This document shows positions 1-64,000 of a DNA stretch of 64,000 nucleotides, one piece after another. The notes beneath the pieces are model-generated. The model saw only the letters and a list, made by a program, of their open reading frames with translations. It did no database searches and was not told the origin of the DNA. The stretch comes from Rhodospirillales bacterium (GTDB taxonomy: Bacteria > Pseudomonadota > Alphaproteobacteria > SP197). Position numbers and translations under genes: made by a program. Position 1 is the stretch's first letter, and each line of letters begins with the position of its first letter. The stretch is taken from NCBI GenBank assembly GCA_014323865.1, contig JACONG010000010.1, forward strand, positions 310,001 through 374,000, written 5' to 3'.

Positions 1-191
1 TCGGCCGCATCTGGCGCGTCAGCGAGGGCCTCGAGTACGGCATCGTCGGCGTCAACACCGGCATCATCTCGACCGAGGTCGCCCCCTTCGGCGGCGTCAA
101 GGAGTCGGGCATCGGCCGCGAGGGCAGCCACATGGGCATTGATGAGTATGTCGAAGCCAAGTACGTCTGCATTGCTGGCGTCGACAAGTGA
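1..191 (+). CDS. Aldehyde dehydrogenase, C-terminal fragment (succinate-semialdehyde dehydrogenase type)
   Basis: The reading frame enters from the left edge and ends at TGA 189-191, giving about 62 residues. The segment [20 protein letters not shown] followed by GREG and a GIDEY/EAKYV end is the typical C-terminus of NAD(P)-dependent aldehyde dehydrogenases of the GabD/succinate-semialdehyde type, which oxidise an aldehyde to a carboxylate in the cytosol. The catalytic Cys and the Rossmann fold lie outside the window, so the exact substrate cannot be judged. GabD is the best guess because of the [10 protein letters not shown] spacing, but other class I aldehyde dehydrogenases share it. Confidence 0.85.
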
Positions 192-205
192 CACAGCCGC
201 CGATA

Positions 206-314
206 TGTCATCGCGGCCATGTGAGCTTGCGAACACGAGCCGGGATCTCGAAAGGCCTATGCCGATCTCTCGAGGTCCCGGCTCTCCGCCCTTTGGGTTG
301 CGGCCGGGATGACA
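206..314. repeat. REP-like palindromic element with nested inverted repeats
   Basis: The outer arms TGTCATCGCGGCC (206-218) and GGCCGGGATGACA (302-314) are inverted repeats with one mismatch, and a second long inverted repeat (237-251 with 270-284) sits inside. The same GTCATCCCGG/CCGGGATGAC core occurs at 12586-12687 and 46072-46118, so this looks like one copy of a dispersed intergenic palindromic family. It fills the gap between the aldehyde dehydrogenase and the ABC transporter. Confidence 0.5.
237..284 (+). terminator. Long hairpin downstream of the aldehyde dehydrogenase gene
   Basis: Arms 237-251 and 270-284 pair over 15 positions with one non-Watson-Crick pair and an 18-nt loop. There is no strong U-tract (a CCCTTTGGG run follows), so intrinsic termination is only probable; it may instead serve as part of the palindromic repeat. 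Confidence 0.4.
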
Positions 315-327
315 CGGTGTTTCTGGC

Positions 328-1284
328 ATGAGCGATACCTCATCCACGACCTCCGTCATTGACGTCGAGAATCTGGTTTTCGATTACCCGACGACGCGGG
401 CGCTGTGTGACGTCTCCTTCAAGGTTGCGCGCGGTTCGGTCACAGCACTGGTCGGGCCGAATGGTGCGGGCAAGACGACGCTGCTGCGCTGCATGGCGGC
501 TCTCGATACGCCCTACAGCGGACGCGTCCTGATTGACGGTACGGATGGGCATGAGGACCCGCGCACCATTCATCGCAAGATCGGCTATCTCTCGGATTCC
601 TTTGGGCTTTATGACGAGCTCACGGTGCGCCAATGTCTGCGGCATGCGGTCGCGTTACACGGGATCGGGGGAGCGGACGAGACTTCGGCCGTCGCGCGCG
701 TGGTCGGCCAACTCGATCTCGGAGAGCTCACGGAGAAGCGTGCCGGTGAGCTGTCCCGTGGGCAGCGCCAGCGGCTTGCCATCGCACAGTCGATCGTTCA
801 CAAGCCGGAGCTTGTCCTGCTCGACGAACCGGCCTCCGGCCTCGACCCCTTGGCCCGCATGGCGCTCTCGGAACTGCTTCTCGGCTTGCGCGCCGACGGC
901 ATGACGCTGATCGTGAGTTCCCACATCCTCGCCGAACTCGAAGACTACTGCACCGACGTCTTGGTGATCGACCGGGGCAGGGTGGTCGAGCATCGCGCGA
1001 TCGAATTGGCCGACGGCACGCGCTTTGTTGTCTATGCGATCGAACTGGCCGAGGCGACCGACGGCATGATCCAGCGTCTGATGGACGACAAGCGCGTCAG
1101 CGAGGTGGTGGCGACCGACGATCTCAGTATCACGTTCCGGGCGCCGCGCGATGCCGTGTTTCGCCGCGATCTCCTGCGCCGACTCGTCGGTGAGGGCATG
1201 CCGGTCACGGGCCTCTCCGAGAAGAAGCTCGGTCTGACCGACATCTATCGCGAGGTCGCCAAGAGCGACGAGGGCCAGTCATGA
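328..1284 (+). CDS. ABC transporter ATP-binding protein
   Basis: A 318-residue nucleotide-binding subunit that would power an ABC exporter at the inner membrane. Walker A GPNGAGKTT lies at residues 43-51, the signature LSRGQ at 142-146 and Walker B LVLLDEP at 162-168. After the ATPase core (to about 220) there is a roughly 95-residue C-terminal extension, as in ATPases of the NosF/CcmA-like or gliding-type ABC-2 exporters. It overlaps the following membrane protein by four bases (ATGA at 1281-1284), so the two are translationally coupled and very probably form one transporter. Substrate unknown. Confidence 0.93.
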   Translation: MSDTSSTTSVIDVENLVFDYPTTRALCDVSFKVARGSVTALVGPNGAGKTTLLRCMAALDTPYSGRVLIDGTDGHEDPRTIHRKIGYLSDSFGLYDELTVRQCLRHAVALHGIGGADETSAVARVVGQLDLGELTEKRAGELSRGQRQRLAIAQSIVHKPELVLLDEPASGLDPLARMALSELLLGLRADGMTLIVSSHILAELEDYCTDVLVIDRGRVVEHRAIELADGTRFVVYAIELAEATDGMIQRLMDDKRVSEVVATDDLSITFRAPRDAVFRRDLLRRLVGEGMPVTGLSEKKLGLTDIYREVAKSDEGQS

Positions 1285-2714
1285 GGCTCAATCCCGAACT
1301 CAGGCGTTACCTGTGGCTCGAACTGTCGCTCGGGCGTCTGCTCTTCATGCCGCTGGTCATCGGCCTCCTCGCGGCGCTGATCGGGGTCACGATCTACGAT
1401 AACGAGCTTGCCTTCGGTGGGCCGGATTTCCTCGGCACGATCGTTTGGGCCGGATTGGCCATCTACATCGTGCTCCTGCTGTTCTGGGGTGCCCGCGTCG
1501 CGGCGAGCGCCCTGGTGCGCGAGATCGCTGAACGGACATGGGACCAGCAAAGACTATCGTCCATGGACGCCTGGTCGATGACCTGGGGCAAGCTGTTCGG
1601 CAGCACGGTCTATGTCTGGTATGCGCTGGGGATCGTTCTGGCCATCGTCCTTGGCGCGACCGCGCTGCTCGAGATCTACTTCGGCGACGTCTCCGAAGAG
1701 GTCGGCGGTTCACTCAGCTCGATCTTGGCCCGCATGGCGATCGGCCTTGTTGCGCTGACCGTTCTGGTTGAGGCCACCGTGATGTTGGCAGCGATGACGG
1801 CCGTCAGCCAGCGCGAGACCGCCCGCCAGCTCGATGTCTCGATCGCCCAGATCATCGTCATCCTCTCGGCACTCTTCGCCTATATCGGTCTGCAGGATCT
1901 GGAACAGGCCAACACGATGCCTTGGTACGGCGAGACCTGGAACTCGCTAAGCTTCGTTGTCGGCTCCACCGTGATCTTCGCACTCTGGGCGGTGGTTGGG
2001 CTCTGGCGGCGCATGCGCGAGGAGTTGCAGATCCGCAACTGGCCGTTGATGTGGCCGCTCTTCGTGCTTTGGAGCGGCTTCTGGCTGGCCGGTCTTATGT
2101 GGCCCGAGGACGGCCATGACGGCATGACCGTCACAATCGTCGTCATGACCGTCACGGTGCTGGTCTCGACCTATGTGCCGGCCGCCCTCGAACGTATGGA
2201 TCCCGTTCGCCTGCGCCGTCTGTTCGCTGCGCGCGACCTTTCTTCTGTGCTGCGCGACGCACCGATCTGGGTGGTCGGACATATCCTGGCTCTAGTCGGG
2301 GTCGTGATCTCGGTCGTCATGCTGCTCGGCATCGAGATGTCCGACGACAGTGCGCTCGCGGCCCTTGCCGAAGAGATCGACCTGCCGAGCCTCGCCGCGA
2401 TGTCGCTGGTCTCGGCCTATTTCTTCGTGACTCGCGACCTGCTGCTTCTGATCTTCACCTGGCTCGGCAAGCGTCCGCGCCGCGCCTTCGCCACCTGGCT
2501 GATCTGGATGGCCCTGCTCTATAGCCTGATCCCGACCCTGGTGTCGCTCTCCGGCGGTTATCAGCTGCTGCCCGCCTTCGTGCCGATCTGGGACGTGCCC
2601 TTCGTCGACCTCGCCGTCCCGCCCGCGCTCTGGCCGCTGGGCGAGGTCGTCCTTGTCGGGCTGTTGCTGCGCTGGCGCTGGCGTCGCTTCAGGGCGTCGG
2701 CGGTGTCGGGGTAA
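1281..2714 (+). CDS. ABC-2 type transporter, multi-spanning permease subunit
   Basis: A 477-residue very hydrophobic protein with roughly ten to twelve predicted membrane segments, for example around residues 15-35, 45-65, 105-130, 145-170 and 180-205. Polar loops such as the ERTWDQQR stretch in the first cytoplasmic loop (about residues 83-90) are typical of ABC-2 permeases. It starts inside the stop codon of the ATPase gene, so it is the obvious partner. No signal for a particular substrate is visible. It could be described as a NosY-like permease, but no copper or nitrous-oxide genes are nearby. Confidence 0.8.
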   Translation: MRLNPELRRYLWLELSLGRLLFMPLVIGLLAALIGVTIYDNELAFGGPDFLGTIVWAGLAIYIVLLLFWGARVAASALVREIAERTWDQQRLSSMDAWSMTWGKLFGSTVYVWYALGIVLAIVLGATALLEIYFGDVSEEVGGSLSSILARMAIGLVALTVLVEATVMLAAMTAVSQRETARQLDVSIAQIIVILSALFAYIGLQDLEQANTMPWYGETWNSLSFVVGSTVIFALWAVVGLWRRMREELQIRNWPLMWPLFVLWSGFWLAGLMWPEDGHDGMTVTIVVMTVTVLVSTYVPAALERMDPVRLRRLFAARDLSSVLRDAPIWVVGHILALVGVVISVVMLLGIEMSDDSALAALAEEIDLPSLAAMSLVSAYFFVTRDLLLLIFTWLGKRPRRAFATWLIWMALLYSLIPTLVSLSGGYQLLPAFVPIWDVPFVDLAVPPALWPLGEVVLVGLLLRWRWRRFRASAVSG

Positions 2715-2717
2715 GCC

Positions 2718-3956
2718 ATGGGTGATCTCGCCGAACGCTGCCTCACGAACATCGCGGCGCGCGAGGGCGAGGTCAGAGCGTTTACCGAGACCGGATTTGA
2801 TCCCGATCGCGTGACAGCGGATCTGGCCGCACTCGAAACCCGCTGGCCCGATCGCGACGATCGGCCGCCGTTGTTCGGCACCCCCGTTGGCGTCAAGGAC
2901 ATCATCCGCGTTGCGGATCGTGAGATCCGGTGTGGGTCCAGACTGCCGCCGGAACGTTTCGCGGGGCCGGAGGCTGCCGTGGTCACCAGGCTCAAGGCTG
3001 CCGGCGCGGTCGTCATGGGGATGACCGTGACGACCGAGTTCGCCGCCTGGGCACCGGGGCCGACACGCAATCCGCTGAACCTCGCCCACACCCCCGGCGG
3101 CTCATCGAGCGGCTCGGCGGCCGGCACCGGGGCCGGCTTCTTCGCTCTGGCCCTCGGAAGCCAGACAGCCGGCTCGGTCATTCGTCCGGCGGCGTTTTGC
3201 GGCGTGATCGGCGTCAAGGCGAGCTTCGGACGTATCGACCGCGAAGGCATGCTGCCCTATGCCGACAGTCTCGATCACCTGGGACTCTTCGCTGACAGCC
3301 TCGATCGCGCCGAGGCGGCGCTGTCGGTGATCTGCGACGGTTGGACCGGCCCGCCGTCCGCTGCTCCCCGACCCATGACGATCGGTGTGCCCGACGATGG
3401 CTTTCTGTCTCTCGTGGACGATGCGGGACAGGCGGTTTTCAGCGATACGCTCGATCGTGTCGCGTTCGCCGGCCACCATATCGTTGCTGCGCCCCTGTTT
3501 ACGAACCACAGGGCTATCGCCGCCGCCGTCAGCGGCATCTCAAGCTACGAGATGTTGCCGTTGCACCGGCCTCTGGTCGCAGAGCACCGCGATCTCTATC
3601 GGGCCGAGACGCTCGCCGAGTTCGATGCCGGCATGGCGATGGGCGAGGGCGATTACCAACCGCTCCGCGCCTTCCAACGGCACGTCCGCGACGAGGTGGC
3701 GGCGCTCACCGATGACCTTGGTGTTGACCTCTGGCTGACACCCTCGGCCCGCGGACGCGCGCCTGAAGGGATCGGCGTTACGGGTGATCCCGCCATGAAC
3801 GCGCCCTGGACCTTCGTCGGCTGGCCCGTCGTGACTCTGCCGTGCGCCTCCGATGGCGATGGACTCGCCTATGGGATGAGCGCAGTCGCCCGGCCCGGCC
3901 AGGACGAGCGGCTGCTCGCGGCATGTCGGGCGCTGGAGCCCGCCATCAGGCCCTGA
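2718..3956 (+). CDS. Amidase-signature family hydrolase
   Basis: A 412-residue amidase-signature enzyme (the GatA/AtzF fold) that hydrolyses an amide bond in the cytosol. The Ser-cisSer-Lys triad is visible: Lys60 in GVKD, the Ser129/130 pair in the GGSSSGS loop, and nucleophile Ser153 in GSQTAGSVIRP. It begins three bases after the permease stop codon, so it probably belongs to the same transcript as the ABC transporter; a role in hydrolysing an imported or exported amide is only inference. It is shorter than GatA (about 480-490) and no gatB/gatC is adjacent, so it is not the tRNA amidotransferase. Confidence 0.88.
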   Translation: MGDLAERCLTNIAAREGEVRAFTETGFDPDRVTADLAALETRWPDRDDRPPLFGTPVGVKDIIRVADREIRCGSRLPPERFAGPEAAVVTRLKAAGAVVMGMTVTTEFAAWAPGPTRNPLNLAHTPGGSSSGSAAGTGAGFFALALGSQTAGSVIRPAAFCGVIGVKASFGRIDREGMLPYADSLDHLGLFADSLDRAEAALSVICDGWTGPPSAAPRPMTIGVPDDGFLSLVDDAGQAVFSDTLDRVAFAGHHIVAAPLFTNHRAIAAAVSGISSYEMLPLHRPLVAEHRDLYRAETLAEFDAGMAMGEGDYQPLRAFQRHVRDEVAALTDDLGVDLWLTPSARGRAPEGIGVTGDPAMNAPWTFVGWPVVTLPCASDGDGLAYGMSAVARPGQDERLLAACRALEPAIRP

Positions 3957-3959
3957 CGA

Positions 3960-4034
3960 TCAGTAGCGCACCGGTGTGGCGTGCCAGCCTTCGTCGTGTT
4001 TCTGCCAGTACGCGCCGTGGATGCGCCGGCTCAC
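3960..4034 (-). CDS. Very small ORF coupled to the 4031-4120 ORF (24 aa)
   Basis: Starting at GTG 4034 this frame encodes 24 residues with an aromatic, His-rich composition (RRIHGAYWQKHDEGWHA core) and ends at TGA 3960-3962. Its GTG overlaps the stop of the upstream tiny ORF in a GTGA arrangement. Either the two are coupled micro-proteins, or a single short gene of about 53 codons has suffered a frameshift at about 4032. No family recognised. Confidence 0.25.
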   Translation of the reverse strand: MSRRIHGAYWQKHDEGWHATPVRY

Positions 4035-4120
4035 GGCACGTAGTCGCCGTCGCACCAGGCGGCCCCGTCAGGCCAGATAGCGGTCACCGGATCCGCAGGT
4101 TTCTCGGCAGCTGCCATCAT
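4031..4120 (-). CDS. Very small ORF with a strong ribosome-binding site (29 aa)
   Basis: The sequence GGAGAGGAA directly precedes tandem ATG codons (4120-4118 and 4117-4115), an unusually good ribosome-binding site for so short a frame. The peptide begins MMAAAEKPADPVTAIWP and continues DGAAWCDGDYVP before TGA. The WCDGDYVP end resembles the N-terminal strand of fold-type IV aminotransferases, but nothing of that enzyme follows, so this could be a truncated remnant as easily as a micro-protein. Confidence 0.3.
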   Translation of the reverse strand: MMAAAEKPADPVTAIWPDGAAWCDGDYVP

Positions 4121-4170
4121 TTCCTCTCCAGGATCGGGCGAAATGATAGTCCCCGTCACGCGCCTTCGCT

Positions 4171-4371
4171 ATGGTTGCGGCCATGGATGTGCACCGCTCG
4201 AAACGTGTTATCTTCGCGGCCCTCATCGGCAACTCGCTGATTGCGGTCACAAGGTTCACCGCGGCGGCTTGTACCGGTAGTTCCGCGATGCTCAGCGAGG
4301 GCGTGCATTCGCTGGTCGACAACGGAAACCAGGGCCTCATCCTCTACGGCCTGAAACGCTCGTTCAGGCCG
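4171..4371 (+). pseudogene. Cation diffusion facilitator (CDF) family transporter, N-terminal remnant
   Basis: The first about 67 residues match the start of CDF-family metal/proton antiporters: a first membrane helix (AALIGNSLIAVTRFTAAA), then TGSSAMLSEGVHSLVDNGNQ and GLILYGLKRS. This is the conserved TM1-TM2 region with the Ser-Glu/His-Asp pattern of the metal site. The frame then departs into unrelated sequence at about 4372 and the remaining five helices are missing. It is joined directly to the C-terminal part of a glyoxalase-fold gene, so a deletion fused two genes. The fragment cannot form a transporter. Confidence 0.8.
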
Positions 4372-4630
4372 GCGGCACCGGCCACACCGGCCACACCGGC
4401 CACACCGTCTGGGGCTCATTTCGGCAGGAAACCGACTATCCCGTGCCTTCGACCGGGGATCCGATGCTTGATCTCAGGGTCGTCGGCCTCGACGATCTCC
4501 TCGCCAGGGTGCGGGACTCCGGCGTCGAGGTTGGCGATGATATCGATGAACTGCCCTGTGGCCGCTTCGGTTGGTTCATCGACCCTGAAGGCAACAGGGT
4601 CGAACTCCGGGAACCGACCGAGACCGCACC
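4372..4630 (+). pseudogene. VOC/glyoxalase-fold protein, C-terminal remnant
   Basis: In the frame containing GTG 4443, the residues VWGSFRQETDYPVPSTGDPM, then LDLRVVGLDDLLARVRDSGV and [19 protein letters not shown] are the second half of a vicinal-oxygen-chelate (glyoxalase/bleomycin-resistance) domain, including the final metal-ligand Glu (NRVEL). The first half is absent; upstream in this frame come short Gly-His-Thr repeats and then the CDF fragment. The frame has no stop after the domain and runs through the start of gor to 5075, so the original stop is lost too. Non-functional remnant. Confidence 0.75.
4377..4407. repeat. 9-bp tandem repeat (ACCGGCCAC x3.4) at the gene-fusion junction
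   Basis: Three perfect head-to-tail copies of ACCGGCCAC occupy 4377-4403, with a partial fourth copy. It lies at the point where the CDF remnant meets the glyoxalase remnant, so slippage or recombination here may have been part of the deletion. Confidence 0.85.
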
Positions 4631-4654
4631 ATGTCAGGCCCAACCGCCGCACCT

Positions 4655-4660
4655 GGAGGA
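4655..4660 (+). promoter_or_regulatory. Ribosome-binding site that sets the gor start
   Basis: GGAGGA lies six bases before GTG 4667. This favours GTG 4667 (protein beginning [10 protein letters not shown]) over the in-frame ATG 4631, which has no comparable site and would add 12 residues absent from the family. Confidence 0.7.
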
Positions 4661-4666
4661 TCAGAC

Positions 4667-6046
4667 GTGTTCGCGTACGACTACGATCTCTTTGTCATCG
4701 GAGGCGGATCGGGCGGTGTGCGCGCCGCGCGCTTTTCCGCCGCTCTGGGCGCGCGTGTGGCAATCGCCGAGGAACGCTATTGGGGTGGAACCTGCGTCAA
4801 CGTCGGCTGTGTGCCCAAGAAGCTCTTCAGTTACGCCGCGCACTACGCGGAAGACTTTCACGATGCACGGAACTTCGGCTGGACCGTGGGCGAGCCGAGC
4901 TTCGACTGGCCGACCTTGCGCGACAACAAGACTGCCGAGATCGAGCGCCTCAATGGCATCTACGACCGCATGCTGCGCGCCGCGGGCGTCGACCTTATGT
5001 GGGGGTGCGCCCGCGTGGTCGATCCCCACACCGTCGAGATCAACGGCGCGCGCCATTCGGCCGCCAACATCCTGATCGCCGTGGGCGGCTGGCCGCACGT
5101 GCCCGATATTCCGGGCAAGGAGCACGTCATCACCTCGAACGAGGCGTTCTTCCTCGAGGACCTGCCCAGGGAGATCGTGATTGTGGGCGGCGGCTACATC
5201 GCCGTCGAGTTCGCCGGTATCTTTCACGGGCTCGGTGTGAAGGTGACGCAGCTCTATCGCGGTCCGCACTTCCTGCGCGGCTTCGATGACGATATCCGCG
5301 AGCACCTTGCCGTCGAGATGCGCAAGAAGGGGATCGACCTCTGCTTCAACTGCAACATCGACATGATCGAGAAGACGGGTGATCGCCTGGTGGCCGACCT
5401 CGACGACGGCCGCCAGATCGAAACCGGGATGATCATGTATGCGACCGGTCGCTGCCCCGCCACGCGCGAGATCGGCCTCCAGGAGGCCGGCGTCACGCTC
5501 AACGAAAACGGGACCATCCCTGTCGATGACCGCTTCCGTTCGAACGTGCCCTCGATCCTGGCACTGGGTGATGTCCTCGGCCGCATCGAGTTGACGCCGG
5601 TCGCCACGACGGAAGGCATGGCGATCGCCAAGACACTGTTCGGCAGTGAAGCCACCACGGTCGACTACGACAACGTGCCCTCGGCCGTCTTCAGCCAGCC
5701 GCCGATCGGCACCGTGGGACTGACAGAGGCGCAGGCCCGGGAGATCCATCGCGACGATGTCGATGTCTATCTCTCGGAGTTTCGCCCGCTGAAGCACACG
5801 ATTTCGCTCAACGAAGAACGCACGCTGATGAAGCTCGTCGTGGTGCGCAGCACGGATGTGGTCATCGGCGTCCACATGGTTGGACCCGAGGCAGGTGAGA
5901 TGGTCCAGGGCTTTGCCGTTGCGTTGAAGGCCGGTGCGACCAAGGCCGTTTTCGATTCTACCGTTGGCATCCATCCCACCAGCGCCGAGGAGTTCGTCAC
6001 CATGCGCGAGGTCACGCGCAGCGGTGCGAAGGAGGCTCATGAATAG
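4667..6046 (+). CDS. gor: Glutathione-disulfide reductase
   Basis: A 459-residue flavoprotein that reduces glutathione disulfide with NADPH in the cytosol. The FAD-binding loop IGGGSGG lies at residues 11-17, followed by the redox-active pair Cys43 and Cys48 in [14 protein letters not shown] second dinucleotide fold ([12 protein letters not shown]) binds NADPH, and the catalytic His is in [11 protein letters not shown] near the C-terminus. The FAYDYDLF opening and the Arg-containing [11 protein letters not shown] loop after the second fold indicate glutathione/NADPH specificity rather than lipoamide. The GTG start is chosen by the GGAGGA site. Upstream is the CDF/glyoxalase scar, so the gene probably acquired new upstream sequence. 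Confidence 0.93.
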
Positions 6047-6201
6047 GTTTCGTCAGGTCTTTCGCAGCACTTTCATGAGCGCCATGACGTGCTCAGCGCC
6101 GTGTCCGGTGTCGTCCGATTGCCTGCCTTAATGCCACGGTTTTACTGGAAAATCCGGGCTTCGGGCGGTATAGAGACCGGCTCCCCATCCTGGGGATAAC
6201 T

Positions 6202-6221
6202 TTGGAGGCTTCACCGGCCTC
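6202..6221 (+). other. Small hairpin in the aroG leader region
   Basis: GGAGGC and GCCTCC form a perfect 6-bp inverted repeat with a short loop, about 65 bases before the DAHP synthase start. There is no U-tract, so it is not an obvious terminator; it could be a leader structure. Confidence 0.3.
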
Positions 6222-6286
6222 CTGCCACCACACCAGGGACAGGGGCCGTGAGGACGGCTACCGGGAACGACAAGAGGACTGAGATC

Positions 6287-7666
6287 ATGGCCGCAAAATG
6301 GACCCCGACAGCTTGGCGTGACCGACCCGTTCAGCAGGCTCCGTCCTACCCGGACGAGGTGGTCTTGAAGGAGGTCGAAGCCCAGCTTTCGACCGCCCCG
6401 CCGCTTGTGTTTGCGGGGGAAGTGCGCAGTTTGAAGCAATCGTTGGCCGACGTGGCCGAGGGCAAAGCCTTCCTGCTTCAGGGCGGGGACTGTGCCGAGA
6501 GCTTTGCCGAGTTTCACCCGGACAACATCCGCGACACCTTCAAGGTGCTGCTGCAGATGGCCGTCGTGCTGACGTTCGGCTCGGCCTGCCCAGTCGTGAA
6601 GGTTGGCCGCATGGCCGGGCAGTTTGCCAAGCCGCGTTCGTCTGACGTTGAAACGCAGGGCGACGCATCCTTGCCGAGCTACCGGGGCGACATCATCAAC
6701 GGCATCGAGTTTGACGAACATGCCCGGACGCCGGACCCGCAGCGCATCCTGCGTGCCTACCATCAGGCCGCTTCGACGCTGAACCTGTTGCGGGCTTTCG
6801 CGCAAGGCGGGTTCGCCGACCTGCACCGGGTGTCAAGCTGGAACAACGCCTTCGTCGCCGACAACGCTCATGGCCGCCAGTACAGCGCAATGGCCGAACG
6901 CATTCATGAGTCGCTTGCCTTCATGGAAGCCTGCGGCTTGTCGCCCGACAACGTGCCGCAGATGCGGGAGACCGCGTTTTACACTTCGCACGAGGCGCTG
7001 TTGCTGAACTACGAACAGGCGATGACCCGCGTCGATTCGACAACCGGCGACTGGTACGACACCTCAGCCCACATGCTTTGGGTCGGCGACCGGACCCGCC
7101 AGCACGATCATGCACATGTCGAGTTTCTGCGCGGTGTGAAGAACCCCATCGGCATCAAGTGCGGGCCGTCGCTCGATGCGGAAGAACTGCTTCGTCTGAT
7201 CGACATCCTGAACCCGGCCAACGAACCGGGCCGCATCACGCTGATCACGCGCATGGGTGTCGGCAGGGTCGAAGACGGGTTGTCGCCGTTGATCCGGGCC
7301 GTCACCCGCGAAGGGCGCAGCGTCGTGTGGTCCTGCGACCCCATGCACGGCAACACGATCAAGGCATCGACCGGGTTCAAGACCCGTCCGTTCGCCCGCA
7401 TTCTGGCCGAGGTGAAGAGCTTCTTCGCGGTGCATCGCGCCGAAGGCACTCACGCGGGCGGTGTTCATTTCGAGATGACCGGGCAGAACGTGACCGAATG
7501 TCTGGGCGGTGCGCAGGCGATCAGCGACGAAGACCTCGCAAGCCGCTACCACACACATTGCGACCCGCGTCTCAATGCGAGCCAGGCGCTTGAACTCGCT
7601 TTCCTGATTGCCGAGCAGCTTCGTGACGAGCGCGGCGAAACGATCAAGGTGGCCGCGGCGCAGTAA
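6287..7666 (+). CDS. aroG: Class II 3-deoxy-7-phosphoheptulonate synthase (DAHP synthase)
   Basis: A 459-residue type II (plant-like) DAHP synthase that condenses phosphoenolpyruvate and erythrose 4-phosphate in the first step of the shikimate pathway. Diagnostic segments are [12 protein letters not shown], then [30 protein letters not shown] and [13 protein letters not shown], with HTHCDPRLN near the end; the metal-binding Cys is in GGDC. ATG 6287 ([10 protein letters not shown]) is preferred to the upstream in-frame GTG 6248 because family members start there and AAGAGGA lies 8 bases before it. It appears monocistronic. Confidence 0.93.
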
Positions 7667-7740
7667 CGACATCAACCCCCACCCCGGCCCCTCCCGGTTC
7701 CGTGAGGACAGCATCCGTGAGGACAGCAAAGGAATGTCCG

Positions 7741-8892
7741 ATGGCTGAGAGCGATCCGTCCCAGGGCAACGAGGCCTGGCCGCGCGAGGCCGATGTCGGG
7801 CTCTGGACCGACGTCTACCTCAACCGCACCAGGACCACGGTGGCGGCGTTCGGCGACTGCGAGGTGACCTACGCCGTCTTCATGCGCCGGCCCGTGGTCT
7901 GCGCGCCGCGCCTGCTGGTTGAGTGGGTCAATGCGATGGCGGCGACCCGTGGCGTCGAGATCGGCATCGAGCTGCAGTTCAACGAGGGCCAGTGGGTCGG
8001 CGCGGGCGAACCGATCGTTTACATCACCGGCCCATTCGTCGCGCTGGTCGATCTCGAAACGCTCTTCCTGCAGAAGCTGGGCCCGGCATGTGTCGCCGCC
8101 CACAACGCCTACACGATGTGCGTCGACCTGCCAGACACCGCATTCCTCGCCATGGATGCGCGTCACTGCGCCGGCACCGAGATGGCCGAGATGATGGCCT
8201 ATGCTGCCTCTGTCGGTTCGGACCGCGCCCGGCGCAAGGCCAACGCCAGGGGCTTCATCGGTAACGCCACGGACGCCACCGCGCACTACTTCGGCAACGA
8301 GAAGGGGTTTGGCACCATGCCGCATGCCCTGATCGGCTATGCCGGGAGCACCGTACGCGCGGCCGAGATGTTCCGTCAGGCCAACCCGAATGTGCTGATG
8401 ACCGTGCTGGTTGACTATTTCGGCCTCGAGATCACCGATGCGCTGGCCGTCTGCCGGCGCTTCCCCGATCTTGCAGCGGCGGGCGAACTCTCGGTCCGCC
8501 TCGACACCGGCGGCGGCCGTTTCATCGAGGGACTCGACCCGCCCGGCAGCTACGCCGTGCTCGAACGCAACGAGCCCGACGCCATCCGTGGTTATCGCTC
8601 GGAGACCGAACTGCGCTACCTGATCGGCACCGGCGTCTCGGCCGCGGGCATCTGGCACATGCGCGAACAGCTCGACAACGCCGGCTTCGACAAGGTGAAG
8701 ATCGTCGCCTCGTCCGGCTTCGCGCCGGCGAAGTGCAAGGTCATGGCCGTCGCCAAGGCTCCCATCGACGTCATCGGCACCGGCAGCTATCTGCCCGACA
8801 CCTGGTCGGAAACCTACGCCACCGCCGACATCGTCGCCTACGACGGCAACCCGCGCGTCAAGGTCGGAAGAGAGTTCCTGCTGAGGAGTTAG
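7741..8892 (+). CDS. Nicotinate phosphoribosyltransferase-like protein
   Basis: A 383-residue member of the nicotinate/nicotinamide phosphoribosyltransferase fold, which joins a nicotinic-type base to PRPP in NAD salvage. Segments consistent with the fold are MDARHCAGTEMAE, then ARGFIGNATDAT and GTMPHALIGYAG, which forms the substrate tunnel with its central His, followed by VRLDTGG, KIVASSGF and GTGSYLPD toward the phosphate-binding end. ATG 7741 is preferred to upstream ATG/GTG codons, with AAAGGA seven bases before it. The upstream leader contains a 15-bp direct repeat (CCGTGAGGACAGCA twice). It could alternatively be a paralogue with another base substrate. Confidence 0.82.
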   Translation: MAESDPSQGNEAWPREADVGLWTDVYLNRTRTTVAAFGDCEVTYAVFMRRPVVCAPRLLVEWVNAMAATRGVEIGIELQFNEGQWVGAGEPIVYITGPFVALVDLETLFLQKLGPACVAAHNAYTMCVDLPDTAFLAMDARHCAGTEMAEMMAYAASVGSDRARRKANARGFIGNATDATAHYFGNEKGFGTMPHALIGYAGSTVRAAEMFRQANPNVLMTVLVDYFGLEITDALAVCRRFPDLAAAGELSVRLDTGGGRFIEGLDPPGSYAVLERNEPDAIRGYRSETELRYLIGTGVSAAGIWHMREQLDNAGFDKVKIVASSGFAPAKCKVMAVAKAPIDVIGTGSYLPDTWSETYATADIVAYDGNPRVKVGREFLLRS

Positions 8893-8953
8893 CTCCTTCG
8901 CGTTGCGTTGACGGGGCAATCGGCTAAAATCCGGCAAAAGAGTAGGTCGGACG

Positions 8954-9166
8954 ATGCAACGCAACTACAACTTCGTGGTCGAACGCGACGCTCAGACTGG
9001 TCTTCTGGTCGGCTATGTTCCGGGTTGGCCCGGTGCGCATTCTCAAGGCGCTGGCATTGAAGAGCTGCGCGAGAACCTCAGAGAAGTCATAGCCATGCTC
9101 TTGGAGGATGGCAATCCTGAGCTGGGGTCCGAGTTCGTATCGGTTCAGGAAGTCGCCTTGGCCTGA
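8954..9166 (+). CDS. hicB: HicB-family antitoxin
   Basis: A 70-residue small protein with the HicB half-RNase H-like fold: an N-terminal strand pair (FVVERDAQTGLLVGYVPGWP), GAHSQGAGIEEL, and a helix ending in AMLLEDG. It should bind and neutralise the HicA RNase and may autoregulate. No C-terminal DNA-binding ribbon or helix is visible, so it is the short HicB type. It lies upstream of hicA, the reverse of the classical hicA-hicB order, with a 3-bp spacer. Confidence 0.88.
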   Translation: MQRNYNFVVERDAQTGLLVGYVPGWPGAHSQGAGIEELRENLREVIAMLLEDGNPELGSEFVSVQEVALA

Positions 9167-9169
9167 TCG

Positions 9170-9391
9170 TTGGGCAACATCCCTGTTCTCAAGCCATGTG
9201 AAGTCGTGTCTTTGCTCAAACGGCAAGGGTTCGTCTTGATCCGCCAACGGGGTTCTCACATGCAGTTTCGCCACGCCGACGGAAGGCAGACAACAGTCCC
9301 GTTTCACGCGGGGCGGGATATGTCGCCGGTCTTGTTGAGAAAGATCGCCCAAGACATCGGAATGTCGGCCGAAGCCTTGCTCGGTCGGTAG
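9170..9391 (+). CDS. hicA: HicA-family mRNA interferase toxin
   Basis: A 73-residue double-stranded-RNA-binding-like RNase toxin that cleaves mRNA on ribosomes. The family pattern is complete: CEVVSLLKRQGFVLIRQRGS with catalytic His30 in GSH, then RQTTVPFHAGRDMSP and a terminal helix. It starts at TTG 9170, three bases after hicB, so translation depends on coupling to hicB; a weak start for the toxin would help keep antitoxin in excess. Because the His and the domain are intact, it is probably an active module. Confidence 0.88.
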   Translation: MGNIPVLKPCEVVSLLKRQGFVLIRQRGSHMQFRHADGRQTTVPFHAGRDMSPVLLRKIAQDIGMSAEALLGR

Positions 9392-10495
9392 TCAACCTGC
9401 CTTCGCCACCGTCATGTAGATGTGGACGTAGTCCATGGCGTGGCCTTCGGGAGCCTCACGGACCATGGCTTCGTAGGTGTCGTAGAACGTGTCGATGAGG
9501 GTGTCGCGCTCCTCGTCGGAGCGGGAGGCATCGAGCGCGGCGCGGAAGGTGGCGGCACTCCACGAGCGCAGGGTGGGGATGTAGTCGCGCGCGAAGCGGG
9601 CGGCGTCGCCGTGCTCCCTGAATTCGGCGGCGAAGGGGCAGGGGACGACTCGGCTCTCGCAATGCTCGACCGCGAGTCCACTCATGCTGACGGGGTTGCC
9701 GCGGTCGTCGATCGGAGCGCGGAACTCCTGGGTGTTGCGGTAGTACTGGGGCAGGGTCATGCCTTGGTACTCGGCTTCGGTGATGGCACCGTCCGAGATC
9801 ATGCCCTGCCAGATCAGGCTGAAGGTATTGAACATGTTCACGCCGCCAGTGTTGCCGAGGTAGCGGCCCTCGTCGTCAATACCGAAGTTCACCAGCACCA
9901 GACGCGCGCCCGGTGCCATCTCGACGGCCCGGCGCATCAGGATTGTCTCCCAGTCTTCGGCCGCCTGGACGTGGAAGTCGATCAGTTCGGCACCCTCGGC
10001 GCCCACCATGTGGACATGGCCCGTGATGTCGGTGGGCTTGCACGAAAGCCAGTGCATGGCGGTCGCCGAAAAGCCCAGGTCGAGCGTGCCGGCGGGCAGG
10101 ATCGGGTCGTAGAACGACGTGGCCGAGGCCAGCACCTGCACGTTGCGATGTCGGCTGAGCCAGCTTTCCTTCCCGGTCAGCCCGTGCACCAGGCCGAAGA
10201 TGGCATTGTAGTCGTTGCGCGGCTGGTCGGTATAGACGATCTGGACATCGCGCTCGGGGAAACGGTTGTGGATCAGACCGATCGCCTCGCCGATCATGTC
10301 GAACGAGGTGCCGGCGTCCGCCGTGCCCATGTCGCTCAGGGTGAAGGCCCGGTCCATGCGGTCGGGGATCTTTCCGATGGCGTCCCTGACCAGCGGCCAT
10401 GCGCCGTCGATCACATCCTTGGCACCCTTGGTCGCGGTCGAATAGGCACCGCCGCCGACCATCGCCACATGGGTCTTGTTGCCGTCTGCTCTCAT
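9392..10495 (-). CDS. SABATH-family SAM-dependent carboxyl methyltransferase homologue
   Basis: A 367-residue protein resembling plant salicylate/jasmonate/IAA carboxyl methyltransferases (Methyltransf_7), which methylate small carboxylic acids with SAM. The ordered motifs are AMVGGGAYS near the N-terminus (plant form MNGG.G..SYA), LSDMGTADAGTS (SAM-binding motif I), IVYTDQPRNDYNAIF (plant LNDLPGNDFN) and GFSATAMHWLS (plant SSYSLHWLS). ATG 10495 is preferred to TTG 10513. Such genes are uncommon in bacteria. The substrate cannot be inferred; neighbours are an HicBA pair and nadE. Convergent with hicA, ending one base after it. Confidence 0.75.
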   Translation of the reverse strand: MRADGNKTHVAMVGGGAYSTATKGAKDVIDGAWPLVRDAIGKIPDRMDRAFTLSDMGTADAGTSFDMIGEAIGLIHNRFPERDVQIVYTDQPRNDYNAIFGLVHGLTGKESWLSRHRNVQVLASATSFYDPILPAGTLDLGFSATAMHWLSCKPTDITGHVHMVGAEGAELIDFHVQAAEDWETILMRRAVEMAPGARLVLVNFGIDDEGRYLGNTGGVNMFNTFSLIWQGMISDGAITEAEYQGMTLPQYYRNTQEFRAPIDDRGNPVSMSGLAVEHCESRVVPCPFAAEFREHGDAARFARDYIPTLRSWSAATFRAALDASRSDEERDTLIDTFYDTYEAMVREAPEGHAMDYVHIYMTVAKAG

Positions 10496-10513
10496 CGTCC
10501 ACACCCGTCCCAA

Positions 10514-10655
10514 GCAGGCGAAGTATAACGGCCCTATCGCATCACACGTATCGCATCACATGTGTGAGCACTGCTACTCTTGCACGATTTCCGCAACGTG
10601 CGCCACGCTTGCCGCATGGCCGAATGCCTGACCGAAATCACCGCACGCCGCTTCT
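10514..10655. other. Intergenic region with short direct repeats
   Basis: Upstream of the SABATH gene the stretch contains two near copies of TATCGCATCACACG/TATCGCATCACATG at about 10535-10562, then the palindrome CACATGTGTG. No clear promoter boxes. Together with 10833-10917 and the small ORF it makes up the 10496-10917 gap between annotated genes. Confidence 0.4.
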
Positions 10656-10832
10656 GTGGTCTGCATCCATATCGCGGCACACGCCGCCCTTTTCCTCCAG
10701 GGGCTCAGGCCGCGTGGCTGGACGGAGTTCCGCAAGGCCAACCAGTCGGTCGTCACCGCCAGTTCGGCCTGGCTTGTCCTGCTGGCCCTTTTATTGATCG
10801 TCTTTGTCGATCGTCATGGCCTTCCGGCATAG
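10656..10832 (+). CDS. Possible small single-span membrane protein (58 aa)
   Basis: From GTG 10656 to TAG 10830-10832 the frame encodes a basic amphipathic first half (ending RPRGWTEFRKANQS) followed by a C-terminal membrane helix (SAWLVLLALLLIVFVDRHG). GC-rich third positions and the helix make it look like a real tail-anchored micro-protein, but no convincing ribosome-binding site precedes the GTG and the start is unsure. It lies in an otherwise empty gap before nadE. Confidence 0.35.
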   Translation: MVCIHIAAHAALFLQGLRPRGWTEFRKANQSVVTASSAWLVLLALLLIVFVDRHGLPA

Positions 10833-10917
10833 CTGTTCCTCCCGCGATTGACAGCCCCGGCGCGCCTGCCTACCTGTCCCTGGTGTTCAAGAGCCGCCGC
10901 AGCGGTGGGCACCGTTC

Positions 10918-12573
10918 ATGACCGATACCCTCAGGATTGCCCTGGCCCAACTCAACCCCACGGTGGGTGCGGTCGAGGCCAATGCCGACAAGGTGCTGGC
11001 GGCCCGTGCCGATGCTGCCGCGCAGGGTGCCGATCTCATGGTGACGCCCGAGCTCGTGATCAACGGCTACCCGCCCGAGGACCTGGTCCTGCGGCCGGCG
11101 TTTCAGGAGCAGGTCGAGGCGGCGGTCGATCGCCTCGCACGGGCGACCGACGACGGCGGACTCGCTGTCCTTCTGGGGGCGACGCATCGCAGCAACGGCG
11201 CTCTCCACAATGCGGTCTATCTGCTCGACGGCGGCGTGGTGCGCCATGTTCGCCTGAAGTACGATCTGCCCAACTACGGTGTCTTCGACGAGAAGCGTGT
11301 CTTCAAGGCCGGCCCGTTGCCCGGACCCATTCCGTTCCGCGACGTCCGGCTCGGCGCGATGATCTGCGAGGACATGTGGACCGGCGAGGTGGCCGAGTGC
11401 CTTGAGGAAAACGGTGCCGAACTGCTCGTCGTGCCCAATGGATCGCCCTTCGACGTCGAGAACACCGAGCGACGCATGAACCAGGCGGTGGCGCGGGTTA
11501 TCGAGACCGGGCTGCCGATGGTCTACGTCAACCAGGTTGGCGGTCAGGACGAACTGGTGTTCGACGGTGCTTCTTTCGTGCTCGATGCGGAGCGGAACCT
11601 GAAGGCGCAGCTTCCGGGCTGGCGCGAAGCGGTTGTGACGACGTCCTGGCATCGCACGGCGGACGGCTGGCGTTGCGATGACGCCGGCATCGCGCCGGAA
11701 CTCGGGCGCTGGGAGACCATCTACCGCGCGCTTGTGACGGGTCTCGCCGATTACGTCGGCAAGAATGGGTTCCCGGGCGTTCTGATCGGCATGTCGGGCG
11801 GCATTGATTCGGCGCTGTCCGCTGCCGTTGCGACCGATGCCCTGGGGCCCGACAGGGTCCACTGTGTCATGATGCCCTCGCGCTATACGAGCCGGGAGAG
11901 CCTCGACGACGCCTCGGAGTGTTCGCGTCTTCTGGGCGTTCGCCATGACAGCGTCTCGATTGCGCCGGCTGTCGGTGCCTGTGATATCATGCTGAACGAT
12001 CTCTTTGCCGGCTCCGATCCCAACGAGGCCGAGGAAAACATCCAGGCGCGCAGCCGTGGCATGATCCTGATGGCGCTCTCCAACAAGTTCGGTCACATGG
12101 TGCTCTCGACCGGCAACAAGTCCGAGATGTCGGTGGGCTACGCCACGCTCTACGGCGATATGTGCGGCGGCTACTCGGTGCTGAAGGATGTCTACAAGAC
12201 GAGCGTCTACGCGCTCTCGAACTGGCGCAACCGGAACAGGCCCGACGGGCTGCTCGGCCCCGAGGGGCGTGTGATCCCGCAGAACATCGTTGACAAGGCA
12301 CCCACCGCCGAGCTCAGGGACAACCAGACCGACCGGGACAGCCTGCCGCCCTATGACACGCTGGACGATATCCTCCACGGCATGGTCGAGAAGGAAGAGA
12401 CCCTCAGCCGGATTTGCGACCGCGGTCACGACCGGGTCCTGGTTGAGCGTATCCGGGGCCTTCTGATGCGTGCGGAGTACAAACGGCGCCAGGCCCCGCC
12501 GGGTGTCAAGATCTCGCCCAGGGCCTTCGGCCGCGATCGCCGCTACCCCATCACCAACCGCTTCCGCAGCTGA
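10918..12573 (+). CDS. nadE: Glutamine-dependent NAD(+) synthetase
   Basis: A 551-residue two-domain enzyme that makes NAD from deamido-NAD, ATP and glutamine. The N-terminal nitrilase-type glutaminase domain (about 1-250) has the triad Glu45 (PELVINGYP), Lys114 (RLKYDLPNYG) and Cys150 (MICEDMW). The C-terminal synthetase domain carries the P-loop SGGIDSAL, then the STGNKSEMSVGYATLYGDM and YKTSVY segments. Length fits the bacterial fused type. It starts after a poorly defined leader; start at ATG 10918 agrees with the family's short N-terminus. Functionally related to the upstream salvage gene at 7741. Confidence 0.95.
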   Translation: MTDTLRIALAQLNPTVGAVEANADKVLAARADAAAQGADLMVTPELVINGYPPEDLVLRPAFQEQVEAAVDRLARATDDGGLAVLLGATHRSNGALHNAVYLLDGGVVRHVRLKYDLPNYGVFDEKRVFKAGPLPGPIPFRDVRLGAMICEDMWTGEVAECLEENGAELLVVPNGSPFDVENTERRMNQAVARVIETGLPMVYVNQVGGQDELVFDGASFVLDAERNLKAQLPGWREAVVTTSWHRTADGWRCDDAGIAPELGRWETIYRALVTGLADYVGKNGFPGVLIGMSGGIDSALSAAVATDALGPDRVHCVMMPSRYTSRESLDDASECSRLLGVRHDSVSIAPAVGACDIMLNDLFAGSDPNEAEENIQARSRGMILMALSNKFGHMVLSTGNKSEMSVGYATLYGDMCGGYSVLKDVYKTSVYALSNWRNRNRPDGLLGPEGRVIPQNIVDKAPTAELRDNQTDRDSLPPYDTLDDILHGMVEKEETLSRICDRGHDRVLVERIRGLLMRAEYKRRQAPPGVKISPRAFGRDRRYPITNRFRS

Positions 12574-12585
12574 CCGTGCTTGTCG

Positions 12586-12687
12586 TGTCATCCCGGACAA
12601 GGAAGCGGAGCGAGCGCGATCCGCGACCTCGACAGGCCGTCGCTTGCCCCTTGAGGTCCAGGGTCTCCCTCTGGTCGCCCGGGATGA
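12586..12687. repeat. REP-like palindromic element (copy 2)
   Basis: TGTCATCCCGG (12586-12596) and CCGGGATGA (12679-12687) form the outer inverted repeat of about 100 bp between nadE and gltX. The core is the same as at 206-314 and 46072-46118. An internal GAGCGCGATCCGCGACC-type segment is shared in part with the rpsD leader. Confidence 0.5.
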
Positions 12688-12706
12688 AACATGGGGACGA
12701 GGTTCC

Positions 12707-14059
12707 ATGAAACCCGTCGTCACCCGGTTTGCGCCGAGCCCTACGGGCCGTCTGCATGTCGGCAACGTGAAGACTGCGCTGTTCAACTGGCTGGCTGCGC
12801 GCCAGGCGGGTGGCACGTTCATTCTGCGGCTCGACGACACGGATCGGGAGCGTTCCACCGAAGCCTTCGCGCAGGGCATCCGCGATGACATGGCCTGGCT
12901 CGGCCTCGACTGGGACGGGGAGGAGAAGCAATCGGACCGCTTCGCCCGCTACGAGGCTGCGCGGGCCGGGCTGGCCGCATCGGGTCGCCTTTATCCCTGC
13001 TACGAGACACCTCAGGAGCTTGAGACCCAGCGCAACTTGCAGAAGGTGCGAGGCCTGCCGCCGGTTTACGACCGCTCGGCGCTCAGGCTGTCAGCCGACG
13101 AGATGATGTCCCTGAAGGCAGAGGGGCGGCAGCCCCACTGGCGTTTTCGCCTCGGCGACGAGACCGTCGCTTACGACGACCTGATCCGCGGCGCTGTGAC
13201 GTTCGATCCCGGCCATGTGAGCGATCCCGTGCTGGTGCGCGAGGACGGCGCGCCGACTTATACGCTGGCGTCTGTGGTGGACGACATCGACATGGGCGTG
13301 ACGCTCGTCATTCGTGGTGAGGACCATGTTGCCAACACGGCGGTCCAGATCGAACTGACCCGGGCCCTGGGCGGGGCGGTGCCGGATTACGCGCATCATC
13401 CGCTTCTGACATCGGCTACGGGCAACGGTCTTTCCAAGCGCAAGGGCGGCGGCGCGGTTGGCGATCTGCGCGAGGACGGGGTCGAAGCGATGGCCGTGAC
13501 GAGTTTTCTGGCGCGGCTTGGGACCTCCGATGCGATCGAGCCGATATACGCCATGGCCGACCTGGCGAACGGCTTTGCCTTCGGGAAGATCTCGCGCAAT
13601 CCGCCACGCTACGATCCCGACGAGGTGCTGGCCTTGAATCGCAAGTGGCTTCATGGCGCGCCCTACGATGCGGTGGCCGCGGAACTGCCGGGCATCGACG
13701 CAGTGTTCTGGGAGATCGTGCGCGGGAATCTCGATCGGGCTTCCGACGCCATGGACTGGTGGCGGATATGCCATGAGACGATCGGGCCCGGAAGCCGGGA
13801 CGCGACGTTCTGTGCGCAGGCTGCCGGACTGCTCCCTCCGGAACCCTGGGATTCGGCAACCTGGAAGGCCTGGACCGATGCCGTGAAGGCGGAGACGGGA
13901 CGCAAGGGCAGGGATCTGTTCCATCCCCTGCGCCTCGCGCTGACGGGCCGCGAACATGGGCCGGAGCTGGCGGCGCTGCTTCCCGTGATCGGCCGCGAAC
14001 GTGTGCTGACGCGTCTGGGCGGTCAGGTGCGTTGCCTCGATCGGGCAATGGAGCTATAG
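12707..14059 (+). CDS. gltX: Glutamyl-tRNA synthetase (GltX2 type)
   Basis: A 450-residue class I aminoacyl-tRNA synthetase charging Glu onto tRNA. The HIGH-like signature is RFAPSPTGRLHVGN (HVGN at 17-20) and the KMSKS-like loop is LSKRK at 242-246. In alphaproteobacteria two GltX paralogues are common; the TGNGLSKRKGG loop and the HHPLLT context resemble the GltX2 form, some of which charge tRNA(Gln) for the GatCAB amidation route. ATG 12707 is chosen because upstream in-frame codons translate the palindromic element. Followed after 8 bases by the cysS leader. Confidence 0.92.
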   Translation: MKPVVTRFAPSPTGRLHVGNVKTALFNWLAARQAGGTFILRLDDTDRERSTEAFAQGIRDDMAWLGLDWDGEEKQSDRFARYEAARAGLAASGRLYPCYETPQELETQRNLQKVRGLPPVYDRSALRLSADEMMSLKAEGRQPHWRFRLGDETVAYDDLIRGAVTFDPGHVSDPVLVREDGAPTYTLASVVDDIDMGVTLVIRGEDHVANTAVQIELTRALGGAVPDYAHHPLLTSATGNGLSKRKGGGAVGDLREDGVEAMAVTSFLARLGTSDAIEPIYAMADLANGFAFGKISRNPPRYDPDEVLALNRKWLHGAPYDAVAAELPGIDAVFWEIVRGNLDRASDAMDWWRICHETIGPGSRDATFCAQAAGLLPPEPWDSATWKAWTDAVKAETGRKGRDLFHPLRLALTGREHGPELAALLPVIGRERVLTRLGGQVRCLDRAMEL

Positions 14060-14067
14060 AGCGCGAT

Positions 14068-14121
14068 ATGGAACAACGGACGCCTCGATGTTGTGGAGCC
14101 TGCGGGCGAGTTATCGCCTGA
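14068..14121 (+). CDS. Putative Cys-rich leader peptide upstream of cysS (17 aa)
   Basis: ATG 14068 opens an ORF for MEQRTPRCCGACGRVIA, with three Cys codons (TGT TGT near the middle, TGC three codons later), and stops at TGA 14119-14121. It lies between gltX and cysS, and its last codons sit in the hairpin 14105-14118. A Cys-dense leader in front of cysteinyl-tRNA synthetase is what a cysteine-responsive attenuator would look like. No strong ribosome-binding site is visible, so expression is unproven. Confidence 0.45.
   Translation: MEQRTPRCCGACGRVIA
14105..14118 (+). promoter_or_regulatory. Hairpin overlapping the end of the Cys-rich leader ORF
   Basis: GGCGA (14105-14109) pairs with TCGCC (14114-14118) around a GTTA loop. 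A ribosome stalled at the preceding Cys codons would alter this structure. No U-tract follows, so any control would be translational or Rho-dependent rather than intrinsic termination. Confidence 0.35.
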
Positions 14122-14182
14122 CCGTGCCTGCTGCCCTGCCGGCGCGGTGATGTGTCCCAATCCTTGCTCCGGAGTCTGTTCC

Positions 14183-15535
14183 ATGTCCTTCCATGCCCAT
14201 AACACGCTGACGCGCCAGAAAGAGCGGCTTGAACCCATTGAGCCCGGCAAGGTCGGGTTCTACGTCTGCGGCCCCACGGTCTATGACCTGATTCATCTGG
14301 GCAACGCCCGCCCGCTCGTCGTCTTCGACGTTCTTTTCCGTCTCCTCAACCATCGCTACGGTGAGGAAAATGTCAAATATGTTCGTAATATCACAGATAT
14401 CGACGATAAGATTAATGCTGCAGCTCAAGAGCGCGCCATCGCGATCAGCGAGCTGACGGCAATGACGATCGAGCGTTTCCACGAAGATACGGTTGCGCTG
14501 GGCTGCCTGGAACCGAGTGAGGAACCACGGGCCACGGCTCATATCCCGGAGATGATCGCGCTGATCGAACGGCTGATCGGGCAGGGCCATGCCTATGCCG
14601 CGGAAGGCCACGTGCTGTTCGATGTGCCGTCCTATGCGGCCTACGGGCGCTTGTCGGGCAACAGCCGGGACGAGATCGTCGCTGGCGCGCGTATCGAGGT
14701 CGCGCCTTACAAGAAGGATGCGGCCGACTTCGTGCTCTGGAAGCCCTCGACCGGCGAGCTGCCGGGTTGGGACAGCCCCTGGGGCTACGGGCGGCCCGGC
14801 TGGCACCTTGAGTGCTCGGCCATGAGCGAGAAGCATCTGGGTCGTTGCTTCGATATCCACGGCGGTGGGCGCGACCTGATCTTTCCGCACCATGAGAACG
14901 AGATCGCCCAGACCTGCGCCGCCCACGCCGATGCCGGCTTCGCGACGATCTGGATGCACAACGGCTTCCTCTCGGTCGAGGGGGAGAAGATGTCGAAGTC
15001 GCTCGGCAACTTCTACACGGTACGCGCGTTGCTGGACGACTGGCCGGGTGAGGCGCTGCGTTTCGCGCTGCTCTCCGCGCAGTATCGCCAGCCGCTCGAC
15101 TTCACCTTCGACCTTCTGAGGCAGGCCAGGGCCACGCTCGACCGCTTCTACAACGCGATCGGCGAGGCCGGTGATCCCGAGCACGGCGAGATTCCGGCCG
15201 ATGTGCTCTCGGCGCTCGACGATGACCTCAACACGCCCCTGGCGGTGGCCGCGATGCACAGGCTTGCCGACCGCGTCTTCCAGGGCGATCGCACAGCCGC
15301 GGCGTCGCTGCGTGGTGCCGGTGCGGTGCTGGGTCTGCTCCAGGCACCGTCGCAGGCCTGGTTCCAAGGCGGTGACGGCAACGAGGCGTCCGAAATCGAA
15401 GGACTCATCGAGACCCGAAAGGCGGCGCGTGCCAACAGGGATTTCGCGGCAGCCGACCGGATTCGGGACGATCTCAAGGCACGCGGGATCGAACTGAAGG
15501 ACGGGCCGGAGGGTACGACCTGGAGACGCGTCTGA
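14183..15535 (+). CDS. cysS: Cysteinyl-tRNA synthetase
   Basis: A 450-residue class I synthetase charging Cys onto tRNA(Cys). The HIGH-like motif is HLGNAR at 38-43, KMSKS is at 269-273, and zinc ligands are Cys29 (VCGPTVYD), Cys211 (HLECSAMS) and His236 (FPHHENE). ATG 14183 (MSFHAHNTLT) is the family start. The same frame is open upstream from GTG 14093 and would add a 30-residue, five-Cys extension; this is more likely regulatory leader than protein. The stop overlaps cimA by one base (TGATG), so the two are coupled. Confidence 0.95.
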   Translation: MSFHAHNTLTRQKERLEPIEPGKVGFYVCGPTVYDLIHLGNARPLVVFDVLFRLLNHRYGEENVKYVRNITDIDDKINAAAQERAIAISELTAMTIERFHEDTVALGCLEPSEEPRATAHIPEMIALIERLIGQGHAYAAEGHVLFDVPSYAAYGRLSGNSRDEIVAGARIEVAPYKKDAADFVLWKPSTGELPGWDSPWGYGRPGWHLECSAMSEKHLGRCFDIHGGGRDLIFPHHENEIAQTCAAHADAGFATIWMHNGFLSVEGEKMSKSLGNFYTVRALLDDWPGEALRFALLSAQYRQPLDFTFDLLRQARATLDRFYNAIGEAGDPEHGEIPADVLSALDDDLNTPLAVAAMHRLADRVFQGDRTAAASLRGAGAVLGLLQAPSQAWFQGGDGNEASEIEGLIETRKAARANRDFAAADRIRDDLKARGIELKDGPEGTTWRRV

Positions 15536-17124
15536 TGGCCGATCGCGTTTATCTCTTCGATACCACGTTGCGCGACGGCGCCCAGACCCAGGGCGTCGAC
15601 TTCAATGTCGCGGAAAAGGCCGAGATCGCGCACGCGCTGGACGAACTGGGCGTCGACTACGTCGAAGGCGGCTGGCCGGGCGCGAATCCGACCGACGATG
15701 CTTTCTTCGGCAGCGCCCCGGCGCTCCAGCGCGCGGCCTTCACGGCCTTCGGGATGACCCGCCGTCCCGGTCGCAGCGTCAGGAACGATCCCGGTCTCCA
15801 GGCGGTCGTCTCGGCCTCTGCCCAGGCGGTCTGTCTGGTCGGCAAGGCCTGGGACTTCCACGTCGACCTGGCACTGGAAATCTCCAAAGACGAGAACGTC
15901 GCGATGATCGCCGACTCGATTGCGCACGCCGTGGCGCGGGGGCGCGAGGCGATGTTCGACGCCGAACATTTCTTCGACGGCTACAAGTCCGACCCTGACT
16001 TCACTGTCGCCTGCATCGAGGCGGCGCTCGAGGCGGGTGCCCGTTGGGCCGTGCTGTGCGACACGAACGGCGGCACACTGCCGGGCGAGGTGGGAGACAT
16101 TGTCGCCGCCGTTGCCGCCAGGGTCGGCGGCGACCGACTCGGCATTCACGCCCACAACGATACGGGCAATGCCGTGGCGAACAGTCTGGTCGCAGTCGAA
16201 GCGGGTGTGCGCCAGGTGCAGGGAACACTCAATGGCTTGGGCGAACGCTGCGGCAATGCCAACCTGGTCTCGCTGATCCCGACGCTCAAGCTGAAGTCCG
16301 GCTACGAGATCGGGGTGAGCGACAAGGATCTCGTGCACCTGGCCCATGCGTCCCGCCTGCTTGACGCGCTGCTCAACCGTGCGCCCGACAGGCACGCGCC
16401 CTATGTCGGCAGCGCAGCCTTTGCCCACAAGGGCGGCCTCCACGTTTCGGCCGTGATGAAAGACCCCCGGACCTACGAGCACGTGCCGCCCGAAACCGTC
16501 GGCAACCGCCGCCACATCGTGGTCTCCGACCAGTCCGGGCGGGCCAATATGCTGGTGCGTCTGAGCGAAGCGGGCATGGAGGTCGATCCCGATCACCCCA
16601 GGCTTCCGCGCCTGGTCGAGGAGGTAAAGGCCCGCGAGTTCGAGGGTTACAGCTATGACGGTGCCGAAGCGAGCTTCGAGCTCCTGGCCCGGCGCATTCT
16701 GGGCACGGTGCCGACCTACTTCGAGGTCGAGAGCTTCCGCGTGCAGGTCGAGCGCCGGCACAACGCGCTGGGCAAGCTGGTCACCGTCTCGGAGGCGACG
16801 GTCAAGCTGATTGTCGATGGCCACCGGCTTCTGTCGGTCGCGGAAGGCAACGGCCCGGTGGATGCGCTCAACCACGCACTCGCCAAGGATCTCGGCAAAT
16901 ACGCCGACGCTCTCGGGAACTGGCGGCTGGTCGACTACAAGGTGCGCATCATCTCGCCCCAGGCCGGTACGGGGGCCATCACCCGCGTCCTGATCGAAAG
17001 CACCGACGACAGCGGCGCAACGTGGAACACGGTCGGCGTCTCGGCCAACATCATCGACGCCTCGTTCCAGGCTCTGGTCGATTCGATTACCTGCAAACTC
17101 ATGCGCACCGACGCGCCTGCGTGA
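15535..17124 (+). CDS. cimA: Citramalate synthase
   Basis: A 529-residue (R)-citramalate synthase that condenses pyruvate and acetyl-CoA, giving a threonine-independent entry to isoleucine synthesis. The HMGL-like TIM barrel carries the substrate/metal motif DTTLRDGAQTQG (residues 9-20), GIHAHNDTGNAVANS and the GLGERCGNANL loop. The C-terminal third is a LeuA-type dimerisation/allosteric domain. EGGWPGANPTDDAFF distinguishes CimA from LeuA. It overlaps cysS by one base. A threonine ammonia-lyase gene lies at 59624, so the organism may have both routes to 2-oxobutyrate. Confidence 0.92.
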   Translation: MADRVYLFDTTLRDGAQTQGVDFNVAEKAEIAHALDELGVDYVEGGWPGANPTDDAFFGSAPALQRAAFTAFGMTRRPGRSVRNDPGLQAVVSASAQAVCLVGKAWDFHVDLALEISKDENVAMIADSIAHAVARGREAMFDAEHFFDGYKSDPDFTVACIEAALEAGARWAVLCDTNGGTLPGEVGDIVAAVAARVGGDRLGIHAHNDTGNAVANSLVAVEAGVRQVQGTLNGLGERCGNANLVSLIPTLKLKSGYEIGVSDKDLVHLAHASRLLDALLNRAPDRHAPYVGSAAFAHKGGLHVSAVMKDPRTYEHVPPETVGNRRHIVVSDQSGRANMLVRLSEAGMEVDPDHPRLPRLVEEVKAREFEGYSYDGAEASFELLARRILGTVPTYFEVESFRVQVERRHNALGKLVTVSEATVKLIVDGHRLLSVAEGNGPVDALNHALAKDLGKYADALGNWRLVDYKVRIISPQAGTGAITRVLIESTDDSGATWNTVGVSANIIDASFQALVDSITCKLMRTDAPA

Positions 17125-17128
17125 TGCC

Positions 17129-17875
17129 GTGACCGCACCCGCGATCATCCTCGTGCGACCGCAGATGGGGGAGAACATCGGGGCGGCGGCGCGGGCGATG
17201 GCGAACTTCGGACTCACGGACCTGCGCATCGTTGCGCCCCGCGACGGCTGGCCCAACCCGGCTGCCGAGGCCATGGCGGCGGGCGGTCTTGCGATCGTGC
17301 AGGATGCATCGCTGCACGACACGACGACCGAGGCGGTCGCCGGACTCCATCATGTCTGGGCGACGACGGCACGCAGCCGCGACATGCTCAAGCCCGAGGT
17401 CACGCCTGAACGCGCGGCGGTCGACCTTCACGCCGCGCCGGCGGGCGAGATCTGCGGCGTGCTGTTCGGGCCGGAACGGACCGGCCTCGACAATGACGAG
17501 GTTGCGCTGGCCGACGCCATCCTCCAGGTTCCGACGGTGCCCGACAATGCCTCGATCAACCTGGCGCAGTGTGTCCTGCTGATCGGCTACGAGTGGTTCA
17601 AGGCGCAGGACGAGGTGCTGGATTCAGCCGTTCCGTCAGGCAAGACATGGCCTGCGACCAGGGAGGAACTCGAAGGCTTTTTTGATCACCTGATCGGAGA
17701 GCTCGACAGATGCGGCTTCCTGCGCAACGAGCAGCATCGGCCAATCATGGTGCGCAACATCCGCAACATGTTCCTGCGCGCGGGCCTGTTCGGGCAGGAG
17801 GTGCGCACACTGCGCGGGATCGTGAGCTGTCTGACGAGTGGCCGGAAACCCCTGCCAACCAAGGATGAGCGATGA
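17129..17875 (+). CDS. trmJ: SpoU-class RNA 2'-O-methyltransferase (TrmJ-like)
   Basis: A 248-residue SPOUT (trefoil-knot) methyltransferase. The N-terminus (AIILVRPQMGENIGAAARAM), FGPERTGLDNDEV and VPTVPDNASINLAQCVLLIG are the three SpoU motifs that bind SAM. This arrangement and the roughly 80-residue C-terminal extension fit TrmJ, which methylates the 2'-OH of position 32 in tRNAs. It begins at GTG 17129, four bases after cimA, so it is the last gene of the cysS-cimA transcript. Assignment to TrmJ rather than another SpoU member is by resemblance. Confidence 0.85.
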   Translation: MTAPAIILVRPQMGENIGAAARAMANFGLTDLRIVAPRDGWPNPAAEAMAAGGLAIVQDASLHDTTTEAVAGLHHVWATTARSRDMLKPEVTPERAAVDLHAAPAGEICGVLFGPERTGLDNDEVALADAILQVPTVPDNASINLAQCVLLIGYEWFKAQDEVLDSAVPSGKTWPATREELEGFFDHLIGELDRCGFLRNEQHRPIMVRNIRNMFLRAGLFGQEVRTLRGIVSCLTSGRKPLPTKDER

Positions 17876-17974
17876 GGCCCGCAGCCCGTTGCTGGCCGTT
17901 CCCCGCCGTTCGGCGCACGGCCTTCGCCTGCCGTGAGGCTGTCACTGCGCCGTTATTCGCTCCGACATGGCCCC

Positions 17975-18021
17975 GCCCCCTGCAAAGGTGCCCCCCTGCA
18001 AGGCGCCCCCCTGCAAGGCAT
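17975..18021. repeat. About 15-bp tandem repeat upstream of the rpsD promoter
   Basis: Three imperfect copies of a CCCCCTGCAAGG unit (with 2-3-base spacers) are arrayed from about 17977 to 18019, ending directly before the TTGACA box of the rpsD promoter candidate. It might modulate that promoter or be a slippage product. Confidence 0.6.
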
Positions 18022-18050
18022 TTGACAACGGCGGTTCGCTTCATTACAAC
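18022..18050 (+). promoter_or_regulatory. Sigma-70-type promoter candidate for rpsD
   Basis: A perfect TTGACA (18022-18027) is followed by a 17-bp spacer and TACAAC (18045-18050). The start codon of rpsD is 75 bases further on. This is the best -35/-10 pair in the window and suits a ribosomal protein gene. Confidence 0.6.
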
Positions 18051-18124
18051 CCCGCGGCGCTCCGGAGACGGAGCGCGATCCGTTTTCTCTAAACGCATGC
18101 CCTCTAAACGAATGCCGAGGATCG

Positions 18125-18745
18125 ATGACCAAGCGTCTGTCGTCGAAGTACAAGATTTGCCGCCGCTACGGTGAGAACCTCTGGGGCCGCCCGAAGCGCT
18201 TCCTGACGAACCGTCTGTATGCGCCTGGCGAGCACGGTCAGAGCCGTCGCCGCAAGCCGACTGACTACGGCACGCAGCTCGCTGCCAAGCAGAAGCTCAA
18301 GGGCTACTACGGCAACATGACCGAGAAGCAGTTCCGACGGAACTACGAGGAAGCCTACAAGCGCCGGGGCGACACCATCGAGAACATGATCGGCCTGCTT
18401 GAGCGTCGTCTCGACATGGTTATCTACCGCATGAAGTTCGTGCCCACGGTCTTCGCTGCGCGCCAGTTCGTGAACCATGGCCATGTCCGTGTGAACGGCC
18501 AGAAGGTCAACATCCCGAGCTTCCGCGTGAGTCCTGAGGATGTCATCGCGATCAAGGACAGTTCGCGCGAGCTCCGGCTGGTTCTCGAAGCGGTTGCCTC
18601 GGCTGAACGCGACGTGCCGGATTACATGGAGGTCGATTTCGACAGCATGAAGGGCACCTATCGTCGTGTGCCGACGTTTGTCGAAGTGCCTTATCCGGTG
18701 CAGATGGAACCGAACCTGGTGGTCGAGTACTACTCGAAGGCCTGA
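18125..18745 (+). CDS. rpsD: 30S ribosomal protein S4
   Basis: A 206-residue primary 16S rRNA-binding protein of the small subunit. The N-terminal arm ([20 protein letters not shown]) continues to RPYAPGEHG-like [13 protein letters not shown]. The S4 RNA-binding domain ([12 protein letters not shown], then [20 protein letters not shown]) lies at about 93-155. The cysteine knot of zinc-type S4 is reduced to one Cys, as in the zinc-independent form. It stands alone outside the rpsM-rpsK-rpoA cluster, as usual in alphaproteobacteria, with its own promoter candidate. Confidence 0.98.
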
Positions 18746-18750
18746 ACGAA

Positions 18751-18779
18751 AATCCGATGGGATCGTTTTTTATCGGATT
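18751..18779 (+). terminator. Hairpin downstream of rpsD
   Basis: AATCCGAT (18751-18758) and ATCGGATT (18772-18779) are a perfect 8-bp inverted repeat whose 13-nt loop contains six T. The T-run lies in the loop rather than after the stem, so it is atypical for a terminator. Further TCGGAT copies follow to 18810. Confidence 0.4.
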
Positions 18780-18826
18780 ACGCAGGATTCTGTCGGATTG
18801 GATCGGATGGGGCAGGGAGCGAGGCG

Positions 18827-19558
18827 ATGGCCAGGCGCCTGTCAGATTTCACCACACTCACGTTCGACTGCTACGGCACCCTGATCGATTGGGAAAGCGG
18901 CATCTGGGATGCCATGCAGCCGCTGATTGCCGCGTCGGGGCGCTGCGACATCACGCGGCAGGACGGCCTTCTGGCCTTTGCAGAGCTGGAGAGCGCGCAG
19001 CAGGCGGCAACGCCCGATATGCTCTATCCGGAGCTCCTGAGACATGTGCACCGTGGGCTGGCGAAGCGCTTCGATCTCGCGACGACCGACGACAGGGATA
19101 GGGTGTTCGGCGCGTCGGTGCCGCACTGGCCGGCCTTTCCGGACACTGCCGATGCGCTGCGCGTGCTGAAGAGACATTTCAGGCTTGTCATCCTGTCCAA
19201 TGTCCACATCGACGGTTTCGCGGCCTCCAACCGCAAGCTGGGTGTCAGCTTCGATGCGATCGTCACGGCCCAGGATATTGGCAGCTACAAGCCGAACCCG
19301 CGCAATTTCGAGGTCATGCTCGAAAGATTGGCGAACCGGGGCATCGGTGCCGGTGACATCCTCCACACCGCACAGAGCCTGTTCCACGACCATGTGCCCG
19401 CCACCGGGGCGGGGCTTGCCAGGGCCTGGATCGACCGCCGGGGCCTGTCGGACGGTGGCGCATGGGGTGCAACGGCGATCGTGGAGGAGCGACCGGAGGT
19501 CGATTTCCTCTTCCCGACCATGGCTGCCATGGCCGCAGCCGTCGTGGCCGGGAACTGA
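18827..19558 (+). CDS. HAD-superfamily hydrolase, haloacid dehalogenase type II-like
   Basis: A 243-residue HAD hydrolase. Motif I is FDCYGTL with nucleophile Asp14, motif II is the Ser in VILSNVHIDG, motif III is the Lys in DIGSYKPNPRNF, and the last acidic motif is weak: the sequence HTAQSLFHDHVPA replaces the usual NxxD. The cap domain of about 80 residues between motifs I and II matches (S)-2-haloacid dehalogenases, but many relatives hydrolyse phosphates. Substrate not assignable. Convergent with grxD. Confidence 0.85.
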   Translation: MARRLSDFTTLTFDCYGTLIDWESGIWDAMQPLIAASGRCDITRQDGLLAFAELESAQQAATPDMLYPELLRHVHRGLAKRFDLATTDDRDRVFGASVPHWPAFPDTADALRVLKRHFRLVILSNVHIDGFAASNRKLGVSFDAIVTAQDIGSYKPNPRNFEVMLERLANRGIGAGDILHTAQSLFHDHVPATGAGLARAWIDRRGLSDGGAWGATAIVEERPEVDFLFPTMAAMAAAVVAGN

Positions 19559-19561
19559 CTC

Positions 19562-19586
19562 CCGGTCGCGGAACGCCAGCGACCGG
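19562..19586. terminator. Hairpin between convergent HAD hydrolase and grxD genes
   Basis: CCGGTCGC (19562-19569) and GCGACCGG (19579-19586) form a perfect 8-bp stem with a 9-nt loop in the 74-bp convergent gap. It could terminate from either side, but lacks a T-tract. GATCAGGT-type direct repeats follow to 19632. Confidence 0.4.
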
Positions 19587-19632
19587 AACGGGAATGGCTC
19601 GCGATCAGGTTGCGGGGATCAGGTCGTGGGGG

Positions 19633-19977
19633 TCAGGTTGCGGGGTTGGGGGCGATGCCCTGGTTTTCGAGGTACTCGGAGAGTTCGCCGGATGTGTACA
19701 TCTCTTTCATGATGTCGCAGCCGCCCACAAACTCGCCCTTCACGTAGAGCTGGGGAATGGTCGGCCAGTCGCTGTAGGCCTTGATGCCATCGCGGATCGC
19801 CGGATCGTCGAGCACGTTGATGCCCTTGAAGCGGGTGCCCAGGTGGCTCAGGATCTGGACCGAAGCCGCCGAGAAGCCGCACATCGGGAAGACGGGCGTG
19901 CCCTTCATGAAGAGGACGACATCGTTGCCCTGAAGTTCCTTATCGATACGCTGCCTGGTGCCGTCATCGAGCGTCAT
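19633..19977 (-). CDS. grxD: Monothiol glutaredoxin, Grx4 family
   Basis: A 114-residue monothiol glutaredoxin with the CGFS active site at Cys33 (GTPVFPMCGFSAASV), WPTIPQLYVKGEFVGGCDI (cis-Pro and glutathione-binding region) and a C-terminal helix. Grx4 proteins carry a glutathione-ligated [2Fe-2S] cluster and work with BolA proteins in iron-sulfur trafficking and iron sensing. Its ATG overlaps the bolA stop codon (ATGA at 19974-19977), so the pair is coupled. The longer in-frame extension upstream is the bolA region in another frame. Confidence 0.95.
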   Translation of the reverse strand: MTLDDGTRQRIDKELQGNDVVLFMKGTPVFPMCGFSAASVQILSHLGTRFKGINVLDDPAIRDGIKAYSDWPTIPQLYVKGEFVGGCDIMKEMYTSGELSEYLENQGIAPNPAT

Positions 19978-20282
19978 GTCTGGTGCCCTCCCGTGGGCGT
20001 CGTGAGGTTGGTCCGGGTCAGGTTGCTGTCCCGGGGGGAAGGTGTCCCGGGGGCCGGTGTTCTGGTGGTCAGCGCAAGGGCATGGAGATCGCCGCCCATC
20101 CTGCCCTTGAGCGCCTGATAGACGGCCTGATGCTGCTGCACCCGGCTCTTGCCCTCGAAGGCATGCGACGTGACGGTGGCGGCATAATGGTCGCCGTCGC
20201 CCCTCAGGTCCTCGATCTCGATTGCGGCGTCGGGGAACGCTTCCCTGATCATGGCCTTGATCTCGGCCGCGCTCATTGCCAT
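19974..20282 (-). CDS. bolA: BolA-family protein
   Basis: A 102-residue BolA/IbaG-like protein (KH-like class II fold). The core includes DLRGDGDHYAATVTSHAFEG and SRVQQHQAVYQALKGRMGG, then LHALALTT; the invariant His for cluster coordination with Grx4 is in this last segment. After the usual end it has about 27 extra residues rich in Pro, Thr and Ser, which do not look like part of the fold. Overlap with grxD supports a BolA-Grx4 complex. Located downstream of purL on the same strand with a 42-bp gap. Confidence 0.93.
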   Translation of the reverse strand: MAMSAAEIKAMIREAFPDAAIEIEDLRGDGDHYAATVTSHAFEGKSRVQQHQAVYQALKGRMGGDLHALALTTRTPAPGTPSPRDSNLTRTNLTTPTGGHQT

Positions 20283-20324
20283 GACGTCCTCCGTTGGGTC
20301 CTCTGTGGCGTCCTCCGCCGTCGT

Positions 20325-22574
20325 TCAGGAGCCGCCTGCCATGTAGGCCGGCAGCCAACCCTCGTGTCTGTCGCGAATGGTTGCCAGCGATATGGGCGGG
20401 CCGGCGTCCACTGTCAATGTCCTGCCGCCCGTCACACCGAGGATGACGGCCGAAATTCCCGCTTGCCCGGCCTTTTTGACGATATCGGAGCCGTCACCGT
20501 CGACCGCGATGAGATAACGCGCCTGATCCTCGCCGAACCAGAAGGCATGGGCGGCGGGCGCGCCGTCCGGGCTGTTGGCGTCGAGACCGATGCCCGATGC
20601 CAGGGCCATTTCGGTCAGGGCCACGAGCAGGCCGCCGTCGGAAACATCGTGGCATGTCGTCACGTCGCCACCGGAAATCAGGCCGCGCACGAAATCGCCG
20701 TTGCGGCGTTCGGTTTCGAGGTCGACCGGGGGCGGCGCGCCGTCCTCGCGGTCGGCGAGCTCGCGCAGGTAAAGGCTGGAACCCAGATGGCCCGCGGTTT
20801 CGCCGATCAGGACGATGGCCTGGTTCGCGCCGCCGAAGCCGATGCGGGCCATGCGGTCGAGATCGTCGATCAGGCCGATTGCGCCGATTGCCGGCGTCGG
20901 CTGCACGGCCTTGCCGTCGGTTTCGTTGTAGAACGAGACGTTGCCCGAGACGATCGGCATCGCCAGCGCGCGGCAGGCCTCGCCCAGGCCCCTGATGGCG
21001 CCCACGAAGCTTCCCATCACGTCGGACCGTTCGGGATTGCCGAAGTTCAGGCAGTCGGTCGCCGCCAGGGGGCGGGCACCGGTCGCCGTGAGATTGCGGA
21101 AGGCCTCGGCCACGGCCTGTCTGCCGCCCGCGACCGGATCGGCTTCGCAGTAGCGCGGTGTGCAGTCGGTCGTGACGGCAAGGCCCTTGCCGGTCGCGCC
21201 CGGCAGCGCGACAACGGCGGCATCGCCGCCGGGGCGCTCCACGGTGCGGCCCATGACCAGATGGTCGTATTGCTCCCAGATCCAGCGGCGCGAGCAGAGG
21301 TCGGGCGCGCCGACCAGCGCAAGCAGGGCCTCTTCGGTGGGAAGCGGGGGCGGGATGTCGTCGGGTGACAGCACCGGGCGCGGCGGCGTCTCCGTCCATG
21401 GCCGGTTGTGGATCGGTGCCTCGTCGCTCAGGGGTTTGACCGGAAGGTCGGCCTCGATCGCGCCGTCCTTGCGCACGATCAGGCGGCCGGTGTCGGTGAT
21501 ATGGCCGACGACCGCGAAATCGAGCTCCCATTTCCCGAAGATCGCACGGGCGCGGTCCTCCGCCTCGGGCCTGATCACCATGAGCATACGTTCCTGGCTT
21601 TCGCTCAGCATCAGTTCACAGGCCGTCATGCCCTCTTCGCGCCGGGGCACGGCATCGAGGTCGAGGTCCATGCCGGCATTGCCCTTGTCGGCCATTTCGA
21701 CCGACGAGCAGGTGAGGCCTGCGGCCCCCATGTCCTGGATGCCGACGATCGAATCCGTCGTCATCAGCTCCAGGCAGGCTTCGAGCAGCAGTTTTTCGGT
21801 GAAGGGATCGCCGACCTGCACCGTGGGCCGCTTCTCCCCGCTGTCCCCGCTGAACGCGGCCGAGGCCATGCTGGCACCGTGGATGCCGTCGCGCCCGGTT
21901 TTCGAGCCGACATAGATCACCGGTGCGCCGACCGTGCCGGCGGCGGCATGGAAGATGCGGTCGGCGGGGGCGAGGCCGACACACATGGCGTTGACCAGGT
22001 TGTTGCCGTTGCAACTGCGGTGGAAGGTTGTCTCACCGCCCACGGTCGGCACGCCCATGCAATTGCCGTAAGCGCCGATACCGCCGACCGCGCCGGCCAC
22101 CAGATAGCGGGTCCGGGGGTGGTCGGGTTCGCCGAAGCGCAGCATGTTCAGGTTGGCGATGGGGCGCGCGCCCATGGTGAAGACGTCGCGCATGATGCCG
22201 CCGACGCCGGTCGCGGCTCCCTGGTACGGCTCGATGAAGCTCGGGTGGTTGTGGCTCTCCATCTTGAAGACGGCGGCCTGACCGTCGCCGATATCGACCA
22301 CGCCGGCGTTCTCGCCGGGCCCGCAGATCACCCAGGGGGCTTCGGTCGGCAGCGCCTTCAGCCAGAGCCGGCTCGACTTGTAGGAACAATGTTCGTTCCA
22401 CATGGCCGAAAAGATGCCGAGTTCGGTGATGTTCGGCTCGCGCCCGACGATCTCCAGAATCCTGGCGTATTCGTCTGCCGTCAGGCCGTGTTCGGCGACG
22501 ATGTCCGGCGTGATCATGGGTTCCTGTGCGGGTTCGGTGCCTGCGGGCTGTGTGCTTGCGGGTTGCGTGCTCAC
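20325..22574 (-). CDS. purL: Phosphoribosylformylglycinamidine synthase, large subunit PurL
   Basis: A 749-residue ATP-dependent FGAM synthase subunit of de novo purine synthesis; it needs PurQ (ammonia) and PurS. Features are [11 protein letters not shown] (with the catalytic His), [26 protein letters not shown] and [18 protein letters not shown]. The listed GTG start (22574) overlaps the purQ stop in GTGA; it gives a Pro/Thr/Gln-rich repeat N-terminus of about 19 residues, and the internal ATG 22517 ([11 protein letters not shown]) is the likelier mature family start. Small-type PurL, consistent with separate purS and purQ. Confidence 0.95.
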
Positions 22575-23257
22575 GAGAGCGCCTCCACGATGCCATGGAA
22601 CAGGGGGACGGCATCAAGGCTCTGCTGGCGCGGGCCGGTGGCGTCCTCGGGGTGGGGCATCATGCCGAGGACGTTGCCGGCCCGGTTGACGATGCCCGCG
22701 ATGTCGGCGGTGCTGCCGTTGGGGTTGGCGCGTTCGTCCGGTTCGCCGGGGCCGGCGACGTATCGGAAGGCGATACGGCCGTCGCCCTCGAGCCGCTTCA
22801 GCATCTCGTCGGCGGCAAAATAGTTGCCGTCGCCATGGGCCACGGGCACGCGGATCACATCGCCCTCGGCGAGCCTGCCGGTCAGGGGGCGGTGCCTGTT
22901 CTCAAGCCGCAGGTGCACATCGCGGCAGACGAAGCGCAGGCTGGCGTTCCTGAGCAGCGCGCCCGGCAGCAGCCCGGTCTCGATCAGCGTCTGAAAGCCG
23001 TTGCAGACGCCAAGGGTCGGCGTGCCTGCCCTGGCCTTCGCAACGATGTCCTTCATGACCGGCGAATGTGCTGCCATGGCCCCGCAGCGCAGGTAGTCGC
23101 CATGGGAGAACCCGCCCGGCAGGACGATCAGATCGCAATCGGGCACGCCGGTATCGCCATGCCAGACCGTTTCGGTCGCGGCCCCGGCGCGCGCAAGCGC
23201 ATCCTTCATGTCGGTGTCGCGGTTCGTGCCGGGAAACAGAACGATGGCGGCTTTCAT
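22571..23257 (-). CDS. purQ: Phosphoribosylformylglycinamidine synthase, glutaminase subunit PurQ
   Basis: A 228-residue class I glutamine amidotransferase supplying ammonia to PurL. It begins [16 protein letters not shown], has the nucleophile Cys in GVCNGFQ and the His-Glu pair in MMPHPEDA. It is coupled to purL by GTGA. In related bacteria purQ follows purS immediately; here the type I restriction module lies between them, and the 85-bp gap to hsdM is G-rich. A GGAGG lies about 15 bases before the ATG, too far to be an ideal ribosome site. Confidence 0.95.
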
Positions 23258-23342
23258 GGAGAGGGAGAGGCCTCCGGCAGGATCAAGGGCACGGGCGGGC
23301 GAATGGTGTGGGCATGGGTGGGGGCGGGGGCGGGGTGTCGAT

Positions 23343-25004
23343 TTACTGCTCGTCCGACGATGGGAGTGGAGGCAGCCCCAGTTGTTCCAGAAACGCATTG
23401 TGCCTCGCCGTCGATTCCCGGATCTGACGTTCGATCCCGACCAGTTCCTTGTGTGTGGCGGAAAGATCGATGTCGGGTTCCGGCTCGATGGTGCTGACAT
23501 AGCGCGAAATGTTGAGGTTGTGGTCGTTGCGCCCGATCTCGTCCATGCCGACACGTCTGGCATAACGCTCGATGTTGTCGGGTCGCTGTCGATAGGTTTC
23601 GACGATCCTCTCGATATGCGCGTCGGAAAGGTGGTTCTGCCGCTTGCCCTTCTCGAAGTCCTCACATGCATTGATGAACAGGACATCGTTCGATTTCCTG
23701 CATTTCTTCAGGACGAGGATGCAGACCGGGATACCGGTCGAGTAGAAAAGGTTCGGGGCAAGGCCGATCACCGTGTCGATATGTCCGTCCTCAAGGAGTT
23801 TCTTGCGTATTCCGGCCTCGGCACCGCCGCGAAACAGCACGCCATGGGGGAGGATGATTGCCATGACACCGTCGTTCTTCAGGTAGTGGAACCCGTGCAG
23901 CAGGAAGGCGAAATCCGCTGCCGATTTCGGGGCCAGACCGTAGTCCCTGAAGCGCATGTCCTCGCCCAGGGCCTCATCCGGGTCCCAGCGGTAGCTGAAT
24001 GGCGGGTTGGCAATCACGGCGTCGAAGCAGGGTTTTTTCGCCGGGTTCATCTCGCGCAGCATGGCCCAGTCGTTGGTCAGCGTGTCGCCATGGTGGATCT
24101 CGAATTCCGTGTCCTTCACCCCGTGCAGCAGCATGTTCATGCGCGCCAGGTTGTATGTGGTGATGTTCTTCTCCTGGCCGAGGATCCTGCCGATAGCGTT
24201 CGGCCCCATGCGCTTGCGCACATTCAGCAGAAGCGAGCCTGAACCGCAGGCAAAGTCCATGACGCTGTCGAGGCGGCCCCGCTTGTCGGTCTCCGGTTCC
24301 TGGCTGTCGAGCATGACAATTGCCGAGAGGATGTCCGATATGCGTTGCGGCGTATAGAACTCGCCCGCCTTCTTGCCCGATCCGGCAGCAAACTGGCCGA
24401 TCAGGTATTCGTAGGCGTCGCCGAGTGTATCGCTGTCCCCGGAAAACGCCTCAAGGCCCTCGGCTATCCTCGTTACGATCGTGCAGAGCTTCGCGTTCCG
24501 GTCCTCATATGTCTTGCCGAGTTTTTCGGATTCGAGATTGATTTCCGAGAACAGCCCGGAAAACGCGCTCCCGAACGATTCCTGCTCGATATGGCTGAAA
24601 CCCTGCCGGAGCGTGTTGAGCAGTTCGTCGTCCCGGGTGTGGGCCATGTGGGCGATGCTGTCCCAGAGATAGTCCGGGCCGATGACGTAATGCACCTTGA
24701 GGCGCATCTGCTTCTCGAACGCCGCCACGTCATCGGGGTTCCGATTGTACCAGATGGAAAGGGGGCCAGATGGAAAGGGGGGCCGTCCTTCGGCACCGTT
24801 TGCCTCGGGTTCCGGGTAGCCGCGGCGGAGTTCCTTCCTTGCGGCCTGTTCGTAGTTGTCCGAGAGGAAGCGAAGGAACAGGAAGGCCAGCATGTAGTCG
24901 CGGAAGTCGTCCGCGTCCATCGCACCGCGGAGTTGGTCGGCAATGGCCCAGAGTGTTTTGCCAAGCTGTTCCCGGCCAAGCTGTTCCCGGTCTTGCCCTG
25001 TCAT
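23343..25004 (-). CDS. hsdM: Type I restriction-modification system, DNA methyltransferase subunit HsdM
   Basis: A 553-residue N6-adenine methyltransferase subunit. The N-terminal HsdM domain is followed by motif [14 protein letters not shown] and the catalytic motif [11 protein letters not shown] (NPPF). The C-terminal part ([13 protein letters not shown]) matches the end of this family. The N-terminus contains a short repeat ([11 protein letters not shown]) of DNA origin. It is the distal gene of the hsdR-hsdS-hsdM array. Intact by eye, so DNA methylation depends on whether the truncated HsdS can still bind DNA. Confidence 0.95.
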
Positions 25005-25098
25005 GATCCATCCTTCGTTTCAGTCATCGGTTCCATCATCGGTTCAGGCATCGTTTCAGGCGCGACCGGTTCGGGAGTTCTTTTGTCTTGCTCATGTA

Positions 25099-25227
25099 TC
25101 ACTGCCCTTCCACAGATGGAAAGAGCTGTTGCATCAGCCCCTGTTTGTGCTGTCGCAGGGCGTCGAGCCTGCGGTCCTGTGCCGCGATCAGGTTATCCAG
25201 CGAGCCAAGGCAGTCGGCAATCTTTTG
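25099..25227 (-). pseudogene. Untranslated 3' end of hsdS after a nonsense codon
   Basis: In the hsdS frame, downstream of TAA 25230-25228, the sequence still encodes QKIADCLGSLDNLIAAQDRR then LRQHKQGLMQQLFPSVEGQ and a proper stop at 25101-25099. It closely repeats the central conserved region of HsdS, so this is the second conserved (subunit-contact) region that should be part of the protein. Confidence 0.85.
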
Positions 25228-25229
25228 TT
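25116..25229. repeat. HsdS conserved-region direct repeat, copy 1
   Basis: This 114-bp segment is repeated with about a dozen mismatches at 25716-25829, exactly 600 bp away. Together with the 32-bp repeat pair (25670-25701 and 26264-26295) it reflects the two half-subunits of HsdS and provides homology for recombination. Confidence 0.85.
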
Positions 25230-26295
25230 ATTCTGCTTGGGACGGAACATAGATTGAGCTGTCCAAAAACGTCTCGACATGGATGCGCTTCGCCTTCCTG
25301 CCACCGTCCGCGATCTCGCCCCGGGTCCTGTAAAATTCCTCACGCTTAACGTATTCCAACAGGAAATTTGCGTTAAGCGTAGGAGAGATGTCGAAGCACG
25401 GAAGATCAGTTGTTGATTCGAATCCATCCAGATACTCCGGAATGATACCAAAAGCCTGGTTGAGAAAGTCAAGCTTGCTGTAAATAAATTGTCCGGCTTG
25501 TCGACGGTAGTACTGTGTGTTTGCACTTCCTTGAATATTTTCATACTTTTCAATTACGCCTTTACCCCACAATTTCACTGTAAGCTTCTTTGCTTCGTCT
25601 CCTCCACGGCCCTTGACGCGGCTTTCGCTCAGATACTGATTCATCAACCGGCGATGCCAATCAGTCACATCCCGAAACTCCGGAAACCGCAGCTTTGGCA
25701 CGGTTTCGCCGGGCTGTGGAAAGAGCTGTTGCATCAGCCCCTGTTTGTGCTGCCGCAGGGTGTCGCGCGTGCGGCCCTGCGCCGCGATCAGGTCGTCCAG
25801 CGAGCCAAGGCAGTCGGCAATCTTTTGTTGTTCTACAGGATGCGGTACTCCGAGCGGATACAGCTTGATTTGTTTAATGTCGCCTCGCGGCATCTTGACG
25901 CCCTTAGCCCCTGCCATAACGTAGTCTATGAAGGCTTCGCTCATTAGAAGTGCGGCCAGATAGCTGTCAACAATGCCAGATTTGCTGCGCAAAACAATTA
26001 TATCATTGGATGCGCCGCCACTCCTCGTTGCTCGCCATATCTTTTTCATATATGGTCGAATGTTGGATATCAGCAAATCGTTCATACGGAAGCTAGTTAT
26101 TGACCCTGACGCCGGAAAACTTGATGGTGGAGCAATGCCAGAGAAGTCAGGCAGCATGTTCTCCGTACTGACATATTCTCCTTTGGAAATCTGACCAATC
26201 GAAACACGATTGCTCACGAAGTGAGCGGCGTTTGAGAGTTGCTTCACCCCCCACGCCCCCGCGTCCCGAAACTCCGGAAACCGCAGCTTCGGCAC
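25228..26295 (-). CDS. hsdS: Type I restriction-modification specificity subunit HsdS, truncated by a nonsense codon
   Basis: A 355-residue product (398 if read through) that should set the DNA target. Two target-recognition domains each start after a repeated PKLRFPEFRD. The first is followed by the central conserved helix (QKIADCLGSLDDLIAAQ, then LRQHKQGLMQQLFP). The second ends at PSQAE, where the expected CAA (Gln) codon is TAA; the remaining 43 codons are intact. The second conserved helix is therefore missing. It starts at GTG 26295, 23 bases after hsdR. Its lower GC than its neighbours is usual for recognition domains. Confidence 0.88.
   Translation of the reverse strand: MPKLRFPEFRDAGAWGVKQLSNAAHFVSNRVSIGQISKGEYVSTENMLPDFSGIAPPSSFPASGSITSFRMNDLLISNIRPYMKKIWRATRSGGASNDIIVLRSKSGIVDSYLAALLMSEAFIDYVMAGAKGVKMPRGDIKQIKLYPLGVPHPVEQQKIADCLGSLDDLIAAQGRTRDTLRQHKQGLMQQLFPQPGETVPKLRFPEFRDVTDWHRRLMNQYLSESRVKGRGGDEAKKLTVKLWGKGVIEKYENIQGSANTQYYRRQAGQFIYSKLDFLNQAFGIIPEYLDGFESTTDLPCFDISPTLNANFLLEYVKREEFYRTRGEIADGGRKAKRIHVETFLDSSIYVPSQAE
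25670..25701. repeat. 32-bp direct repeat inside hsdS (partner 26264-26295)
   Basis: The two copies differ at one base and encode the repeated PKLRFPEFRD that begins each half of HsdS. The second copy spans the GTG start. Confidence 0.85.
25716..25829. repeat. HsdS conserved-region direct repeat, copy 2
   Basis: Partner of 25116-25229. This copy encodes the central conserved region and keeps CAA where the other copy has the TAA stop. Confidence 0.85.
26264..26295. repeat. 32-bp direct repeat at the hsdS start (partner 25670-25701)
   Basis: Second copy of the repeat beginning each HsdS half; recombination between the copies would delete or exchange the first recognition domain. Confidence 0.85.
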
Positions 26296-26318
26296 CGGGT
26301 GCCGAGGCTTTTCGGTCG

Positions 26319-29300
26319 TTATCGCTCGCCCCCGTTCTCATAGTGACTGAGACCCGCGATATCGCGGCCTTCGGCCCGCTTGTGCAGAAGCGGAATGAGG
26401 TCGGCCATGAGAGCAAGCTCCCGGTCACAGCGCGCGCGCCAGCCGAGCCCGAGCTGTTCCATCAGGTCGGTCAGGGCTTCGCCGTCGAAGATCATGCGCT
26501 GAAGGATGGTCTCGACAAAGCCTGCGAGCGATTCAACCGTCAGACCGTGCCTATGCGCAAGGTTGTCGATCTCCCCGGCCTGCCTGTCCTTCCTGAACTG
26601 CCGATAGCCGGCGCGTATCGCCTCTTCATCGAGGCCTTCGCCTTGCTTGAGCGTATGGACATAGGCGGTGATATCGTCCCGCTCGTTCAGGAACCTGGCG
26701 TCAGAGTGAACAAGGGCGATCAACTGCTCGCGGGTGATTTCGACCTGCCCGGGATCCTGGCCGGAGTATCTGGCGATCAGCTCCATGATGTAGTCATAAT
26801 CGATGTCAGCGGAGGCGAACAGAACGAGCTCGAGATCGAGCTGATCGAGCTCGGGGTCGGTCGGTTGGTTGTCCTTGCCCGGTTTGCCCCGCTGTTCCTT
26901 CAGGCGCCGGGCGGTTTCGAGATAGGCACCGCGGAAGGCTCTGTTATCGTCCGTTGACAGTATGCGCTCGATCTCCTCGCGCTGATCCTCGTCAATATCC
27001 GTGTACTGGTCGAGCTGGGTCTTGAGGCGCTGGACTTCCTTGTAGTGATTGATGAACCCGGCGCGGGCGGCGTCGCCCCTCAACCGGCTGACCTGATCGG
27101 GCCTTGCCTCGAGGCCTTGCGATGTCATGAACGCGCCGAGATCGGAAACGGCCCTGGCGAATCTCCCGATGACTTCGGGTGCCTTGTCGACGAGCCAGAT
27201 TTCGCGGGCCCGCCCGGATTGGGCACCGGAAAACAGCGCAATGGCGTCGTCGACATTCTGCTGCTGCCCGCGGAAGTCGATGATATGGCCATAGGGCTTG
27301 GTTGCGTTGAGAATGCGGTTGGTGCGGGAAAAGGCCTGGATCAGGCCGTGATGCCTCAGATTCTTGTCGACATAGAGCGTGTTGAGAAATCTTGCGTCGA
27401 AACCGGTCAGCAGCATATCGACAACGATGGTGATATCGATCTTTTCCGCGCCTTTCCCTGGCAGATCGGCGTTGGGAAACTCCTGATCCTTGATGCGCTG
27501 CTGGATATCCTGATAGTAGCGATCGAAATCATGGATGTCGTGGGCCGTGCCATATTGACGGTTGTAGGCCTCGATGATCGCCTTGAGCGCCGCTTTCTTG
27601 CCCTCCGGATCGTGCCGGTTGTCCTCTTTCTCCTGCGGCAGGTCCTCCTGGATCTGCCGGACATCCCTGTCGCCCTCGGCGGGCGGCGAAAAGACGGTGG
27701 CAATCCTGAGCGGGACAAATCCGGGGTCGGCTTTGGGGTCGGCGGCCTGACGTTCCGCCTGAAGTTCCCTGAAGACCCTGTCATAGGCAATGGCGTCGTC
27801 GATGGAGCCCGTCGCCAGCAGCGCGTTGAACCGGCGCTTGCCGGTCGCGGCATCGTGCTTGCCGAGAATGGCCTCGGCAACAGCCCGCTTGTCAGGCTTC
27901 CGGCCAGGCGCGTCGGCGTCCTTCGGCTTGTAGTAGTCGACGTGGAAGCGCAGGACGTTGCCGTCCTCGATGGCGTGCGTAATCGTGTAGGCGTGGAGCC
28001 GCTTCTGGAAGAGGTCCTCAGTCGTTCGCAGGCTGGCAACCTCGTCCTCGATCTGTTTGACGCTCGCATTCTCCTTGAAGATCGGCGTGCCGGTGAAGCC
28101 GAAGAACTGGGCGTTTGGAAAAGACGTCTTGATGGCATCGTGGGTTTCGCCGAACTGCGAACGGTGGCATTCGTCGAAGATGAACACCATGCGCCTGTCG
28201 CGCAGAGGCTTGAGCCGCTGCCTGAAGGTCGATTGCCCGCGGGTGCCGTTCCGTTCCTTGGCCTTGCCGTTTTCCTTCAGGGCAAGTCCAAGTTTCTGGA
28301 TCGTCGTCACGATGACCTTGTCCGCGTAATCGTTCGAGAGCAGACGGCGCACCAGGGTTGCGGTGTTGGTGTTTTCCTCGACACAGTTTTCCTGAAACCG
28401 GTTGAACTCCTCGCGGGTCTGGCGGTCGAGGTCCTTGCGGTCGACCACGAAAAGGCATTTGTGAATGCTCTCGTTGTCCCTGAGCAGCGTCGCGGCCTTG
28501 AAAGAGGTCAGCGTCTTGCCGGAACCTGTCGTGTGCCAGATGTAGCCGTTGCCGCAGCTCTGTTCGATGCAGTCGACGATGGCCTTGACCGCATAGATCT
28601 GGTAGGGGCGCATCATCAGAAGCTTTTGCTCGCTCGCGACAAGAACCATGTACCGGCTGATCGTCTGGCCGAGTGTGCATTTGGACAGGAAGTGATCCGC
28701 AAAGTCGTCGAGATGATCGATCTTCACATTGTCCGGGTCTGCAAAGCTGTAGAACGGGAGAAAGCGCTCCTCTTCATCGAAGGCAAAGTGGCGCGTGTTG
28801 TTGTTGGCGAAGTAGAATGTCTTCGTGCGGTTGCTGACGATGAAGAGCTGGACGAAACACAGAAGCGTTCTGGTGTATCCGTTGCCGGGCTCGTTCCTGT
28901 AGCCGACGATCTGCTCCATGGCCCGGCGGGGACCGATTCCGAGGCTCTTCAGTTCGATCTGAACGACGGGGATGCCGTTGATGAGCAGCAGGACATCGTA
29001 GCGATGATGGCTGTTGTCCGTATTGATGCGGAGCTGGTTGATGACCTCGAAGGTGTTCTTGCACCAGTCCCTGACATTGACGAGGGTGTAGTCGAGCGGT
29101 GTGCCGTCGTCGCGGATGAAGGTTTCGATGGTCCGCAGAGAGCGGGCGGCTTCGTAAACGTCCGGTGTGACGATCATGTTGAGGAGCCGCTGGAATTCGT
29201 TATCGGTCAGCGTGACGCGGTTCAGGGCCTCGAACTTCTGCCTGAAGTTTGCCTCAAGCGTGGCGCGGTCCCGGATGTCGGGGCGATAGCCGTATTTGAG

Positions 29301-29408
29301 GCCTTTCAGTTTTTCGACAAGAGCCTCTTCAAGCTCCCGTTCGGATGTTGCCGTCATCATTGCGGGACCCTGTTCCGTTTGGGAGACGGTCACAGGCACC
29401 GCCGCCAT
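26319..29408 (-). CDS. hsdR: Type I restriction-modification system, endonuclease/translocase subunit HsdR
   Basis: A 1029-residue restriction subunit. The N-terminal nuclease domain has the PD-(D/E)xK-like VVQIELKSLG and QIVGYR; the SF2 motor follows with Walker A TTGSGKTL and the DEAD-like FIFDECHRSQFG, then FFGFTGTP and a Q/R motif DMLLTGFDARF. The C-terminal part is helical and binds HsdM/HsdS. The first ATG (29408) lies three bases after the purS stop and gives a 16-residue extension; the tandem ATG at 29360 (MMTATSEREL) is an alternative start. Intact by eye; it shares the purine-operon strand and probably transcript. Confidence 0.95.
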   Translation of the reverse strand: MAAVPVTVSQTEQGPAMMTATSERELEEALVEKLKGLKYGYRPDIRDRATLEANFRQKFEALNRVTLTDNEFQRLLNMIVTPDVYEAARSLRTIETFIRDDGTPLDYTLVNVRDWCKNTFEVINQLRINTDNSHHRYDVLLLINGIPVVQIELKSLGIGPRRAMEQIVGYRNEPGNGYTRTLLCFVQLFIVSNRTKTFYFANNNTRHFAFDEEERFLPFYSFADPDNVKIDHLDDFADHFLSKCTLGQTISRYMVLVASEQKLLMMRPYQIYAVKAIVDCIEQSCGNGYIWHTTGSGKTLTSFKAATLLRDNESIHKCLFVVDRKDLDRQTREEFNRFQENCVEENTNTATLVRRLLSNDYADKVIVTTIQKLGLALKENGKAKERNGTRGQSTFRQRLKPLRDRRMVFIFDECHRSQFGETHDAIKTSFPNAQFFGFTGTPIFKENASVKQIEDEVASLRTTEDLFQKRLHAYTITHAIEDGNVLRFHVDYYKPKDADAPGRKPDKRAVAEAILGKHDAATGKRRFNALLATGSIDDAIAYDRVFRELQAERQAADPKADPGFVPLRIATVFSPPAEGDRDVRQIQEDLPQEKEDNRHDPEGKKAALKAIIEAYNRQYGTAHDIHDFDRYYQDIQQRIKDQEFPNADLPGKGAEKIDITIVVDMLLTGFDARFLNTLYVDKNLRHHGLIQAFSRTNRILNATKPYGHIIDFRGQQQNVDDAIALFSGAQSGRAREIWLVDKAPEVIGRFARAVSDLGAFMTSQGLEARPDQVSRLRGDAARAGFINHYKEVQRLKTQLDQYTDIDEDQREEIERILSTDDNRAFRGAYLETARRLKEQRGKPGKDNQPTDPELDQLDLELVLFASADIDYDYIMELIARYSGQDPGQVEITREQLIALVHSDARFLNERDDITAYVHTLKQGEGLDEEAIRAGYRQFRKDRQAGEIDNLAHRHGLTVESLAGFVETILQRMIFDGEALTDLMEQLGLGWRARCDRELALMADLIPLLHKRAEGRDIAGLSHYENGGER

Positions 29409-29411
29409 GTC

Positions 29412-29651
29412 TCAGCCGAGCTCGATGGCATAGTTCTCGATGACCGTGTTGGCGAGCAGTTTTTTGCACATCTGTTCGATCCTGGCGCGTGCGCTGGCTT
29501 CGTCGGTTTCGGCGATCTCGAGGTCGATCACCTTGCCCTGGCGGACGTTCTGGACGCCGTCGAAACCGAGCGTGCCAAGGGCGTTGTGGATTGCCTTGCC
29601 CTGGGGATCGAGGACGCCGTTCTTCAGCGTGATGTGGACGCGGGCCTTCAC
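29412..29651 (-). CDS. purS: Phosphoribosylformylglycinamidine synthase subunit PurS
   Basis: A 79-residue small structural subunit that bridges PurL and PurQ. The sequence [32 protein letters not shown] and [12 protein letters not shown] is typical. The GTG start 29651 overlaps the purC stop (GTGA at 29648-29651). It is immediately followed by hsdR instead of purQ, which makes the position of the restriction module clear. Confidence 0.95.
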
Positions 29652-30409
29652 GAAACGGCCTTGGGCAGTTCGGCGAGATTGTTCATCTCGGGCATGATGC
29701 CGAGGCGGCGGGCAACCTCCCGGTAGCCCTCGGCGACGTTGTCGAGGTCCTTCACGAAACGGTCCTTGTCCATGGGTTCGCCGGTGTCGGCATCCCACAG
29801 GCGGCAGTTGTCGGGGCTGATCTCGTCGGCAATGACGAGACGGGCGTCGTCCTCGAAGTAGAGCCGGCCATAGGTCAGCGTGACGTCGACCAGGCGGATG
29901 CCGGCACCCATGAGAAGGCCGGTCATGAAGTCGTTCACCCGCAGCGACAGGTGGATCATGTCGTCGATATCCTGGGTCGTTGCCCAGCCGAACGCCGTCA
30001 TGTGCTCTTCGGAGACCAGCGGGTCGCCAAGCTCGTCCGAGCGAAGGTAGAACTCGATGAGCGAGCGGGGCAGGGGCGTGCCGTCCTTCAGGCCGAACTT
30101 CCCGGCGAATTCGCCCGCGGCCAGGTTGCGAATGACGACATCGACCGGCAGCAACTCGACCTCACGCACAAGCTGTTCGCGCATGTTGAGGCGGCGCACG
30201 AAATGGGTGGGTACGCCGACCTCGCCCAGCCTGGTCATCATGTATTCGCTGATGCGGTTGTTGATGACGCCCTTGCCGTCGATCACGCCGCTTTTCTGCT
30301 GGTGTCGGGCATAGGCAACATCCTTGAAGTGCTGAACGAGAAAGCCGGGCTCGGGACCTTCGTAGAAGTCCTTGGCCTTGCCTTCGTAAACGCGTCTGCG
30401 GCGAGCCAT
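29648..30409 (-). CDS. purC: Phosphoribosylaminoimidazole-succinocarboxamide synthase
   Basis: A 253-residue SAICAR synthetase (ATP plus aspartate onto CAIR, purine synthesis). The N-terminus [20 protein letters not shown] is the ATP-binding glycine-rich start, with [20 protein letters not shown] and [20 protein letters not shown], then [13 protein letters not shown] near the end. First gene of the purC-purS-(hsdRSM)-purQ-purL strand; purB and the zeta-subunit gene lie just upstream, so purine genes cluster here. Confidence 0.96.
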
Positions 30410-30729
30410 GGCGGGGTTCCCCGACGTCGTCCGGCGCTCCGATCCTGGCCGCCGGGGGCCGCGGCGCCGGTCAGCACGACCCTAACCAAAACAGCGGCGA
30501 GACACAAACGGGCACAATCCGTGGTATCCACAAGCCACGGGCCGGAACGACAGCGGGGCTTCCAGGTCCGATTTTGGCCGATTTTGGCCGATTTTGGCGG
30601 TTCAGGGCTTGGGAACAGGTTGCGTCCATGCCATATGAAGAAGGGACGGCGCGCCGGAACACGGCGGGCCAGGGGAATCACCGCAATCCATCATCCCAAC
30701 CCATCATCCCAACCCGGACGGACACGACC
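30410..30729. other. Divergent intergenic region between purC and the zeta-subunit gene
   Basis: About 320 bp that must carry the promoters of purC (leftward) and the DUF1476 gene (rightward). I see no convincing sigma-70 boxes. It holds two short tandem arrays: CCGATTTTGG three times and, near the DUF1476 start, ATCATCCCAACCC twice (about 30688-30714). Confidence 0.5.
30568..30597. repeat. CCGATTTTGG 10-bp tandem repeat (x3) in the purC/zeta promoter region
   Basis: Three perfect 10-bp copies in direct order, spaced by one helical turn, with locally low GC. Such phasing could bind a regulator cooperatively or be a slippage product. Confidence 0.85.
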
Positions 30730-31050
30730 ATGGCGCTCTTCGACGACCGCAAAAAAGGCCAGGAAAACAAATATGCCCACGACCAGGAACGCGCGTTCAG
30801 GATCTCTGTACGACGCAACAAGCTCCTGGGCCTGTGGCTTGCCGAGCAGATGGGCAAGTCCGGCGACGATGCCGAGGCTTATGCAAAAGAGGTCATCGAG
30901 TCCGATTTCGATCGTCCGGGCGACGATGACGTGATCGAGAAGGTCATGGCCGATGTCAAGAGTGCGGGTCTCGACATCGACGAGCACAAGATCCGTGCCC
31001 GCCTGGAAGCTCTGGAGCACGAAGCCCGGGCCCAGATCCAGTCGGAGTAG
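30730..31050 (+). CDS. DUF1476 protein, F1-ATPase zeta subunit (inhibitor)
   Basis: A 106-residue helical protein. The N-terminal segment MALFDDRKKGQENKYAHDQE and the following RRNKLLGLWLAEQMG match the alphaproteobacterial zeta subunit, whose N-terminal inhibitory helix enters F1 and blocks ATP hydrolysis, as in Paracoccus. The rest (FDRPGDDDVIEKVMADV and the Arg-rich end) is the four-helix bundle. ATG 30730 fits the family start; longer in-frame starts translate the repeat region. A strong lineage marker. Confidence 0.92.
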   Translation: MALFDDRKKGQENKYAHDQERAFRISVRRNKLLGLWLAEQMGKSGDDAEAYAKEVIESDFDRPGDDDVIEKVMADVKSAGLDIDEHKIRARLEALEHEARAQIQSE

Positions 31051-31080
31051 GGGTTCGGTGCCGGCCGGGTGCGATCCGCT

Positions 31081-32379
31081 TCAGGTGCCGGACAGGACCC
31101 GCGCGATCACGGCTTCCGCGTGTCTTGCATAGAAGCCGTAGTCGAAGAGGTCGTCGATCTCTTCATCGCCGATCCGTGAGGCCACCTCGGGGTCGGCCTT
31201 CAGCCGATCCCTGAAGCTTCCGCCTTCCTGCCAGGTCGCCATGGCGTTCGACTGGACGAGGCGATAGGCGTCCTCGCGGCTGACGCCGGCCCGGGTCAGT
31301 GCCAGCAGCACACGCTGGGAGAAGACCAGCCCGCCCAGGCGTTCCATGTTCGCCATCATGTTCGCGGGATAGATCACCAGGCCATCGACGACCCCGGTCA
31401 GGCGGGCAAGTGCGAAGTCGAGACCGGTTGTGGCGTCAGGTCCGATGTTGCGTTCGACCGAGGAGTGGGAAATATCCCTCTCATGCCAAAGGGCCACATT
31501 CTCCAGCGCAGGCACCACGGCCGAGCGCACGAGGCGGGCGAGGCCGGTCAGGTTCTCGGTCAGGATCGGGTTGCGCTTGTGGGGCATGGCGGAGCTGCCC
31601 TTCTGCCCTTTCGTGAACTCTTCCTCGACCTCACGCAGTTCGGTGCGCTGGAGATGGCGGATTTCGACCGCCAGGCGTTCGACCGACGAGGCGACAACGG
31701 CCAGGGCGGCGAAGAAGGCGGCATGGCGGTCGCGCGGGATCACCTGGGTCGAGACCGGTTCGGGTTTGAGGCCCAGCTTTTCGGCGACATGGGCCTCGAT
31801 CGCGGGATCGACCGTCGCAAAGGTGCCGACGGGACCGGATATGGCGCAGGTCGCGACCTCCTCGCGGGCCGTGACCAGCCGCGCCCGGGCGCGCTGGAAC
31901 TCGGCGTGATAACCCGCAAGCCTGAGGCCGAAGGTGGTGGGTTCGGCATGAATGCCGTGACTGCGGCCGACACAGAGCGTCAGCGCATGTTCGCGCGTGC
32001 GTCGAGCGAGGGCATCGAGGAGCCGGTCCGTGTCCTCGATCAGGATATCGGCAGCCTGGGTGAGCTGGACGGCAAGGCAGGTGTCGAGCACGTCCGAGCT
32101 CGTCATGCCCCGATGCATGAAGCGCGCTTCCTCGCCGACATGCTCCGCAACATTGGTCAGGAAGGCAATGACGTCGTGCCTGGTTTCGCGCTCGATCTCG
32201 TCGATCCGCCCGGCGTCGAAGGCACCGCGCTCACGCAAGGCTGCGGAGACGCCCTCGGGGATCGTGCCGAGCATTTCCATGGCTTCGGCTGCCAGGGTCT
32301 CGATCTCCAGCATGATGCGAAACCTGTTGTCGGGCTCCCAGATGGCGGCCATGGGCGCGCGGGTGTAACGCGGAATCAT
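31081..32379 (-). CDS. purB: Adenylosuccinate lyase
   Basis: A 432-residue fumarase/aspartase-superfamily enzyme acting twice in purine synthesis (SAICAR to AICAR and adenylosuccinate to AMP). The signature loop GSSAMPHKRNPI carries the catalytic Ser; GMTSSDVLDTC and CVGRSHGIHAEPTTFG are the other conserved active-site segments. ATG 32379 (MIPRYTRAPMA) is the family start; the ORF is open about 40 codons further upstream. Not in one operon with purC, from which it is separated by the rightward zeta gene. Confidence 0.96.
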   Translation of the reverse strand: MIPRYTRAPMAAIWEPDNRFRIMLEIETLAAEAMEMLGTIPEGVSAALRERGAFDAGRIDEIERETRHDVIAFLTNVAEHVGEEARFMHRGMTSSDVLDTCLAVQLTQAADILIEDTDRLLDALARRTREHALTLCVGRSHGIHAEPTTFGLRLAGYHAEFQRARARLVTAREEVATCAISGPVGTFATVDPAIEAHVAEKLGLKPEPVSTQVIPRDRHAAFFAALAVVASSVERLAVEIRHLQRTELREVEEEFTKGQKGSSAMPHKRNPILTENLTGLARLVRSAVVPALENVALWHERDISHSSVERNIGPDATTGLDFALARLTGVVDGLVIYPANMMANMERLGGLVFSQRVLLALTRAGVSREDAYRLVQSNAMATWQEGGSFRDRLKADPEVASRIGDEEIDDLFDYGFYARHAEAVIARVLSGT

Positions 32380-32723
32380 CGTTCGGGGTCTCGTCGGTTC
32401 GGGATCTCGTCGTTTCTGTCGAGGCCGATGTCTAGCATGGAAGTCATGTCCGTACAGAAAAGCGGTGCGGCCAGCGTCGCAGGTGTAGCGTCGCACGTGT
32501 CACGGTGGGGGGCGATGTTCCGGGCATGAGGTGCACCGGCCATGGTTGGGACGACGCCTTGCACAGGCGATGTTTTCGAGGACGCCTTTCACAGGCGTCG
32601 GTGAGCGCTTCGCATGGCGCGCGCTGGCGCAAAGTTGAAGGGCGGTGCGTGGACCCGGACCGGTCGGTTCCTGTAGTCGGTTCATCCATTGGCCACATCG
32701 CCCGCGCCTTCGGAGACGCATCC
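32380..32723. other. Intergenic region between purB and the DUF547 gene
   Basis: About 344 bp for two divergent starts. It contains short repeats (GTGTAGCGTCGCACGTGTC), the two similar hairpins at 32555-32599, and no recognised gene or clear promoter boxes. Confidence 0.5.
32555..32599. repeat. Two tandem, near-identical hairpins
   Basis: CGCCT-TGCAC-AGGCG (32555-32569) and GACGCCT-TTCAC-AGGCGTC (32581-32599) are successive perfect inverted repeats with similar 5-nt loops. This could be an RNA element in the DUF547 leader, an operator pair, or a palindromic repeat unit. Confidence 0.6.
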
Positions 32724-33599
32724 ATGGATCGCCCCGGTTTCAGCCGTCGCACAATCCTTGCCACAACCCTTGCCACAACCCTTGCCGGTCTGTCCGCACC
32801 GCTCGGCACGGCGGCACGGGCGGACTGGCCCGACCTCGTCGACGATCGCTGGCTGCGCCGCGACGATACTTCCGACGCGATCGTCAACCATGAGGCGTGG
32901 ACCCGGTTCCTCCATCGCCATGTTCACGTGCCGGGCGACGGTATTGCCCGGGTGCGCTACGGCGAGGTGACCGGGCAGGATTGCGGGCGGCTGCAGGCCT
33001 ATATCGAGGTTCTGGCCGGAACAGACGTCGGTGCGCTGTCGCCCGACGAACAGCGGGCCTACTGGATCAATCTCTACAACGCGCTGACGGTGGACCTGAT
33101 CCTGCAGCACTATCCGGTGGCCAGCATCCGCGACATCACCAACGGTTTCATGTCGTTCGGCCCCTGGGGCATGGACGTCGTCACCATCGACGGTGAGGAC
33201 CTCAGCCTCGACGACATAGAACACGGCATCCTGCGCGCGATCTGGAAGGATCCGCGCATCCACTATGTCGTCAACTGTGCCTCGATCGGCTGTCCGAACC
33301 TCGCCGACGCCGCCTATGTCGGGCCTGCCGTCGACCGGATGATGAGCCGTGCGGCCGCCATTTACGTCAATCATCCGCGCGGTGCCGGTCTCGACCTCAA
33401 GGGGCGTCTGGTCGTCTCCAGTCTGTACGACTGGTACGACGACGACTTCGGTGAGAACGAGGCCGCCATTGTCGATCACATTCGCGGCTACGCGGCCGAA
33501 CCCCTGATCGACCGGATGGCCGGCATCGACGAGATCGAGGGCTACGCCTACGACTGGGCGCTCAACGATGCGACCGGCATGGATGCAACCGGCATGTAA
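32724..33599 (+). CDS. DUF547-family exported protein with twin-arginine-type signal
   Basis: A 291-residue protein. The N-terminus has SRRTIL followed by a hydrophobic stretch containing three LATT repeats (from a 12-bp tandem DNA repeat, about 32756-32785) and an AARA cleavage site, so export through Tat or Sec is likely. The mature part is DUF547: RAYWINLYNALTVDLILQHY, IHYVVNCASIGCPNL and LDLKGRLVVSSLYDWYDDDF. The Cys-His-type residues in VNCAS suggest a papain-like fold, but no function is established to my knowledge. Confidence 0.85.
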   Translation: MDRPGFSRRTILATTLATTLAGLSAPLGTAARADWPDLVDDRWLRRDDTSDAIVNHEAWTRFLHRHVHVPGDGIARVRYGEVTGQDCGRLQAYIEVLAGTDVGALSPDEQRAYWINLYNALTVDLILQHYPVASIRDITNGFMSFGPWGMDVVTIDGEDLSLDDIEHGILRAIWKDPRIHYVVNCASIGCPNLADAAYVGPAVDRMMSRAAAIYVNHPRGAGLDLKGRLVVSSLYDWYDDDFGENEAAIVDHIRGYAAEPLIDRMAGIDEIEGYAYDWALNDATGMDATGM

Positions 33600-33824
33600 A
33601 GTTCGGATCCTGAGGGCCGGATGCGTACTATCCCGGCAGTGACACCGGGCAAGAGGAGGGCGCGCCGCGTCCTCGTGCCGCGGTGCGGCCTGACATGAAC
33701 CTGACATGAAGGGGCTGGCGGGGCTGGCGCAAAAGGCAGTCACCGCGATCGAAGGCCACACCATTGCGACCACAGCATTACGATGATCGTTCCGGCACTG
33801 ATGAGGAAGCGGGCATTGGGGCGG
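33600..33824. other. Intergenic region between the DUF547 and EamA genes
   Basis: The convergent gap of about 225 bp holds short direct repeats (CCTGACATGAA twice, GGGGCTGGC twice, about 33689-33729). No gene or good terminator stem was recognised. Confidence 0.4.
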
Positions 33825-34772
33825 TCATGTCGCGGTCCCCGGTTTGCGGCGGCGGGGACCGGGTGGCAGGAACTGGGCGATCAGGACGCCCGAGATGATG
33901 AGCAACCCGCCGATCAGATGGGACGCGGTCGGCGGTTCACCCTGGATCATGCGAATGGCAACCACGGTGACCGGCACGAGGTTCTGGTAGATCGAGGCGA
34001 TCGTGACACCGATGCGGCTGATGCCCCAGTGCCAGCAGAAGAGCGAAAACGAGGCCGGGCCCGCACCGAGGTAGAGAATACAGACGATCGATTGCCAGTC
34101 GAGGACGTAGTGCGGCTCAGCGATGCCGAGCAGCAGCAGGACGGGCAGGGCAAGGAGCGTGGTGAGCCCGCCGATCATGATCGTGATCGCGGTGATGCCG
34201 AGCTGTGACACACCGGCCATCCAGCGCTGCGCGCCGAGCGAGTACCAGGTGAAGATCGTGATCGCCGCGAGAATCAGCAGTTCGCCGCCGCGCAGGTCGC
34301 CGACACCGCCCTCGCCCTCGCCCTTGCCTGTCGCCGCGAGGATGCCGCCGATGACGGCGACAATCGCGCCCAGCATGACCGCGACCCTGAGCGGCTGGCG
34401 GAACCCGATGCGCGCGACGAAGGCCGCCACGATCGGCCCTGCCGCCGAGACGATGGAGGCGGGCACGGGACCGGCGTACTGCACGCCAAGGGTCAGGAAG
34501 GCCGTGGATAGCGCGATCCCGATGGAACCGAGCAGCAGGGAGGGCCGCCACGGGATGCGCCGCAGCGGGCGTCCCTGGGCCTGCCAGGCGTAGAAGGCCA
34601 TGAGGAACACGGTGGCCGACAGGAGACGACCCGCCGTGACGATGTAGGGATCCCACGTCTCCAGCAGGGTGTCGGTCACCAGGAAATGCGTCGCCCAGAC
34701 CGACGATCCCAGTGCCAGCACGAGATTGCCGGCAACCTTCTGTTGCGGAGAAACGGCGGTTTCGGACGACAT
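33825..34772 (-). CDS. EamA/DMT-family transporter
   Basis: A 315-residue inner-membrane protein with about ten hydrophobic segments arranged as two EamA repeats (about 15-150 and 165-300). The N-terminal repeat includes LALGSSVWATHFLVTDTLLE and the second repeat has PASFSLFCWHWGISR and IGGLLIISGVL. DMT exporters move amino acids, metabolites or drugs by proton coupling; substrate unknown. ATG 34772 (MSSETAVSP) is preferred to 34808. It lies alone, convergent to the DUF547 gene. Confidence 0.88.
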   Translation of the reverse strand: MSSETAVSPQQKVAGNLVLALGSSVWATHFLVTDTLLETWDPYIVTAGRLLSATVFLMAFYAWQAQGRPLRRIPWRPSLLLGSIGIALSTAFLTLGVQYAGPVPASIVSAAGPIVAAFVARIGFRQPLRVAVMLGAIVAVIGGILAATGKGEGEGGVGDLRGGELLILAAITIFTWYSLGAQRWMAGVSQLGITAITIMIGGLTTLLALPVLLLLGIAEPHYVLDWQSIVCILYLGAGPASFSLFCWHWGISRIGVTIASIYQNLVPVTVVAIRMIQGEPPTASHLIGGLLIISGVLIAQFLPPGPRRRKPGTAT

Positions 34773-34817
34773 CGGGTTCGCTTTAGTGCGGCCTCGCATG
34801 GGGTGCAACCTCGTCCT

Positions 34818-34872
34818 GTCACCCCGGGCAAGCCGGGACCCGGAGAGACTGGCGAGCCCCGTCCGGGGTGAC
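34818..34872. repeat. GTCACCCCGG palindromic element (variant of the REP-like family)
   Basis: GTCACCCCGG (34818-34827) and CCGGGGTGAC (34863-34872) are perfect 10-bp arms around a GC-rich centre. The element sits between radC and the EamA gene. It differs from the GTCATCCCGG copies by one base in each arm. Confidence 0.5.
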
Positions 34873-34874
34873 CG

Positions 34875-35561
34875 CTACAGGTGTCCCAGGGTCCTGAGGC
34901 TGCTGTGACCGCCGCGGGCGATGACGATGTGGTCGTGGACCACGATGTCGACGGCCTTGAGCGCCGCGACGATCCCGGCGGTCATCGTGATGTCGGCGCG
35001 GCTCGGTGTGGGATCGCCCGAGGGGTGGTTGTGGACGAGGATCAGGGCGGTGGCACCCAGCTCGAGGGCGCGGCGGGCAATCTCGCGCGGATAGACCGGC
35101 GCGTGGTCGACCGTGCCCTTCTGGAGCTCTTCGTCGGCGATCAGGCGGTTCTTGCGATCGAGGAAGAGCACGCGGAAGGCCTCACGCTGTTCGAAGGCCA
35201 TCGCCGCCTTGCAATAGGCGAGCACGGCATCGAAGCTCGACAGGATGTCGCGATCCTGGAGTTCGGCCTGCAGAAGGCGGTCGGCCGCCGCGCGCACGAT
35301 CTTGATGGCGACGGGCGCGACCTCGCCCAGACCCCTGACCGTGCGCAGGTCGTCGACACTGGCGTTGACCACGCCGTCGAAGGTCCTGAAGCGCGCCATC
35401 AGCGCCTTGGCGGCCGGTTTCACATCGCCGCGGGGGATCGCCATGGTGAGCAGAAGCTCGACCAGTTCGTAGTCGGGCAGGGCGCCGGAACCGCCATCCA
35501 GAAAGCGCTGGCGCAGGCGCCGGCGATGCTCGGCGTGATCGGGCTTGCGCTCGCCCGCCAT
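34875..35561 (-). CDS. radC: RadC-family JAB-domain protein
   Basis: A 228-residue protein with a helix-hairpin-helix N-terminal part (LRTVRGLGEVAPVAIKIVRA) and a C-terminal JAB/MPN metalloprotease-like domain carrying VLILVHNHPSGDPTPS-type ILVHNHPSGDPTPSRADI. The His-x-His-x10-Asp zinc pattern is intact. Despite the name, a repair role is doubtful and the function is unknown. Last gene of the leftward channel-sfsA-map-radC set, three bases after map. Confidence 0.92.
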   Translation of the reverse strand: MAGERKPDHAEHRRRLRQRFLDGGSGALPDYELVELLLTMAIPRGDVKPAAKALMARFRTFDGVVNASVDDLRTVRGLGEVAPVAIKIVRAAADRLLQAELQDRDILSSFDAVLAYCKAAMAFEQREAFRVLFLDRKNRLIADEELQKGTVDHAPVYPREIARRALELGATALILVHNHPSGDPTPSRADITMTAGIVAALKAVDIVVHDHIVIARGGHSSLRTLGHL

Positions 35562-35564
35562 GGA

Positions 35565-36377
35565 CTAGGCGTCGCAGGGCGGCAGCGTGTGCCCGGCGGG
35601 AGAGAGCGTGAAGACCTCGCAGCCGTCGTCGGTCACCGCAACGGTGTGCTCCCACTGGGCCGAGAGGCTCTTGTCGCGCGTCACCGCGGTCCAGCCGTCG
35701 TCCAGGATCAGAACGTCGGGACGGCCCAGGTTGATCATCGGTTCGATGGTGAAGAACATGCCGGGGACAAGCTTGAGGCCCGTGCCCGGACGGCCGTAGT
35801 GCAGCACGTTGGGATGGTCGTGGAAGACCTGGCCGATGCCGTGGCCGCAGAAGTCGCGCACCACCGAACAACGATGCTTCTCGGCATGGCGCTGGATCGC
35901 ATGGCCGATATCGCCCAGGCGCGCGCCGGGCCGGACCTGTTCGATGCCGCGCCACATGCATTCGAAGGTGATCCCGGCGAGCCGGGACGCCTTCCGTCTG
36001 ACCTCACCGGCATGGAACATCCGGCTCGTGTCGCCGTACCAGCCGTCGAGGATGACGGTGACGTCGATGTTCAGCATATCGCCGTTGCGCAGGATCTTGT
36101 CGGTGCTCGGAATGCCGTGACAGATGACATGATTGACCGAGGTGCAGATCGACTTCGGGAAACCGCGATAGTTGAGCGGTGCCGGAATGGCGTCATGCGC
36201 CAGGATGAACGCGTGGCAGATCCGGTCGAGCTCCCCGGTCGATACGCCGGGACGGACGTGTTCGCCGATCATGTCGAGCGTGCGCGCGGCCAGGTTGCCC
36301 GCCGCCCGCATCCCGGGGAAGGCGGCGGCTTCATGAATGACGATGCGTCGCGCGGGGCTGCGCTGGGCCTGTTCCAT
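35565..36377 (-). CDS. map: Methionine aminopeptidase, type I
   Basis: A 270-residue dinuclear metallopeptidase removing initiator Met from nascent proteins. The five metal ligands fall in LNIDVTVILDGWYGDTSRMF (two Asp), CGHGIG (His), FTIEPMI (Glu) and AQWEHTVAVT (Glu), and the substrate His is in HDHPNVLHYG. The extension of about 15 residues before the catalytic domain is short, so this is the type Ia form. Lies 20 bases after sfsA. Confidence 0.96.
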   Translation of the reverse strand: MEQAQRSPARRIVIHEAAAFPGMRAAGNLAARTLDMIGEHVRPGVSTGELDRICHAFILAHDAIPAPLNYRGFPKSICTSVNHVICHGIPSTDKILRNGDMLNIDVTVILDGWYGDTSRMFHAGEVRRKASRLAGITFECMWRGIEQVRPGARLGDIGHAIQRHAEKHRCSVVRDFCGHGIGQVFHDHPNVLHYGRPGTGLKLVPGMFFTIEPMINLGRPDVLILDDGWTAVTRDKSLSAQWEHTVAVTDDGCEVFTLSPAGHTLPPCDA

Positions 36378-36397
36378 CGTCTCGAATCCCGTGCAGG

Positions 36398-37117
36398 TCA
36401 GTCCAGGACGAGGGGCAACCGGTGCGCAAGCGCAATCTCGTCGACGGTCAATCTACACGAATAGGCATAAGCCTCAACGCCACGTGCAAGCGCATCGCGC
36501 AGGGCGGCATCGTAGCCGGGATCGATGTCGGCGGCGGTGGTGAAACCGTCGCAGTCCATGCGCTGGATGCAGTAGATCAGAACGGCGCGGTGGCCGGCCT
36601 CGACCATCAGGGCGAGTTCGGTCATGTGCCTGGCCCCGCGCGTGGTGACGGCATCGGGAAACTCGGCCAGCGTCGTTGTGCGCCGCATGTGGCAGTTCTT
36701 GACCTCGACATAGCAGTCCGGCCGCCGGTCGGGATCGTAGCCGGGATCGGAAAGCAGCATGTCGACGCGCGAGCCGGTGCCGTACCTGACCTCGCGGCGC
36801 AGATCGGCATAGCCGGACAGTTCCCGGACGGTGCCGTTCAGGATCGCCTCCTCGACCAGGCGATTGGGTTTGCCCGTGTGGCAGCCGATCAGCGTGCCGT
36901 CGGCCTCGACCAGCTCCCAGTCCCACATGAGCTTGCGGTTGGGGTTGCCGGCCGGTTGCAGCCATGTGACGAGGCCCGGGGTCCCGATCCCGATCATGCC
37001 GCCGGGATTGGCGCAGTGGGCCGTCACGACCTCGCCGGACTCCAGCCGGTGATCGGAGAGGAAGCGTTTGTAGCGCCGGACCAGCGTGGCCCGAACCAGA
37101 GGACGCGGGAAGCGCAC
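36398..37117 (-). CDS. sfsA: SfsA family protein
   Basis: A 239-residue protein that resembles E. coli SfsA, originally linked to maltose metabolism, with an OB-like N-terminal and nuclease-like C-terminal part. Recognisable segments are RRYKRFLSDHRL, then VVTAHCANPGGMIG, VEVKNCHM and FPDAVTTRGARHMTEL; the E-x-K pattern is PD-(D/E)xK-like. GTG 37117, two bases after the upstream stop, gives the usual length; the open frame to 37432 overlaps the previous gene and is rejected. Confidence 0.92.
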   Translation of the reverse strand: MRFPRPLVRATLVRRYKRFLSDHRLESGEVVTAHCANPGGMIGIGTPGLVTWLQPAGNPNRKLMWDWELVEADGTLIGCHTGKPNRLVEEAILNGTVRELSGYADLRREVRYGTGSRVDMLLSDPGYDPDRRPDCYVEVKNCHMRRTTTLAEFPDAVTTRGARHMTELALMVEAGHRAVLIYCIQRMDCDGFTTAADIDPGYDAALRDALARGVEAYAYSCRLTVDEIALAHRLPLVLD

Positions 37118-37119
37118 GA

Positions 37120-37695
37120 TCAGGGTTTGCCGTCGTCGGGGCCGGGATGGGGATGGGGCTCGAATGTGTTCCCGTCCCCGGGCTCGAGGACCATGACGTC
37201 CTCGTCGGGCTCTTCGTCGGGTTTCCCCGGCAGTTCGCGCCGGATGTCGACCTCGCTGGTGAATTCCAGTTTCGTGCGCGATTGACCCCGTTCGTCCTGC
37301 TCGAGCCGGGCCATCAGCTCGCTCGCCAGGCCCTCGGCGCGTTCGGCGGCCTCCTGCAGTTCCGAAACCGTCTGCCTGTCGTAGGGGAAGGCGAAGACAC
37401 GCGGTTCCCCGGCGCCGCCCATGTCGAACCACAGGAAGATCGCCCGGTTCTCGTGAATATCGTAGGCAATCACCTTGCGATACCCGGTGAAGCTCTCGAG
37501 AAACGCCGTGCCGGCCGGTTTGGGGCGGCCCAGCAGTTCGGTGACGGTCACGTAGCCGGCGGGGATCAGGGCGAGCAGGGCGAGGGTGGCGACGGTCTTG
37601 CGCCAGGTCCTGCCCTCGGTGGCGATTGCCATCCAGGCGATCACGGCCACCAGCAGGAAACAGACGACAAAGGCGACGGGTGCGAGCGGCAGCAC
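37120..37695 (-). CDS. Two-TM protein with charged cytoplasmic tail, third gene of channel module
   Basis: A 191-residue protein I cannot assign. It starts with a hydrophobic helix (about residues 5-25) and a second one (about 35-50), then a soluble part with FLESFTGYRKVIAYDIHENR and an amphipathic, charged helix region (about 110-140). The last 40 residues are Glu/Asp/Pro-rich with a PHPHPG ending. It lies four bases after the single-TM protein gene and two bases before sfsA, so it is in the channel operon. A stator-assembly or signalling role is only a guess. Confidence 0.6.
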   Translation of the reverse strand: MLPLAPVAFVVCFLLVAVIAWMAIATEGRTWRKTVATLALLALIPAGYVTVTELLGRPKPAGTAFLESFTGYRKVIAYDIHENRAIFLWFDMGGAGEPRVFAFPYDRQTVSELQEAAERAEGLASELMARLEQDERGQSRTKLEFTSEVDIRRELPGKPDEEPDEDVMVLEPGDGNTFEPHPHPGPDDGKP

Positions 37696-37699
37696 GGGC

Positions 37700-38305
37700 C
37701 TAGAGCCTTTGGGTGTCGAACAGCGAACGGAAGAGGCTGTTGACCGTGTGGGGCAACAGCCCTCCGGCTTCGTTGAGATCGAAGCGCACCACGGTCTCCT
37801 CCTGATCGATGCGGACCAGTTCGACCTTGCGGATCAGGATCTCCCTGGCCTTCCTGTCGATGTCGACCTTGGTGCTGACCACGACATGGACCGGCACGGG
37901 CCAGATCCCGGTGTCGTTGCGGTACATGTGGATGTTGACGATGTATTCGCCCTCGGGCACCCCGCGGCTGTAGGCCATCTCGTGGTTCGAACTGGTCAGG
38001 TCGTTCCTGCTGCCGAGATCGTCGCGCAGCAGGTCGAAAATGCCACCGCCCCGCTGCGACCAGCCGACCGCACCGTCGCCCGGCGCCTTGACCCAGAGAT
38101 CGACATCGGCATCGATGTCTTCGGGCCACCTGATCTCGACAATCACGTTGCCGGGCGTCATCAGGTCGTCGGTTTCGGTCTCCGGCGGGTTGACGTGGGG
38201 CAACAGCAGGATCACCAGCGCCACGAAGCCGAGCAGCGCCAGAAGGATGACGTCGCGGAAGACGGTGGCCGCGGCGTCGTCGTCGAGCGGATCAAGCGCC
38301 TGCAC
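37700..38305 (-). CDS. Single-TM periplasmic protein, ExbD/MotB-position partner of an ExbB-like channel
   Basis: A 201-residue protein. After a short acidic N-terminus comes one membrane helix beginning FRDVILLALLGFVALVILLL, with an Asp at the cytoplasmic start, as in ExbD, TolR and MotB. The rest should be periplasmic: EIRWPEDIDADVDLWVKAPG is like a DUF2135/YfaP-type beta domain, followed by GVPEGEYIVNIHMYRN. No peptidoglycan-binding OmpA motif or ExbD fold is seen. The gene overlaps the ExbB-like gene by 14 bases, which supports a shared complex. Confidence 0.6.
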   Translation of the reverse strand: MQALDPLDDDAAATVFRDVILLALLGFVALVILLLPHVNPPETETDDLMTPGNVIVEIRWPEDIDADVDLWVKAPGDGAVGWSQRGGGIFDLLRDDLGSRNDLTSSNHEMAYSRGVPEGEYIVNIHMYRNDTGIWPVPVHVVVSTKVDIDRKAREILIRKVELVRIDQEETVVRFDLNEAGGLLPHTVNSLFRSLFDTQRL

Positions 38306-38966
38306 GGTCTTCGCCCAGCTCCACGATGGTGTTGATCAGACGCACCGTGCCGGTGGACAGGAGCTGGTAGTTCGCCATCAGCCAGATGTTGAGCACGCCA
38401 CCGACCAAGGTGGTGGTGAGCGCGGTCGACATGCCCGAGATCAGCGCCGAGACCATCGGGCCGATGGCCTCGGTCTCGCCGGCGCGCTGCGGATCGACAC
38501 CCGACAGTGCGATGATGAAGCCGATCACCGTGCCGATCAGGCCGAGGAAAACCAGGCTGGCACCGAGATGGCGGACGATGGTGATGTTCTGGGAGAGTTC
38601 CAGCCTCAGGGCCGATCCCAGAATCTGGCGGCTCTGGGCATCCTTGCCGGTGGTCCTGGCGACGAACGTGGCCGCTCTGGAGCGCCGGGTCGGATCGAAG
38701 CTGCGTGCCAGGTTGAGCTGGCGGCTGGTCCAGACCACGCGCCACAGGGCAAGCAGGAGACCGACCGCGAAAACGATGTCGATGATCACCACGAAGTTGG
38801 TCTCGTCGGCCTCGAAGGCGCGCTGCACCAGGCCGTTGGCCCAGGCCACGGTGAGCAAGGCCAGCGCCACGATGTTGAGCAAGGCGAACCGGAACAGCAG
38901 CAAATGGCTGTGCGGGTCGCGCGAACGCGCGGTGAGGGCTGTTTCGGCCTCGGCCGCTGAGGCCAT
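38292..38966 (-). CDS. MotA/TolQ/ExbB-family proton channel protein
   Basis: A 224-residue membrane protein. Two helices near the N-terminus (about 25-45 and 55-75) are followed by a cytoplasmic loop and the family hallmark: LGASLVFLGLIGTVIGFIIA, then SALISGMSTALTTTLVGGVL with the Thr/Ser-rich ion-path helix. It should form a ring around a single-TM partner to turn proton flow into force. ATG 38966 is chosen because upstream codons do not look coding. First gene of the leftward operon channel / single-TM / two-TM / sfsA / map / radC. Confidence 0.85.
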   Translation of the reverse strand: MASAAEAETALTARSRDPHSHLLLFRFALLNIVALALLTVAWANGLVQRAFEADETNFVVIIDIVFAVGLLLALWRVVWTSRQLNLARSFDPTRRSRAATFVARTTGKDAQSRQILGSALRLELSQNITIVRHLGASLVFLGLIGTVIGFIIALSGVDPQRAGETEAIGPMVSALISGMSTALTTTLVGGVLNIWLMANYQLLSTGTVRLINTIVELGEDRAGA

Positions 38967-39126
38967 GATGCCATCCTGTCTGCCTGCGCCGGCGGCACTA
39001 TAGCAGCGGGCCCGGGCACGCACCACGCCAAACACCGGTTTGCACCACCGGTTTACAGAGTTGCGCGCCGATGCGGGCTCGGGCAACACTCGGGCATCCG
39101 TTCGGAGCCGCCATGCCCCAGACCAC

Positions 39127-39903
39127 ATGTCCCAGATCATGACGTCCCAGACCGTCACCGCCGCCGTCCTCGTGATCGGCAACGAGATCCTCTCGGGCCG
39201 CACCCGGGACGCCAATGTCGCGTTTCTGGGCAAGAGCCTGAACGAACTCGGCATTCGCCTGATGGAGGTGCGGGTGGTCGCCGATATCGGGGACGAGATT
39301 GTTGCGGCGGTGAATGCGCTGCGCCGTCGCTACGACTATCTCTTCACCACCGGCGGCATCGGCCCGACCCACGACGACATCACGGCCGACAGCGTGGCGG
39401 CGGCCTTCGGTGTCGGCATCGAGGCTCACCCCGACGTCTACAGGCTGCTCAAGGATCACTTCGAGAGCCGCGGCATGGAGGCCAACGAGGCCCGCATGCG
39501 TATGGCCCGCGTGCCGGACGGGGCGTCGCTGATCGACAACGAGATCAGCCTGGCACCGGGCTTCCAGATCGAGAACGTCTTCGTGCTCGCCGGTGTGCCG
39601 TCGATCGCGCGCGCCATGTTCCAGGGTGCGAGCAATCGTTTGCGTCGCGGTGCCGTCGTCCTTTCACGCTCGATCTGCGTCCATTGCGGCGAGGGCACCA
39701 TCGCCGAGCCGCTTGCCGGCCTGCAGCAGCAGTTTCCCGACGTCGACATGGGCAGCTATCCCTGGAGCAGGGACGGCACGTTCGGCACCAGCCTCGTCCT
39801 CCGGGCAACCGACAGGAACATGCTGGACACGGCGTTCGACAGGGTTTTCGCCGCGGCCGCCGCGGTCGGAGGCGATCCGGTCGAAGAGGCGATGGCGGAT
39901 TGA
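39127..39903 (+). CDS. CinA-like molybdopterin-binding domain protein
   Basis: A 258-residue protein with only the MoCF/CinA N-terminal domain: AAVLVIGNEILSGRTRDANV, then LRRRYDYLFTTGGIGPTHDD, ITADSVAAAFG and IENVFVLAGVPSI. CinA N-terminal domains have been linked to ADP-ribose pyrophosphatase activity; the C-terminal PncC (NMN deamidase) domain is absent, as in many short CinA homologues. Start ATG 39127 or 39139 cannot be decided because no ribosome site is clear. Divergent from the channel operon. Confidence 0.85.
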   Translation: MSQIMTSQTVTAAVLVIGNEILSGRTRDANVAFLGKSLNELGIRLMEVRVVADIGDEIVAAVNALRRRYDYLFTTGGIGPTHDDITADSVAAAFGVGIEAHPDVYRLLKDHFESRGMEANEARMRMARVPDGASLIDNEISLAPGFQIENVFVLAGVPSIARAMFQGASNRLRRGAVVLSRSICVHCGEGTIAEPLAGLQQQFPDVDMGSYPWSRDGTFGTSLVLRATDRNMLDTAFDRVFAAAAAVGGDPVEEAMAD

Positions 39904-39948
39904 TTGCGTCCTCGCCCGTAAGCTCGGTCGCCCGGTCACCGGGTCTTC

Positions 39949-40416
39949 TCAGAACACACCCGCTTCAAGTCCGGCAGCCATCAGCATACCGAGCTCCCCG
40001 GCCCGGTCGGCGAAACCGTCCTGCCATTCGCCCTTGAGCAGGAGCGGTTCGTTGACGGCGCGCCAGCGCAGGCCGGTGGCGATGCTCTCGACAGCGCGCC
40101 GCGTGCCGGTGCCGTCGAGCCCGGCGCGGATGTAGAGGGCGTAGGGCAGGCCCTGCTTTTTCTCAAGCACCGGATCGTAACAGCGATCGAAGAAGTCCTT
40201 CATCGCGCCCGACATGTAACCGAGATTCTCTGTCGTGCCGAGAACGATGGCATCGGCGGCCAACACATCCGGCGAATGTGTGTCGAAGGGCGACAGGGCA
40301 CGCACATTGACGGCCCCGGACTCCAGCGACACGGCGCCGGCCTCGACCCGGTCACGCAGGCGTTGCGTGTTGGGCGAGGGAACGTGACCGACGATCAGGA
40401 GCGTTCTTGTTGTCAT
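39949..40416 (-). CDS. Flavodoxin-like NAD(P)H-dependent reductase family protein
   Basis: A 155-residue flavodoxin-fold protein. The FMN phosphate loop is in LLIVGHVPSPNTQRLRDRV and the ring-binding segment VLGTTENLGYMSGAMKDFFDR; these fit FMN-dependent reductases such as the WrbA/azoreductase relatives. It is short and lacks a redox partner nearby. Probably a soluble flavin reductase; substrate unknown. Confidence 0.8.
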   Translation of the reverse strand: MTTRTLLIVGHVPSPNTQRLRDRVEAGAVSLESGAVNVRALSPFDTHSPDVLAADAIVLGTTENLGYMSGAMKDFFDRCYDPVLEKKQGLPYALYIRAGLDGTGTRRAVESIATGLRWRAVNEPLLLKGEWQDGFADRAGELGMLMAAGLEAGVF

Positions 40417-40554
40417 GGCCGCACGTTGCAGCCCGCAACGCTTGCGTCAAGGGTCGTCGCGGTGCAACCGAACATGCGCGAGGGCTTCGACCCGGCAGCA
40501 CGACGCGATGCGCTCATGGCCGCCGCCGTCGACTCGCCTGAACGTCGAACGCCG

Positions 40555-41394
40555 TCAGGGTTTGAGGCTTCGCGACGCCTTGTCGCCGTCCCTCCGACCG
40601 GGTTCGTCGTCGTTGTCGTTGTCCTGCTGTGCGGCCTTCGCGGCGAGACGTCTGAAGGAGCGGGCCGAGAGCGGGAAGGTCGCGACGTAGAGGGCGGCCA
40701 CGACGATCAGGGTGATCCAGGTCTTCCCCGCCAGACCCGTGAAGAAGAGCGCGGCCAGGATCAGGACCGGCAAAACGAAGGGCTGCGGCACGCGCAGGCC
40801 CTTGAAGGAATAGGTGGGGATCTGGCTGACCATAAGTCCGGCAGTCAGGATGACCCAGGTGCCGGTCACGATGGCGCTGGAGGCGAACGCGAGATCGAAG
40901 TCGAGCCAGACCACGATGGGCAACAGCGCCAGGAGGCCGCCGGCCGGGGCCGGTACGCCGATGAAAAAGCCTCCGCTGTGCTGTGGCATCTTGCCGAGCA
41001 TGCTGTTGAAGCGCGCGAGGCGAAGGCCGCAACACACGACAAACAACAGAGCTATGGCCCAGCCGAGGCCACCGGCATCCTGAAGGGACCAGAAGTAGAG
41101 AACGAGCGCGGGCGCGACGCCGAAGCTGAGGACGTCGAACAGGGAGTCGAGCTGGGCACCGAAATCGCTGGTCGCGTTCAGGAGGCGCGCCATGGTGCCG
41201 TCAAGCGCATCCAGGAAGGCCGCCAGCAGGATCGCGGCAACGGCAAACTCCCAGCGGCCCTCGATCGCAAATCGGATCGCTGTCAGGCCCGCGCAGGCGC
41301 CCGAGATCGTGATGATGTTGGGGATAAGTTCCTCAAGCGTCAGGTCCCTGAGGCGGCGCGTCCGGAGTGGGCGGTTGTTGTCGGATCGGGCCAT
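40555..41394 (-). CDS. pssA: CDP-diacylglycerol--serine O-phosphatidyltransferase
   Basis: A 279-residue integral membrane enzyme making phosphatidylserine. The CDP-alcohol phosphotransferase motif is complete: Asp65-Gly66, Ala69-Arg70, Gly79, Asp83 and Asp87 in DALDGTMARLL, then NATSDFGAQLDSLFD. About seven to eight membrane helices. The C-terminus is Lys/Arg/Asp-rich and cytosolic. Overlaps the psd stop by one base (TGATG), so PS synthesis and decarboxylation are coupled to give phosphatidylethanolamine. Confidence 0.95.
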   Translation of the reverse strand: MARSDNNRPLRTRRLRDLTLEELIPNIITISGACAGLTAIRFAIEGRWEFAVAAILLAAFLDALDGTMARLLNATSDFGAQLDSLFDVLSFGVAPALVLYFWSLQDAGGLGWAIALLFVVCCGLRLARFNSMLGKMPQHSGGFFIGVPAPAGGLLALLPIVVWLDFDLAFASSAIVTGTWVILTAGLMVSQIPTYSFKGLRVPQPFVLPVLILAALFFTGLAGKTWITLIVVAALYVATFPLSARSFRRLAAKAAQQDNDNDDEPGRRDGDKASRSLKP

Positions 41395-42092
41395 CAGCGA
41401 ACCGCGCCCCGCGCGGCCTCCCGGCCCGTTGCGCCGAGATCGGCAAGGACGGTCTCGCCGGCGACACAGAGCTGCCCGACGCAGACCGCCGGTGCCACGC
41501 CTTCGGGGAGATAGACGTCGACCCGACTGCCGAAGCGAATCATGCCGAAGCGTTCGCCGGCGCGTACGGGCTGGTTGACGATGAGCTCGCAGAGAATGCG
41601 GCGGGCAACGAGGCCGGCGATCTGCACGAAGGCAATTTGCTGCCCGTCGCTCGCAGTCATGCGCACCGACTGCCGTTCGTTGTCCTCACTCGCCTTGTCG
41701 AGCGACGCATTCAGGAACTTGCCCTGCCGGTAGGAGAGATGGGTCACCGTGCCGTCGGTGGGGATGCGATTCACGTGCATGTTGAAGACGTTCATGAACA
41801 CGCTGATCCGGGTCAGACGTTCGTCGCCCATCTCGAGTTCGGGGGGCGGCGCGGTGGCTTCGATCATCTGCACCACGCCGTCGGCCGGACTGACAACGAG
41901 GCCGGGACAGGTCGGTGTGACACGGTCCGGGTTGCGGAAAAAACAGATGCACCAGGCGGTCAGCACGAGACCGGGAAACAGCAGCGGCGACCACAACCAG
42001 GTCAGAAGGGCGGTTGCCAGCGCGAAGGCACCGATAAACCGCCAGCCTTCGCGGTGGATCGGGACCAGAACGGTCTTCAGGACATTGTGCAC
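41394..42092 (-). CDS. psd: Phosphatidylserine decarboxylase proenzyme (short form)
   Basis: A 232-residue pyruvoyl enzyme that forms phosphatidylethanolamine. Two N-terminal membrane helices are followed by [12 protein letters not shown] and [16 protein letters not shown] (the His-containing catalytic region). The self-cleavage site is FGSR ([13 protein letters not shown]), where the Ser becomes the pyruvoyl group. The Gly-Ser is in place, so it should mature. GTG 42092 is preferred; GTG 42098 adds two residues. The in-frame extension to 43295 is antisense to other genes and rejected. Confidence 0.95.
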
Positions 42093-42235
42093 AGGCACCT
42101 CGCTCCGCGACCGTAACGCGGGACGCGCTCTGAAGCCACATCGTTGATCCTTGACTATCGCGCGCTGCCGGAGCGAATCAAGCGGCACGCCGCGGTTGCA
42201 GACCGACGATCCGAGGCGTAGCAGGAGAGCTGCGT

Positions 42236-42322
42236 GCCCGCTTGGCGGAACTGGTAGACGCACGAGACTTAAAATCTTGTGTCCTTCGGGGCGTGCAGGT
42301 TCGAGCCCTGCAGCGGGCACCA
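42236..42322 (+). tRNA. tRNA-Leu (anticodon UAA)
   Basis: An 87-nt tRNA including the encoded CCA. Acceptor arms GCCCGCT (42236-42242) and AGCGGGC (42312-42318) pair perfectly; TTAAAATC in the anticodon loop gives UAA, and the long variable arm (TGTCCTTCGGGGCG) is the class II type of Leu tRNAs. The T-loop GGTTCGAGCC is canonical. Confidence 0.97.
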
Positions 42323-42389
42323 ACGACCATTCCGGAGCCGCAGCAACGCTGCCTCCGGGGATCGTCGGGCAACGGTGTGGCGATTGACC

Positions 42390-43412
42390 ATGAATCCCGA
42401 AACATTGCTGGCGCACCTGCAGCGCCTGGCCGAACAGTCGCTGCCGCTGTGGGACCTGCCCGAGGGCACGACGGCGACCCTGCTCAACGTCTCGGAGAAC
42501 GCGACCTACCGCATGGATGCGACCGACGGCTCGAAGTGGGCGCTGCGCATTCATCGCGAGGATTATCACACGCTCGATGGCATCCAGACCGAGCTTGACT
42601 GGATGCACGCGTTGCAGCACGACGCCGACGTCATCACCCCTCAGGCGATTGCGGGTGTGAACGGCAAGGAGATTCAGGAGGGCATCGTCGAGGGCCTGCC
42701 GGGGCCGCGCCGGATGGTGCTGTTCGCGTTCATTGACGGTATCGAGCCGGAGGAGGATCACGACCTGATCGAGCCGTTCCGGCGGCTGGGCGAGGTCAGC
42801 GCGAAGCTCCATATGCATGCGGTGGCCTGGCCGCGCCCGGCTCATTTCGAGCGGCTGGTGTGGGATGTCGAGCATGTGCTGGGCCTCGGTGTCGAACCGA
42901 ACTGGGGGTTCTGGCGTGACGGTCCGGCCGGGGATGTGGAGGAGGTCGCGCAGCTCCAGCGCATTCAGGACGCGATGGTCACGCGTCTTGCCGCCTACGG
43001 GCGGGAGCCCGAACGCTTTGGCCTGGCGCACAGCGATCTTCGGCTCGCGAACCTGCTTCTGGTCGGCGACAGCACCCGGGTGATCGATTTCGACGACTGC
43101 GGCACCGGCTGGTTCCTCTACGACCTCGCGACCGCCATGACGCTGATCGACAACACCGAAACGTCGGGTGCGCTGATCCAATCCTGGCTCGACGGCTACC
43201 TGCCGCTGCGCCCGCTCGATGACGCCGACCGCAAGGCCATCCCCGATCTCATCATGATGCGGCGCTTCGCCATGCTGGCCTGGTTCGGCAGCCACGCCGA
43301 CACCGAACTCGCCCGGCAGAACAGCAAGGGCTATGCGGCCGAGTTTTGCCTGATGGGCGAGGCCTACATGGCTGAGGAACCCGGTGCGGACAATCCGGCA
43401 CCCTGGCTATAG
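42390..43412 (+). CDS. Aminoglycoside-phosphotransferase-fold (APH) kinase
   Basis: A 340-residue kinase of the APH/choline kinase fold. The Brenner-type catalytic loop is [14 protein letters not shown] (H-x-D...N) and the Mg-binding DFG equivalent is [10 protein letters not shown]. Homoserine-kinase-like relatives phosphorylate small metabolites; antibiotic resistance is not implied. ATG 42390 is used; the frame is open through the tRNA upstream. Not in an operon with a known pathway. Confidence 0.88.
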
Positions 43413-43419
43413 TCACCAG

Positions 43420-43569
43420 GCGGTCGATCCGTGGCTCGGCGGTCTCGAAGGGTCAGCGTTTATCGCCGATGACATGCTCAAGCAGCTGATTCTGCCGCCG
43501 CAGCTCGTGATGGATTTTGTCGAGTCGCGGTTTTACGCCGAACACTGCGAACGGCAGTATTCAACATGA
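43420..43569 (+). CDS. Short coding-like ORF, possibly a gene remnant
   Basis: After the APH kinase, the frame overlapping its 3' end encodes an acidic, hydrophobic tail (FIADDMLKQLILPPQLVMDF, then VESRFYAEHCERQY) before TGA 43567-43569. Third positions are strongly G/C as in real genes here. No good start of its own was found; it may be a leftover C-terminus or a small protein. No family recognised. Confidence 0.3.
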   Translation, partial: AVDPWLGGLEGSAFIADDMLKQLILPPQLVMDFVESRFYAEHCERQYST

Positions 43570-43633
43570 CCCGCTCTTCTCCATTGCACCGCATGGCTTG
43601 CGTGCCGGGGCGGCCATCCGTTCAAGCGGCCGC

Positions 43634-44338
43634 TCAGAGCGGCAGGACGACGGTGGGAGAGGCGCTTTCCAGAACAACGTGGCCGACCGTGGCGCCGCAG
43701 TGGTCGGTCAGCAGACGCCCGAGATCGGCAATGGCCGCGTCAAGGTCGCCGGGGCCCAGACTCTGGACCGTCACGACGGCGCGGTCGGTCGATCGCGTGA
43801 CCGGGCTGCGGGCGTCCTGGTACCAGTTCCAGCGGCGGCACAGGACCTTCTCGTCGTCGGCATAGACGATCTCGCCGGGTTTCGGCGGATCGTTATCGGA
43901 GGGCTCCTGCCCGAGGGCGTGGAAGGTGTCGCCCTCGCGTGACTCGCGGAAATGGATATTGCCCGCCACATGGTCGAGGTCGTCGGCACCGAGTGGGAAG
44001 ACGTGCTTGAGCGAGACGGCGTTGTAGGCGTCGACGAAGGGATTGATGCGCGCCAGTTTGCCGTCGCGCACGGCCTTGCGGATCAGCCGCTCGACCGAGC
44101 AGCGGTAGCTTGTCTTCCTGATCCCGAAGGCACGATAGGCCTGCCGCCACGCGGCCACCCCAGGGATCTCGCCCATGCCGGTGTCGGCGAAGCGCGAGGC
44201 GGCGGCGTGTTCGATGGCTTCGATCTCGCCGGACAGCGGCACCGGATGCGATTCCGGAATCGCAAGCCCGGTCGCGATCACCACGGCGATGCGGAGATCG
44301 GGGAAGCGATCGACAATGGTCTCGATACTGGCCTGCAA
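43634..44338 (-). CDS. B3/B4 tRNA-binding-domain protein
   Basis: A 234-residue stand-alone B3/B4 domain related to the editing domain of phenylalanyl-tRNA synthetase beta subunits. Typical segments are WRQAYRAFGIRKTSYRCSVE, LARINPFVDAYNAVSLKHVF, then PGEIVYADDEKVLCRRWNWYQ and a conserved terminal half. Stand-alone members are suspected to edit mischarged tRNAs or bind amino acids, but this is not proven. Divergently placed to amidase on the other side of a 235-bp gap. Confidence 0.85.
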   Translation of the reverse strand: MQASIETIVDRFPDLRIAVVIATGLAIPESHPVPLSGEIEAIEHAAASRFADTGMGEIPGVAAWRQAYRAFGIRKTSYRCSVERLIRKAVRDGKLARINPFVDAYNAVSLKHVFPLGADDLDHVAGNIHFRESREGDTFHALGQEPSDNDPPKPGEIVYADDEKVLCRRWNWYQDARSPVTRSTDRAVVTVQSLGPGDLDAAIADLGRLLTDHCGATVGHVVLESASPTVVLPL

Positions 44339-44417
44339 AAGGGGGCCCTCCGGTTTCGGAATGGCCCCTTCGTGCAGGATGGATTGGCGGTTTTCAAGCC
44401 GCCGGTATCAGGGATCA

Positions 44418-44431
44418 GGGGGAGCTCCCCC
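44418..44431. repeat. Perfect 14-bp palindrome GGGGGAGCTCCCCC
   Basis: A self-complementary 14-mer in the gap between the B3/B4 and amidase genes, directly after a GGGATCAGGG-type repeat. Could be a protein-binding site or the loopless stem of a terminator. Confidence 0.7.
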
Positions 44432-44573
44432 GCCGCTGCCTTGTCCATCGAGGCGTATAGCCGATTGACGGGCTTCTGTCTGGCCTCGTCGTCGAGCGTC
44501 CTGCTCTGGTGGCTGACGATCCCGTTCCTGCGCCGTCCCGATGTGGATCGACAACGGCGGTCTTTTCCGCAGC

Positions 44574-46001
44574 CTAGAGCTTCGGACGCTTCGACGGCTT
44601 CGTGTACCAGGGATCGGCCGCTTCGACGGCGGCACCGATGCGGAACACGGTCGGATCGTCATAGGTGCGGCCGACGATCTGCAGGCCCGTGGGGACGCCC
44701 TTACCGTCGAGGCCCGAGGGCACCGACAGCACCGGGCAGCGCGACATGATGTTGAAGGGATAGGTCATGACCCAGCCCAGCAGAGGCTGGACCTCCTTGC
44801 CGTTGATCCTGACCGGCTGTTTGCGCCAGTCGTGATCGGCGGGAACGGCGGAGAGCGCATTCGTGGGGCAGATCAGGGCGTCGTGCCGCTCGAGGATCGG
44901 ACCGAGGCTGTCGTACATCTCGCCGGCGATCCTGAGACTTTCGAGGTAATGGGCGGCGGTCGAGTTCGCACCCTTCTCGCCGATGTCGATGGCGTACCAC
45001 ATCATCTCCTCACGATGGCGGCGCATGGTCTCGCCGATGACGTTGCCGAAGAGGTGGCTGAGGTAGTTCATGGCCGCAGTCAGGGTTGCCCAGGTCCAGC
45101 CGAGATCGACCTCCTCGACGATGGCCCCGGCGTCCTGCAGCTTTTTCACGGCCGCCCCGGTGTTCTTCTGCACGTCCCTGTCGACCTCGCAGTAGCCGAG
45201 GTCCATCGAGAGCGCGATCTTCATGCCCTTGACCGACTTGTACTCCAGCGGGATCCGCACCTTCGGCTTCACGGTGGCGATGTCGCGCGGGTGCGGGCCC
45301 GCCATCACGTTCTGCAGCAGCGCGCAGTCGGCGACCGAGCGCGCCATGGGGCCGGAGTGGCAGTAGAAGTCGAGATTGAAGATACGACCCTGCGGGTTGC
45401 GGCCGTAAGGCGGCTTGAAGCCGACCACGCCCGAGCACGAGGCAGGAATGCGGATCGAACCGGCGATGTCGGAACCGGTGGCGACCGTGGTGCAGCCCGC
45501 AGCCAGAGTCGCAGCCGAACCGCCTGAGGAACCGCCAGGTGTGTAGTCGGTGTTCCAGGGATTGCGCGTGACGCCCCAGAGCCGGGTATAGGTAAAGCCG
45601 GCGCAGGAGAATTCAGGCGTTGTTGTGCGGGCATGCATGATGCCGCCGGCCCTGAAGCAGCGATCCACGATGTAGGTGGTCTCATCGCCGATAACGTCCC
45701 TGTAGGCGAGGCAGCCCGACGATGCGGGAAGGCCCTTGATCGTCTCTTCGTCCTTCACCGCCAGCGGCAGGCCCTCGAGCGTGCGGGTGCGGGCGCCCCT
45801 GGCATACCTCGCTTCGGCCTTCCTCGCGGCGTCGCGCGCCTGGTCGTAGAACGTCTGGCTGAACGCGTTGATCCTGGGCTGCACCTTCCCGGCGCGCGCG
45901 ATCACCGCATCCATCAACTCGACCGGGGAGAGCTTCTTCTTCCTGAAGAGATCGAGCGCCTCGACTGCGCCCATGTAGTGAAGGTCCGGTGACCTGGCCA
46001 T
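44574..46001 (-). CDS. Amidase-signature family hydrolase
   Basis: A 475-residue amidase. The triad is Lys83 (GLPLAVKDEETIKG), the GGSS Ser pair at 158-159 (TPGGSSGGSAA) and the nucleophile Ser182 (TGSDIAGSIRIPA). It lacks a gatB/gatC partner. The length and the KKKLSPVELMDA start resemble aryl/acyl amidases and the GatA-like group. Substrate unknown. The gene is convergent with neither neighbour: it follows the 2-oxoacid dehydrogenase E1 gene on the same strand. Confidence 0.88.
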   Translation of the reverse strand: MARSPDLHYMGAVEALDLFRKKKLSPVELMDAVIARAGKVQPRINAFSQTFYDQARDAARKAEARYARGARTRTLEGLPLAVKDEETIKGLPASSGCLAYRDVIGDETTYIVDRCFRAGGIMHARTTTPEFSCAGFTYTRLWGVTRNPWNTDYTPGGSSGGSAATLAAGCTTVATGSDIAGSIRIPASCSGVVGFKPPYGRNPQGRIFNLDFYCHSGPMARSVADCALLQNVMAGPHPRDIATVKPKVRIPLEYKSVKGMKIALSMDLGYCEVDRDVQKNTGAAVKKLQDAGAIVEEVDLGWTWATLTAAMNYLSHLFGNVIGETMRRHREEMMWYAIDIGEKGANSTAAHYLESLRIAGEMYDSLGPILERHDALICPTNALSAVPADHDWRKQPVRINGKEVQPLLGWVMTYPFNIMSRCPVLSVPSGLDGKGVPTGLQIVGRTYDDPTVFRIGAAVEAADPWYTKPSKRPKL

Positions 46002-46071
46002 GCTCTGGCATCCTCCCCGCGTTGGGTGTGGCGGCAGTCTCGCGCACTGCGAACGAACACCGCAACCACTG

Positions 46072-46118
46072 TGTCATCCCGGATCGGCGCGGCCGGCGCC
46101 CGCTTGTCCGGGATGACA
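46072..46118. repeat. REP-like palindromic element (copy 3)
   Basis: TGTCATCCCGG (46072-46082) and CCGGGATGACA (46108-46118) are perfect inverted arms with an inner GGCGC/GCGCC-rich stem. The core is shared with 206-314 and 12586-12687. It lies between the amidase and E1 genes and may act as a terminator or mRNA-stabilising structure. Confidence 0.65.
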
Positions 46119-46140
46119 TCCGGGGGAACGGGAAGGGCGC

Positions 46141-48528
46141 TTACCCCGTCAGGCAGAGCCTTGCCGCCGCATCGACGATCGCTTCGGCATCGATCTCGTG
46201 GACACGGTGAATGTCGGGGATATCGGCGGAGCGACCGAAATCCTCGACGCCGAGCGACTGGATGCGGTGGCGGCGGACGCTGCCCATCCACGAGAGTGTG
46301 GCCGGGTGGCCGTCGAGCACGGTGATCAGGCCGGCGTGGGCGGGCAGGCGGTCGAACAGGGTTTCGACATGGCTCGGCTCCGCACCGTTGCCCGCGCGGC
46401 GGTGGCGGCGGGCGTGGTGCCAGTCCTCCATCAGCCGGTCGGCGGAGGTTGCGACCATGAGGCCCGCACCGGGGATGTCATCGGCGAGGATGGCGTGCGC
46501 CTCGCGCGCCTCTGGCACCGTCGCACCCGAGGCGACAATGGCGATCCCGGCGTCGGGTGAGGGCACCTCGAGCCAGTAGCCGCCGCGCAGGATGTCGGAC
46601 GCCAGGTCGTCGCCGATCGCTCGCTCGATCTGATCGACGGGGCGTGTGCTGAGGCGCAGGTAGACACTGCCGCCGTCCTCGGCCTGCATGTGCTCGAAAC
46701 CCCAGCGCATGATGACGGCGAGCTCGTCGGCATGCGCGGGTTCGAAGCTGGTGAGGCCGGGCTGGCCGAGCCCGATCAGCGGCGTGTAGATCGACTGATG
46801 CGCGCCGCCCTCGGGTGCCAGGGTCACACCCGACGGGGTGGCGACCAGCATGAATCGGCTGTCCTGGTAGCAGGCGTGGTTCAGCGCATCGAGGCCGCGG
46901 CTGATGAAGGGATCGTAGAGCGTGCCGATCGGCAGCAGGCGTGCGCCGAACAGGCTGTGGCTCAGGCCCATGGCCGAGAGCATGAGAAACAGGTTGTTCT
47001 CGGCGATACCGAGCTCGATGTGCTGGCCACCGTGGCTGATGTCCCACGACTGCGCGGAGATCACCTTCTCGGACTTGAAGGTGTCGGTGTGTTCGCGCCG
47101 GTCGAACAGGCCACGCCGGTTGATCCAGGGGCCGAGGTTGGTCGAGACCGCAACGTCGGGTGAGGTCGTGACGATATGGTCGGCGAGCCGCTCGCCCGAG
47201 CGGGCGAGGTCGCTGAGGATGTTGCCGAAGGCCTGCTGGGTCGACGTCCTGGCATCCTTCTTCATCGACAGGGCTGTGGGCACCGGCACGACAGGCGCCG
47301 AACGGCGGCGCGGATACTCCTGGGCAAAGCGCACCGCGCGCAGGAAGGCCTGCAGGTCGCCGCGCTGCTCCTCAAGGCCTGCGAAGGGTTCCCACTCGTC
47401 GCCCTCGGCGATCCCCATGGCCTTGCGGAAGCCCGCCATCTGTTCGGGGTTCATCAGGCCGGCATGGTTGTCCTTGTGACCGGCGAAGGGCAGGCCGAAG
47501 CCCTTGATCGTGTAGCAGATGAAGCAGCGCGGGCGGTCGTCGTCGGCCGATGCGGCGTCGTCGAAGGCCTCGATCAGGCTTTCGAGGTCGTGGCCCGCGA
47601 GGTTGGTCATGAGGCGATAGAGCGCCTCGTCGTCGCAGGCGTCGATCATCCTGCGTGTAGCGCTGCCCTTCCTGAAGTCGCGCTCGAGATGCTCGCGCCA
47701 GGACTCGGCACCCTTGAAGCAGAGCGCCGAGTAGAGGTCGTTCGGGCAGTTGTCGATCCAGTCACGCAGGGCCTCGCCGCCGGGCTGCTCGAAGGCGTCC
47801 TCCAGCAGCTTGCCGTACTTGATCGTGACGACCTCCCAGCCGACCGCGCCGAAGAAGCCCTGGATGCGCTGGAACAGGCGATCGGAGACCACGCTGTCGA
47901 GGCTCTGGCGGTTGTAGTCGACGACCCACCAGACATTGCCGATGTTGTGCTTCCAGCTCTCCAGCAGGGCTTCCCAGACATTGCCCTCATCGAGTTCGGC
48001 ATCGCCCACCAGCGCCACCATGCGGCCGGGCTTCCGGTCTTCGGGCAGCATGTCCTTGAGCTTCAGATAGTCCTGGACCAGCGCGGCGAAGGCCGTTGTT
48101 GCCACACCCAGGCCTACCGACCCGGTCGAGAAGTCAACGTCGTCCCTGTCCTTGGTGCGGGATGGATACGACTGCGCGCCGCCGAGCGCACGGAACAGCT
48201 CGAGCTGCTTGCGGTCCTGGCGGCCCAGCAAGTACTGGATGGCGTGGAAGACAGGGCTGGCATGCGGCTTCACGGCCACCCGGTCCTGCGGGCGCAGGGT
48301 GTGGAAGTAGAGCGCCGTCATGATCTGGACCATCGAGGCGCAGGACGCCTGGTGCCCGCCGACCTTCAGGCCGTCGCGGCTCTCGCGCACGTGGTTGGCG
48401 TGATGGATCGTCCAGCTCGCGAGCCACAGGATCTTCTTCTGCAGCGCGTCGAGACAGGCCAGTTCGGCCGGATCGACGATCGAGGTGTCAGGGGTGCGAA
48501 TCCCGGCACGAAGGGGTGTGACGGACAT
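46141..48528 (-). CDS. Homodimeric 2-oxoacid dehydrogenase E1-like protein (AceE/MdeB type)
   Basis: A 795-residue thiamine-diphosphate enzyme combining both transketolase-like halves. The diphosphate motif is ALVGDAELDEGNVWEALLES, then GNVWWVVDYNRQSLD. The pyrimidine-binding half contains HIELGIAENNLFLMLSAMG with the Glu. At about 800 residues it is shorter than AceE (about 890) and resembles MdeB, a 2-oxobutyrate dehydrogenase E1 of methionine catabolism. No E2 or methionine gamma-lyase gene is adjacent, and it could equally be a transketolase-like enzyme. Divergent Lrp-family regulator suggests amino-acid control. Confidence 0.85.
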   Translation of the reverse strand: MSVTPLRAGIRTPDTSIVDPAELACLDALQKKILWLASWTIHHANHVRESRDGLKVGGHQASCASMVQIMTALYFHTLRPQDRVAVKPHASPVFHAIQYLLGRQDRKQLELFRALGGAQSYPSRTKDRDDVDFSTGSVGLGVATTAFAALVQDYLKLKDMLPEDRKPGRMVALVGDAELDEGNVWEALLESWKHNIGNVWWVVDYNRQSLDSVVSDRLFQRIQGFFGAVGWEVVTIKYGKLLEDAFEQPGGEALRDWIDNCPNDLYSALCFKGAESWREHLERDFRKGSATRRMIDACDDEALYRLMTNLAGHDLESLIEAFDDAASADDDRPRCFICYTIKGFGLPFAGHKDNHAGLMNPEQMAGFRKAMGIAEGDEWEPFAGLEEQRGDLQAFLRAVRFAQEYPRRRSAPVVPVPTALSMKKDARTSTQQAFGNILSDLARSGERLADHIVTTSPDVAVSTNLGPWINRRGLFDRREHTDTFKSEKVISAQSWDISHGGQHIELGIAENNLFLMLSAMGLSHSLFGARLLPIGTLYDPFISRGLDALNHACYQDSRFMLVATPSGVTLAPEGGAHQSIYTPLIGLGQPGLTSFEPAHADELAVIMRWGFEHMQAEDGGSVYLRLSTRPVDQIERAIGDDLASDILRGGYWLEVPSPDAGIAIVASGATVPEAREAHAILADDIPGAGLMVATSADRLMEDWHHARRHRRAGNGAEPSHVETLFDRLPAHAGLITVLDGHPATLSWMGSVRRHRIQSLGVEDFGRSADIPDIHRVHEIDAEAIVDAAARLCLTG

Positions 48529-48610
48529 GGCGGAACCTCACGTAGCAGATCGTCATGATAACGTGTCCGTCACGGCATGTTCTTGCGTCCTGCCCTCGCA
48601 TCCACAAGGA

Positions 48611-48626
48611 TGACACAATATTCTGC
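48611..48626. promoter_or_regulatory. AT-rich site in the E1/Lrp divergent region
   Basis: TGACACAATATTCTGC in the 130-bp divergent gap loosely resembles an Lrp-type site (AT-rich centre, partial dyad). The regulator gene is next door, so autoregulation is plausible. Weak call. Confidence 0.25.
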
Positions 48627-48658
48627 GCTGGACCGGCCAATCAAAGGCGTGTTCTGTC

Positions 48659-49132
48659 ATGGATCGTTACGACCGCAACATTCTGAATCACCTGCAAGAG
48701 GACGGGCGGGCGAGCAACGTGGAGCTGGCCGAAGCGGTCGGTCTTTCGCCGTCGCCCTGCCTGCGCCGTGTGCGCGCGCTCGAACGGCGCGGCGTGATCC
48801 GTCAGTACGCGGCCCTGCTCGATCCCGGCGAGGTCGGGCTTGGCGTCAGCGTCTTCGCCCAGGTCTCCCTCGAACGGCAGACCGAAGCCCTGCTGGAAGA
48901 CTTCGAAGCCCACATCCGCGCCCGGCCCGAGGTGGTGGAGTGTTACCTGATGACCGGAGACCACGACTATCTGTTGCGCATCGTCGTGCCCGATCTCGAA
49001 GCCTACCGCGTCTTTGTCCTCGAACATCTCTCCAAGGCGCCGGGCGTCTCCAACATCCGCTCCAGCTTCGCCCTCAAGCAAGTAAAGTATTCGACGGCCT
49101 TGCCGCTTGGCCACCTCGGCGACGGACGATAG
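48659..49132 (+). CDS. Lrp/AsnC-family transcriptional regulator
   Basis: A 157-residue regulator. N-terminal winged helix-turn-helix ([20 protein letters not shown], then [20 protein letters not shown], about 1-60) and a C-terminal RAM domain ([27 protein letters not shown], about 70-150) that binds amino acids and forms octamers. Divergent from the 2-oxoacid dehydrogenase E1-like gene, so it probably senses an amino acid and controls that gene. Confidence 0.93.
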
Positions 49133-49161
49133 GCTCCGATCCTCATCGATGAGGTCATGCC

Positions 49162-50538
49162 ATGGATTGTTTCGTTGACGCGGCGGAGGATGCCGTCGCG
49201 GTGGTGCCGGTAACGCGGGACGGGCTGGATCAGTGGCTTGACAAGGCGACCGGCGCCCAGGCGCGCTGGGTGAAGGAGCATGATTTCGAGGCGTCGTCTG
49301 CCCGTCACCTCGCGATTCCCGACGAAGACGGCGGAATGGGCACGGTGCTGGTGGCAATGGCCGATCCGCCGAGCCGGTTCACGCTGGGCGATCTGCCCGG
49401 CGTCCTGCCCAGGGGCACGGTGTGCGAACTGAAGGGGCAGTTCGAGACCGCCGAGGCGACGCAGCTTGCGATCGGCTGGGCCCTCGGCAGCTATCGTTTT
49501 GACCGCTATCGCGAAGCTGTTCGTGATCTCGCCAGGCTCGTTGCGCCGCCGACCGCGCGCATGGACCGCGTGGCGGTTATCGCCGAGAGCGTCAACCTGG
49601 GCCGCGACCTGATCAACACGCCCGCCGAGGACATGGGCCCGGCCGAGCTGACCGACGCGGTCGCCGAGGCCGCCTCGGCCAATGGTGCGGAGCTGCGCAT
49701 CATCGAGGGCGATGAGCTGCTGACCGAGAACTTCCCGTCAGTCTATGCCGTGGGCCGGGCGAGCAGCCGCCCGCCGCGGCTTGCCGATCTCGTCTGGGGC
49801 GATCGGGATGCGCCGAAGGTCACGCTCGTCGGCAAGGGTGTCTGCTTCGATTCCGGTGGCCTCGACCTCAAGCCCGCGACCGGCATGAAGATGATGAAGA
49901 AGGACATGGGCGGGGCGGCCGCGGCCATCGCTCTGGCGTCCATGATCATGCGTCTGAAGCTGCCGGTCAGGCTGCGCCTGCTGATCCCGGCGGTGGAGAA
50001 TGCCGTTTCCGGCAATGCCTTCCGCCCGCTCGACGTCATTACCACGCGCAAGGGCCTGACCATCGAGATCGGCAATACGGATGCCGAGGGGCGGGTCATC
50101 CTGTGCGATGCGCTGGCTGAAGCCTCGACCGAGAAGCCCGATCTGCTGATCGACTTCGCAACGCTCACCGGTGCAGCGCGTGTCGCCCTGGGCCCCGAGA
50201 TTCCGGCCTTCCTGTGCAACGACGACGCCTTGGCCGCCGAGGTCGTCGAACACGGCAAGAACGCCGAGGAGGAGGTCTGGCGCCTGCCGTTGTGGCCGGG
50301 CTACCGGACGTGGATGGAGAGCGATGTCGCCGATCTCTCGACGACCGGTTCCGGCAAGGGTGCGGGTGCCATTGCCGCCGCGCTTTTCCTGGAGCGTTTT
50401 GTCGATGACGACGTGTCCTGGGTCCATTTCGATATCATGGGCTGGAACGTGAACGGCAAGCCTGGCCGGCCCAAGGGTGGCGAGGTGATGGCGGTGCGCG
50501 GCCTGCTCGACCTGATCGAACGACGCTACAGGGGCTGA
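49162..50538 (+). CDS. M17 leucyl aminopeptidase family protein (first copy)
   Basis: A 458-residue dizinc aminopeptidase. The C-terminal M17 catalytic half carries VGKGVCFDSGGLDLKPATGM (Lys, Asp), MMKKDMGGAAA (Asp) and NTDAEGRVIL (Asp, Glu, Arg). All metal ligands and the catalytic Lys and Arg are present, so it should be active in releasing N-terminal amino acids. The N-terminal domain is divergent from E. coli PepA. Five bases separate it from its paralogue. Confidence 0.92.
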   Translation: MDCFVDAAEDAVAVVPVTRDGLDQWLDKATGAQARWVKEHDFEASSARHLAIPDEDGGMGTVLVAMADPPSRFTLGDLPGVLPRGTVCELKGQFETAEATQLAIGWALGSYRFDRYREAVRDLARLVAPPTARMDRVAVIAESVNLGRDLINTPAEDMGPAELTDAVAEAASANGAELRIIEGDELLTENFPSVYAVGRASSRPPRLADLVWGDRDAPKVTLVGKGVCFDSGGLDLKPATGMKMMKKDMGGAAAAIALASMIMRLKLPVRLRLLIPAVENAVSGNAFRPLDVITTRKGLTIEIGNTDAEGRVILCDALAEASTEKPDLLIDFATLTGAARVALGPEIPAFLCNDDALAAEVVEHGKNAEEEVWRLPLWPGYRTWMESDVADLSTTGSGKGAGAIAAALFLERFVDDDVSWVHFDIMGWNVNGKPGRPKGGEVMAVRGLLDLIERRYRG

Positions 50539-50543
50539 TCGGA

Positions 50544-51923
50544 ATGCCGGTTGCAGGGTTGGTCGACACGGCCGACGCGACGGTTCCGCTCGTCGCGCTG
50601 ACCGCCGACGGCTACGCCGCATGGCTGGAGCAGCAACCGTCGCGCGTTGCGACATGGCTGCGCCACCACGATTTTGCGGCGAAGGCCGGTTCCTGGCTAT
50701 CCATTCCCGAAGTCGATGGGGACATCGCAGCCATCGTCGCCGGGCTGGGCAATATGCCCGATGTCTGGTCGGCCGGCGCTCTGCCGATGGCTTTGCCGGA
50801 AGATCTCGTCGTGACGCTCGATGCGGCCTCCGACATCACGGGCGATCTCTTTGCCCGGAGTTGGGCCGCGGGTTGCTACCGCTTCACACGTTATCGCAAG
50901 GCCGATCGGCAGCCGACGTCGTTGCTCTGGCCAGAAGGTGTCGATGAGGACGTCGTCGGCGCCATGGCGGAGGCGCTGGCGCTGGGCCGCGATCTCGTCA
51001 ACACGCCGGCTCAGGACATGGGCCCGGCCGAGCTTGAGGACGCCGCGGAGGCCCTGGCCGAGCAGCACGGCGGCGCGCTTTCCTCGATCCATGGCGAACG
51101 CCTGCTGTCGGAGAACCTGCCTGCCGTTCATGCCGTCGGCCGCGCCAGTTCCCGCGCACCGCGGCTGATCGACCTGACCTGGGGTTCCGAAGACGCGCCC
51201 AGGGTGACGCTGGTGGGGAAGGGCGTCTGCTTCGATACGGGTGGCCACAATCTCAAAAGCGCTTCCGGCATGGAGCGCATGAAGAAGGACATGGGCGGGG
51301 CCGCCTGTGTCCTTGCGGTGGCGCACCAGGTGATGGCGACCGATCTCCCCGTACGCCTGCGCGTGATCATTCCGGCCGTCGACAATGCGCTCGACGGCAA
51401 TGCCATCAAGCCCGCGGACATCCTGCCGACCCGCAAAGGGATCTGGATCGAGATCGGCGATACGGACGCCGAGGGCCGGGTGATCCTGGCCGACGGCCTG
51501 GCGCTGGCCTGTGAAGAGAAGCCCGGGTTGCTCATTGATTTCGCCACACTGACCGGCGCGGCCCGCGTCGCGCTTGGCAACGACCTGCCAGCCTGCTTTT
51601 CCAACAGCGACGACTTGATGGCCTCGGTTCTGGAGGCAGGTGATGCGGTCACCGATCCGCTCTGGCCGATGCCGCTGCTGCGGAGCTACATGCCGCGCAT
51701 GGCGGGCGAACTGGCCGACGTCAACACGATCGGTGACTGGTCCTTCGCCGATCACATCCAGGCCGCGCTGTTCCTGGAGAAGTTCGTCGCCGACGAGACA
51801 CCCTGGCTCCACATCGACACCGTCTGCTGGAACGATGCGCCGCGCCCGGGCCGTCCGAAGGGCGGAGAAATCCAGAGTGCACGTGCGGTGTTCGAGATGT
51901 TGCGGCGGCGCTACCGGCCATGA
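50544..51923 (+). CDS. M17 leucyl aminopeptidase family protein (second copy)
   Basis: A 459-residue paralogue of the preceding gene with the same order: VGKGVCFDTGGHNLKSASGM, MKKDMGGAA and DTDAEGRVIL. The metal ligands are kept, but the substrate-site neighbourhood differs (FDTGGHNLK in place of FDSGGLDLK), so the two may divide substrates or form mixed hexamers. Same operon, five bases apart. Confidence 0.92.
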   Translation: MPVAGLVDTADATVPLVALTADGYAAWLEQQPSRVATWLRHHDFAAKAGSWLSIPEVDGDIAAIVAGLGNMPDVWSAGALPMALPEDLVVTLDAASDITGDLFARSWAAGCYRFTRYRKADRQPTSLLWPEGVDEDVVGAMAEALALGRDLVNTPAQDMGPAELEDAAEALAEQHGGALSSIHGERLLSENLPAVHAVGRASSRAPRLIDLTWGSEDAPRVTLVGKGVCFDTGGHNLKSASGMERMKKDMGGAACVLAVAHQVMATDLPVRLRVIIPAVDNALDGNAIKPADILPTRKGIWIEIGDTDAEGRVILADGLALACEEKPGLLIDFATLTGAARVALGNDLPACFSNSDDLMASVLEAGDAVTDPLWPMPLLRSYMPRMAGELADVNTIGDWSFADHIQAALFLEKFVADETPWLHIDTVCWNDAPRPGRPKGGEIQSARAVFEMLRRRYRP

Positions 51924-52003
51924 TCGACATGACGGGCAAGGCGGCCGCCGAATGGGCGCGACCCGGCGACGAGTCGTCGGAGAGCTGAAACCCGGTCGTT
52001 CGG

Positions 52004-52576
52004 TCAGTTGGTCGCAGCTTCGGCCGCCGCTTCCTCGTCTTTCCTCTGCTGGATCAGTTCGGCGTTGTCCTGCATCGCCTTCTTGCGTGCGCTGCACGCA
52101 CAACCGCCGGATTCAGTGTAGGTTACAGGATCGACGAAGGGGCCCGACCACATGCCGGTGCCGCCTTGCCTGGCGGCCATGGCACGTTCAGCGTACTCAT
52201 CACCCATCGTTTCGTCAGCGACAGCAAGGCCGGCATCGATCATCGCGCCAGCGAGATCGACGTCTCGGGCCGAGCAGCGGGCGACATGGTGCATCTGTTT
52301 GTCCTCGACATAGCCGGTTTCGGTGAGGTCAGTGCAGATGACCTCGGATGTGCCGATGACCTCCTCCAGATAGAGTGCCGCATCCCAGCCGCAGGACCAG
52401 ATGCCGCCGGGTGCGCCGCAGGTCTGCGTGATGGTGGGGGCATGGACGCCGTAGAGCGTCACCTTCCGTTCGCCGAACTGCATGGTGTCGCCGGTCAGGA
52501 CCATGGGCTGGCCCGCGAGGTCCGCAAGGGCGATGCCCGGGGCCAGAACGAAGGCTGCTGCGAGAAGACGTTGCAC
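52004..52576 (-). CDS. Exported SNase-like (thermonuclease-fold) protein with degenerate active site
   Basis: A 190-residue protein with an N-terminal signal peptide (AAAFVLAPGIALA, cleavage after ALA) and a staphylococcal-nuclease-like barrel. The GERKVTLYGVHAPTITQTCG and SCGWDAALYLEEVIG segments match secreted SNase homologues. Where active enzymes have the D-R-Y-G-R-x-x-A segment with a catalytic Arg, this protein has DKQMHHVARC, so nuclease activity is doubtful. Six Cys suggest disulfides; the tail is Lys/Glu/Ala-rich. Confidence 0.75.
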   Translation of the reverse strand: MQRLLAAAFVLAPGIALADLAGQPMVLTGDTMQFGERKVTLYGVHAPTITQTCGAPGGIWSCGWDAALYLEEVIGTSEVICTDLTETGYVEDKQMHHVARCSARDVDLAGAMIDAGLAVADETMGDEYAERAMAARQGGTGMWSGPFVDPVTYTESGGCACSARKKAMQDNAELIQQRKDEEAAAEAATN

Positions 52577-52648
52577 GGTGTCACCCCACTGTTTTCGTGT
52601 TTGGCATAGTATCGATCAAGCGACTGCGTTGCGCCAGGGAGCTGGAAT

Positions 52649-53452
52649 TCACGATTCCGCAGGGTTCAGGACGGCGATCAACTCATCGTCGAACGGCACG
52701 AACGAGAGCTCGCGCCCGCACGCCCGAGCCAGGCTTTCGATATGCTTGCCGTAGGTTTCGCGCATGCCCTTGTCGCGTCCGCCGAGCGAACGGACGGGGT
52801 AGCTCACGACGATGCGGGGCACGCCTGCGAGGCGTTGGAGAAGGGTGAGGGCGGCACCGTCCTCCTGCTGTTCGAGGCAGGGCAGGGTCTTCAGGACCAG
52901 GGCCAGCTCCACATCGCTCGGCAGCGTCTCGGTGAGAACATCGGTCCAGATGGCCTCTCCGGGACGATCGACGAGTTGCAGATAGCGTCCGATGGCGTCC
53001 GACATCCGCCGATCGATCTCAAGGGCGGTATAGCGGGCGTCCGTCGCCAAACCCATGAACGGCAGGGCAAACGCGTTGAATCCCGCCGCAACGTCCAGAA
53101 CATTCGACGAAAGCCCGATTTCGCCCCAGATCGCCGCGTAGAATGCCTCGGTCCGCTCCAGACGCTCGGCGCTGGAACGATGAAGGCGGAGGGCCCTTCG
53201 GGAGGTCTCCTCCATGTCTGAGCCGGCTTCCATGCTGTCGAGCAGCTTGTCGAGGTTTCGCAGACTGCCGGGTTCGAGGTAGGCACCGAAGGCCTGGTGC
53301 AGCTTGCGCTTGGCCGCCTTCAGCGCGTCCGACGGCTTGCCATGGCGGGCAAGGGCCCATTGGGCCGTGCGCTCAAGCGCCGCGGGAGCCAGGTCGCGAT
53401 ACTTCGACGAGTCGGCGAGGCCCGCAACGACCGTTTGCAACGCATCAGCCAT
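52649..53452 (-). CDS. 16S rRNA (guanine-N7)-methyltransferase, Arm/Rmt/FmrO-family homologue
   Basis: A 267-residue homologue of the aminoglycoside-producer and resistance methyltransferases that form m7G1405 in the 16S A site. The N-terminal helical domain has SSKYRDLAPAALERTAQWAL and LHQAFGAYL; the SAM site is VLDVAAGFNAFALPFMGL. The substrate loop VVSYPVRSLGGRDKGMRETY matches the VSFPTRSLGGRGKGME region of RmtB very closely. ATG 53452 overlaps the tgt-like stop by eight bases; ATG 53467 is an alternative. The resistance phenotype is untested and it may serve a housekeeping or specialised ribosome role. Confidence 0.85.
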   Translation of the reverse strand: MADALQTVVAGLADSSKYRDLAPAALERTAQWALARHGKPSDALKAAKRKLHQAFGAYLEPGSLRNLDKLLDSMEAGSDMEETSRRALRLHRSSAERLERTEAFYAAIWGEIGLSSNVLDVAAGFNAFALPFMGLATDARYTALEIDRRMSDAIGRYLQLVDRPGEAIWTDVLTETLPSDVELALVLKTLPCLEQQEDGAALTLLQRLAGVPRIVVSYPVRSLGGRDKGMRETYGKHIESLARACGRELSFVPFDDELIAVLNPAES

Positions 53453-54533
53453 GGTCCTCCTGATCACGCAGGCGGTCGATCATCCAAGCATAGAATTTCA
53501 GGTTGTGGCGGGTTGCGAGCCGCTCGGCCGAGGGTTCGTTGATCCTGAACAGGTGATGGAGATAGCTGCGTGCGGGGCCTGTCGGGTCGAGCACGGGATC
53601 AACCGGTGCAGCCTCTCGTGAATGCTGTTCATGTTCAAGATAAAGAACGTCGTAAAAATCATTTTTTATCAATTGTTTATGTGAGCTTTCCAATGTTTTG
53701 TAAAGGCGTTTGCGGCGAGCGTTGCGGGTCGGTAGCGCACAATCGAACAGTCGGTAACCGGCGTTCCAGGCCGACACCAGATTCTCCGGTTTTCCGATGC
53801 CGAGGGCATGTTTGGGAGCCTCTGGCGGTAGCAGTTCGGCGGTCAGCGCGACCATGTCGGTCAACAGGCCATCATCGCCGATGGGCCAGCCGCCGAAGCC
53901 GAAGCCGTCGAAACCCATGGCCGCCAGTTCGTGGGCGCATCGGCGCCGCAACTCCGGGTCGTTACCGCCCTGAACCACGGCGAAGAGAAGCGTGCGTTCC
54001 TGTCCGTCCGCATTGCCTGGTTCGGTGCCGACGCGTGCGGTATATTCCTCACGGCAGCGCCGGGCCCAGGTCAACGATCGCTCCACGCTCTGGCGCTGCA
54101 CGTCGGCCGCATCGTCGGGGTGGGTGCACTGGTCGAGGCAGAACAGGATGTCAGTACCGAGCTCCATCTGCCGCCGAATGCATTTTTCCGGGGTCAGAAG
54201 GTGTTTCTTGCCGCCCCTTTCGTGACGATAAACGAACCCTTTGTCGGTGACGCTGCCCAGACCGGCGCCGGACGCGGCCATCGACCAAGCCTGGAATCCG
54301 CCGGAATCGGAGGCGGCAACGCCGTTCCAGCCCATGAAGTGGTGCACCCCGCCGACCGCTGCGATTGTCGATGTGCCGGGCCGTGTCGCAAGGTGAAAGC
54401 TGTTGACCATCATTGCCTCGATCCCGCATTCGGCGAGATCACGGGAGTCGAGGCCTTTGACCACGGCGCGCGTGCCGTCGGGCAGAAAGGCCGGCAGGCG
54501 CAGGTCGCCACGGCGGGTCCGGAGCGTCTTCAT
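53445..54533 (-). CDS. Tgt-like tRNA-guanine transglycosylase paralogue lacking the zinc cysteines
   Basis: A 362-residue TIM-barrel base-exchange enzyme. The catalytic aspartates are kept: ASDSGGFQ (nucleophile position), FCLDQCTH, and FDCALPTRNARRKRLYKT. GGWPIGDD replaces the usual GG-AVGE-type loop. The zinc site is gone: where Tgt has C-x-C-x2-C before RAYLHHL, this protein has DPVLDP before ARSYLHHLFR, although the His in TRHNLKFY remains. It has an AT-rich patch near 53640-53700. ATG overlaps the rsmI stop (ATGA). A target other than tRNA position 34 is likely. Confidence 0.85.
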   Translation of the reverse strand: MKTLRTRRGDLRLPAFLPDGTRAVVKGLDSRDLAECGIEAMMVNSFHLATRPGTSTIAAVGGVHHFMGWNGVAASDSGGFQAWSMAASGAGLGSVTDKGFVYRHERGGKKHLLTPEKCIRRQMELGTDILFCLDQCTHPDDAADVQRQSVERSLTWARRCREEYTARVGTEPGNADGQERTLLFAVVQGGNDPELRRRCAHELAAMGFDGFGFGGWPIGDDGLLTDMVALTAELLPPEAPKHALGIGKPENLVSAWNAGYRLFDCALPTRNARRKRLYKTLESSHKQLIKNDFYDVLYLEHEQHSREAAPVDPVLDPTGPARSYLHHLFRINEPSAERLATRHNLKFYAWMIDRLRDQEDHG

Positions 54534-55240
54534 GGCTCTTCGCCGCTGCGCAGAAACTTCGGATTGTTGCCTGCGATCACGAGCGTGACCTCGCCGCGGG
54601 GCGTTTCCTCGGCGAATCGGCCGGAGAGATCCGACAGCCAGCCGCGGGCGGTTTCCTCGAACATCTTGGTCAGTTCGATCGCCACCGCGGCGCGGCGATC
54701 GCCGAAGACATCAAGGCAGTCGGCGAGCAGGGCACCCAGACGATGGGGTGATTCGAACAGAACCTGGGTGTGCTCGCTCTCGACCTCGGCGGCCAGAAAG
54801 TTGCGGCGTTTGCCCGGCTTGCGCGGCGGAAAGCCCCGGAACGTGTAGCTCGCGGCCGACAGCCCGGACAGTGCCAGCGCCGTGGCGACCGCCGTTGGTC
54901 CGGGTACGACCTCGACGGCAAAACCTTCCTCGGTCGCCATCTGCACGGCCCGAAAGCCCGGATCGCTGATGCCGGGCATGCCGGCATCCGTTGCAAGGCC
55001 GACCCGCAGACCCTGGCGCAACAGCCCGGCCATGCGTTCGACGGCCTTGTCTTCGTTGTGGTCGCCGCAGGAGAAGATCGTGCGGGGACTCTGGAGGCTT
55101 GAATGCTCGTAGATCTTGCGGGTTCGGCGGGTGTCTTCGCAGGCCAGTGCATCGAGCGCGCCCAAGGTGTCGAGGACCCGCTTCGAGATGTCGTCCAGAT
55201 TGCCGATTGGCGTGCCGATCAGCACGAGCGTACCTGTCAT
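54530..55240 (-). CDS. RsmI-like 16S rRNA 2'-O-methyltransferase, short form
   Basis: A 236-residue TP-methylase-fold enzyme like RsmI, which methylates the 2'-OH of C1402 in 16S rRNA. Motifs are LIGTPIGNLDDISKR, CEDTRRTRKIYEH, TDAGMPGISDPGF and PGPTAVATALALSGL, then FRGFPPRKPGKR and FESPHRL. It ends soon after RGEVTLVIAG, about 45 residues earlier than E. coli RsmI, so the C-terminal helical domain is missing. ATG 55240 (MTGTLVLIG) is the best start. Overlaps the tgt-like gene by four bases; it may be a paralogue of a normal rsmI elsewhere. Confidence 0.85.
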   Translation of the reverse strand: MTGTLVLIGTPIGNLDDISKRVLDTLGALDALACEDTRRTRKIYEHSSLQSPRTIFSCGDHNEDKAVERMAGLLRQGLRVGLATDAGMPGISDPGFRAVQMATEEGFAVEVVPGPTAVATALALSGLSAASYTFRGFPPRKPGKRRNFLAAEVESEHTQVLFESPHRLGALLADCLDVFGDRRAAVAIELTKMFEETARGWLSDLSGRFAEETPRGEVTLVIAGNNPKFLRSGEEP

Positions 55241-55308
55241 GCGCTTTCCGTTCTTGACCACGCGCCTGCCTATGGCTTCCATGCCCGCGATCTTGCGGGT
55301 TGTCGAGT

Positions 55309-57387
55309 ATGGCGAGTTCGATAGAGGCGCTTGGCGCCTTGATGGCGCCTCGGCGGATTGCCGTGGTCGGTGCCACACCGCGCGAAGGCGCGGTCGGAAA
55401 CCGGGTCATTGAGCATGTGGCAGGGCCGCGAAGCTCGAGCAGCGTGGTGGCGATCAATCCGGGATACGACGAGGTGCTGGGCCGGACCTGTTATCCGTCG
55501 CTCGAGGCGGTGCCGAAGACCCCCGATTGTGCCGTCATGTGTGTCTCCGACAGCCGGATCGAGGCCGCCGTGCACGATGCGGCCAAGGCGGGGGTGAAGG
55601 CTCTGGTTCTGCTCGGTCGTCTCTACGACCCCACGAACGACCGCCCGAACCTGGCCGAACGGATTGAGGCTATGGCGCGTGAAGCGGGGATGGCCGCCTG
55701 CGGCGCGAACTGCATGGGGCTCTTCAACTCCGTCGACGATCTCTATCTCTCGATGACCCATCTGCCCTGCCATGATCGCCCGGGGCGCATCGGGATGCTG
55801 TCGCATAGCGGCTCAACCTGGTCCGGATTGGGTGGCAACGGCCGGCCGTTGCGCTTCAACATCGGCGTCTCCATGGGCTTCGAGCTTGTCACGGGCGTTG
55901 CCGACTACATCGACTACATGGTCGAACGTCCGGAGACAGCGGCGATTGCCCTGGTGCTGGAGACGGTGCGCGACGGCGAGCGGTTTGTGGCGGCCGCGGA
56001 ACGGGCCGATCGTTCGGGGATTCCCCTGGTTGCACTGAAGCTCGGCAAGTCCGACAAGGCGCGCGAGTTCGCGCTGTCTCACAGCGGCGCGCTGGCAGGC
56101 AACGAGCGGATCTACGACGCGGTCTTTCGCCGTCACAACGTGATCGGTGTCGATACGCTCGACGAAATGCTCGACACGCTGGAGGCCATGGCCTGCGACA
56201 GGGTGCCGACAACCGACACCGTGAGCATCCAGACTGATTCCGGCGGCGAACGCCAGCTCATCGCTGACATCGCCGAACGCAACAACGTGCCGCTGACCGT
56301 CTTCAGCGAAGCAACACAGCAGGCTCTTGCGGAGACGCTTGATCCCGGACTGGAGCCCGAGAACCCGGTCGATTACTGGGGCGAGGGCGGCCTGCCGGTC
56401 GCAGCCAGAGTGATGAATGTCATCGCCGATGCGCCGGAGACCGGGGTTGTGGTTTTCGCGACCAACATGGTCTCGGGCCGGGCGATCCTCTACGCCTCGA
56501 CCGAAGCCTTGGAGGGCGCGCACAAGGCGACCGACAAACCCTGCATGATGCTTGCCAACATCGCCTCGACGATTGACGAGGGCGAGGCCGTGCGCCTTCG
56601 CGAGGCCGGCATTCCCGTGCTGTCGGGAACAGAGACCGGCCTGCGCGCCATCAAGCATCTGATCGACTGGCATTGCCGGCACCGCGAGGGGCGCGATGAC
56701 GTCACGCCTCCCTCGCGCGCCGTGATCGCGGGCTGGCGCAAGCGGCTCGCGGGCCGCGATCTCACGCCCGAGGCGATGATGGGACTCGTTGCTGATTTCG
56801 GTGTCTCGGTCCCGATGACCCTCGTGTGCGAAACCCGCGAGCAGGTTACCGCGGCGGCGGTGCAGCTTGGCTTTCCGGTGGTTCTCAAGACCGCGGAGCC
56901 GTCGATCCTGCACAAGACCGACGTCGGCGGTGTTGTTCTGGGATTGGCCGACAAGGAGGCCCTGCTTGCCGCCTACGACATGATGGCGGCATCGCTTGGG
57001 CCGCGCGTCCTTCTCCAGGACACCGTGCTTCCGGGTATCGAGATGCTTGTCGGCATGATCAACGATGCGAATTTCGGACCGATTCTGACGATCGCGATGG
57101 GGGGGAGCCTCGTGGAGGTTCTCAACGACGCGGTGATGGTCGTGCCGCCTGTCTCCCCGTCCGAGGCAGCGGACCTGATCGCCAGCCTGAAGGCCTCGAA
57201 GCTGCTCGATGGGGTGCGGGGACGGCCTGCGGGCGATCGCGCGACCCTTGCGGAGACCGTTTCGCGGCTCTCGGTCATGGCCGCGGAACTGGGGGATCTG
57301 ATTGCCGAGTTCGACGTCAATCCCGTGCTGGTGCACGAAACCGGCGTCACCGCCGTCGATGCGCTCGTGACACGCCGAAAAGCGTGA
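55309..57387 (+). CDS. NDP-forming acyl-CoA synthetase (fused alpha-beta)
   Basis: A 692-residue fused protein. The N-terminal CoA-binding Rossmann domain (RRIAVVGATPREGAVGNRVI) is followed by the ligase domain with the phospho-histidine in FALSHSGALAG. The C-terminal ATP-grasp half starts at about residue 470 (PVVLKTAEPSILHKTDVGGV). Such enzymes convert acyl-CoA and ADP/GDP + Pi to the acid plus ATP/GTP. Acyl specificity unknown. ATG 55309 is preferred to TTG 55300. Divergent from the RNA-modification operon with a 68-bp gap, so they share a control region. Confidence 0.9.
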   Translation: MASSIEALGALMAPRRIAVVGATPREGAVGNRVIEHVAGPRSSSSVVAINPGYDEVLGRTCYPSLEAVPKTPDCAVMCVSDSRIEAAVHDAAKAGVKALVLLGRLYDPTNDRPNLAERIEAMAREAGMAACGANCMGLFNSVDDLYLSMTHLPCHDRPGRIGMLSHSGSTWSGLGGNGRPLRFNIGVSMGFELVTGVADYIDYMVERPETAAIALVLETVRDGERFVAAAERADRSGIPLVALKLGKSDKAREFALSHSGALAGNERIYDAVFRRHNVIGVDTLDEMLDTLEAMACDRVPTTDTVSIQTDSGGERQLIADIAERNNVPLTVFSEATQQALAETLDPGLEPENPVDYWGEGGLPVAARVMNVIADAPETGVVVFATNMVSGRAILYASTEALEGAHKATDKPCMMLANIASTIDEGEAVRLREAGIPVLSGTETGLRAIKHLIDWHCRHREGRDDVTPPSRAVIAGWRKRLAGRDLTPEAMMGLVADFGVSVPMTLVCETREQVTAAAVQLGFPVVLKTAEPSILHKTDVGGVVLGLADKEALLAAYDMMAASLGPRVLLQDTVLPGIEMLVGMINDANFGPILTIAMGGSLVEVLNDAVMVVPPVSPSEAADLIASLKASKLLDGVRGRPAGDRATLAETVSRLSVMAAELGDLIAEFDVNPVLVHETGVTAVDALVTRRKA

Positions 57388-57522
57388 CAGTCCGATGGCT
57401 GGGAGCCATGCAGTTTTTGCATGGCTGAGGTTCTGAAATCCCGCTACTGCGATGATTTGGGAAACATTATCTCTTCCCCAGCAGGCTCCATTCCGGGCCT
57501 CTTGAGACAAGGGAAAAGTGCC

Positions 57523-57693
57523 ATGACCAATCTTCTTCGTAAGCTGCGCAACGAACTGCGTATGAAGACCATGCGTCGTGAGCTCGCCGGCCTGACGGAC
57601 GGCCAGTTGGACGATCTGGGCATTCATCGCGGCCAGATCTCCGACCTGGCTCGTTACTGCCACGGTGCCGGTCCGCGTCCGGACTGCATCTAA
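57523..57693 (+). CDS. DUF1127-family small protein
   Basis: A 56-residue basic protein. After MTNLLRKLRNELRMKTMRRE comes the family core ELAGLTDGQLDDLGIHRGQI and SDLARYCHG. DUF1127 proteins are small Arg-rich alphaproteobacterial factors linked to RNA and phosphate regulation in some species. ATG 57523 is preceded by GGGAAAA, a plausible ribosome site. Present as a single gene after an independent promoter region. Confidence 0.85.
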   Translation: MTNLLRKLRNELRMKTMRRELAGLTDGQLDDLGIHRGQISDLARYCHGAGPRPDCI

Positions 57694-57828
57694 CGAATTC
57701 GCATCACGTCTGCGGGCGCGAAAGCGACAGAGTTCTCAAGGTCGAGGATTTGCTCCCAATGGTGGATCTGACGAAACCAGAGGACACACCAGGTCGAGGC
57801 CCGGGGATAGCTCCGGGCCTCGATCGAT

Positions 57829-58085
57829 TCAGGGGCTCCGAATCGTCTCGATCAGCCAGTCCCTGAAGGTCGCGATATCCGCGCGGTCGCGATCGGATGG
57901 CTTTGTCGCGACGACATAGCCGGTGTGGGTCGGAATTGCCTCCGGCACAGGGCGAACAAGGCGTTCGGCGGCCAGATCGTCCATGACGATCGCTGTGCAG
58001 GCCAAGGCAATGCCCTGCCCGTTTCGGGCGGCGTCCATGATCGAGGTGCCGGCCACCATGCGCAGGGTGGGCCGCCCTGAAGAGT
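57829..58085 (-). pseudogene. LysR-family regulator, C-terminal effector-domain remnant
   Basis: The frame ends at 57829 and reads upstream through MVAGTSIMDAARNGQGIALA, DDLAAERLVRPVPEAIPTHT and a typical final helix (DRDRADIATFRDWLIETI). This is the last third of a LysR substrate-binding domain. The helix-turn-helix and the first part of the domain are missing at its upstream edge, where an unrelated DsbA-type fragment begins on the other strand. Not functional. Confidence 0.75.
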
Positions 58086-58235
58086 GACGCGCTCAGGACG
58101 GAAAACCTCGCCATCATCGAACATGCAGCGGCCCGCACGGCCTTCGGGGTGCCGATGTTTTTCGTCGTCGACAGGATGTTCTGGGGCAACGACCGGTTGC
58201 TTCTGGTCGAGGCTGTGATCCAAGGAAGGAGCTGA
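58077..58235 (+). pseudogene. DsbA-like 2-hydroxychromene-2-carboxylate isomerase type, C-terminal remnant
   Basis: A 52-residue fragment ending at TGA 58235: AAARTAFGVPMFFVVDRMFW and GNDRLLLVEAVIQG match the C-terminal part of DSBA-fold 2-hydroxychromene-2-carboxylate isomerases. The rest of the gene is absent; it abuts the LysR fragment. Two broken genes face to face indicate a deletion here. Confidence 0.7.
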
Positions 58236-58284
58236 AAACAAGACCCGCCGGGTGCGTGTCCTCTCGGCGGGTCCGTACTGTGCC

Positions 58285-58758
58285 TTAGCGCGCCACCGAT
58301 GCGTTGAGCATCCAGGCTGTCTTGTCGTGCTCGGTCATGCGGCCGATCATCATGTCGGCGGTGACCTCGTCATCGACCGCCTGAGCCGCCTGTTTGGCGG
58401 CCAGAGCCGACTGCGCCAGTGCCGTGTGATCGCGGGCCAGTTCCATCAGCATGTCATCGGCCTCGTCGAGACCCTGGTCCTCGTGCAGCCCCGACATCTT
58501 GGCGAAGGCCGCGTATGTGCCCGGCGCCTTGTGTCCCAGGGCGCGGATACGCTCGGCGATCTCGTCGGCAGCGAGGAACAGCGCGTTGTACTGCTCGCCG
58601 AACATGGCGTGCAGGCTGTGGAAGCGGGGACCCGTGACATTCCAGTGGTAGCCTTGGGTCTTGAGCATGAGGAGATAGGTGTCGGCGAGCACGGTTCCGA
58701 GCTTGCCGGCCACGACACGACGGCTGTTGGCCGTGTTCGTCTGCGGTGCCTGGGTCAT
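58285..58758 (-). CDS. dps: Dps-family ferritin-like protein
   Basis: A 157-residue dodecameric mini-ferritin that stores iron and protects DNA. Ferroxidase ligands fit the family spacing: His38 (GYHWNV), His50 (FHSLHAMF), Asp65 and Glu69 (AADEIAERI). The N-terminal tail is short with few Lys/Arg, so DNA binding by the tail may be weak. A GGAGAATAAC ribosome site and an AT-rich inverted repeat lie directly upstream. Confidence 0.95.
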   Translation of the reverse strand: MTQAPQTNTANSRRVVAGKLGTVLADTYLLMLKTQGYHWNVTGPRFHSLHAMFGEQYNALFLAADEIAERIRALGHKAPGTYAAFAKMSGLHEDQGLDEADDMLMELARDHTALAQSALAAKQAAQAVDDEVTADMMIGRMTEHDKTAWMLNASVAR

Positions 58759-58770
58759 TGTTATTCTCCG

Positions 58771-58785
58771 GAATTAGAATAATTC
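58771..58785 (-). promoter_or_regulatory. AT-rich palindrome upstream of dps, iron/peroxide-regulator-type site
   Basis: GAATTAGAATAATTC is a perfect 5-bp inverted repeat around AGAAT and resembles an iron-control element (Irr type) or Fur-like box. It lies just upstream of the dps ribosome site, where it could repress. The regulator is not identified by the sequence. Confidence 0.4.
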
Positions 58786-58833
58786 GGATATAGGGGATAA
58801 ATACACGGTTTCAAGGCGTTGGCACCTCGAAAC

Positions 58834-59565
58834 CTAATCTGCTGCGTTCGAAAGAGATACGGTCAGTCCGAGCCAGCGGTCGATGAAGCGGGGTACCCAA
58901 GCCTCGACAAGATGATCGTACTTCTCCGCGTTGGCGAGCTGTTCCTCGGTCGACTGCGCGCCCGGATACTCAAGCTTGGGATGGGGCTCTTCGATACCCG
59001 TCCAGTACCTGATGATGTCGACCGTGCACTCGGGGTGGAACTGCACACCGTAGACGTTGCCGTCCATGCGGTACATCTGATTGGGGAAGTGCCCGCTGGC
59101 GCCGCTCGCCAGCAATTCGCAGCCCGACGGCAGGTCGAAACCCTCACTGTGCCACTGGTAGAAGAAACGCATGTCGCCCAGCAGGTCGTCGCCGTGGGCG
59201 GTCGGCAGCACCTCGGTATAGCCAATCTCGTGCCAGCCCTCGTGATGCGGTTTGACCGTCGCGCCCAGACAGCGGGCCAGCATCTGGGCACCGAGGCAGA
59301 CACCCAGAAACGGCGTGCCGGACTCCAGCACCTTGTCGATCCAGACCAGTTCGCTGGCGATGAAATCGAGCGTGTCGTCGTCGTTTGCGCTCATGGGACC
59401 GCCGAACACGATGGCGCCGGCGATGTCGTCGAATTCTTCGGGAAGGCTGTCACCCTCCCTGACGCAGCAACGGACCTCCTCGAAACCCTTGTCGCACACG
59501 GTGCAGCCGATCCGACCGGTGTTCGACTCGTTGCCGTGAACGACGCAGATGACCTTGTTCTTCAT
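58834..59565 (-). CDS. Class I glutamine amidotransferase-like protein
   Basis: A 243-residue stand-alone GATase I. The nucleophile Cys90 is in LGVCLGAQML, the oxyanion Gly in VFGGPMSAND, and the His-Glu pair in YGVQFHPECT. It resembles GuaA-type amidotransferase domains that lack a synthetase partner, for example gamma-glutamyl or peptide hydrolases. The substrate is unknown. ATG 59565 is preferred to 59601. Confidence 0.88.
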   Translation of the reverse strand: MKNKVICVVHGNESNTGRIGCTVCDKGFEEVRCCVREGDSLPEEFDDIAGAIVFGGPMSANDDDTLDFIASELVWIDKVLESGTPFLGVCLGAQMLARCLGATVKPHHEGWHEIGYTEVLPTAHGDDLLGDMRFFYQWHSEGFDLPSGCELLASGASGHFPNQMYRMDGNVYGVQFHPECTVDIIRYWTGIEEPHPKLEYPGAQSTEEQLANAEKYDHLVEAWVPRFIDRWLGLTVSLSNAAD

Positions 59566-59580
59566 GAGCCCGGAGTGTCG

Positions 59581-59621
59581 CGATCCCGGACGCGCCGTCA
59601 ACCGGCTCTCGTCCGGGATCG
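59581..59621 (-). terminator. Hairpin between threonine ammonia-lyase and the amidotransferase gene
   Basis: CGATCCCGGAC (59581-59591) and GTCCGGGATCG (59611-59621) are perfect inverted arms around a 19-nt loop, just downstream of the ilvA-type stop. The CCCGG core recalls the REP-like elements. Likely a terminator-like structure without a T-tract. Confidence 0.45.
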
Positions 59622-59623
59622 AT

Positions 59624-60853
59624 TCAGACGGAAAGCGGCAGTGTGTCGGACTGAAGCTGGCGCACCTTGAAGCCCGCCGCTGTCAGCCTGCCCATGATGT
59701 TGGAGATATGGTCGCGGTCGAGCGTTTCCAGCACCACGTCGAGATCGGCCTGCTTGACCGGCAGGCTGGAGAACGCGCGCTGGTGGTAAACCTCAATGAT
59801 GTTGGCATCGCTCTCGCCAATCACGGCGGCGATATGCGCCAGCGTGCCCGGTGCATCGGGAATCTCGATGCGCAGCTGCACCATACGCCCGTCGCGCACG
59901 AGGCCGTGTTCGATCACGGCCGACAGGATCCGGCTGTCGATGTTGCCGCCGCTCAGCACGAGGCCGACCCTTTTGCCCGAGAAACGTTCGGGATGAGCGA
60001 GCAGGGCGGCGAGGCACGCCGCGCCGCCGCCTTCCGAAACCGTCTTCTCGATCTCGACGAAGGTCTGCACCGCGTGTTCGAGCTGATCCTCGGTGACCAG
60101 GATGATGTCTGAGACCAACTCCTTGATGACAGGGATGTTGAGCTTTCCGGGGGTTTTCACTGCGATGCCGTCGGCGATCGTGCGTCCGCCCGCCTTCACG
60201 TTCAGCCCCTGTATTGTCTGGTACATGGAGGGGAACATGGCGGCTTCGACACCGATCATCTCCAGCTCGGGCTTGATCTCCTTGGCTGCCGTGGCGATGC
60301 CGCCGATCAGCCCGCCACCGCCGATCGGGACGATGATCACGTCGAGGTCGGGCACAGCTTCCATCATCTCGAGGCCAATCGTGCCCTGGCCCGCCATGAC
60401 CTTCTCATCGTCATAGGGATGGACGAGGGTGAGGTTTTCGTCGGCCGCGATCTGGCGCGCCGCGATGGCGGCTTCGTCGATGGTCTCGCCAGACAGCACC
60501 ACGCGTGCACCGAAGCGGCGCGTGTTCTTGACCTTCACGGTGGGTGCGCCCTCGGGCATGACAATCGTCGCGGGAATGCCAAGCCGCTGGGCATGGTAGG
60601 CGACGGCCTGAGCGTGGTTTCCGGCCGACATCGCGATCACGCCACGCTCGCGTTCGTCGTCGGTGAGTGCGGACATCTTCACCAGCGAGCCACGGTCCTT
60701 GAACGAGGCTGTGAACTGCAGGTTCTCGAACTTGACCCAGACCTCCGCGCCACTCATTTCCGAAAGTGTGCGCGAATGCGTGCAGGGCGTCTTGATGATC
60801 TGGCCTTCCAGCAACTCTGCTGCAGCCTGAATGTCGGCAAGCGTCAACGTCAT
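59624..60853 (-). CDS. ilvA: Threonine ammonia-lyase (ACT-domain type)
   Basis: A 409-residue PLP enzyme converting threonine to 2-oxobutyrate for isoleucine. The PLP Lys52 is in NLQFTASFKDRGS; the phosphate loop is IGGGGLIGG. The C-terminal ACT domain (about 330-409) with LRIEIPDAPGTLAHIAAVIG gives feedback control, so it is the regulated form rather than catabolic TdcB. ATG 60853 is the likely start. Works with or in parallel to CimA. The gene is divergent from a decayed acyl-CoA synthetase gene. Confidence 0.92.
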   Translation of the reverse strand: MTLTLADIQAAAELLEGQIIKTPCTHSRTLSEMSGAEVWVKFENLQFTASFKDRGSLVKMSALTDDERERGVIAMSAGNHAQAVAYHAQRLGIPATIVMPEGAPTVKVKNTRRFGARVVLSGETIDEAAIAARQIAADENLTLVHPYDDEKVMAGQGTIGLEMMEAVPDLDVIIVPIGGGGLIGGIATAAKEIKPELEMIGVEAAMFPSMYQTIQGLNVKAGGRTIADGIAVKTPGKLNIPVIKELVSDIILVTEDQLEHAVQTFVEIEKTVSEGGGAACLAALLAHPERFSGKRVGLVLSGGNIDSRILSAVIEHGLVRDGRMVQLRIEIPDAPGTLAHIAAVIGESDANIIEVYHQRAFSSLPVKQADLDVVLETLDRDHISNIMGRLTAAGFKVRQLQSDTLPLSV

Positions 60854-60988
60854 GACACGGCGTCCCGTTAGATGACGGAGTGTTATGCCCAAGAGTTTTG
60901 CGGAAAACGAGCCCGGAATCGACCCCGGTCTCGCCGTTCATGGCCGCGACGGGCCGAAATCAAGTCCCATAGACGCCAGTGAGGTCCG

Positions 60989-61723
60989 ATGACGACCCGC
61001 AATCTCAACGACCTTTTCTCGCTCAGATCCATGGCTTTGATCGGTGACAGCAATCGCCGCGCAGCGTGGGACGCACGGTGATGCGGAATCTGCTGGAGGG
61101 CGGTTTTTCCGGGCCAATCATGCCGGTGAACCCCGGCTGGTTGATCGGTCGAGGGCGTTCTTTGCTATCCCGGGGTCGCGGACCTGTCGATCATGCCCGA
61201 ACTGGCCGTCATTTGCGCGCCGTCGGCGACGGTACCCGACCCGATTGTCGGTCCGGTCGTGCTGTTCGGCGCAGGGGGAAAGGCCGTTGAGGTTGTGGCT
61301 GATCGCAGCGTTGCGCTGCCGCCACTCACCATGAAGCTCGCGAAGGAGCTTGTGGCCGAGACGCGCGCCACGCGCCTCCTGGAGGGTTATCGGGATGAGC
61401 CGGCGGTCGACCGGGAGATGGCCTTTGTCGCAATCGGCGGGGAGGGCGACACATTCGGTGTGATGCGCTCGGTGACCGATCCCGATAACGAGGATGCCCA
61501 GTCTGCCATTGTCATCCGCTCGGATGTGCAGGGCAGGAGGGCTCGGCATTGCGTTGATGAAGAAGATCATCGCCTGCACGCGCCAGCGCGGTACGAACGG
61601 ATCGTTGGCGAGATCCTTCACAACAATCAGCGTATGCGCAATCTGGCCCGTAACCTGGCTTTTGTCGCGAACCCGGAACCCTGTCCCTATGCGGTGCGCG
61701 TGGCGCTCGACCTGACCGTCTGA
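60989..61723 (+). pseudogene. Acyl-CoA synthetase (NDP-forming)/GNAT fusion, multiply deleted and frameshifted
   Basis: Fragments occur in order but in different frames: the N-terminus (MTTRNLNDLFSLRSMALIGD at 60989), then VMRNLLEGGFSGPIMPVNPG, then ELAVICAPSATVPD, then VLFGAGGKAVEVVADRSVAL with LPPLTMKLAKELVAETRATR from the ATP-grasp half, and the last part of a GNAT domain (VIRSDVQGRGLGIALMKKII and a tail in another frame). A complete Pat-type acetyltransferase is about 890 residues; only about a quarter remains, with stop codons. Clearly a pseudogene. Confidence 0.85.
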
Positions 61724-63343
61724 TCAGCCTTGGGCGTGCCGCAGGGTCTCAGGCGTGTCGAAATCGAGCAGCACGGCATCGTCGTCGAGCGGCACTTCGG
61801 CGACGAATTCCTCGTTCTCGCCGATCAGGTGGCGCGCGCCCGTGTCTCCGGTCACTTGGCTTATCGCGTCGAAAAATCGCCGGTCCCACAGGACTGGGTT
61901 GCCGCGTTTACCGTTGTGCGTCGGCACCACGATGGCGCGCCCTTCGGCAGGAGCGTAAGCCGAGGTGAGTGTCGACAGGATTTCGGCGGAGATCCGGGGC
62001 ATATCGCCCAGGCAGACCAGGGCAGCATCCGTGTTGTCGGGCAGTGCTGCGATTCCGACGCGCAAGGAGGTGCTGAGACCGTCCGCGAAGGCCGGATTGT
62101 GCGTGAACGCCACCGGGCAGTCGGCGAGTGCGGCCTCGACCTCTCGGCTTTCGTGACCTGTCACCACGGTGATGCGTTCGAGGCCTGAGGCTGCAAGCGC
62201 TTCGACGGTGTGACGGACCACGGGTTTGCCGTCGATCTCGATCAGCAGCTTGTTGCGCGGGCCCATACGGCGGCTCTGGCCGGCTGCCAGGACGACCGCG
62301 GCGAAGCGCGGTGTGCGCTGGGGGCGCGTCTCGGCATCTTCCTCCTCGGCACGAGGTTGGGGACGAAGCGGGATCTCCTTGAGCAGGCCGCCGACGCCCA
62401 TGGCCATGATGTCACGGCCAGTGACGCGCAGCCCGGCGGCGATGCGTTGCAGCACCCGGTCGAAACCGTTCAGTTTCGGCGAGCGTGCGCATCCGGGTAG
62501 GCCGAGAACGGCCACGTGGCCCCGGTGGCCGAGAAGCAACAGGTTGCCGGGATCGACCGGCATGCCGAGATGGTCGACTGTGCCGCCGGCGGCTTCGATC
62601 GCGACCGGGATGACATCGCGTCGGTCGGTGATCGCAGATGCTCCGTAGATCAGCACGAGGTCGTGCGTCTCGGCTTGCTGTTCGATGGCCGAGGCCAGGG
62701 CTTCGGTCCGGTGCGCGACCCGGCATTTTGAGTCGAGCGTCAGACCGAGGGCTGCCAGGCGGTCGGTGACGACATCAGCCGTCTTGTCGAGCACGCCCGG
62801 TTTGATCGCGGCGGTTTCGGTCAGGATAAGCGCGGTGCTGCGGGCGCGGAACGGTGCGACTCCGATGGTGCCGTTGGACGCGAGGGCGGCCTCAAGGCAA
62901 CGGTCGAGCGTGGCCTGCGGGACGGCGAAGGGGATAATCTTGATGGTGGCGACCATCTGGTCGGGCGTCACAACGTCGAACGACGGCAGGGTCGCGACCG
63001 TGACGGCTTCGTCGATCAGGTTGACCGCATCGATCGCGGCGATGTCGAGGGTCGCCACCCCCGCCGCCTCGCTGAAAAGATTGACGCGCCCCGTGAAGGG
63101 GCGCTGCACCCGGATCGCAGACCCGGCAAGCGCGTCGGCAAGCAGACACGCAGCGTCGTCCTCATGGACGTCGTCGGGATCGAGGTGCGCGACAGTGACA
63201 TGGCTGTATCCGGCCTCCGCCAGATCCGAAGCGTGCTCGGCCTGCAGAATCAGGCCCTTCCTGAAAGTGCGGGTGCCGCAGCGTGTGCTGTGGACCAGAA
63301 TCGCACCGGCAGCCTGATCGACAGGAACGTCGCCGAAGTTCAT
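61724..63343 (-). CDS. MoCF-like domain fused to MocA-type molybdenum-cofactor nucleotidyltransferase
   Basis: A 539-residue bifunctional protein. The first about 330 residues are a molybdopterin-binding MoCF-type domain (LVLIYGASAITDRRDVIPVA, LGMPVDPGNLLLLGH and VLGLPGCARSPKLNGFDRVL). The C-terminal part is a MobA/MocA nucleotidyltransferase with AAVVLAAGQSRRMGPRNKLL, the GHESREVEAAL loop and CLGDMPRI. It should make the cytosine dinucleotide form of the cofactor. Overlaps the downstream-strand xdhC by four bases (ATGA). Confidence 0.9.
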   Translation of the reverse strand: MNFGDVPVDQAAGAILVHSTRCGTRTFRKGLILQAEHASDLAEAGYSHVTVAHLDPDDVHEDDAACLLADALAGSAIRVQRPFTGRVNLFSEAAGVATLDIAAIDAVNLIDEAVTVATLPSFDVVTPDQMVATIKIIPFAVPQATLDRCLEAALASNGTIGVAPFRARSTALILTETAAIKPGVLDKTADVVTDRLAALGLTLDSKCRVAHRTEALASAIEQQAETHDLVLIYGASAITDRRDVIPVAIEAAGGTVDHLGMPVDPGNLLLLGHRGHVAVLGLPGCARSPKLNGFDRVLQRIAAGLRVTGRDIMAMGVGGLLKEIPLRPQPRAEEEDAETRPQRTPRFAAVVLAAGQSRRMGPRNKLLIEIDGKPVVRHTVEALAASGLERITVVTGHESREVEAALADCPVAFTHNPAFADGLSTSLRVGIAALPDNTDAALVCLGDMPRISAEILSTLTSAYAPAEGRAIVVPTHNGKRGNPVLWDRRFFDAISQVTGDTGARHLIGENEEFVAEVPLDDDAVLLDFDTPETLRHAQG

Positions 63344-64000
63344 GCCAGCTTGCCGCGCTGGGCCGCCACGACCTCGGCCATGATCGACAAGGCGATCTCG
63401 GATGGTGTCCTGGCACCGATGTCGAGGCCGACCGGCCCCTTGATGCGTGTGATCAATGCTTCGTCGAAGCCGCCTTCGGTCAGGCGCGAGACACGTTTGG
63501 CATGGGTCCGCGTGCTGCCCAGCGCGCCGATGTAGAACACCGGGGCCCGTAATGCGAAGTGCAGCGCGGGATCGTCGATCTTCGGATCGTGGGTAAGCGT
63601 CACCACAGCGGTGCGATGGTCCGGTGCGAGTTCGGCCATGGCGTCATCGGGCCAGGCATTGAGCAGGGTGATCCCCGGTAACCGCGTGGTGTCGGTCCAG
63701 GCATGGCGGGGATCGATAACGGTCATGGCGTAGCCGGTGATGCGGGCGAGCGCCGCGAGCGGCTCGGCGACATGCACGGCGCCGACCACGATCAATCGGA
63801 GCGGCGGGTTGAAGACGTGCAGAAACAGGCGGCGGCCATCGATCTCCACGGCTGTGGATCGGTCGGAAGCGAAAGCGTCGGCCACCGCGTCGGCGAGTTC
63901 CGGATCCGGTGCATCACCGAGCGCGATCAGCTTCTCGTCGCCGGAATCAAGCCAGGTCGCGACGATGACGGCGCGTTGTTCGCGTCTCGCCTCGTTGAGC
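63340..64000 (-). CDS. XdhC/CoxI-family protein, partial (N-terminus outside the window)
   Basis: About 220 residues visible; the N-terminus lies beyond 64000. The part seen includes RAVIVATWLDSGDEKLIALG and the C-terminal Rossmann domain (LRLIVVGAVHVAEPLAALAR, TVIDPRHAW, and FYIGALGSTRTHAKRVSRL). XdhC proteins bind the molybdenum cofactor, help sulfurate it and insert it into xanthine-dehydrogenase-type enzymes. Coupled to the MoCF-MocA fusion, so a molybdenum hydroxylase gene cluster probably continues to the right. Confidence 0.9.
   Translation of the reverse strand, partial: LNEARREQRAVIVATWLDSGDEKLIALGDAPDPELADAVADAFASDRSTAVEIDGRRLFLHVFNPPLRLIVVGAVHVAEPLAALARITGYAMTVIDPRHAWTDTTRLPGITLLNAWPDDAMAELAPDHRTAVVTLTHDPKIDDPALHFALRAPVFYIGALGSTRTHAKRVSRLTEGGFDEALITRIKGPVGLDIGARTPSEIALSIMAEVVAAQRGKLA

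Follow-up and report, generated by a model that had tools for sequence, protein, structure and literature searches.

Three adjacent genes of a Rhodospirillales bacterium probably encode one inner-membrane, proton-driven envelope motor of the 5:2 type. The original prediction of an uncharacterised ion-driven motor is supported by the family of the channel subunit, by a conserved aspartate in its partner and by the linkage of the channel and partner genes. From these we infer the complex, its stoichiometry, proton flow, ion-driven movement and a role in the envelope. The trio would extend the few known ion-driven envelope motors by a widespread, self-contained member whose output domain and third subunit are not seen in the others. 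Related machines drive flagella and the uptake of iron.

Genomic context and bacterial distribution of the trio

The window, i.e. the whole stretch of DNA that we analysed, comprises 64,000 nt (positions 310001-374000 of contig JACONG010000010.1) of a 2.82 Mb genome. The three open reading frames lie head to tail on its minus strand. The channel gene (window positions 38292-38966; ATG at 38966, stop ending at 38292) encodes 224 aa, the partner gene (37700-38305; GTG at 38305, stop at 37700) 201 aa and the third gene (37120-37695; GTG at 37695, stop at 37120) 191 aa. As originally described, the channel stop and the partner start overlap by 14 bp (38292-38305, minus strand, read from the sequence), and the gene for a small protein with two transmembrane (TM) helices follows the partner. 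The predicted RNA fold upstream of the channel gene is unremarkable. With a G+C fraction of 0.656, the trio is close to the window value of 0.645 and thus shows no sign of recent import.

The trio is followed by sfsA, map and radC. On its other side lies a divergent cinA-like gene (39139-39903), a pairing that is kept across the window's family. In this family, the trio sits between the cinA-like gene and sfsA; elsewhere its position differs. The fixed position suggests that the trio was inherited in the family and not freshly acquired. In one sub-lineage (loci L031 and L032), ∼1.5-2.7 kb separates the third gene from sfsA, while both are directly adjacent in other family members. The trio had initially been assigned to a house-keeping operon with sfsA, map and radC. 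These neighbours are real, but they are conserved only within the window's own family. Since they change outside it, we reject a functional tie of the trio to these genes.

Searches with the partner detected it in 27 of 96 relatives, including all members of the genus searched. A partner profile matched 48 of 289 well-assembled genomes of the class, with ∼40 strong matches, and 15 of 299 genomes of the phylum; some genomes with the partner measure just 1.4-1.8 Mb. Among named genomes, a scan found at least 551 relatives, of which 80 loci were taken for neighbourhood analysis. These loci come from Rhodospirillales, Geminicoccaceae, Kiloniellales, Azospirillum, Skermanella, Tistrella, Mesorhizobium and SAR116, with a few from Thiobacillus and gammaproteobacteria. 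Channel and partner are present in 80/80 loci and the third gene in 79/80, a contig end accounting for the one gap. The next commonest neighbour family occurs in 21/80 loci; nothing else is conserved within ±6 kb, and no conserved neighbour in this range names a substrate. The unit is thus the trio itself and not the surrounding operon. It is a free-standing module that is not tied to sfsA, map and radC.

Full-length partners, comprising TM helix and beta domain, have the channel gene in the locus wherever there is enough flanking sequence, nearly always directly upstream. This is the reverse of a partner usually found without the channel, the pattern that had been named as speaking against a motor. 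In L109 and L113 the gene order is changed, with the channel at another place in the same stretch. A distant group of partners (25-33% identity) keeps all three genes in the loci tested.

Some genomes, among them those of Mesorhizobium kowhaii and Skermanella aerolata, hold two partner copies (L089 with L092, L081 with L098, G092, G289 and G296). Three loci filed under Gemmatimonadaceae, Parcubacteria and Patescibacteria (L073, L084 and L095) contain a trio of the alphaproteobacterial type and probably represent mis-binned contigs or transfer. The Azospirillum plasmid records lack usable annotation.

Architecture of the three subunits

The channel protein (38292-38966, minus strand) belongs to the MotA/TolQ/ExbB family. 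It has four predicted TM helices and matches PF01618 with E 7.2e-11 and 42.4 bits, against a curated Pfam cut-off of 22.9, which confirms the family membership proposed when it was described as an ExbB/TolQ-like proton channel. The cytoplasmic loop between TM2 and TM3 is short (∼50 aa) and, judging by hydropathy and charge pattern, holds the positive charges of the protein. The GxxGT motif and the TM4 TT of the PF01618 family are present, placing conserved Thr and Gly residues in the last two TM helices. In an alignment of 47 channels, the expected pore-lining residue T186 of TM4 (codon 38409-38411, minus strand) is Thr in 46 and Ser in one, and T146 of TM3 (codon 38529-38531, minus strand) is Thr in 42 and Asn in four. 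Besides the channel gene, the host genome has a single PF01618 gene (E 3e-37), taken to be TolQ from the strength of the match; no further ExbB or MotA was found in this genome.

The partner (37700-38305, minus strand), for which 71 homologues were aligned, has a short acidic N-terminus, one TM helix and a predicted periplasmic beta-sandwich. In an AlphaFold2 model (mean pLDDT 82.9), a helix at residues 11-38 is followed by nine strands and no later helix. The ExbD/MotB-style helix with a leading Asp, first noted in the original prediction, is present as the motif FRDVILLALLGF at residues 16-27. Its aspartate, D18 (codon 38252-38254, minus strand), is expected to carry protons. An N-terminal TM helix with a conserved Asp, encoded beside a channel gene, is what characterises the partner subunit of a 5:2 motor.

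D18 is invariant in two partner alignments (A1, 22 rows; A2, 72 rows), and among 154 aligned partners from bacteria and viruses it is Asp in 145 of the 153 that reach this column. Lack of conservation at this position had been named as grounds against the motor, and it is restricted to eight rows that form a single clade (family f159, L142-L149, from genomes of 6-9 Mb). Here, the partners read PFDPLGVMLF in place of the usual PFTDLLF, with the Asp four residues earlier and about one helical turn further out. The displaced Asp may reflect either a shifted proton site or a loss of coupling in that clade.

The periplasmic domain of the partner is supported as a beta-sandwich related to DUF2135/YfaP. 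For this domain (residues 53-189; 37739-38149, minus strand), comparison with a DUF2135 alignment in hhalign gave a probability of 95.9% (E 6.2e-9). In a long protein (G442:C3), the partner profile and PF09906 independently match the same stretch. We base the call of kinship on the positive hhalign result and on this coincidence of profiles. The window partner itself has no DUF2135 (PF09906) match in hmmscan against Pfam at E ≤ 5, and the best PF09906 score among partner homologues is E 0.08, in a distant homologue. The DUF2135/YfaP-like domain that had been proposed is therefore supported by profile-profile comparison, though invisible to hmmscan. An acidic cluster (D67, D69, D95, D96 and E109) is invariant in 154/154 partners, as are W60, R94, G98, R114 and G119.

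Searches for related structures returned nothing below E 0.001 for the partner model in Foldseek and nothing below E 0.18 for the partner profile in PDB sequences. A structure comparison (VIA) ranked three TerD structures first (Z 10.4, 9.5 and 9.1), with rmsd values of 4.0-4.4 across 131-142 residues (4.4 across 142 for the top match). Despite this resemblance of the predicted structure, sequence kinship with TerD is unsupported by profile comparison (hhalign against PF02342, probability 0.2%), and a TerD-like metal site in the partner domain may be treated as a lead only. Other domains were considered and discarded. There is no Pfam match to ExbD/TolR (PF02472) at E ≤ 5, and the model is all strands after the helix. 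An OmpA-like peptidoglycan-binding domain of the MotB/ZorB type gave no family match, and an alpha/beta vWA domain is ruled out by the lack of any helix beyond residue 38 in the model.

As a control, DUF2135-like proteins with other N-termini (L029, L155-L159) have no channel gene adjacent, within the stretches examined. Several of these proteins (L029:568-1860, L156:1228-2247, L157:1018-1971, L158:886-2091 and L159:501-1844) combine a TM helix, a long proline-rich linker and a C-terminal DUF2135-like domain. These alphaproteobacterial proteins have a TonB/TolA-like layout with no channel gene nearby.

The third protein (37120-37695, minus strand) is predicted to consist of two TM helices followed by a small alpha/beta domain in the periplasm (AlphaFold2, mean pLDDT 82.1). 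The loop between TM1 and TM2 has a net charge of at least +2 in 78/80 homologues, which places the loop inside and the C-terminal domain in the periplasm. A PDB sequence search with this protein was empty, and Foldseek gave nothing below E 0.1. The best VIA match of the domain (Z 6.5) is to eIF5A-type domains, which we judge to reflect a common arrangement. The modelled domain thus appears to lack a convincing known fold, which does not establish the fold as new. Neither the partner nor the third protein has a convincing family in Pfam, NCBIfam, PADLOC or PHROG.

Copies of the trio in phages and viral contigs

A tblastn search with the partner against 50,697 phage records gave matches limited to Rhizobium and Sinorhizobium phages (10 records); with a phage copy as query, 26 records were found, some of them duplicates. 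The three genes occur complete and in order in every phage locus examined. Those of phage 16-3 are p038 (channel, 138 aa), p040 (partner, 178 aa) and p042 (third, 141 aa). The same trio is found in phages NV1.1.1, AP-16-3, RHph_X2_25 and RHph_TM3_3_14B, in the 68 kb phages RHph_N3_13 and N3_19 and in the 171 kb phage RHph_I1_18. In Innesvirus P10VF and AF3, it is flanked by the topoisomerase gene and the gene for the late sigma factor. The rhizobial phages with the trio represent three types or more (16-3-like, 68 kb and Innesvirus). Two annotated starts look too late: that of the AP-16-3 partner (L288:3312-3803, OP484857), which falls inside the TM helix, and that of the N3_19 channel (L286:2652-2993, MN988527), which lacks TM1 compared to its relatives.

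The phage channels are minimal, with 138-158 aa. Several phage and viral channels independently reach PF01618 above the cut-off. Others stay below it, namely the 16-3-type channels (E 0.14) and, by a small margin, those of P10VF and AF3 (E 6e-4). The phage channel, partner and third proteins tested against PHROGs match no family beyond one weak match. In IMG/VR, 209 relatives were found. Among the best 80 of these, 73 have the channel and 74 the third gene, with many of the gaps at contig ends, and the whole trio is present in ∼70. A gene for the terminase large subunit lies near the trio in 16 of these contigs, which supports a viral origin of those contigs.

Neighbourhood analysis across the 80 bacterial loci and the phages finds the trio co-conserved, and this joint conservation of three proteins is far beyond chance. 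The tree built from 154 partners splits into two deep clades, both of which contain bacteria and phages. The host/phage label requires nine changes on this tree, at least five of them forced by well-supported branches. Judging by this tree, exchange of the trio between bacteria and phages is old and repeated.

Genes for trypsin-like proteases occur in 16/80 viral and 2/80 bacterial loci (Fisher p 0.0007, although related contigs are not independent), and most reference phages have one near the trio. In phages of the 16-3 type and in contigs related to them, the protease gene adjoins the trio, and its product has, to judge by the sequence, a signal peptide or a lipoprotein signal. Examples are L199:4187-5086 (16-3 p036), L229:4725-5426 and L233:4534-5193, the latter two with lipoprotein-type signal sequences. 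Endolysin or lysozyme genes lie within ∼5 kb of the trio in seven loci. In a marine group, a nucleotide-sugar gene directly follows the trio in 17 contigs; a few kb downstream, 16 marine contigs have a terminase gene. These contexts were not seen in Innesvirus. The phage and viral neighbourhoods agree only in pointing to the envelope.

Searches of the openly searchable literature gave no description of the bacterial trio or its phage copies, and nothing on DUF2135 with ExbB, on phage-encoded ExbB/TolQ motors or on bll5685 of Bradyrhizobium. A term search of the AP-16-3 phage paper found no mention of ExbB, proton or trypsin.

On balance, we favour the view that several unrelated phage lineages encode a complete, proton-driven envelope motor of three proteins, among the smallest of the ExbB/TolQ/MotA type and both shared and exchanged with alphaproteobacteria. 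If true, a phage-encoded envelope motor would represent a previously undescribed class of phage function. The phage copies pose the testable question for what purpose a proton-driven motor is brought into the host, and channels of ∼140 residues would be useful for finding the minimal parts of the machine. Genetically tractable systems exist in Sinorhizobium phage 16-3, Rhizobium phage P10VF, Azospirillum and Bradyrhizobium.

Proposed mechanism, alternatives and known motors

Channels of the PF01618 family form rings around a pair of Asp-bearing helices and are thought to turn with ion flow (PMC9389320). By analogy, the channel subunits of the trio would form a ring, presumably a pentamer, with two partner helices occupying its pore. 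D18 would bind and release protons facing the conserved threonines of TM3 and TM4, and proton flow would move the ring relative to the axle. The part that moves would present two DUF2135/YfaP-like beta-sandwich domains in the periplasm, as either a moving or an anchored output. Beside them, the small periplasmic domain of the third protein would make it a likely coupling or anchoring subunit that stands in for TonB/TolA or for a cell-wall-binding domain. The likely job of the motor would be mechanical work on an envelope component, or the sensing of one. Bacteria appear to inherit the trio as a stable unit, and phages carry a minimal version, with which they probably alter the host envelope during infection.

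The complete sets in phages, which are known to carry defence systems, pose the question whether the trio is a Zorya-like motor that senses envelope disturbance at phage entry and that phages use against competitors. The channel does show weak similarity to ZorA models (best E 4e-5). However, its scores of 12-14 bits compare with NCBIfam cut-offs of 100-700, it has no long cytoplasmic tail, and no nuclease, helicase or other effector is conserved alongside the trio. The fixed place between the cinA-like gene and sfsA across the family and the presence in 1.4-1.8 Mb genomes are also unlike a mobile defence island, and we regard such an anti-phage or inter-phage role as unlikely. Zorya itself had been dismissed from the start for want of an OmpA-like domain and a helicase; this holds, as ZorA stays below its cut-offs and no ZorC/ZorD or ZorE is conserved next door. 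The enrichment of trypsin-like proteases in viral loci, their closeness to the trio in most reference phages and the nearby endolysin or lysozyme genes would instead fit a phage device, later domesticated by bacteria, in which proton flow drives or times outer-membrane damage together with the protease. Against such a lysis or envelope-disruption role, the Innesvirus trio is flanked by genes for a topoisomerase and a late sigma factor, and in the 16 marine contigs with a downstream terminase and the nucleotide-sugar gene the trio is likewise not part of a lysis cassette. Moreover, the full sequence constraint on the motor residues exceeds the needs of a hole, which leaves this explanation just as doubtful.

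Another arrangement would be a regulated proton or ion channel without rotation, whose periplasmic domains act as a ligand-gated plug. The present evidence from genes and sequences is compatible with a system without movement, and the invariant acidic cluster of the beta domain could bind metal and gate the pore. The family precedent (PMC9389320) and the strict association with a partner that bears an Asp helix speak for a motor, however, and make a gated channel rather improbable. The trio might also be one more conventional TolQR/ExbBD set, supplying energy to Tol-Pal or to a transporter of the outer membrane, given the same channel family and Asp helix and a host with just the one other PF01618 gene, the presumed TolQ. 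Yet Pfam does not place the partner in ExbD/TolR, its domain differs in being all-beta, neither a TonB/TolA-like gene nor a transporter is a conserved neighbour, and the third protein is unlike the single-TM TonB. We consider this reading very improbable and prefer the proton-driven three-protein motor.

This motor shares with ExbBD, TolQR and MotAB (PMC9389320) a PF01618 channel with threonines in TM3 and TM4 and a downstream gene for an Asp-helix partner. It differs from them in its periplasmic domain, in its third subunit and in a minimal cytoplasmic part with four TM helices, and it has neither TonB/TolA nor a peptidoglycan-binding domain. With ZorAB of Zorya it has in common the PF01618 channel, a single-TM Asp partner and a link to phages, but it falls below the ZorA cut-offs and has no ZorA tail, OmpA-like domain or ZorC/D. 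The beta domain follows the YfaP/DUF2135 (PF09906) pattern W..D.DL.V..P.G...D...G...E...P.G.Y.V. The DUF2135 proteins compared differ in their N-terminal regions, and their detection did not start from a channel, whereas in the trio one protein combines the domain with the motor helix. Non-flagellar A/B pairs whose domains vary are also known, as the generic ion transporters (GIT; Puente-Lelievre et al. 2025, PMC12505986). In the sections consulted, GIT B subunits have a compact peptidoglycan-binding fold, and a DUF2135-like partner is not mentioned.

The nearest published idea is the system of Williams-Jones et al. 2025 (PMC12204202), in which a TolQ-like channel works with a TPH-vWA partner, without TolR/ExbD, and for which direct force transduction is proposed. 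Both systems have a linked tolQ-like gene, a single helix with a proton-carrying Asp and a domain other than ExbD/TolR. In the TPH-vWA system this domain is a vWA domain and the genes are mostly heterologous pairs, whereas the trio has an all-beta, DUF2135-like domain, a third protein with two TM helices and copies in phages.
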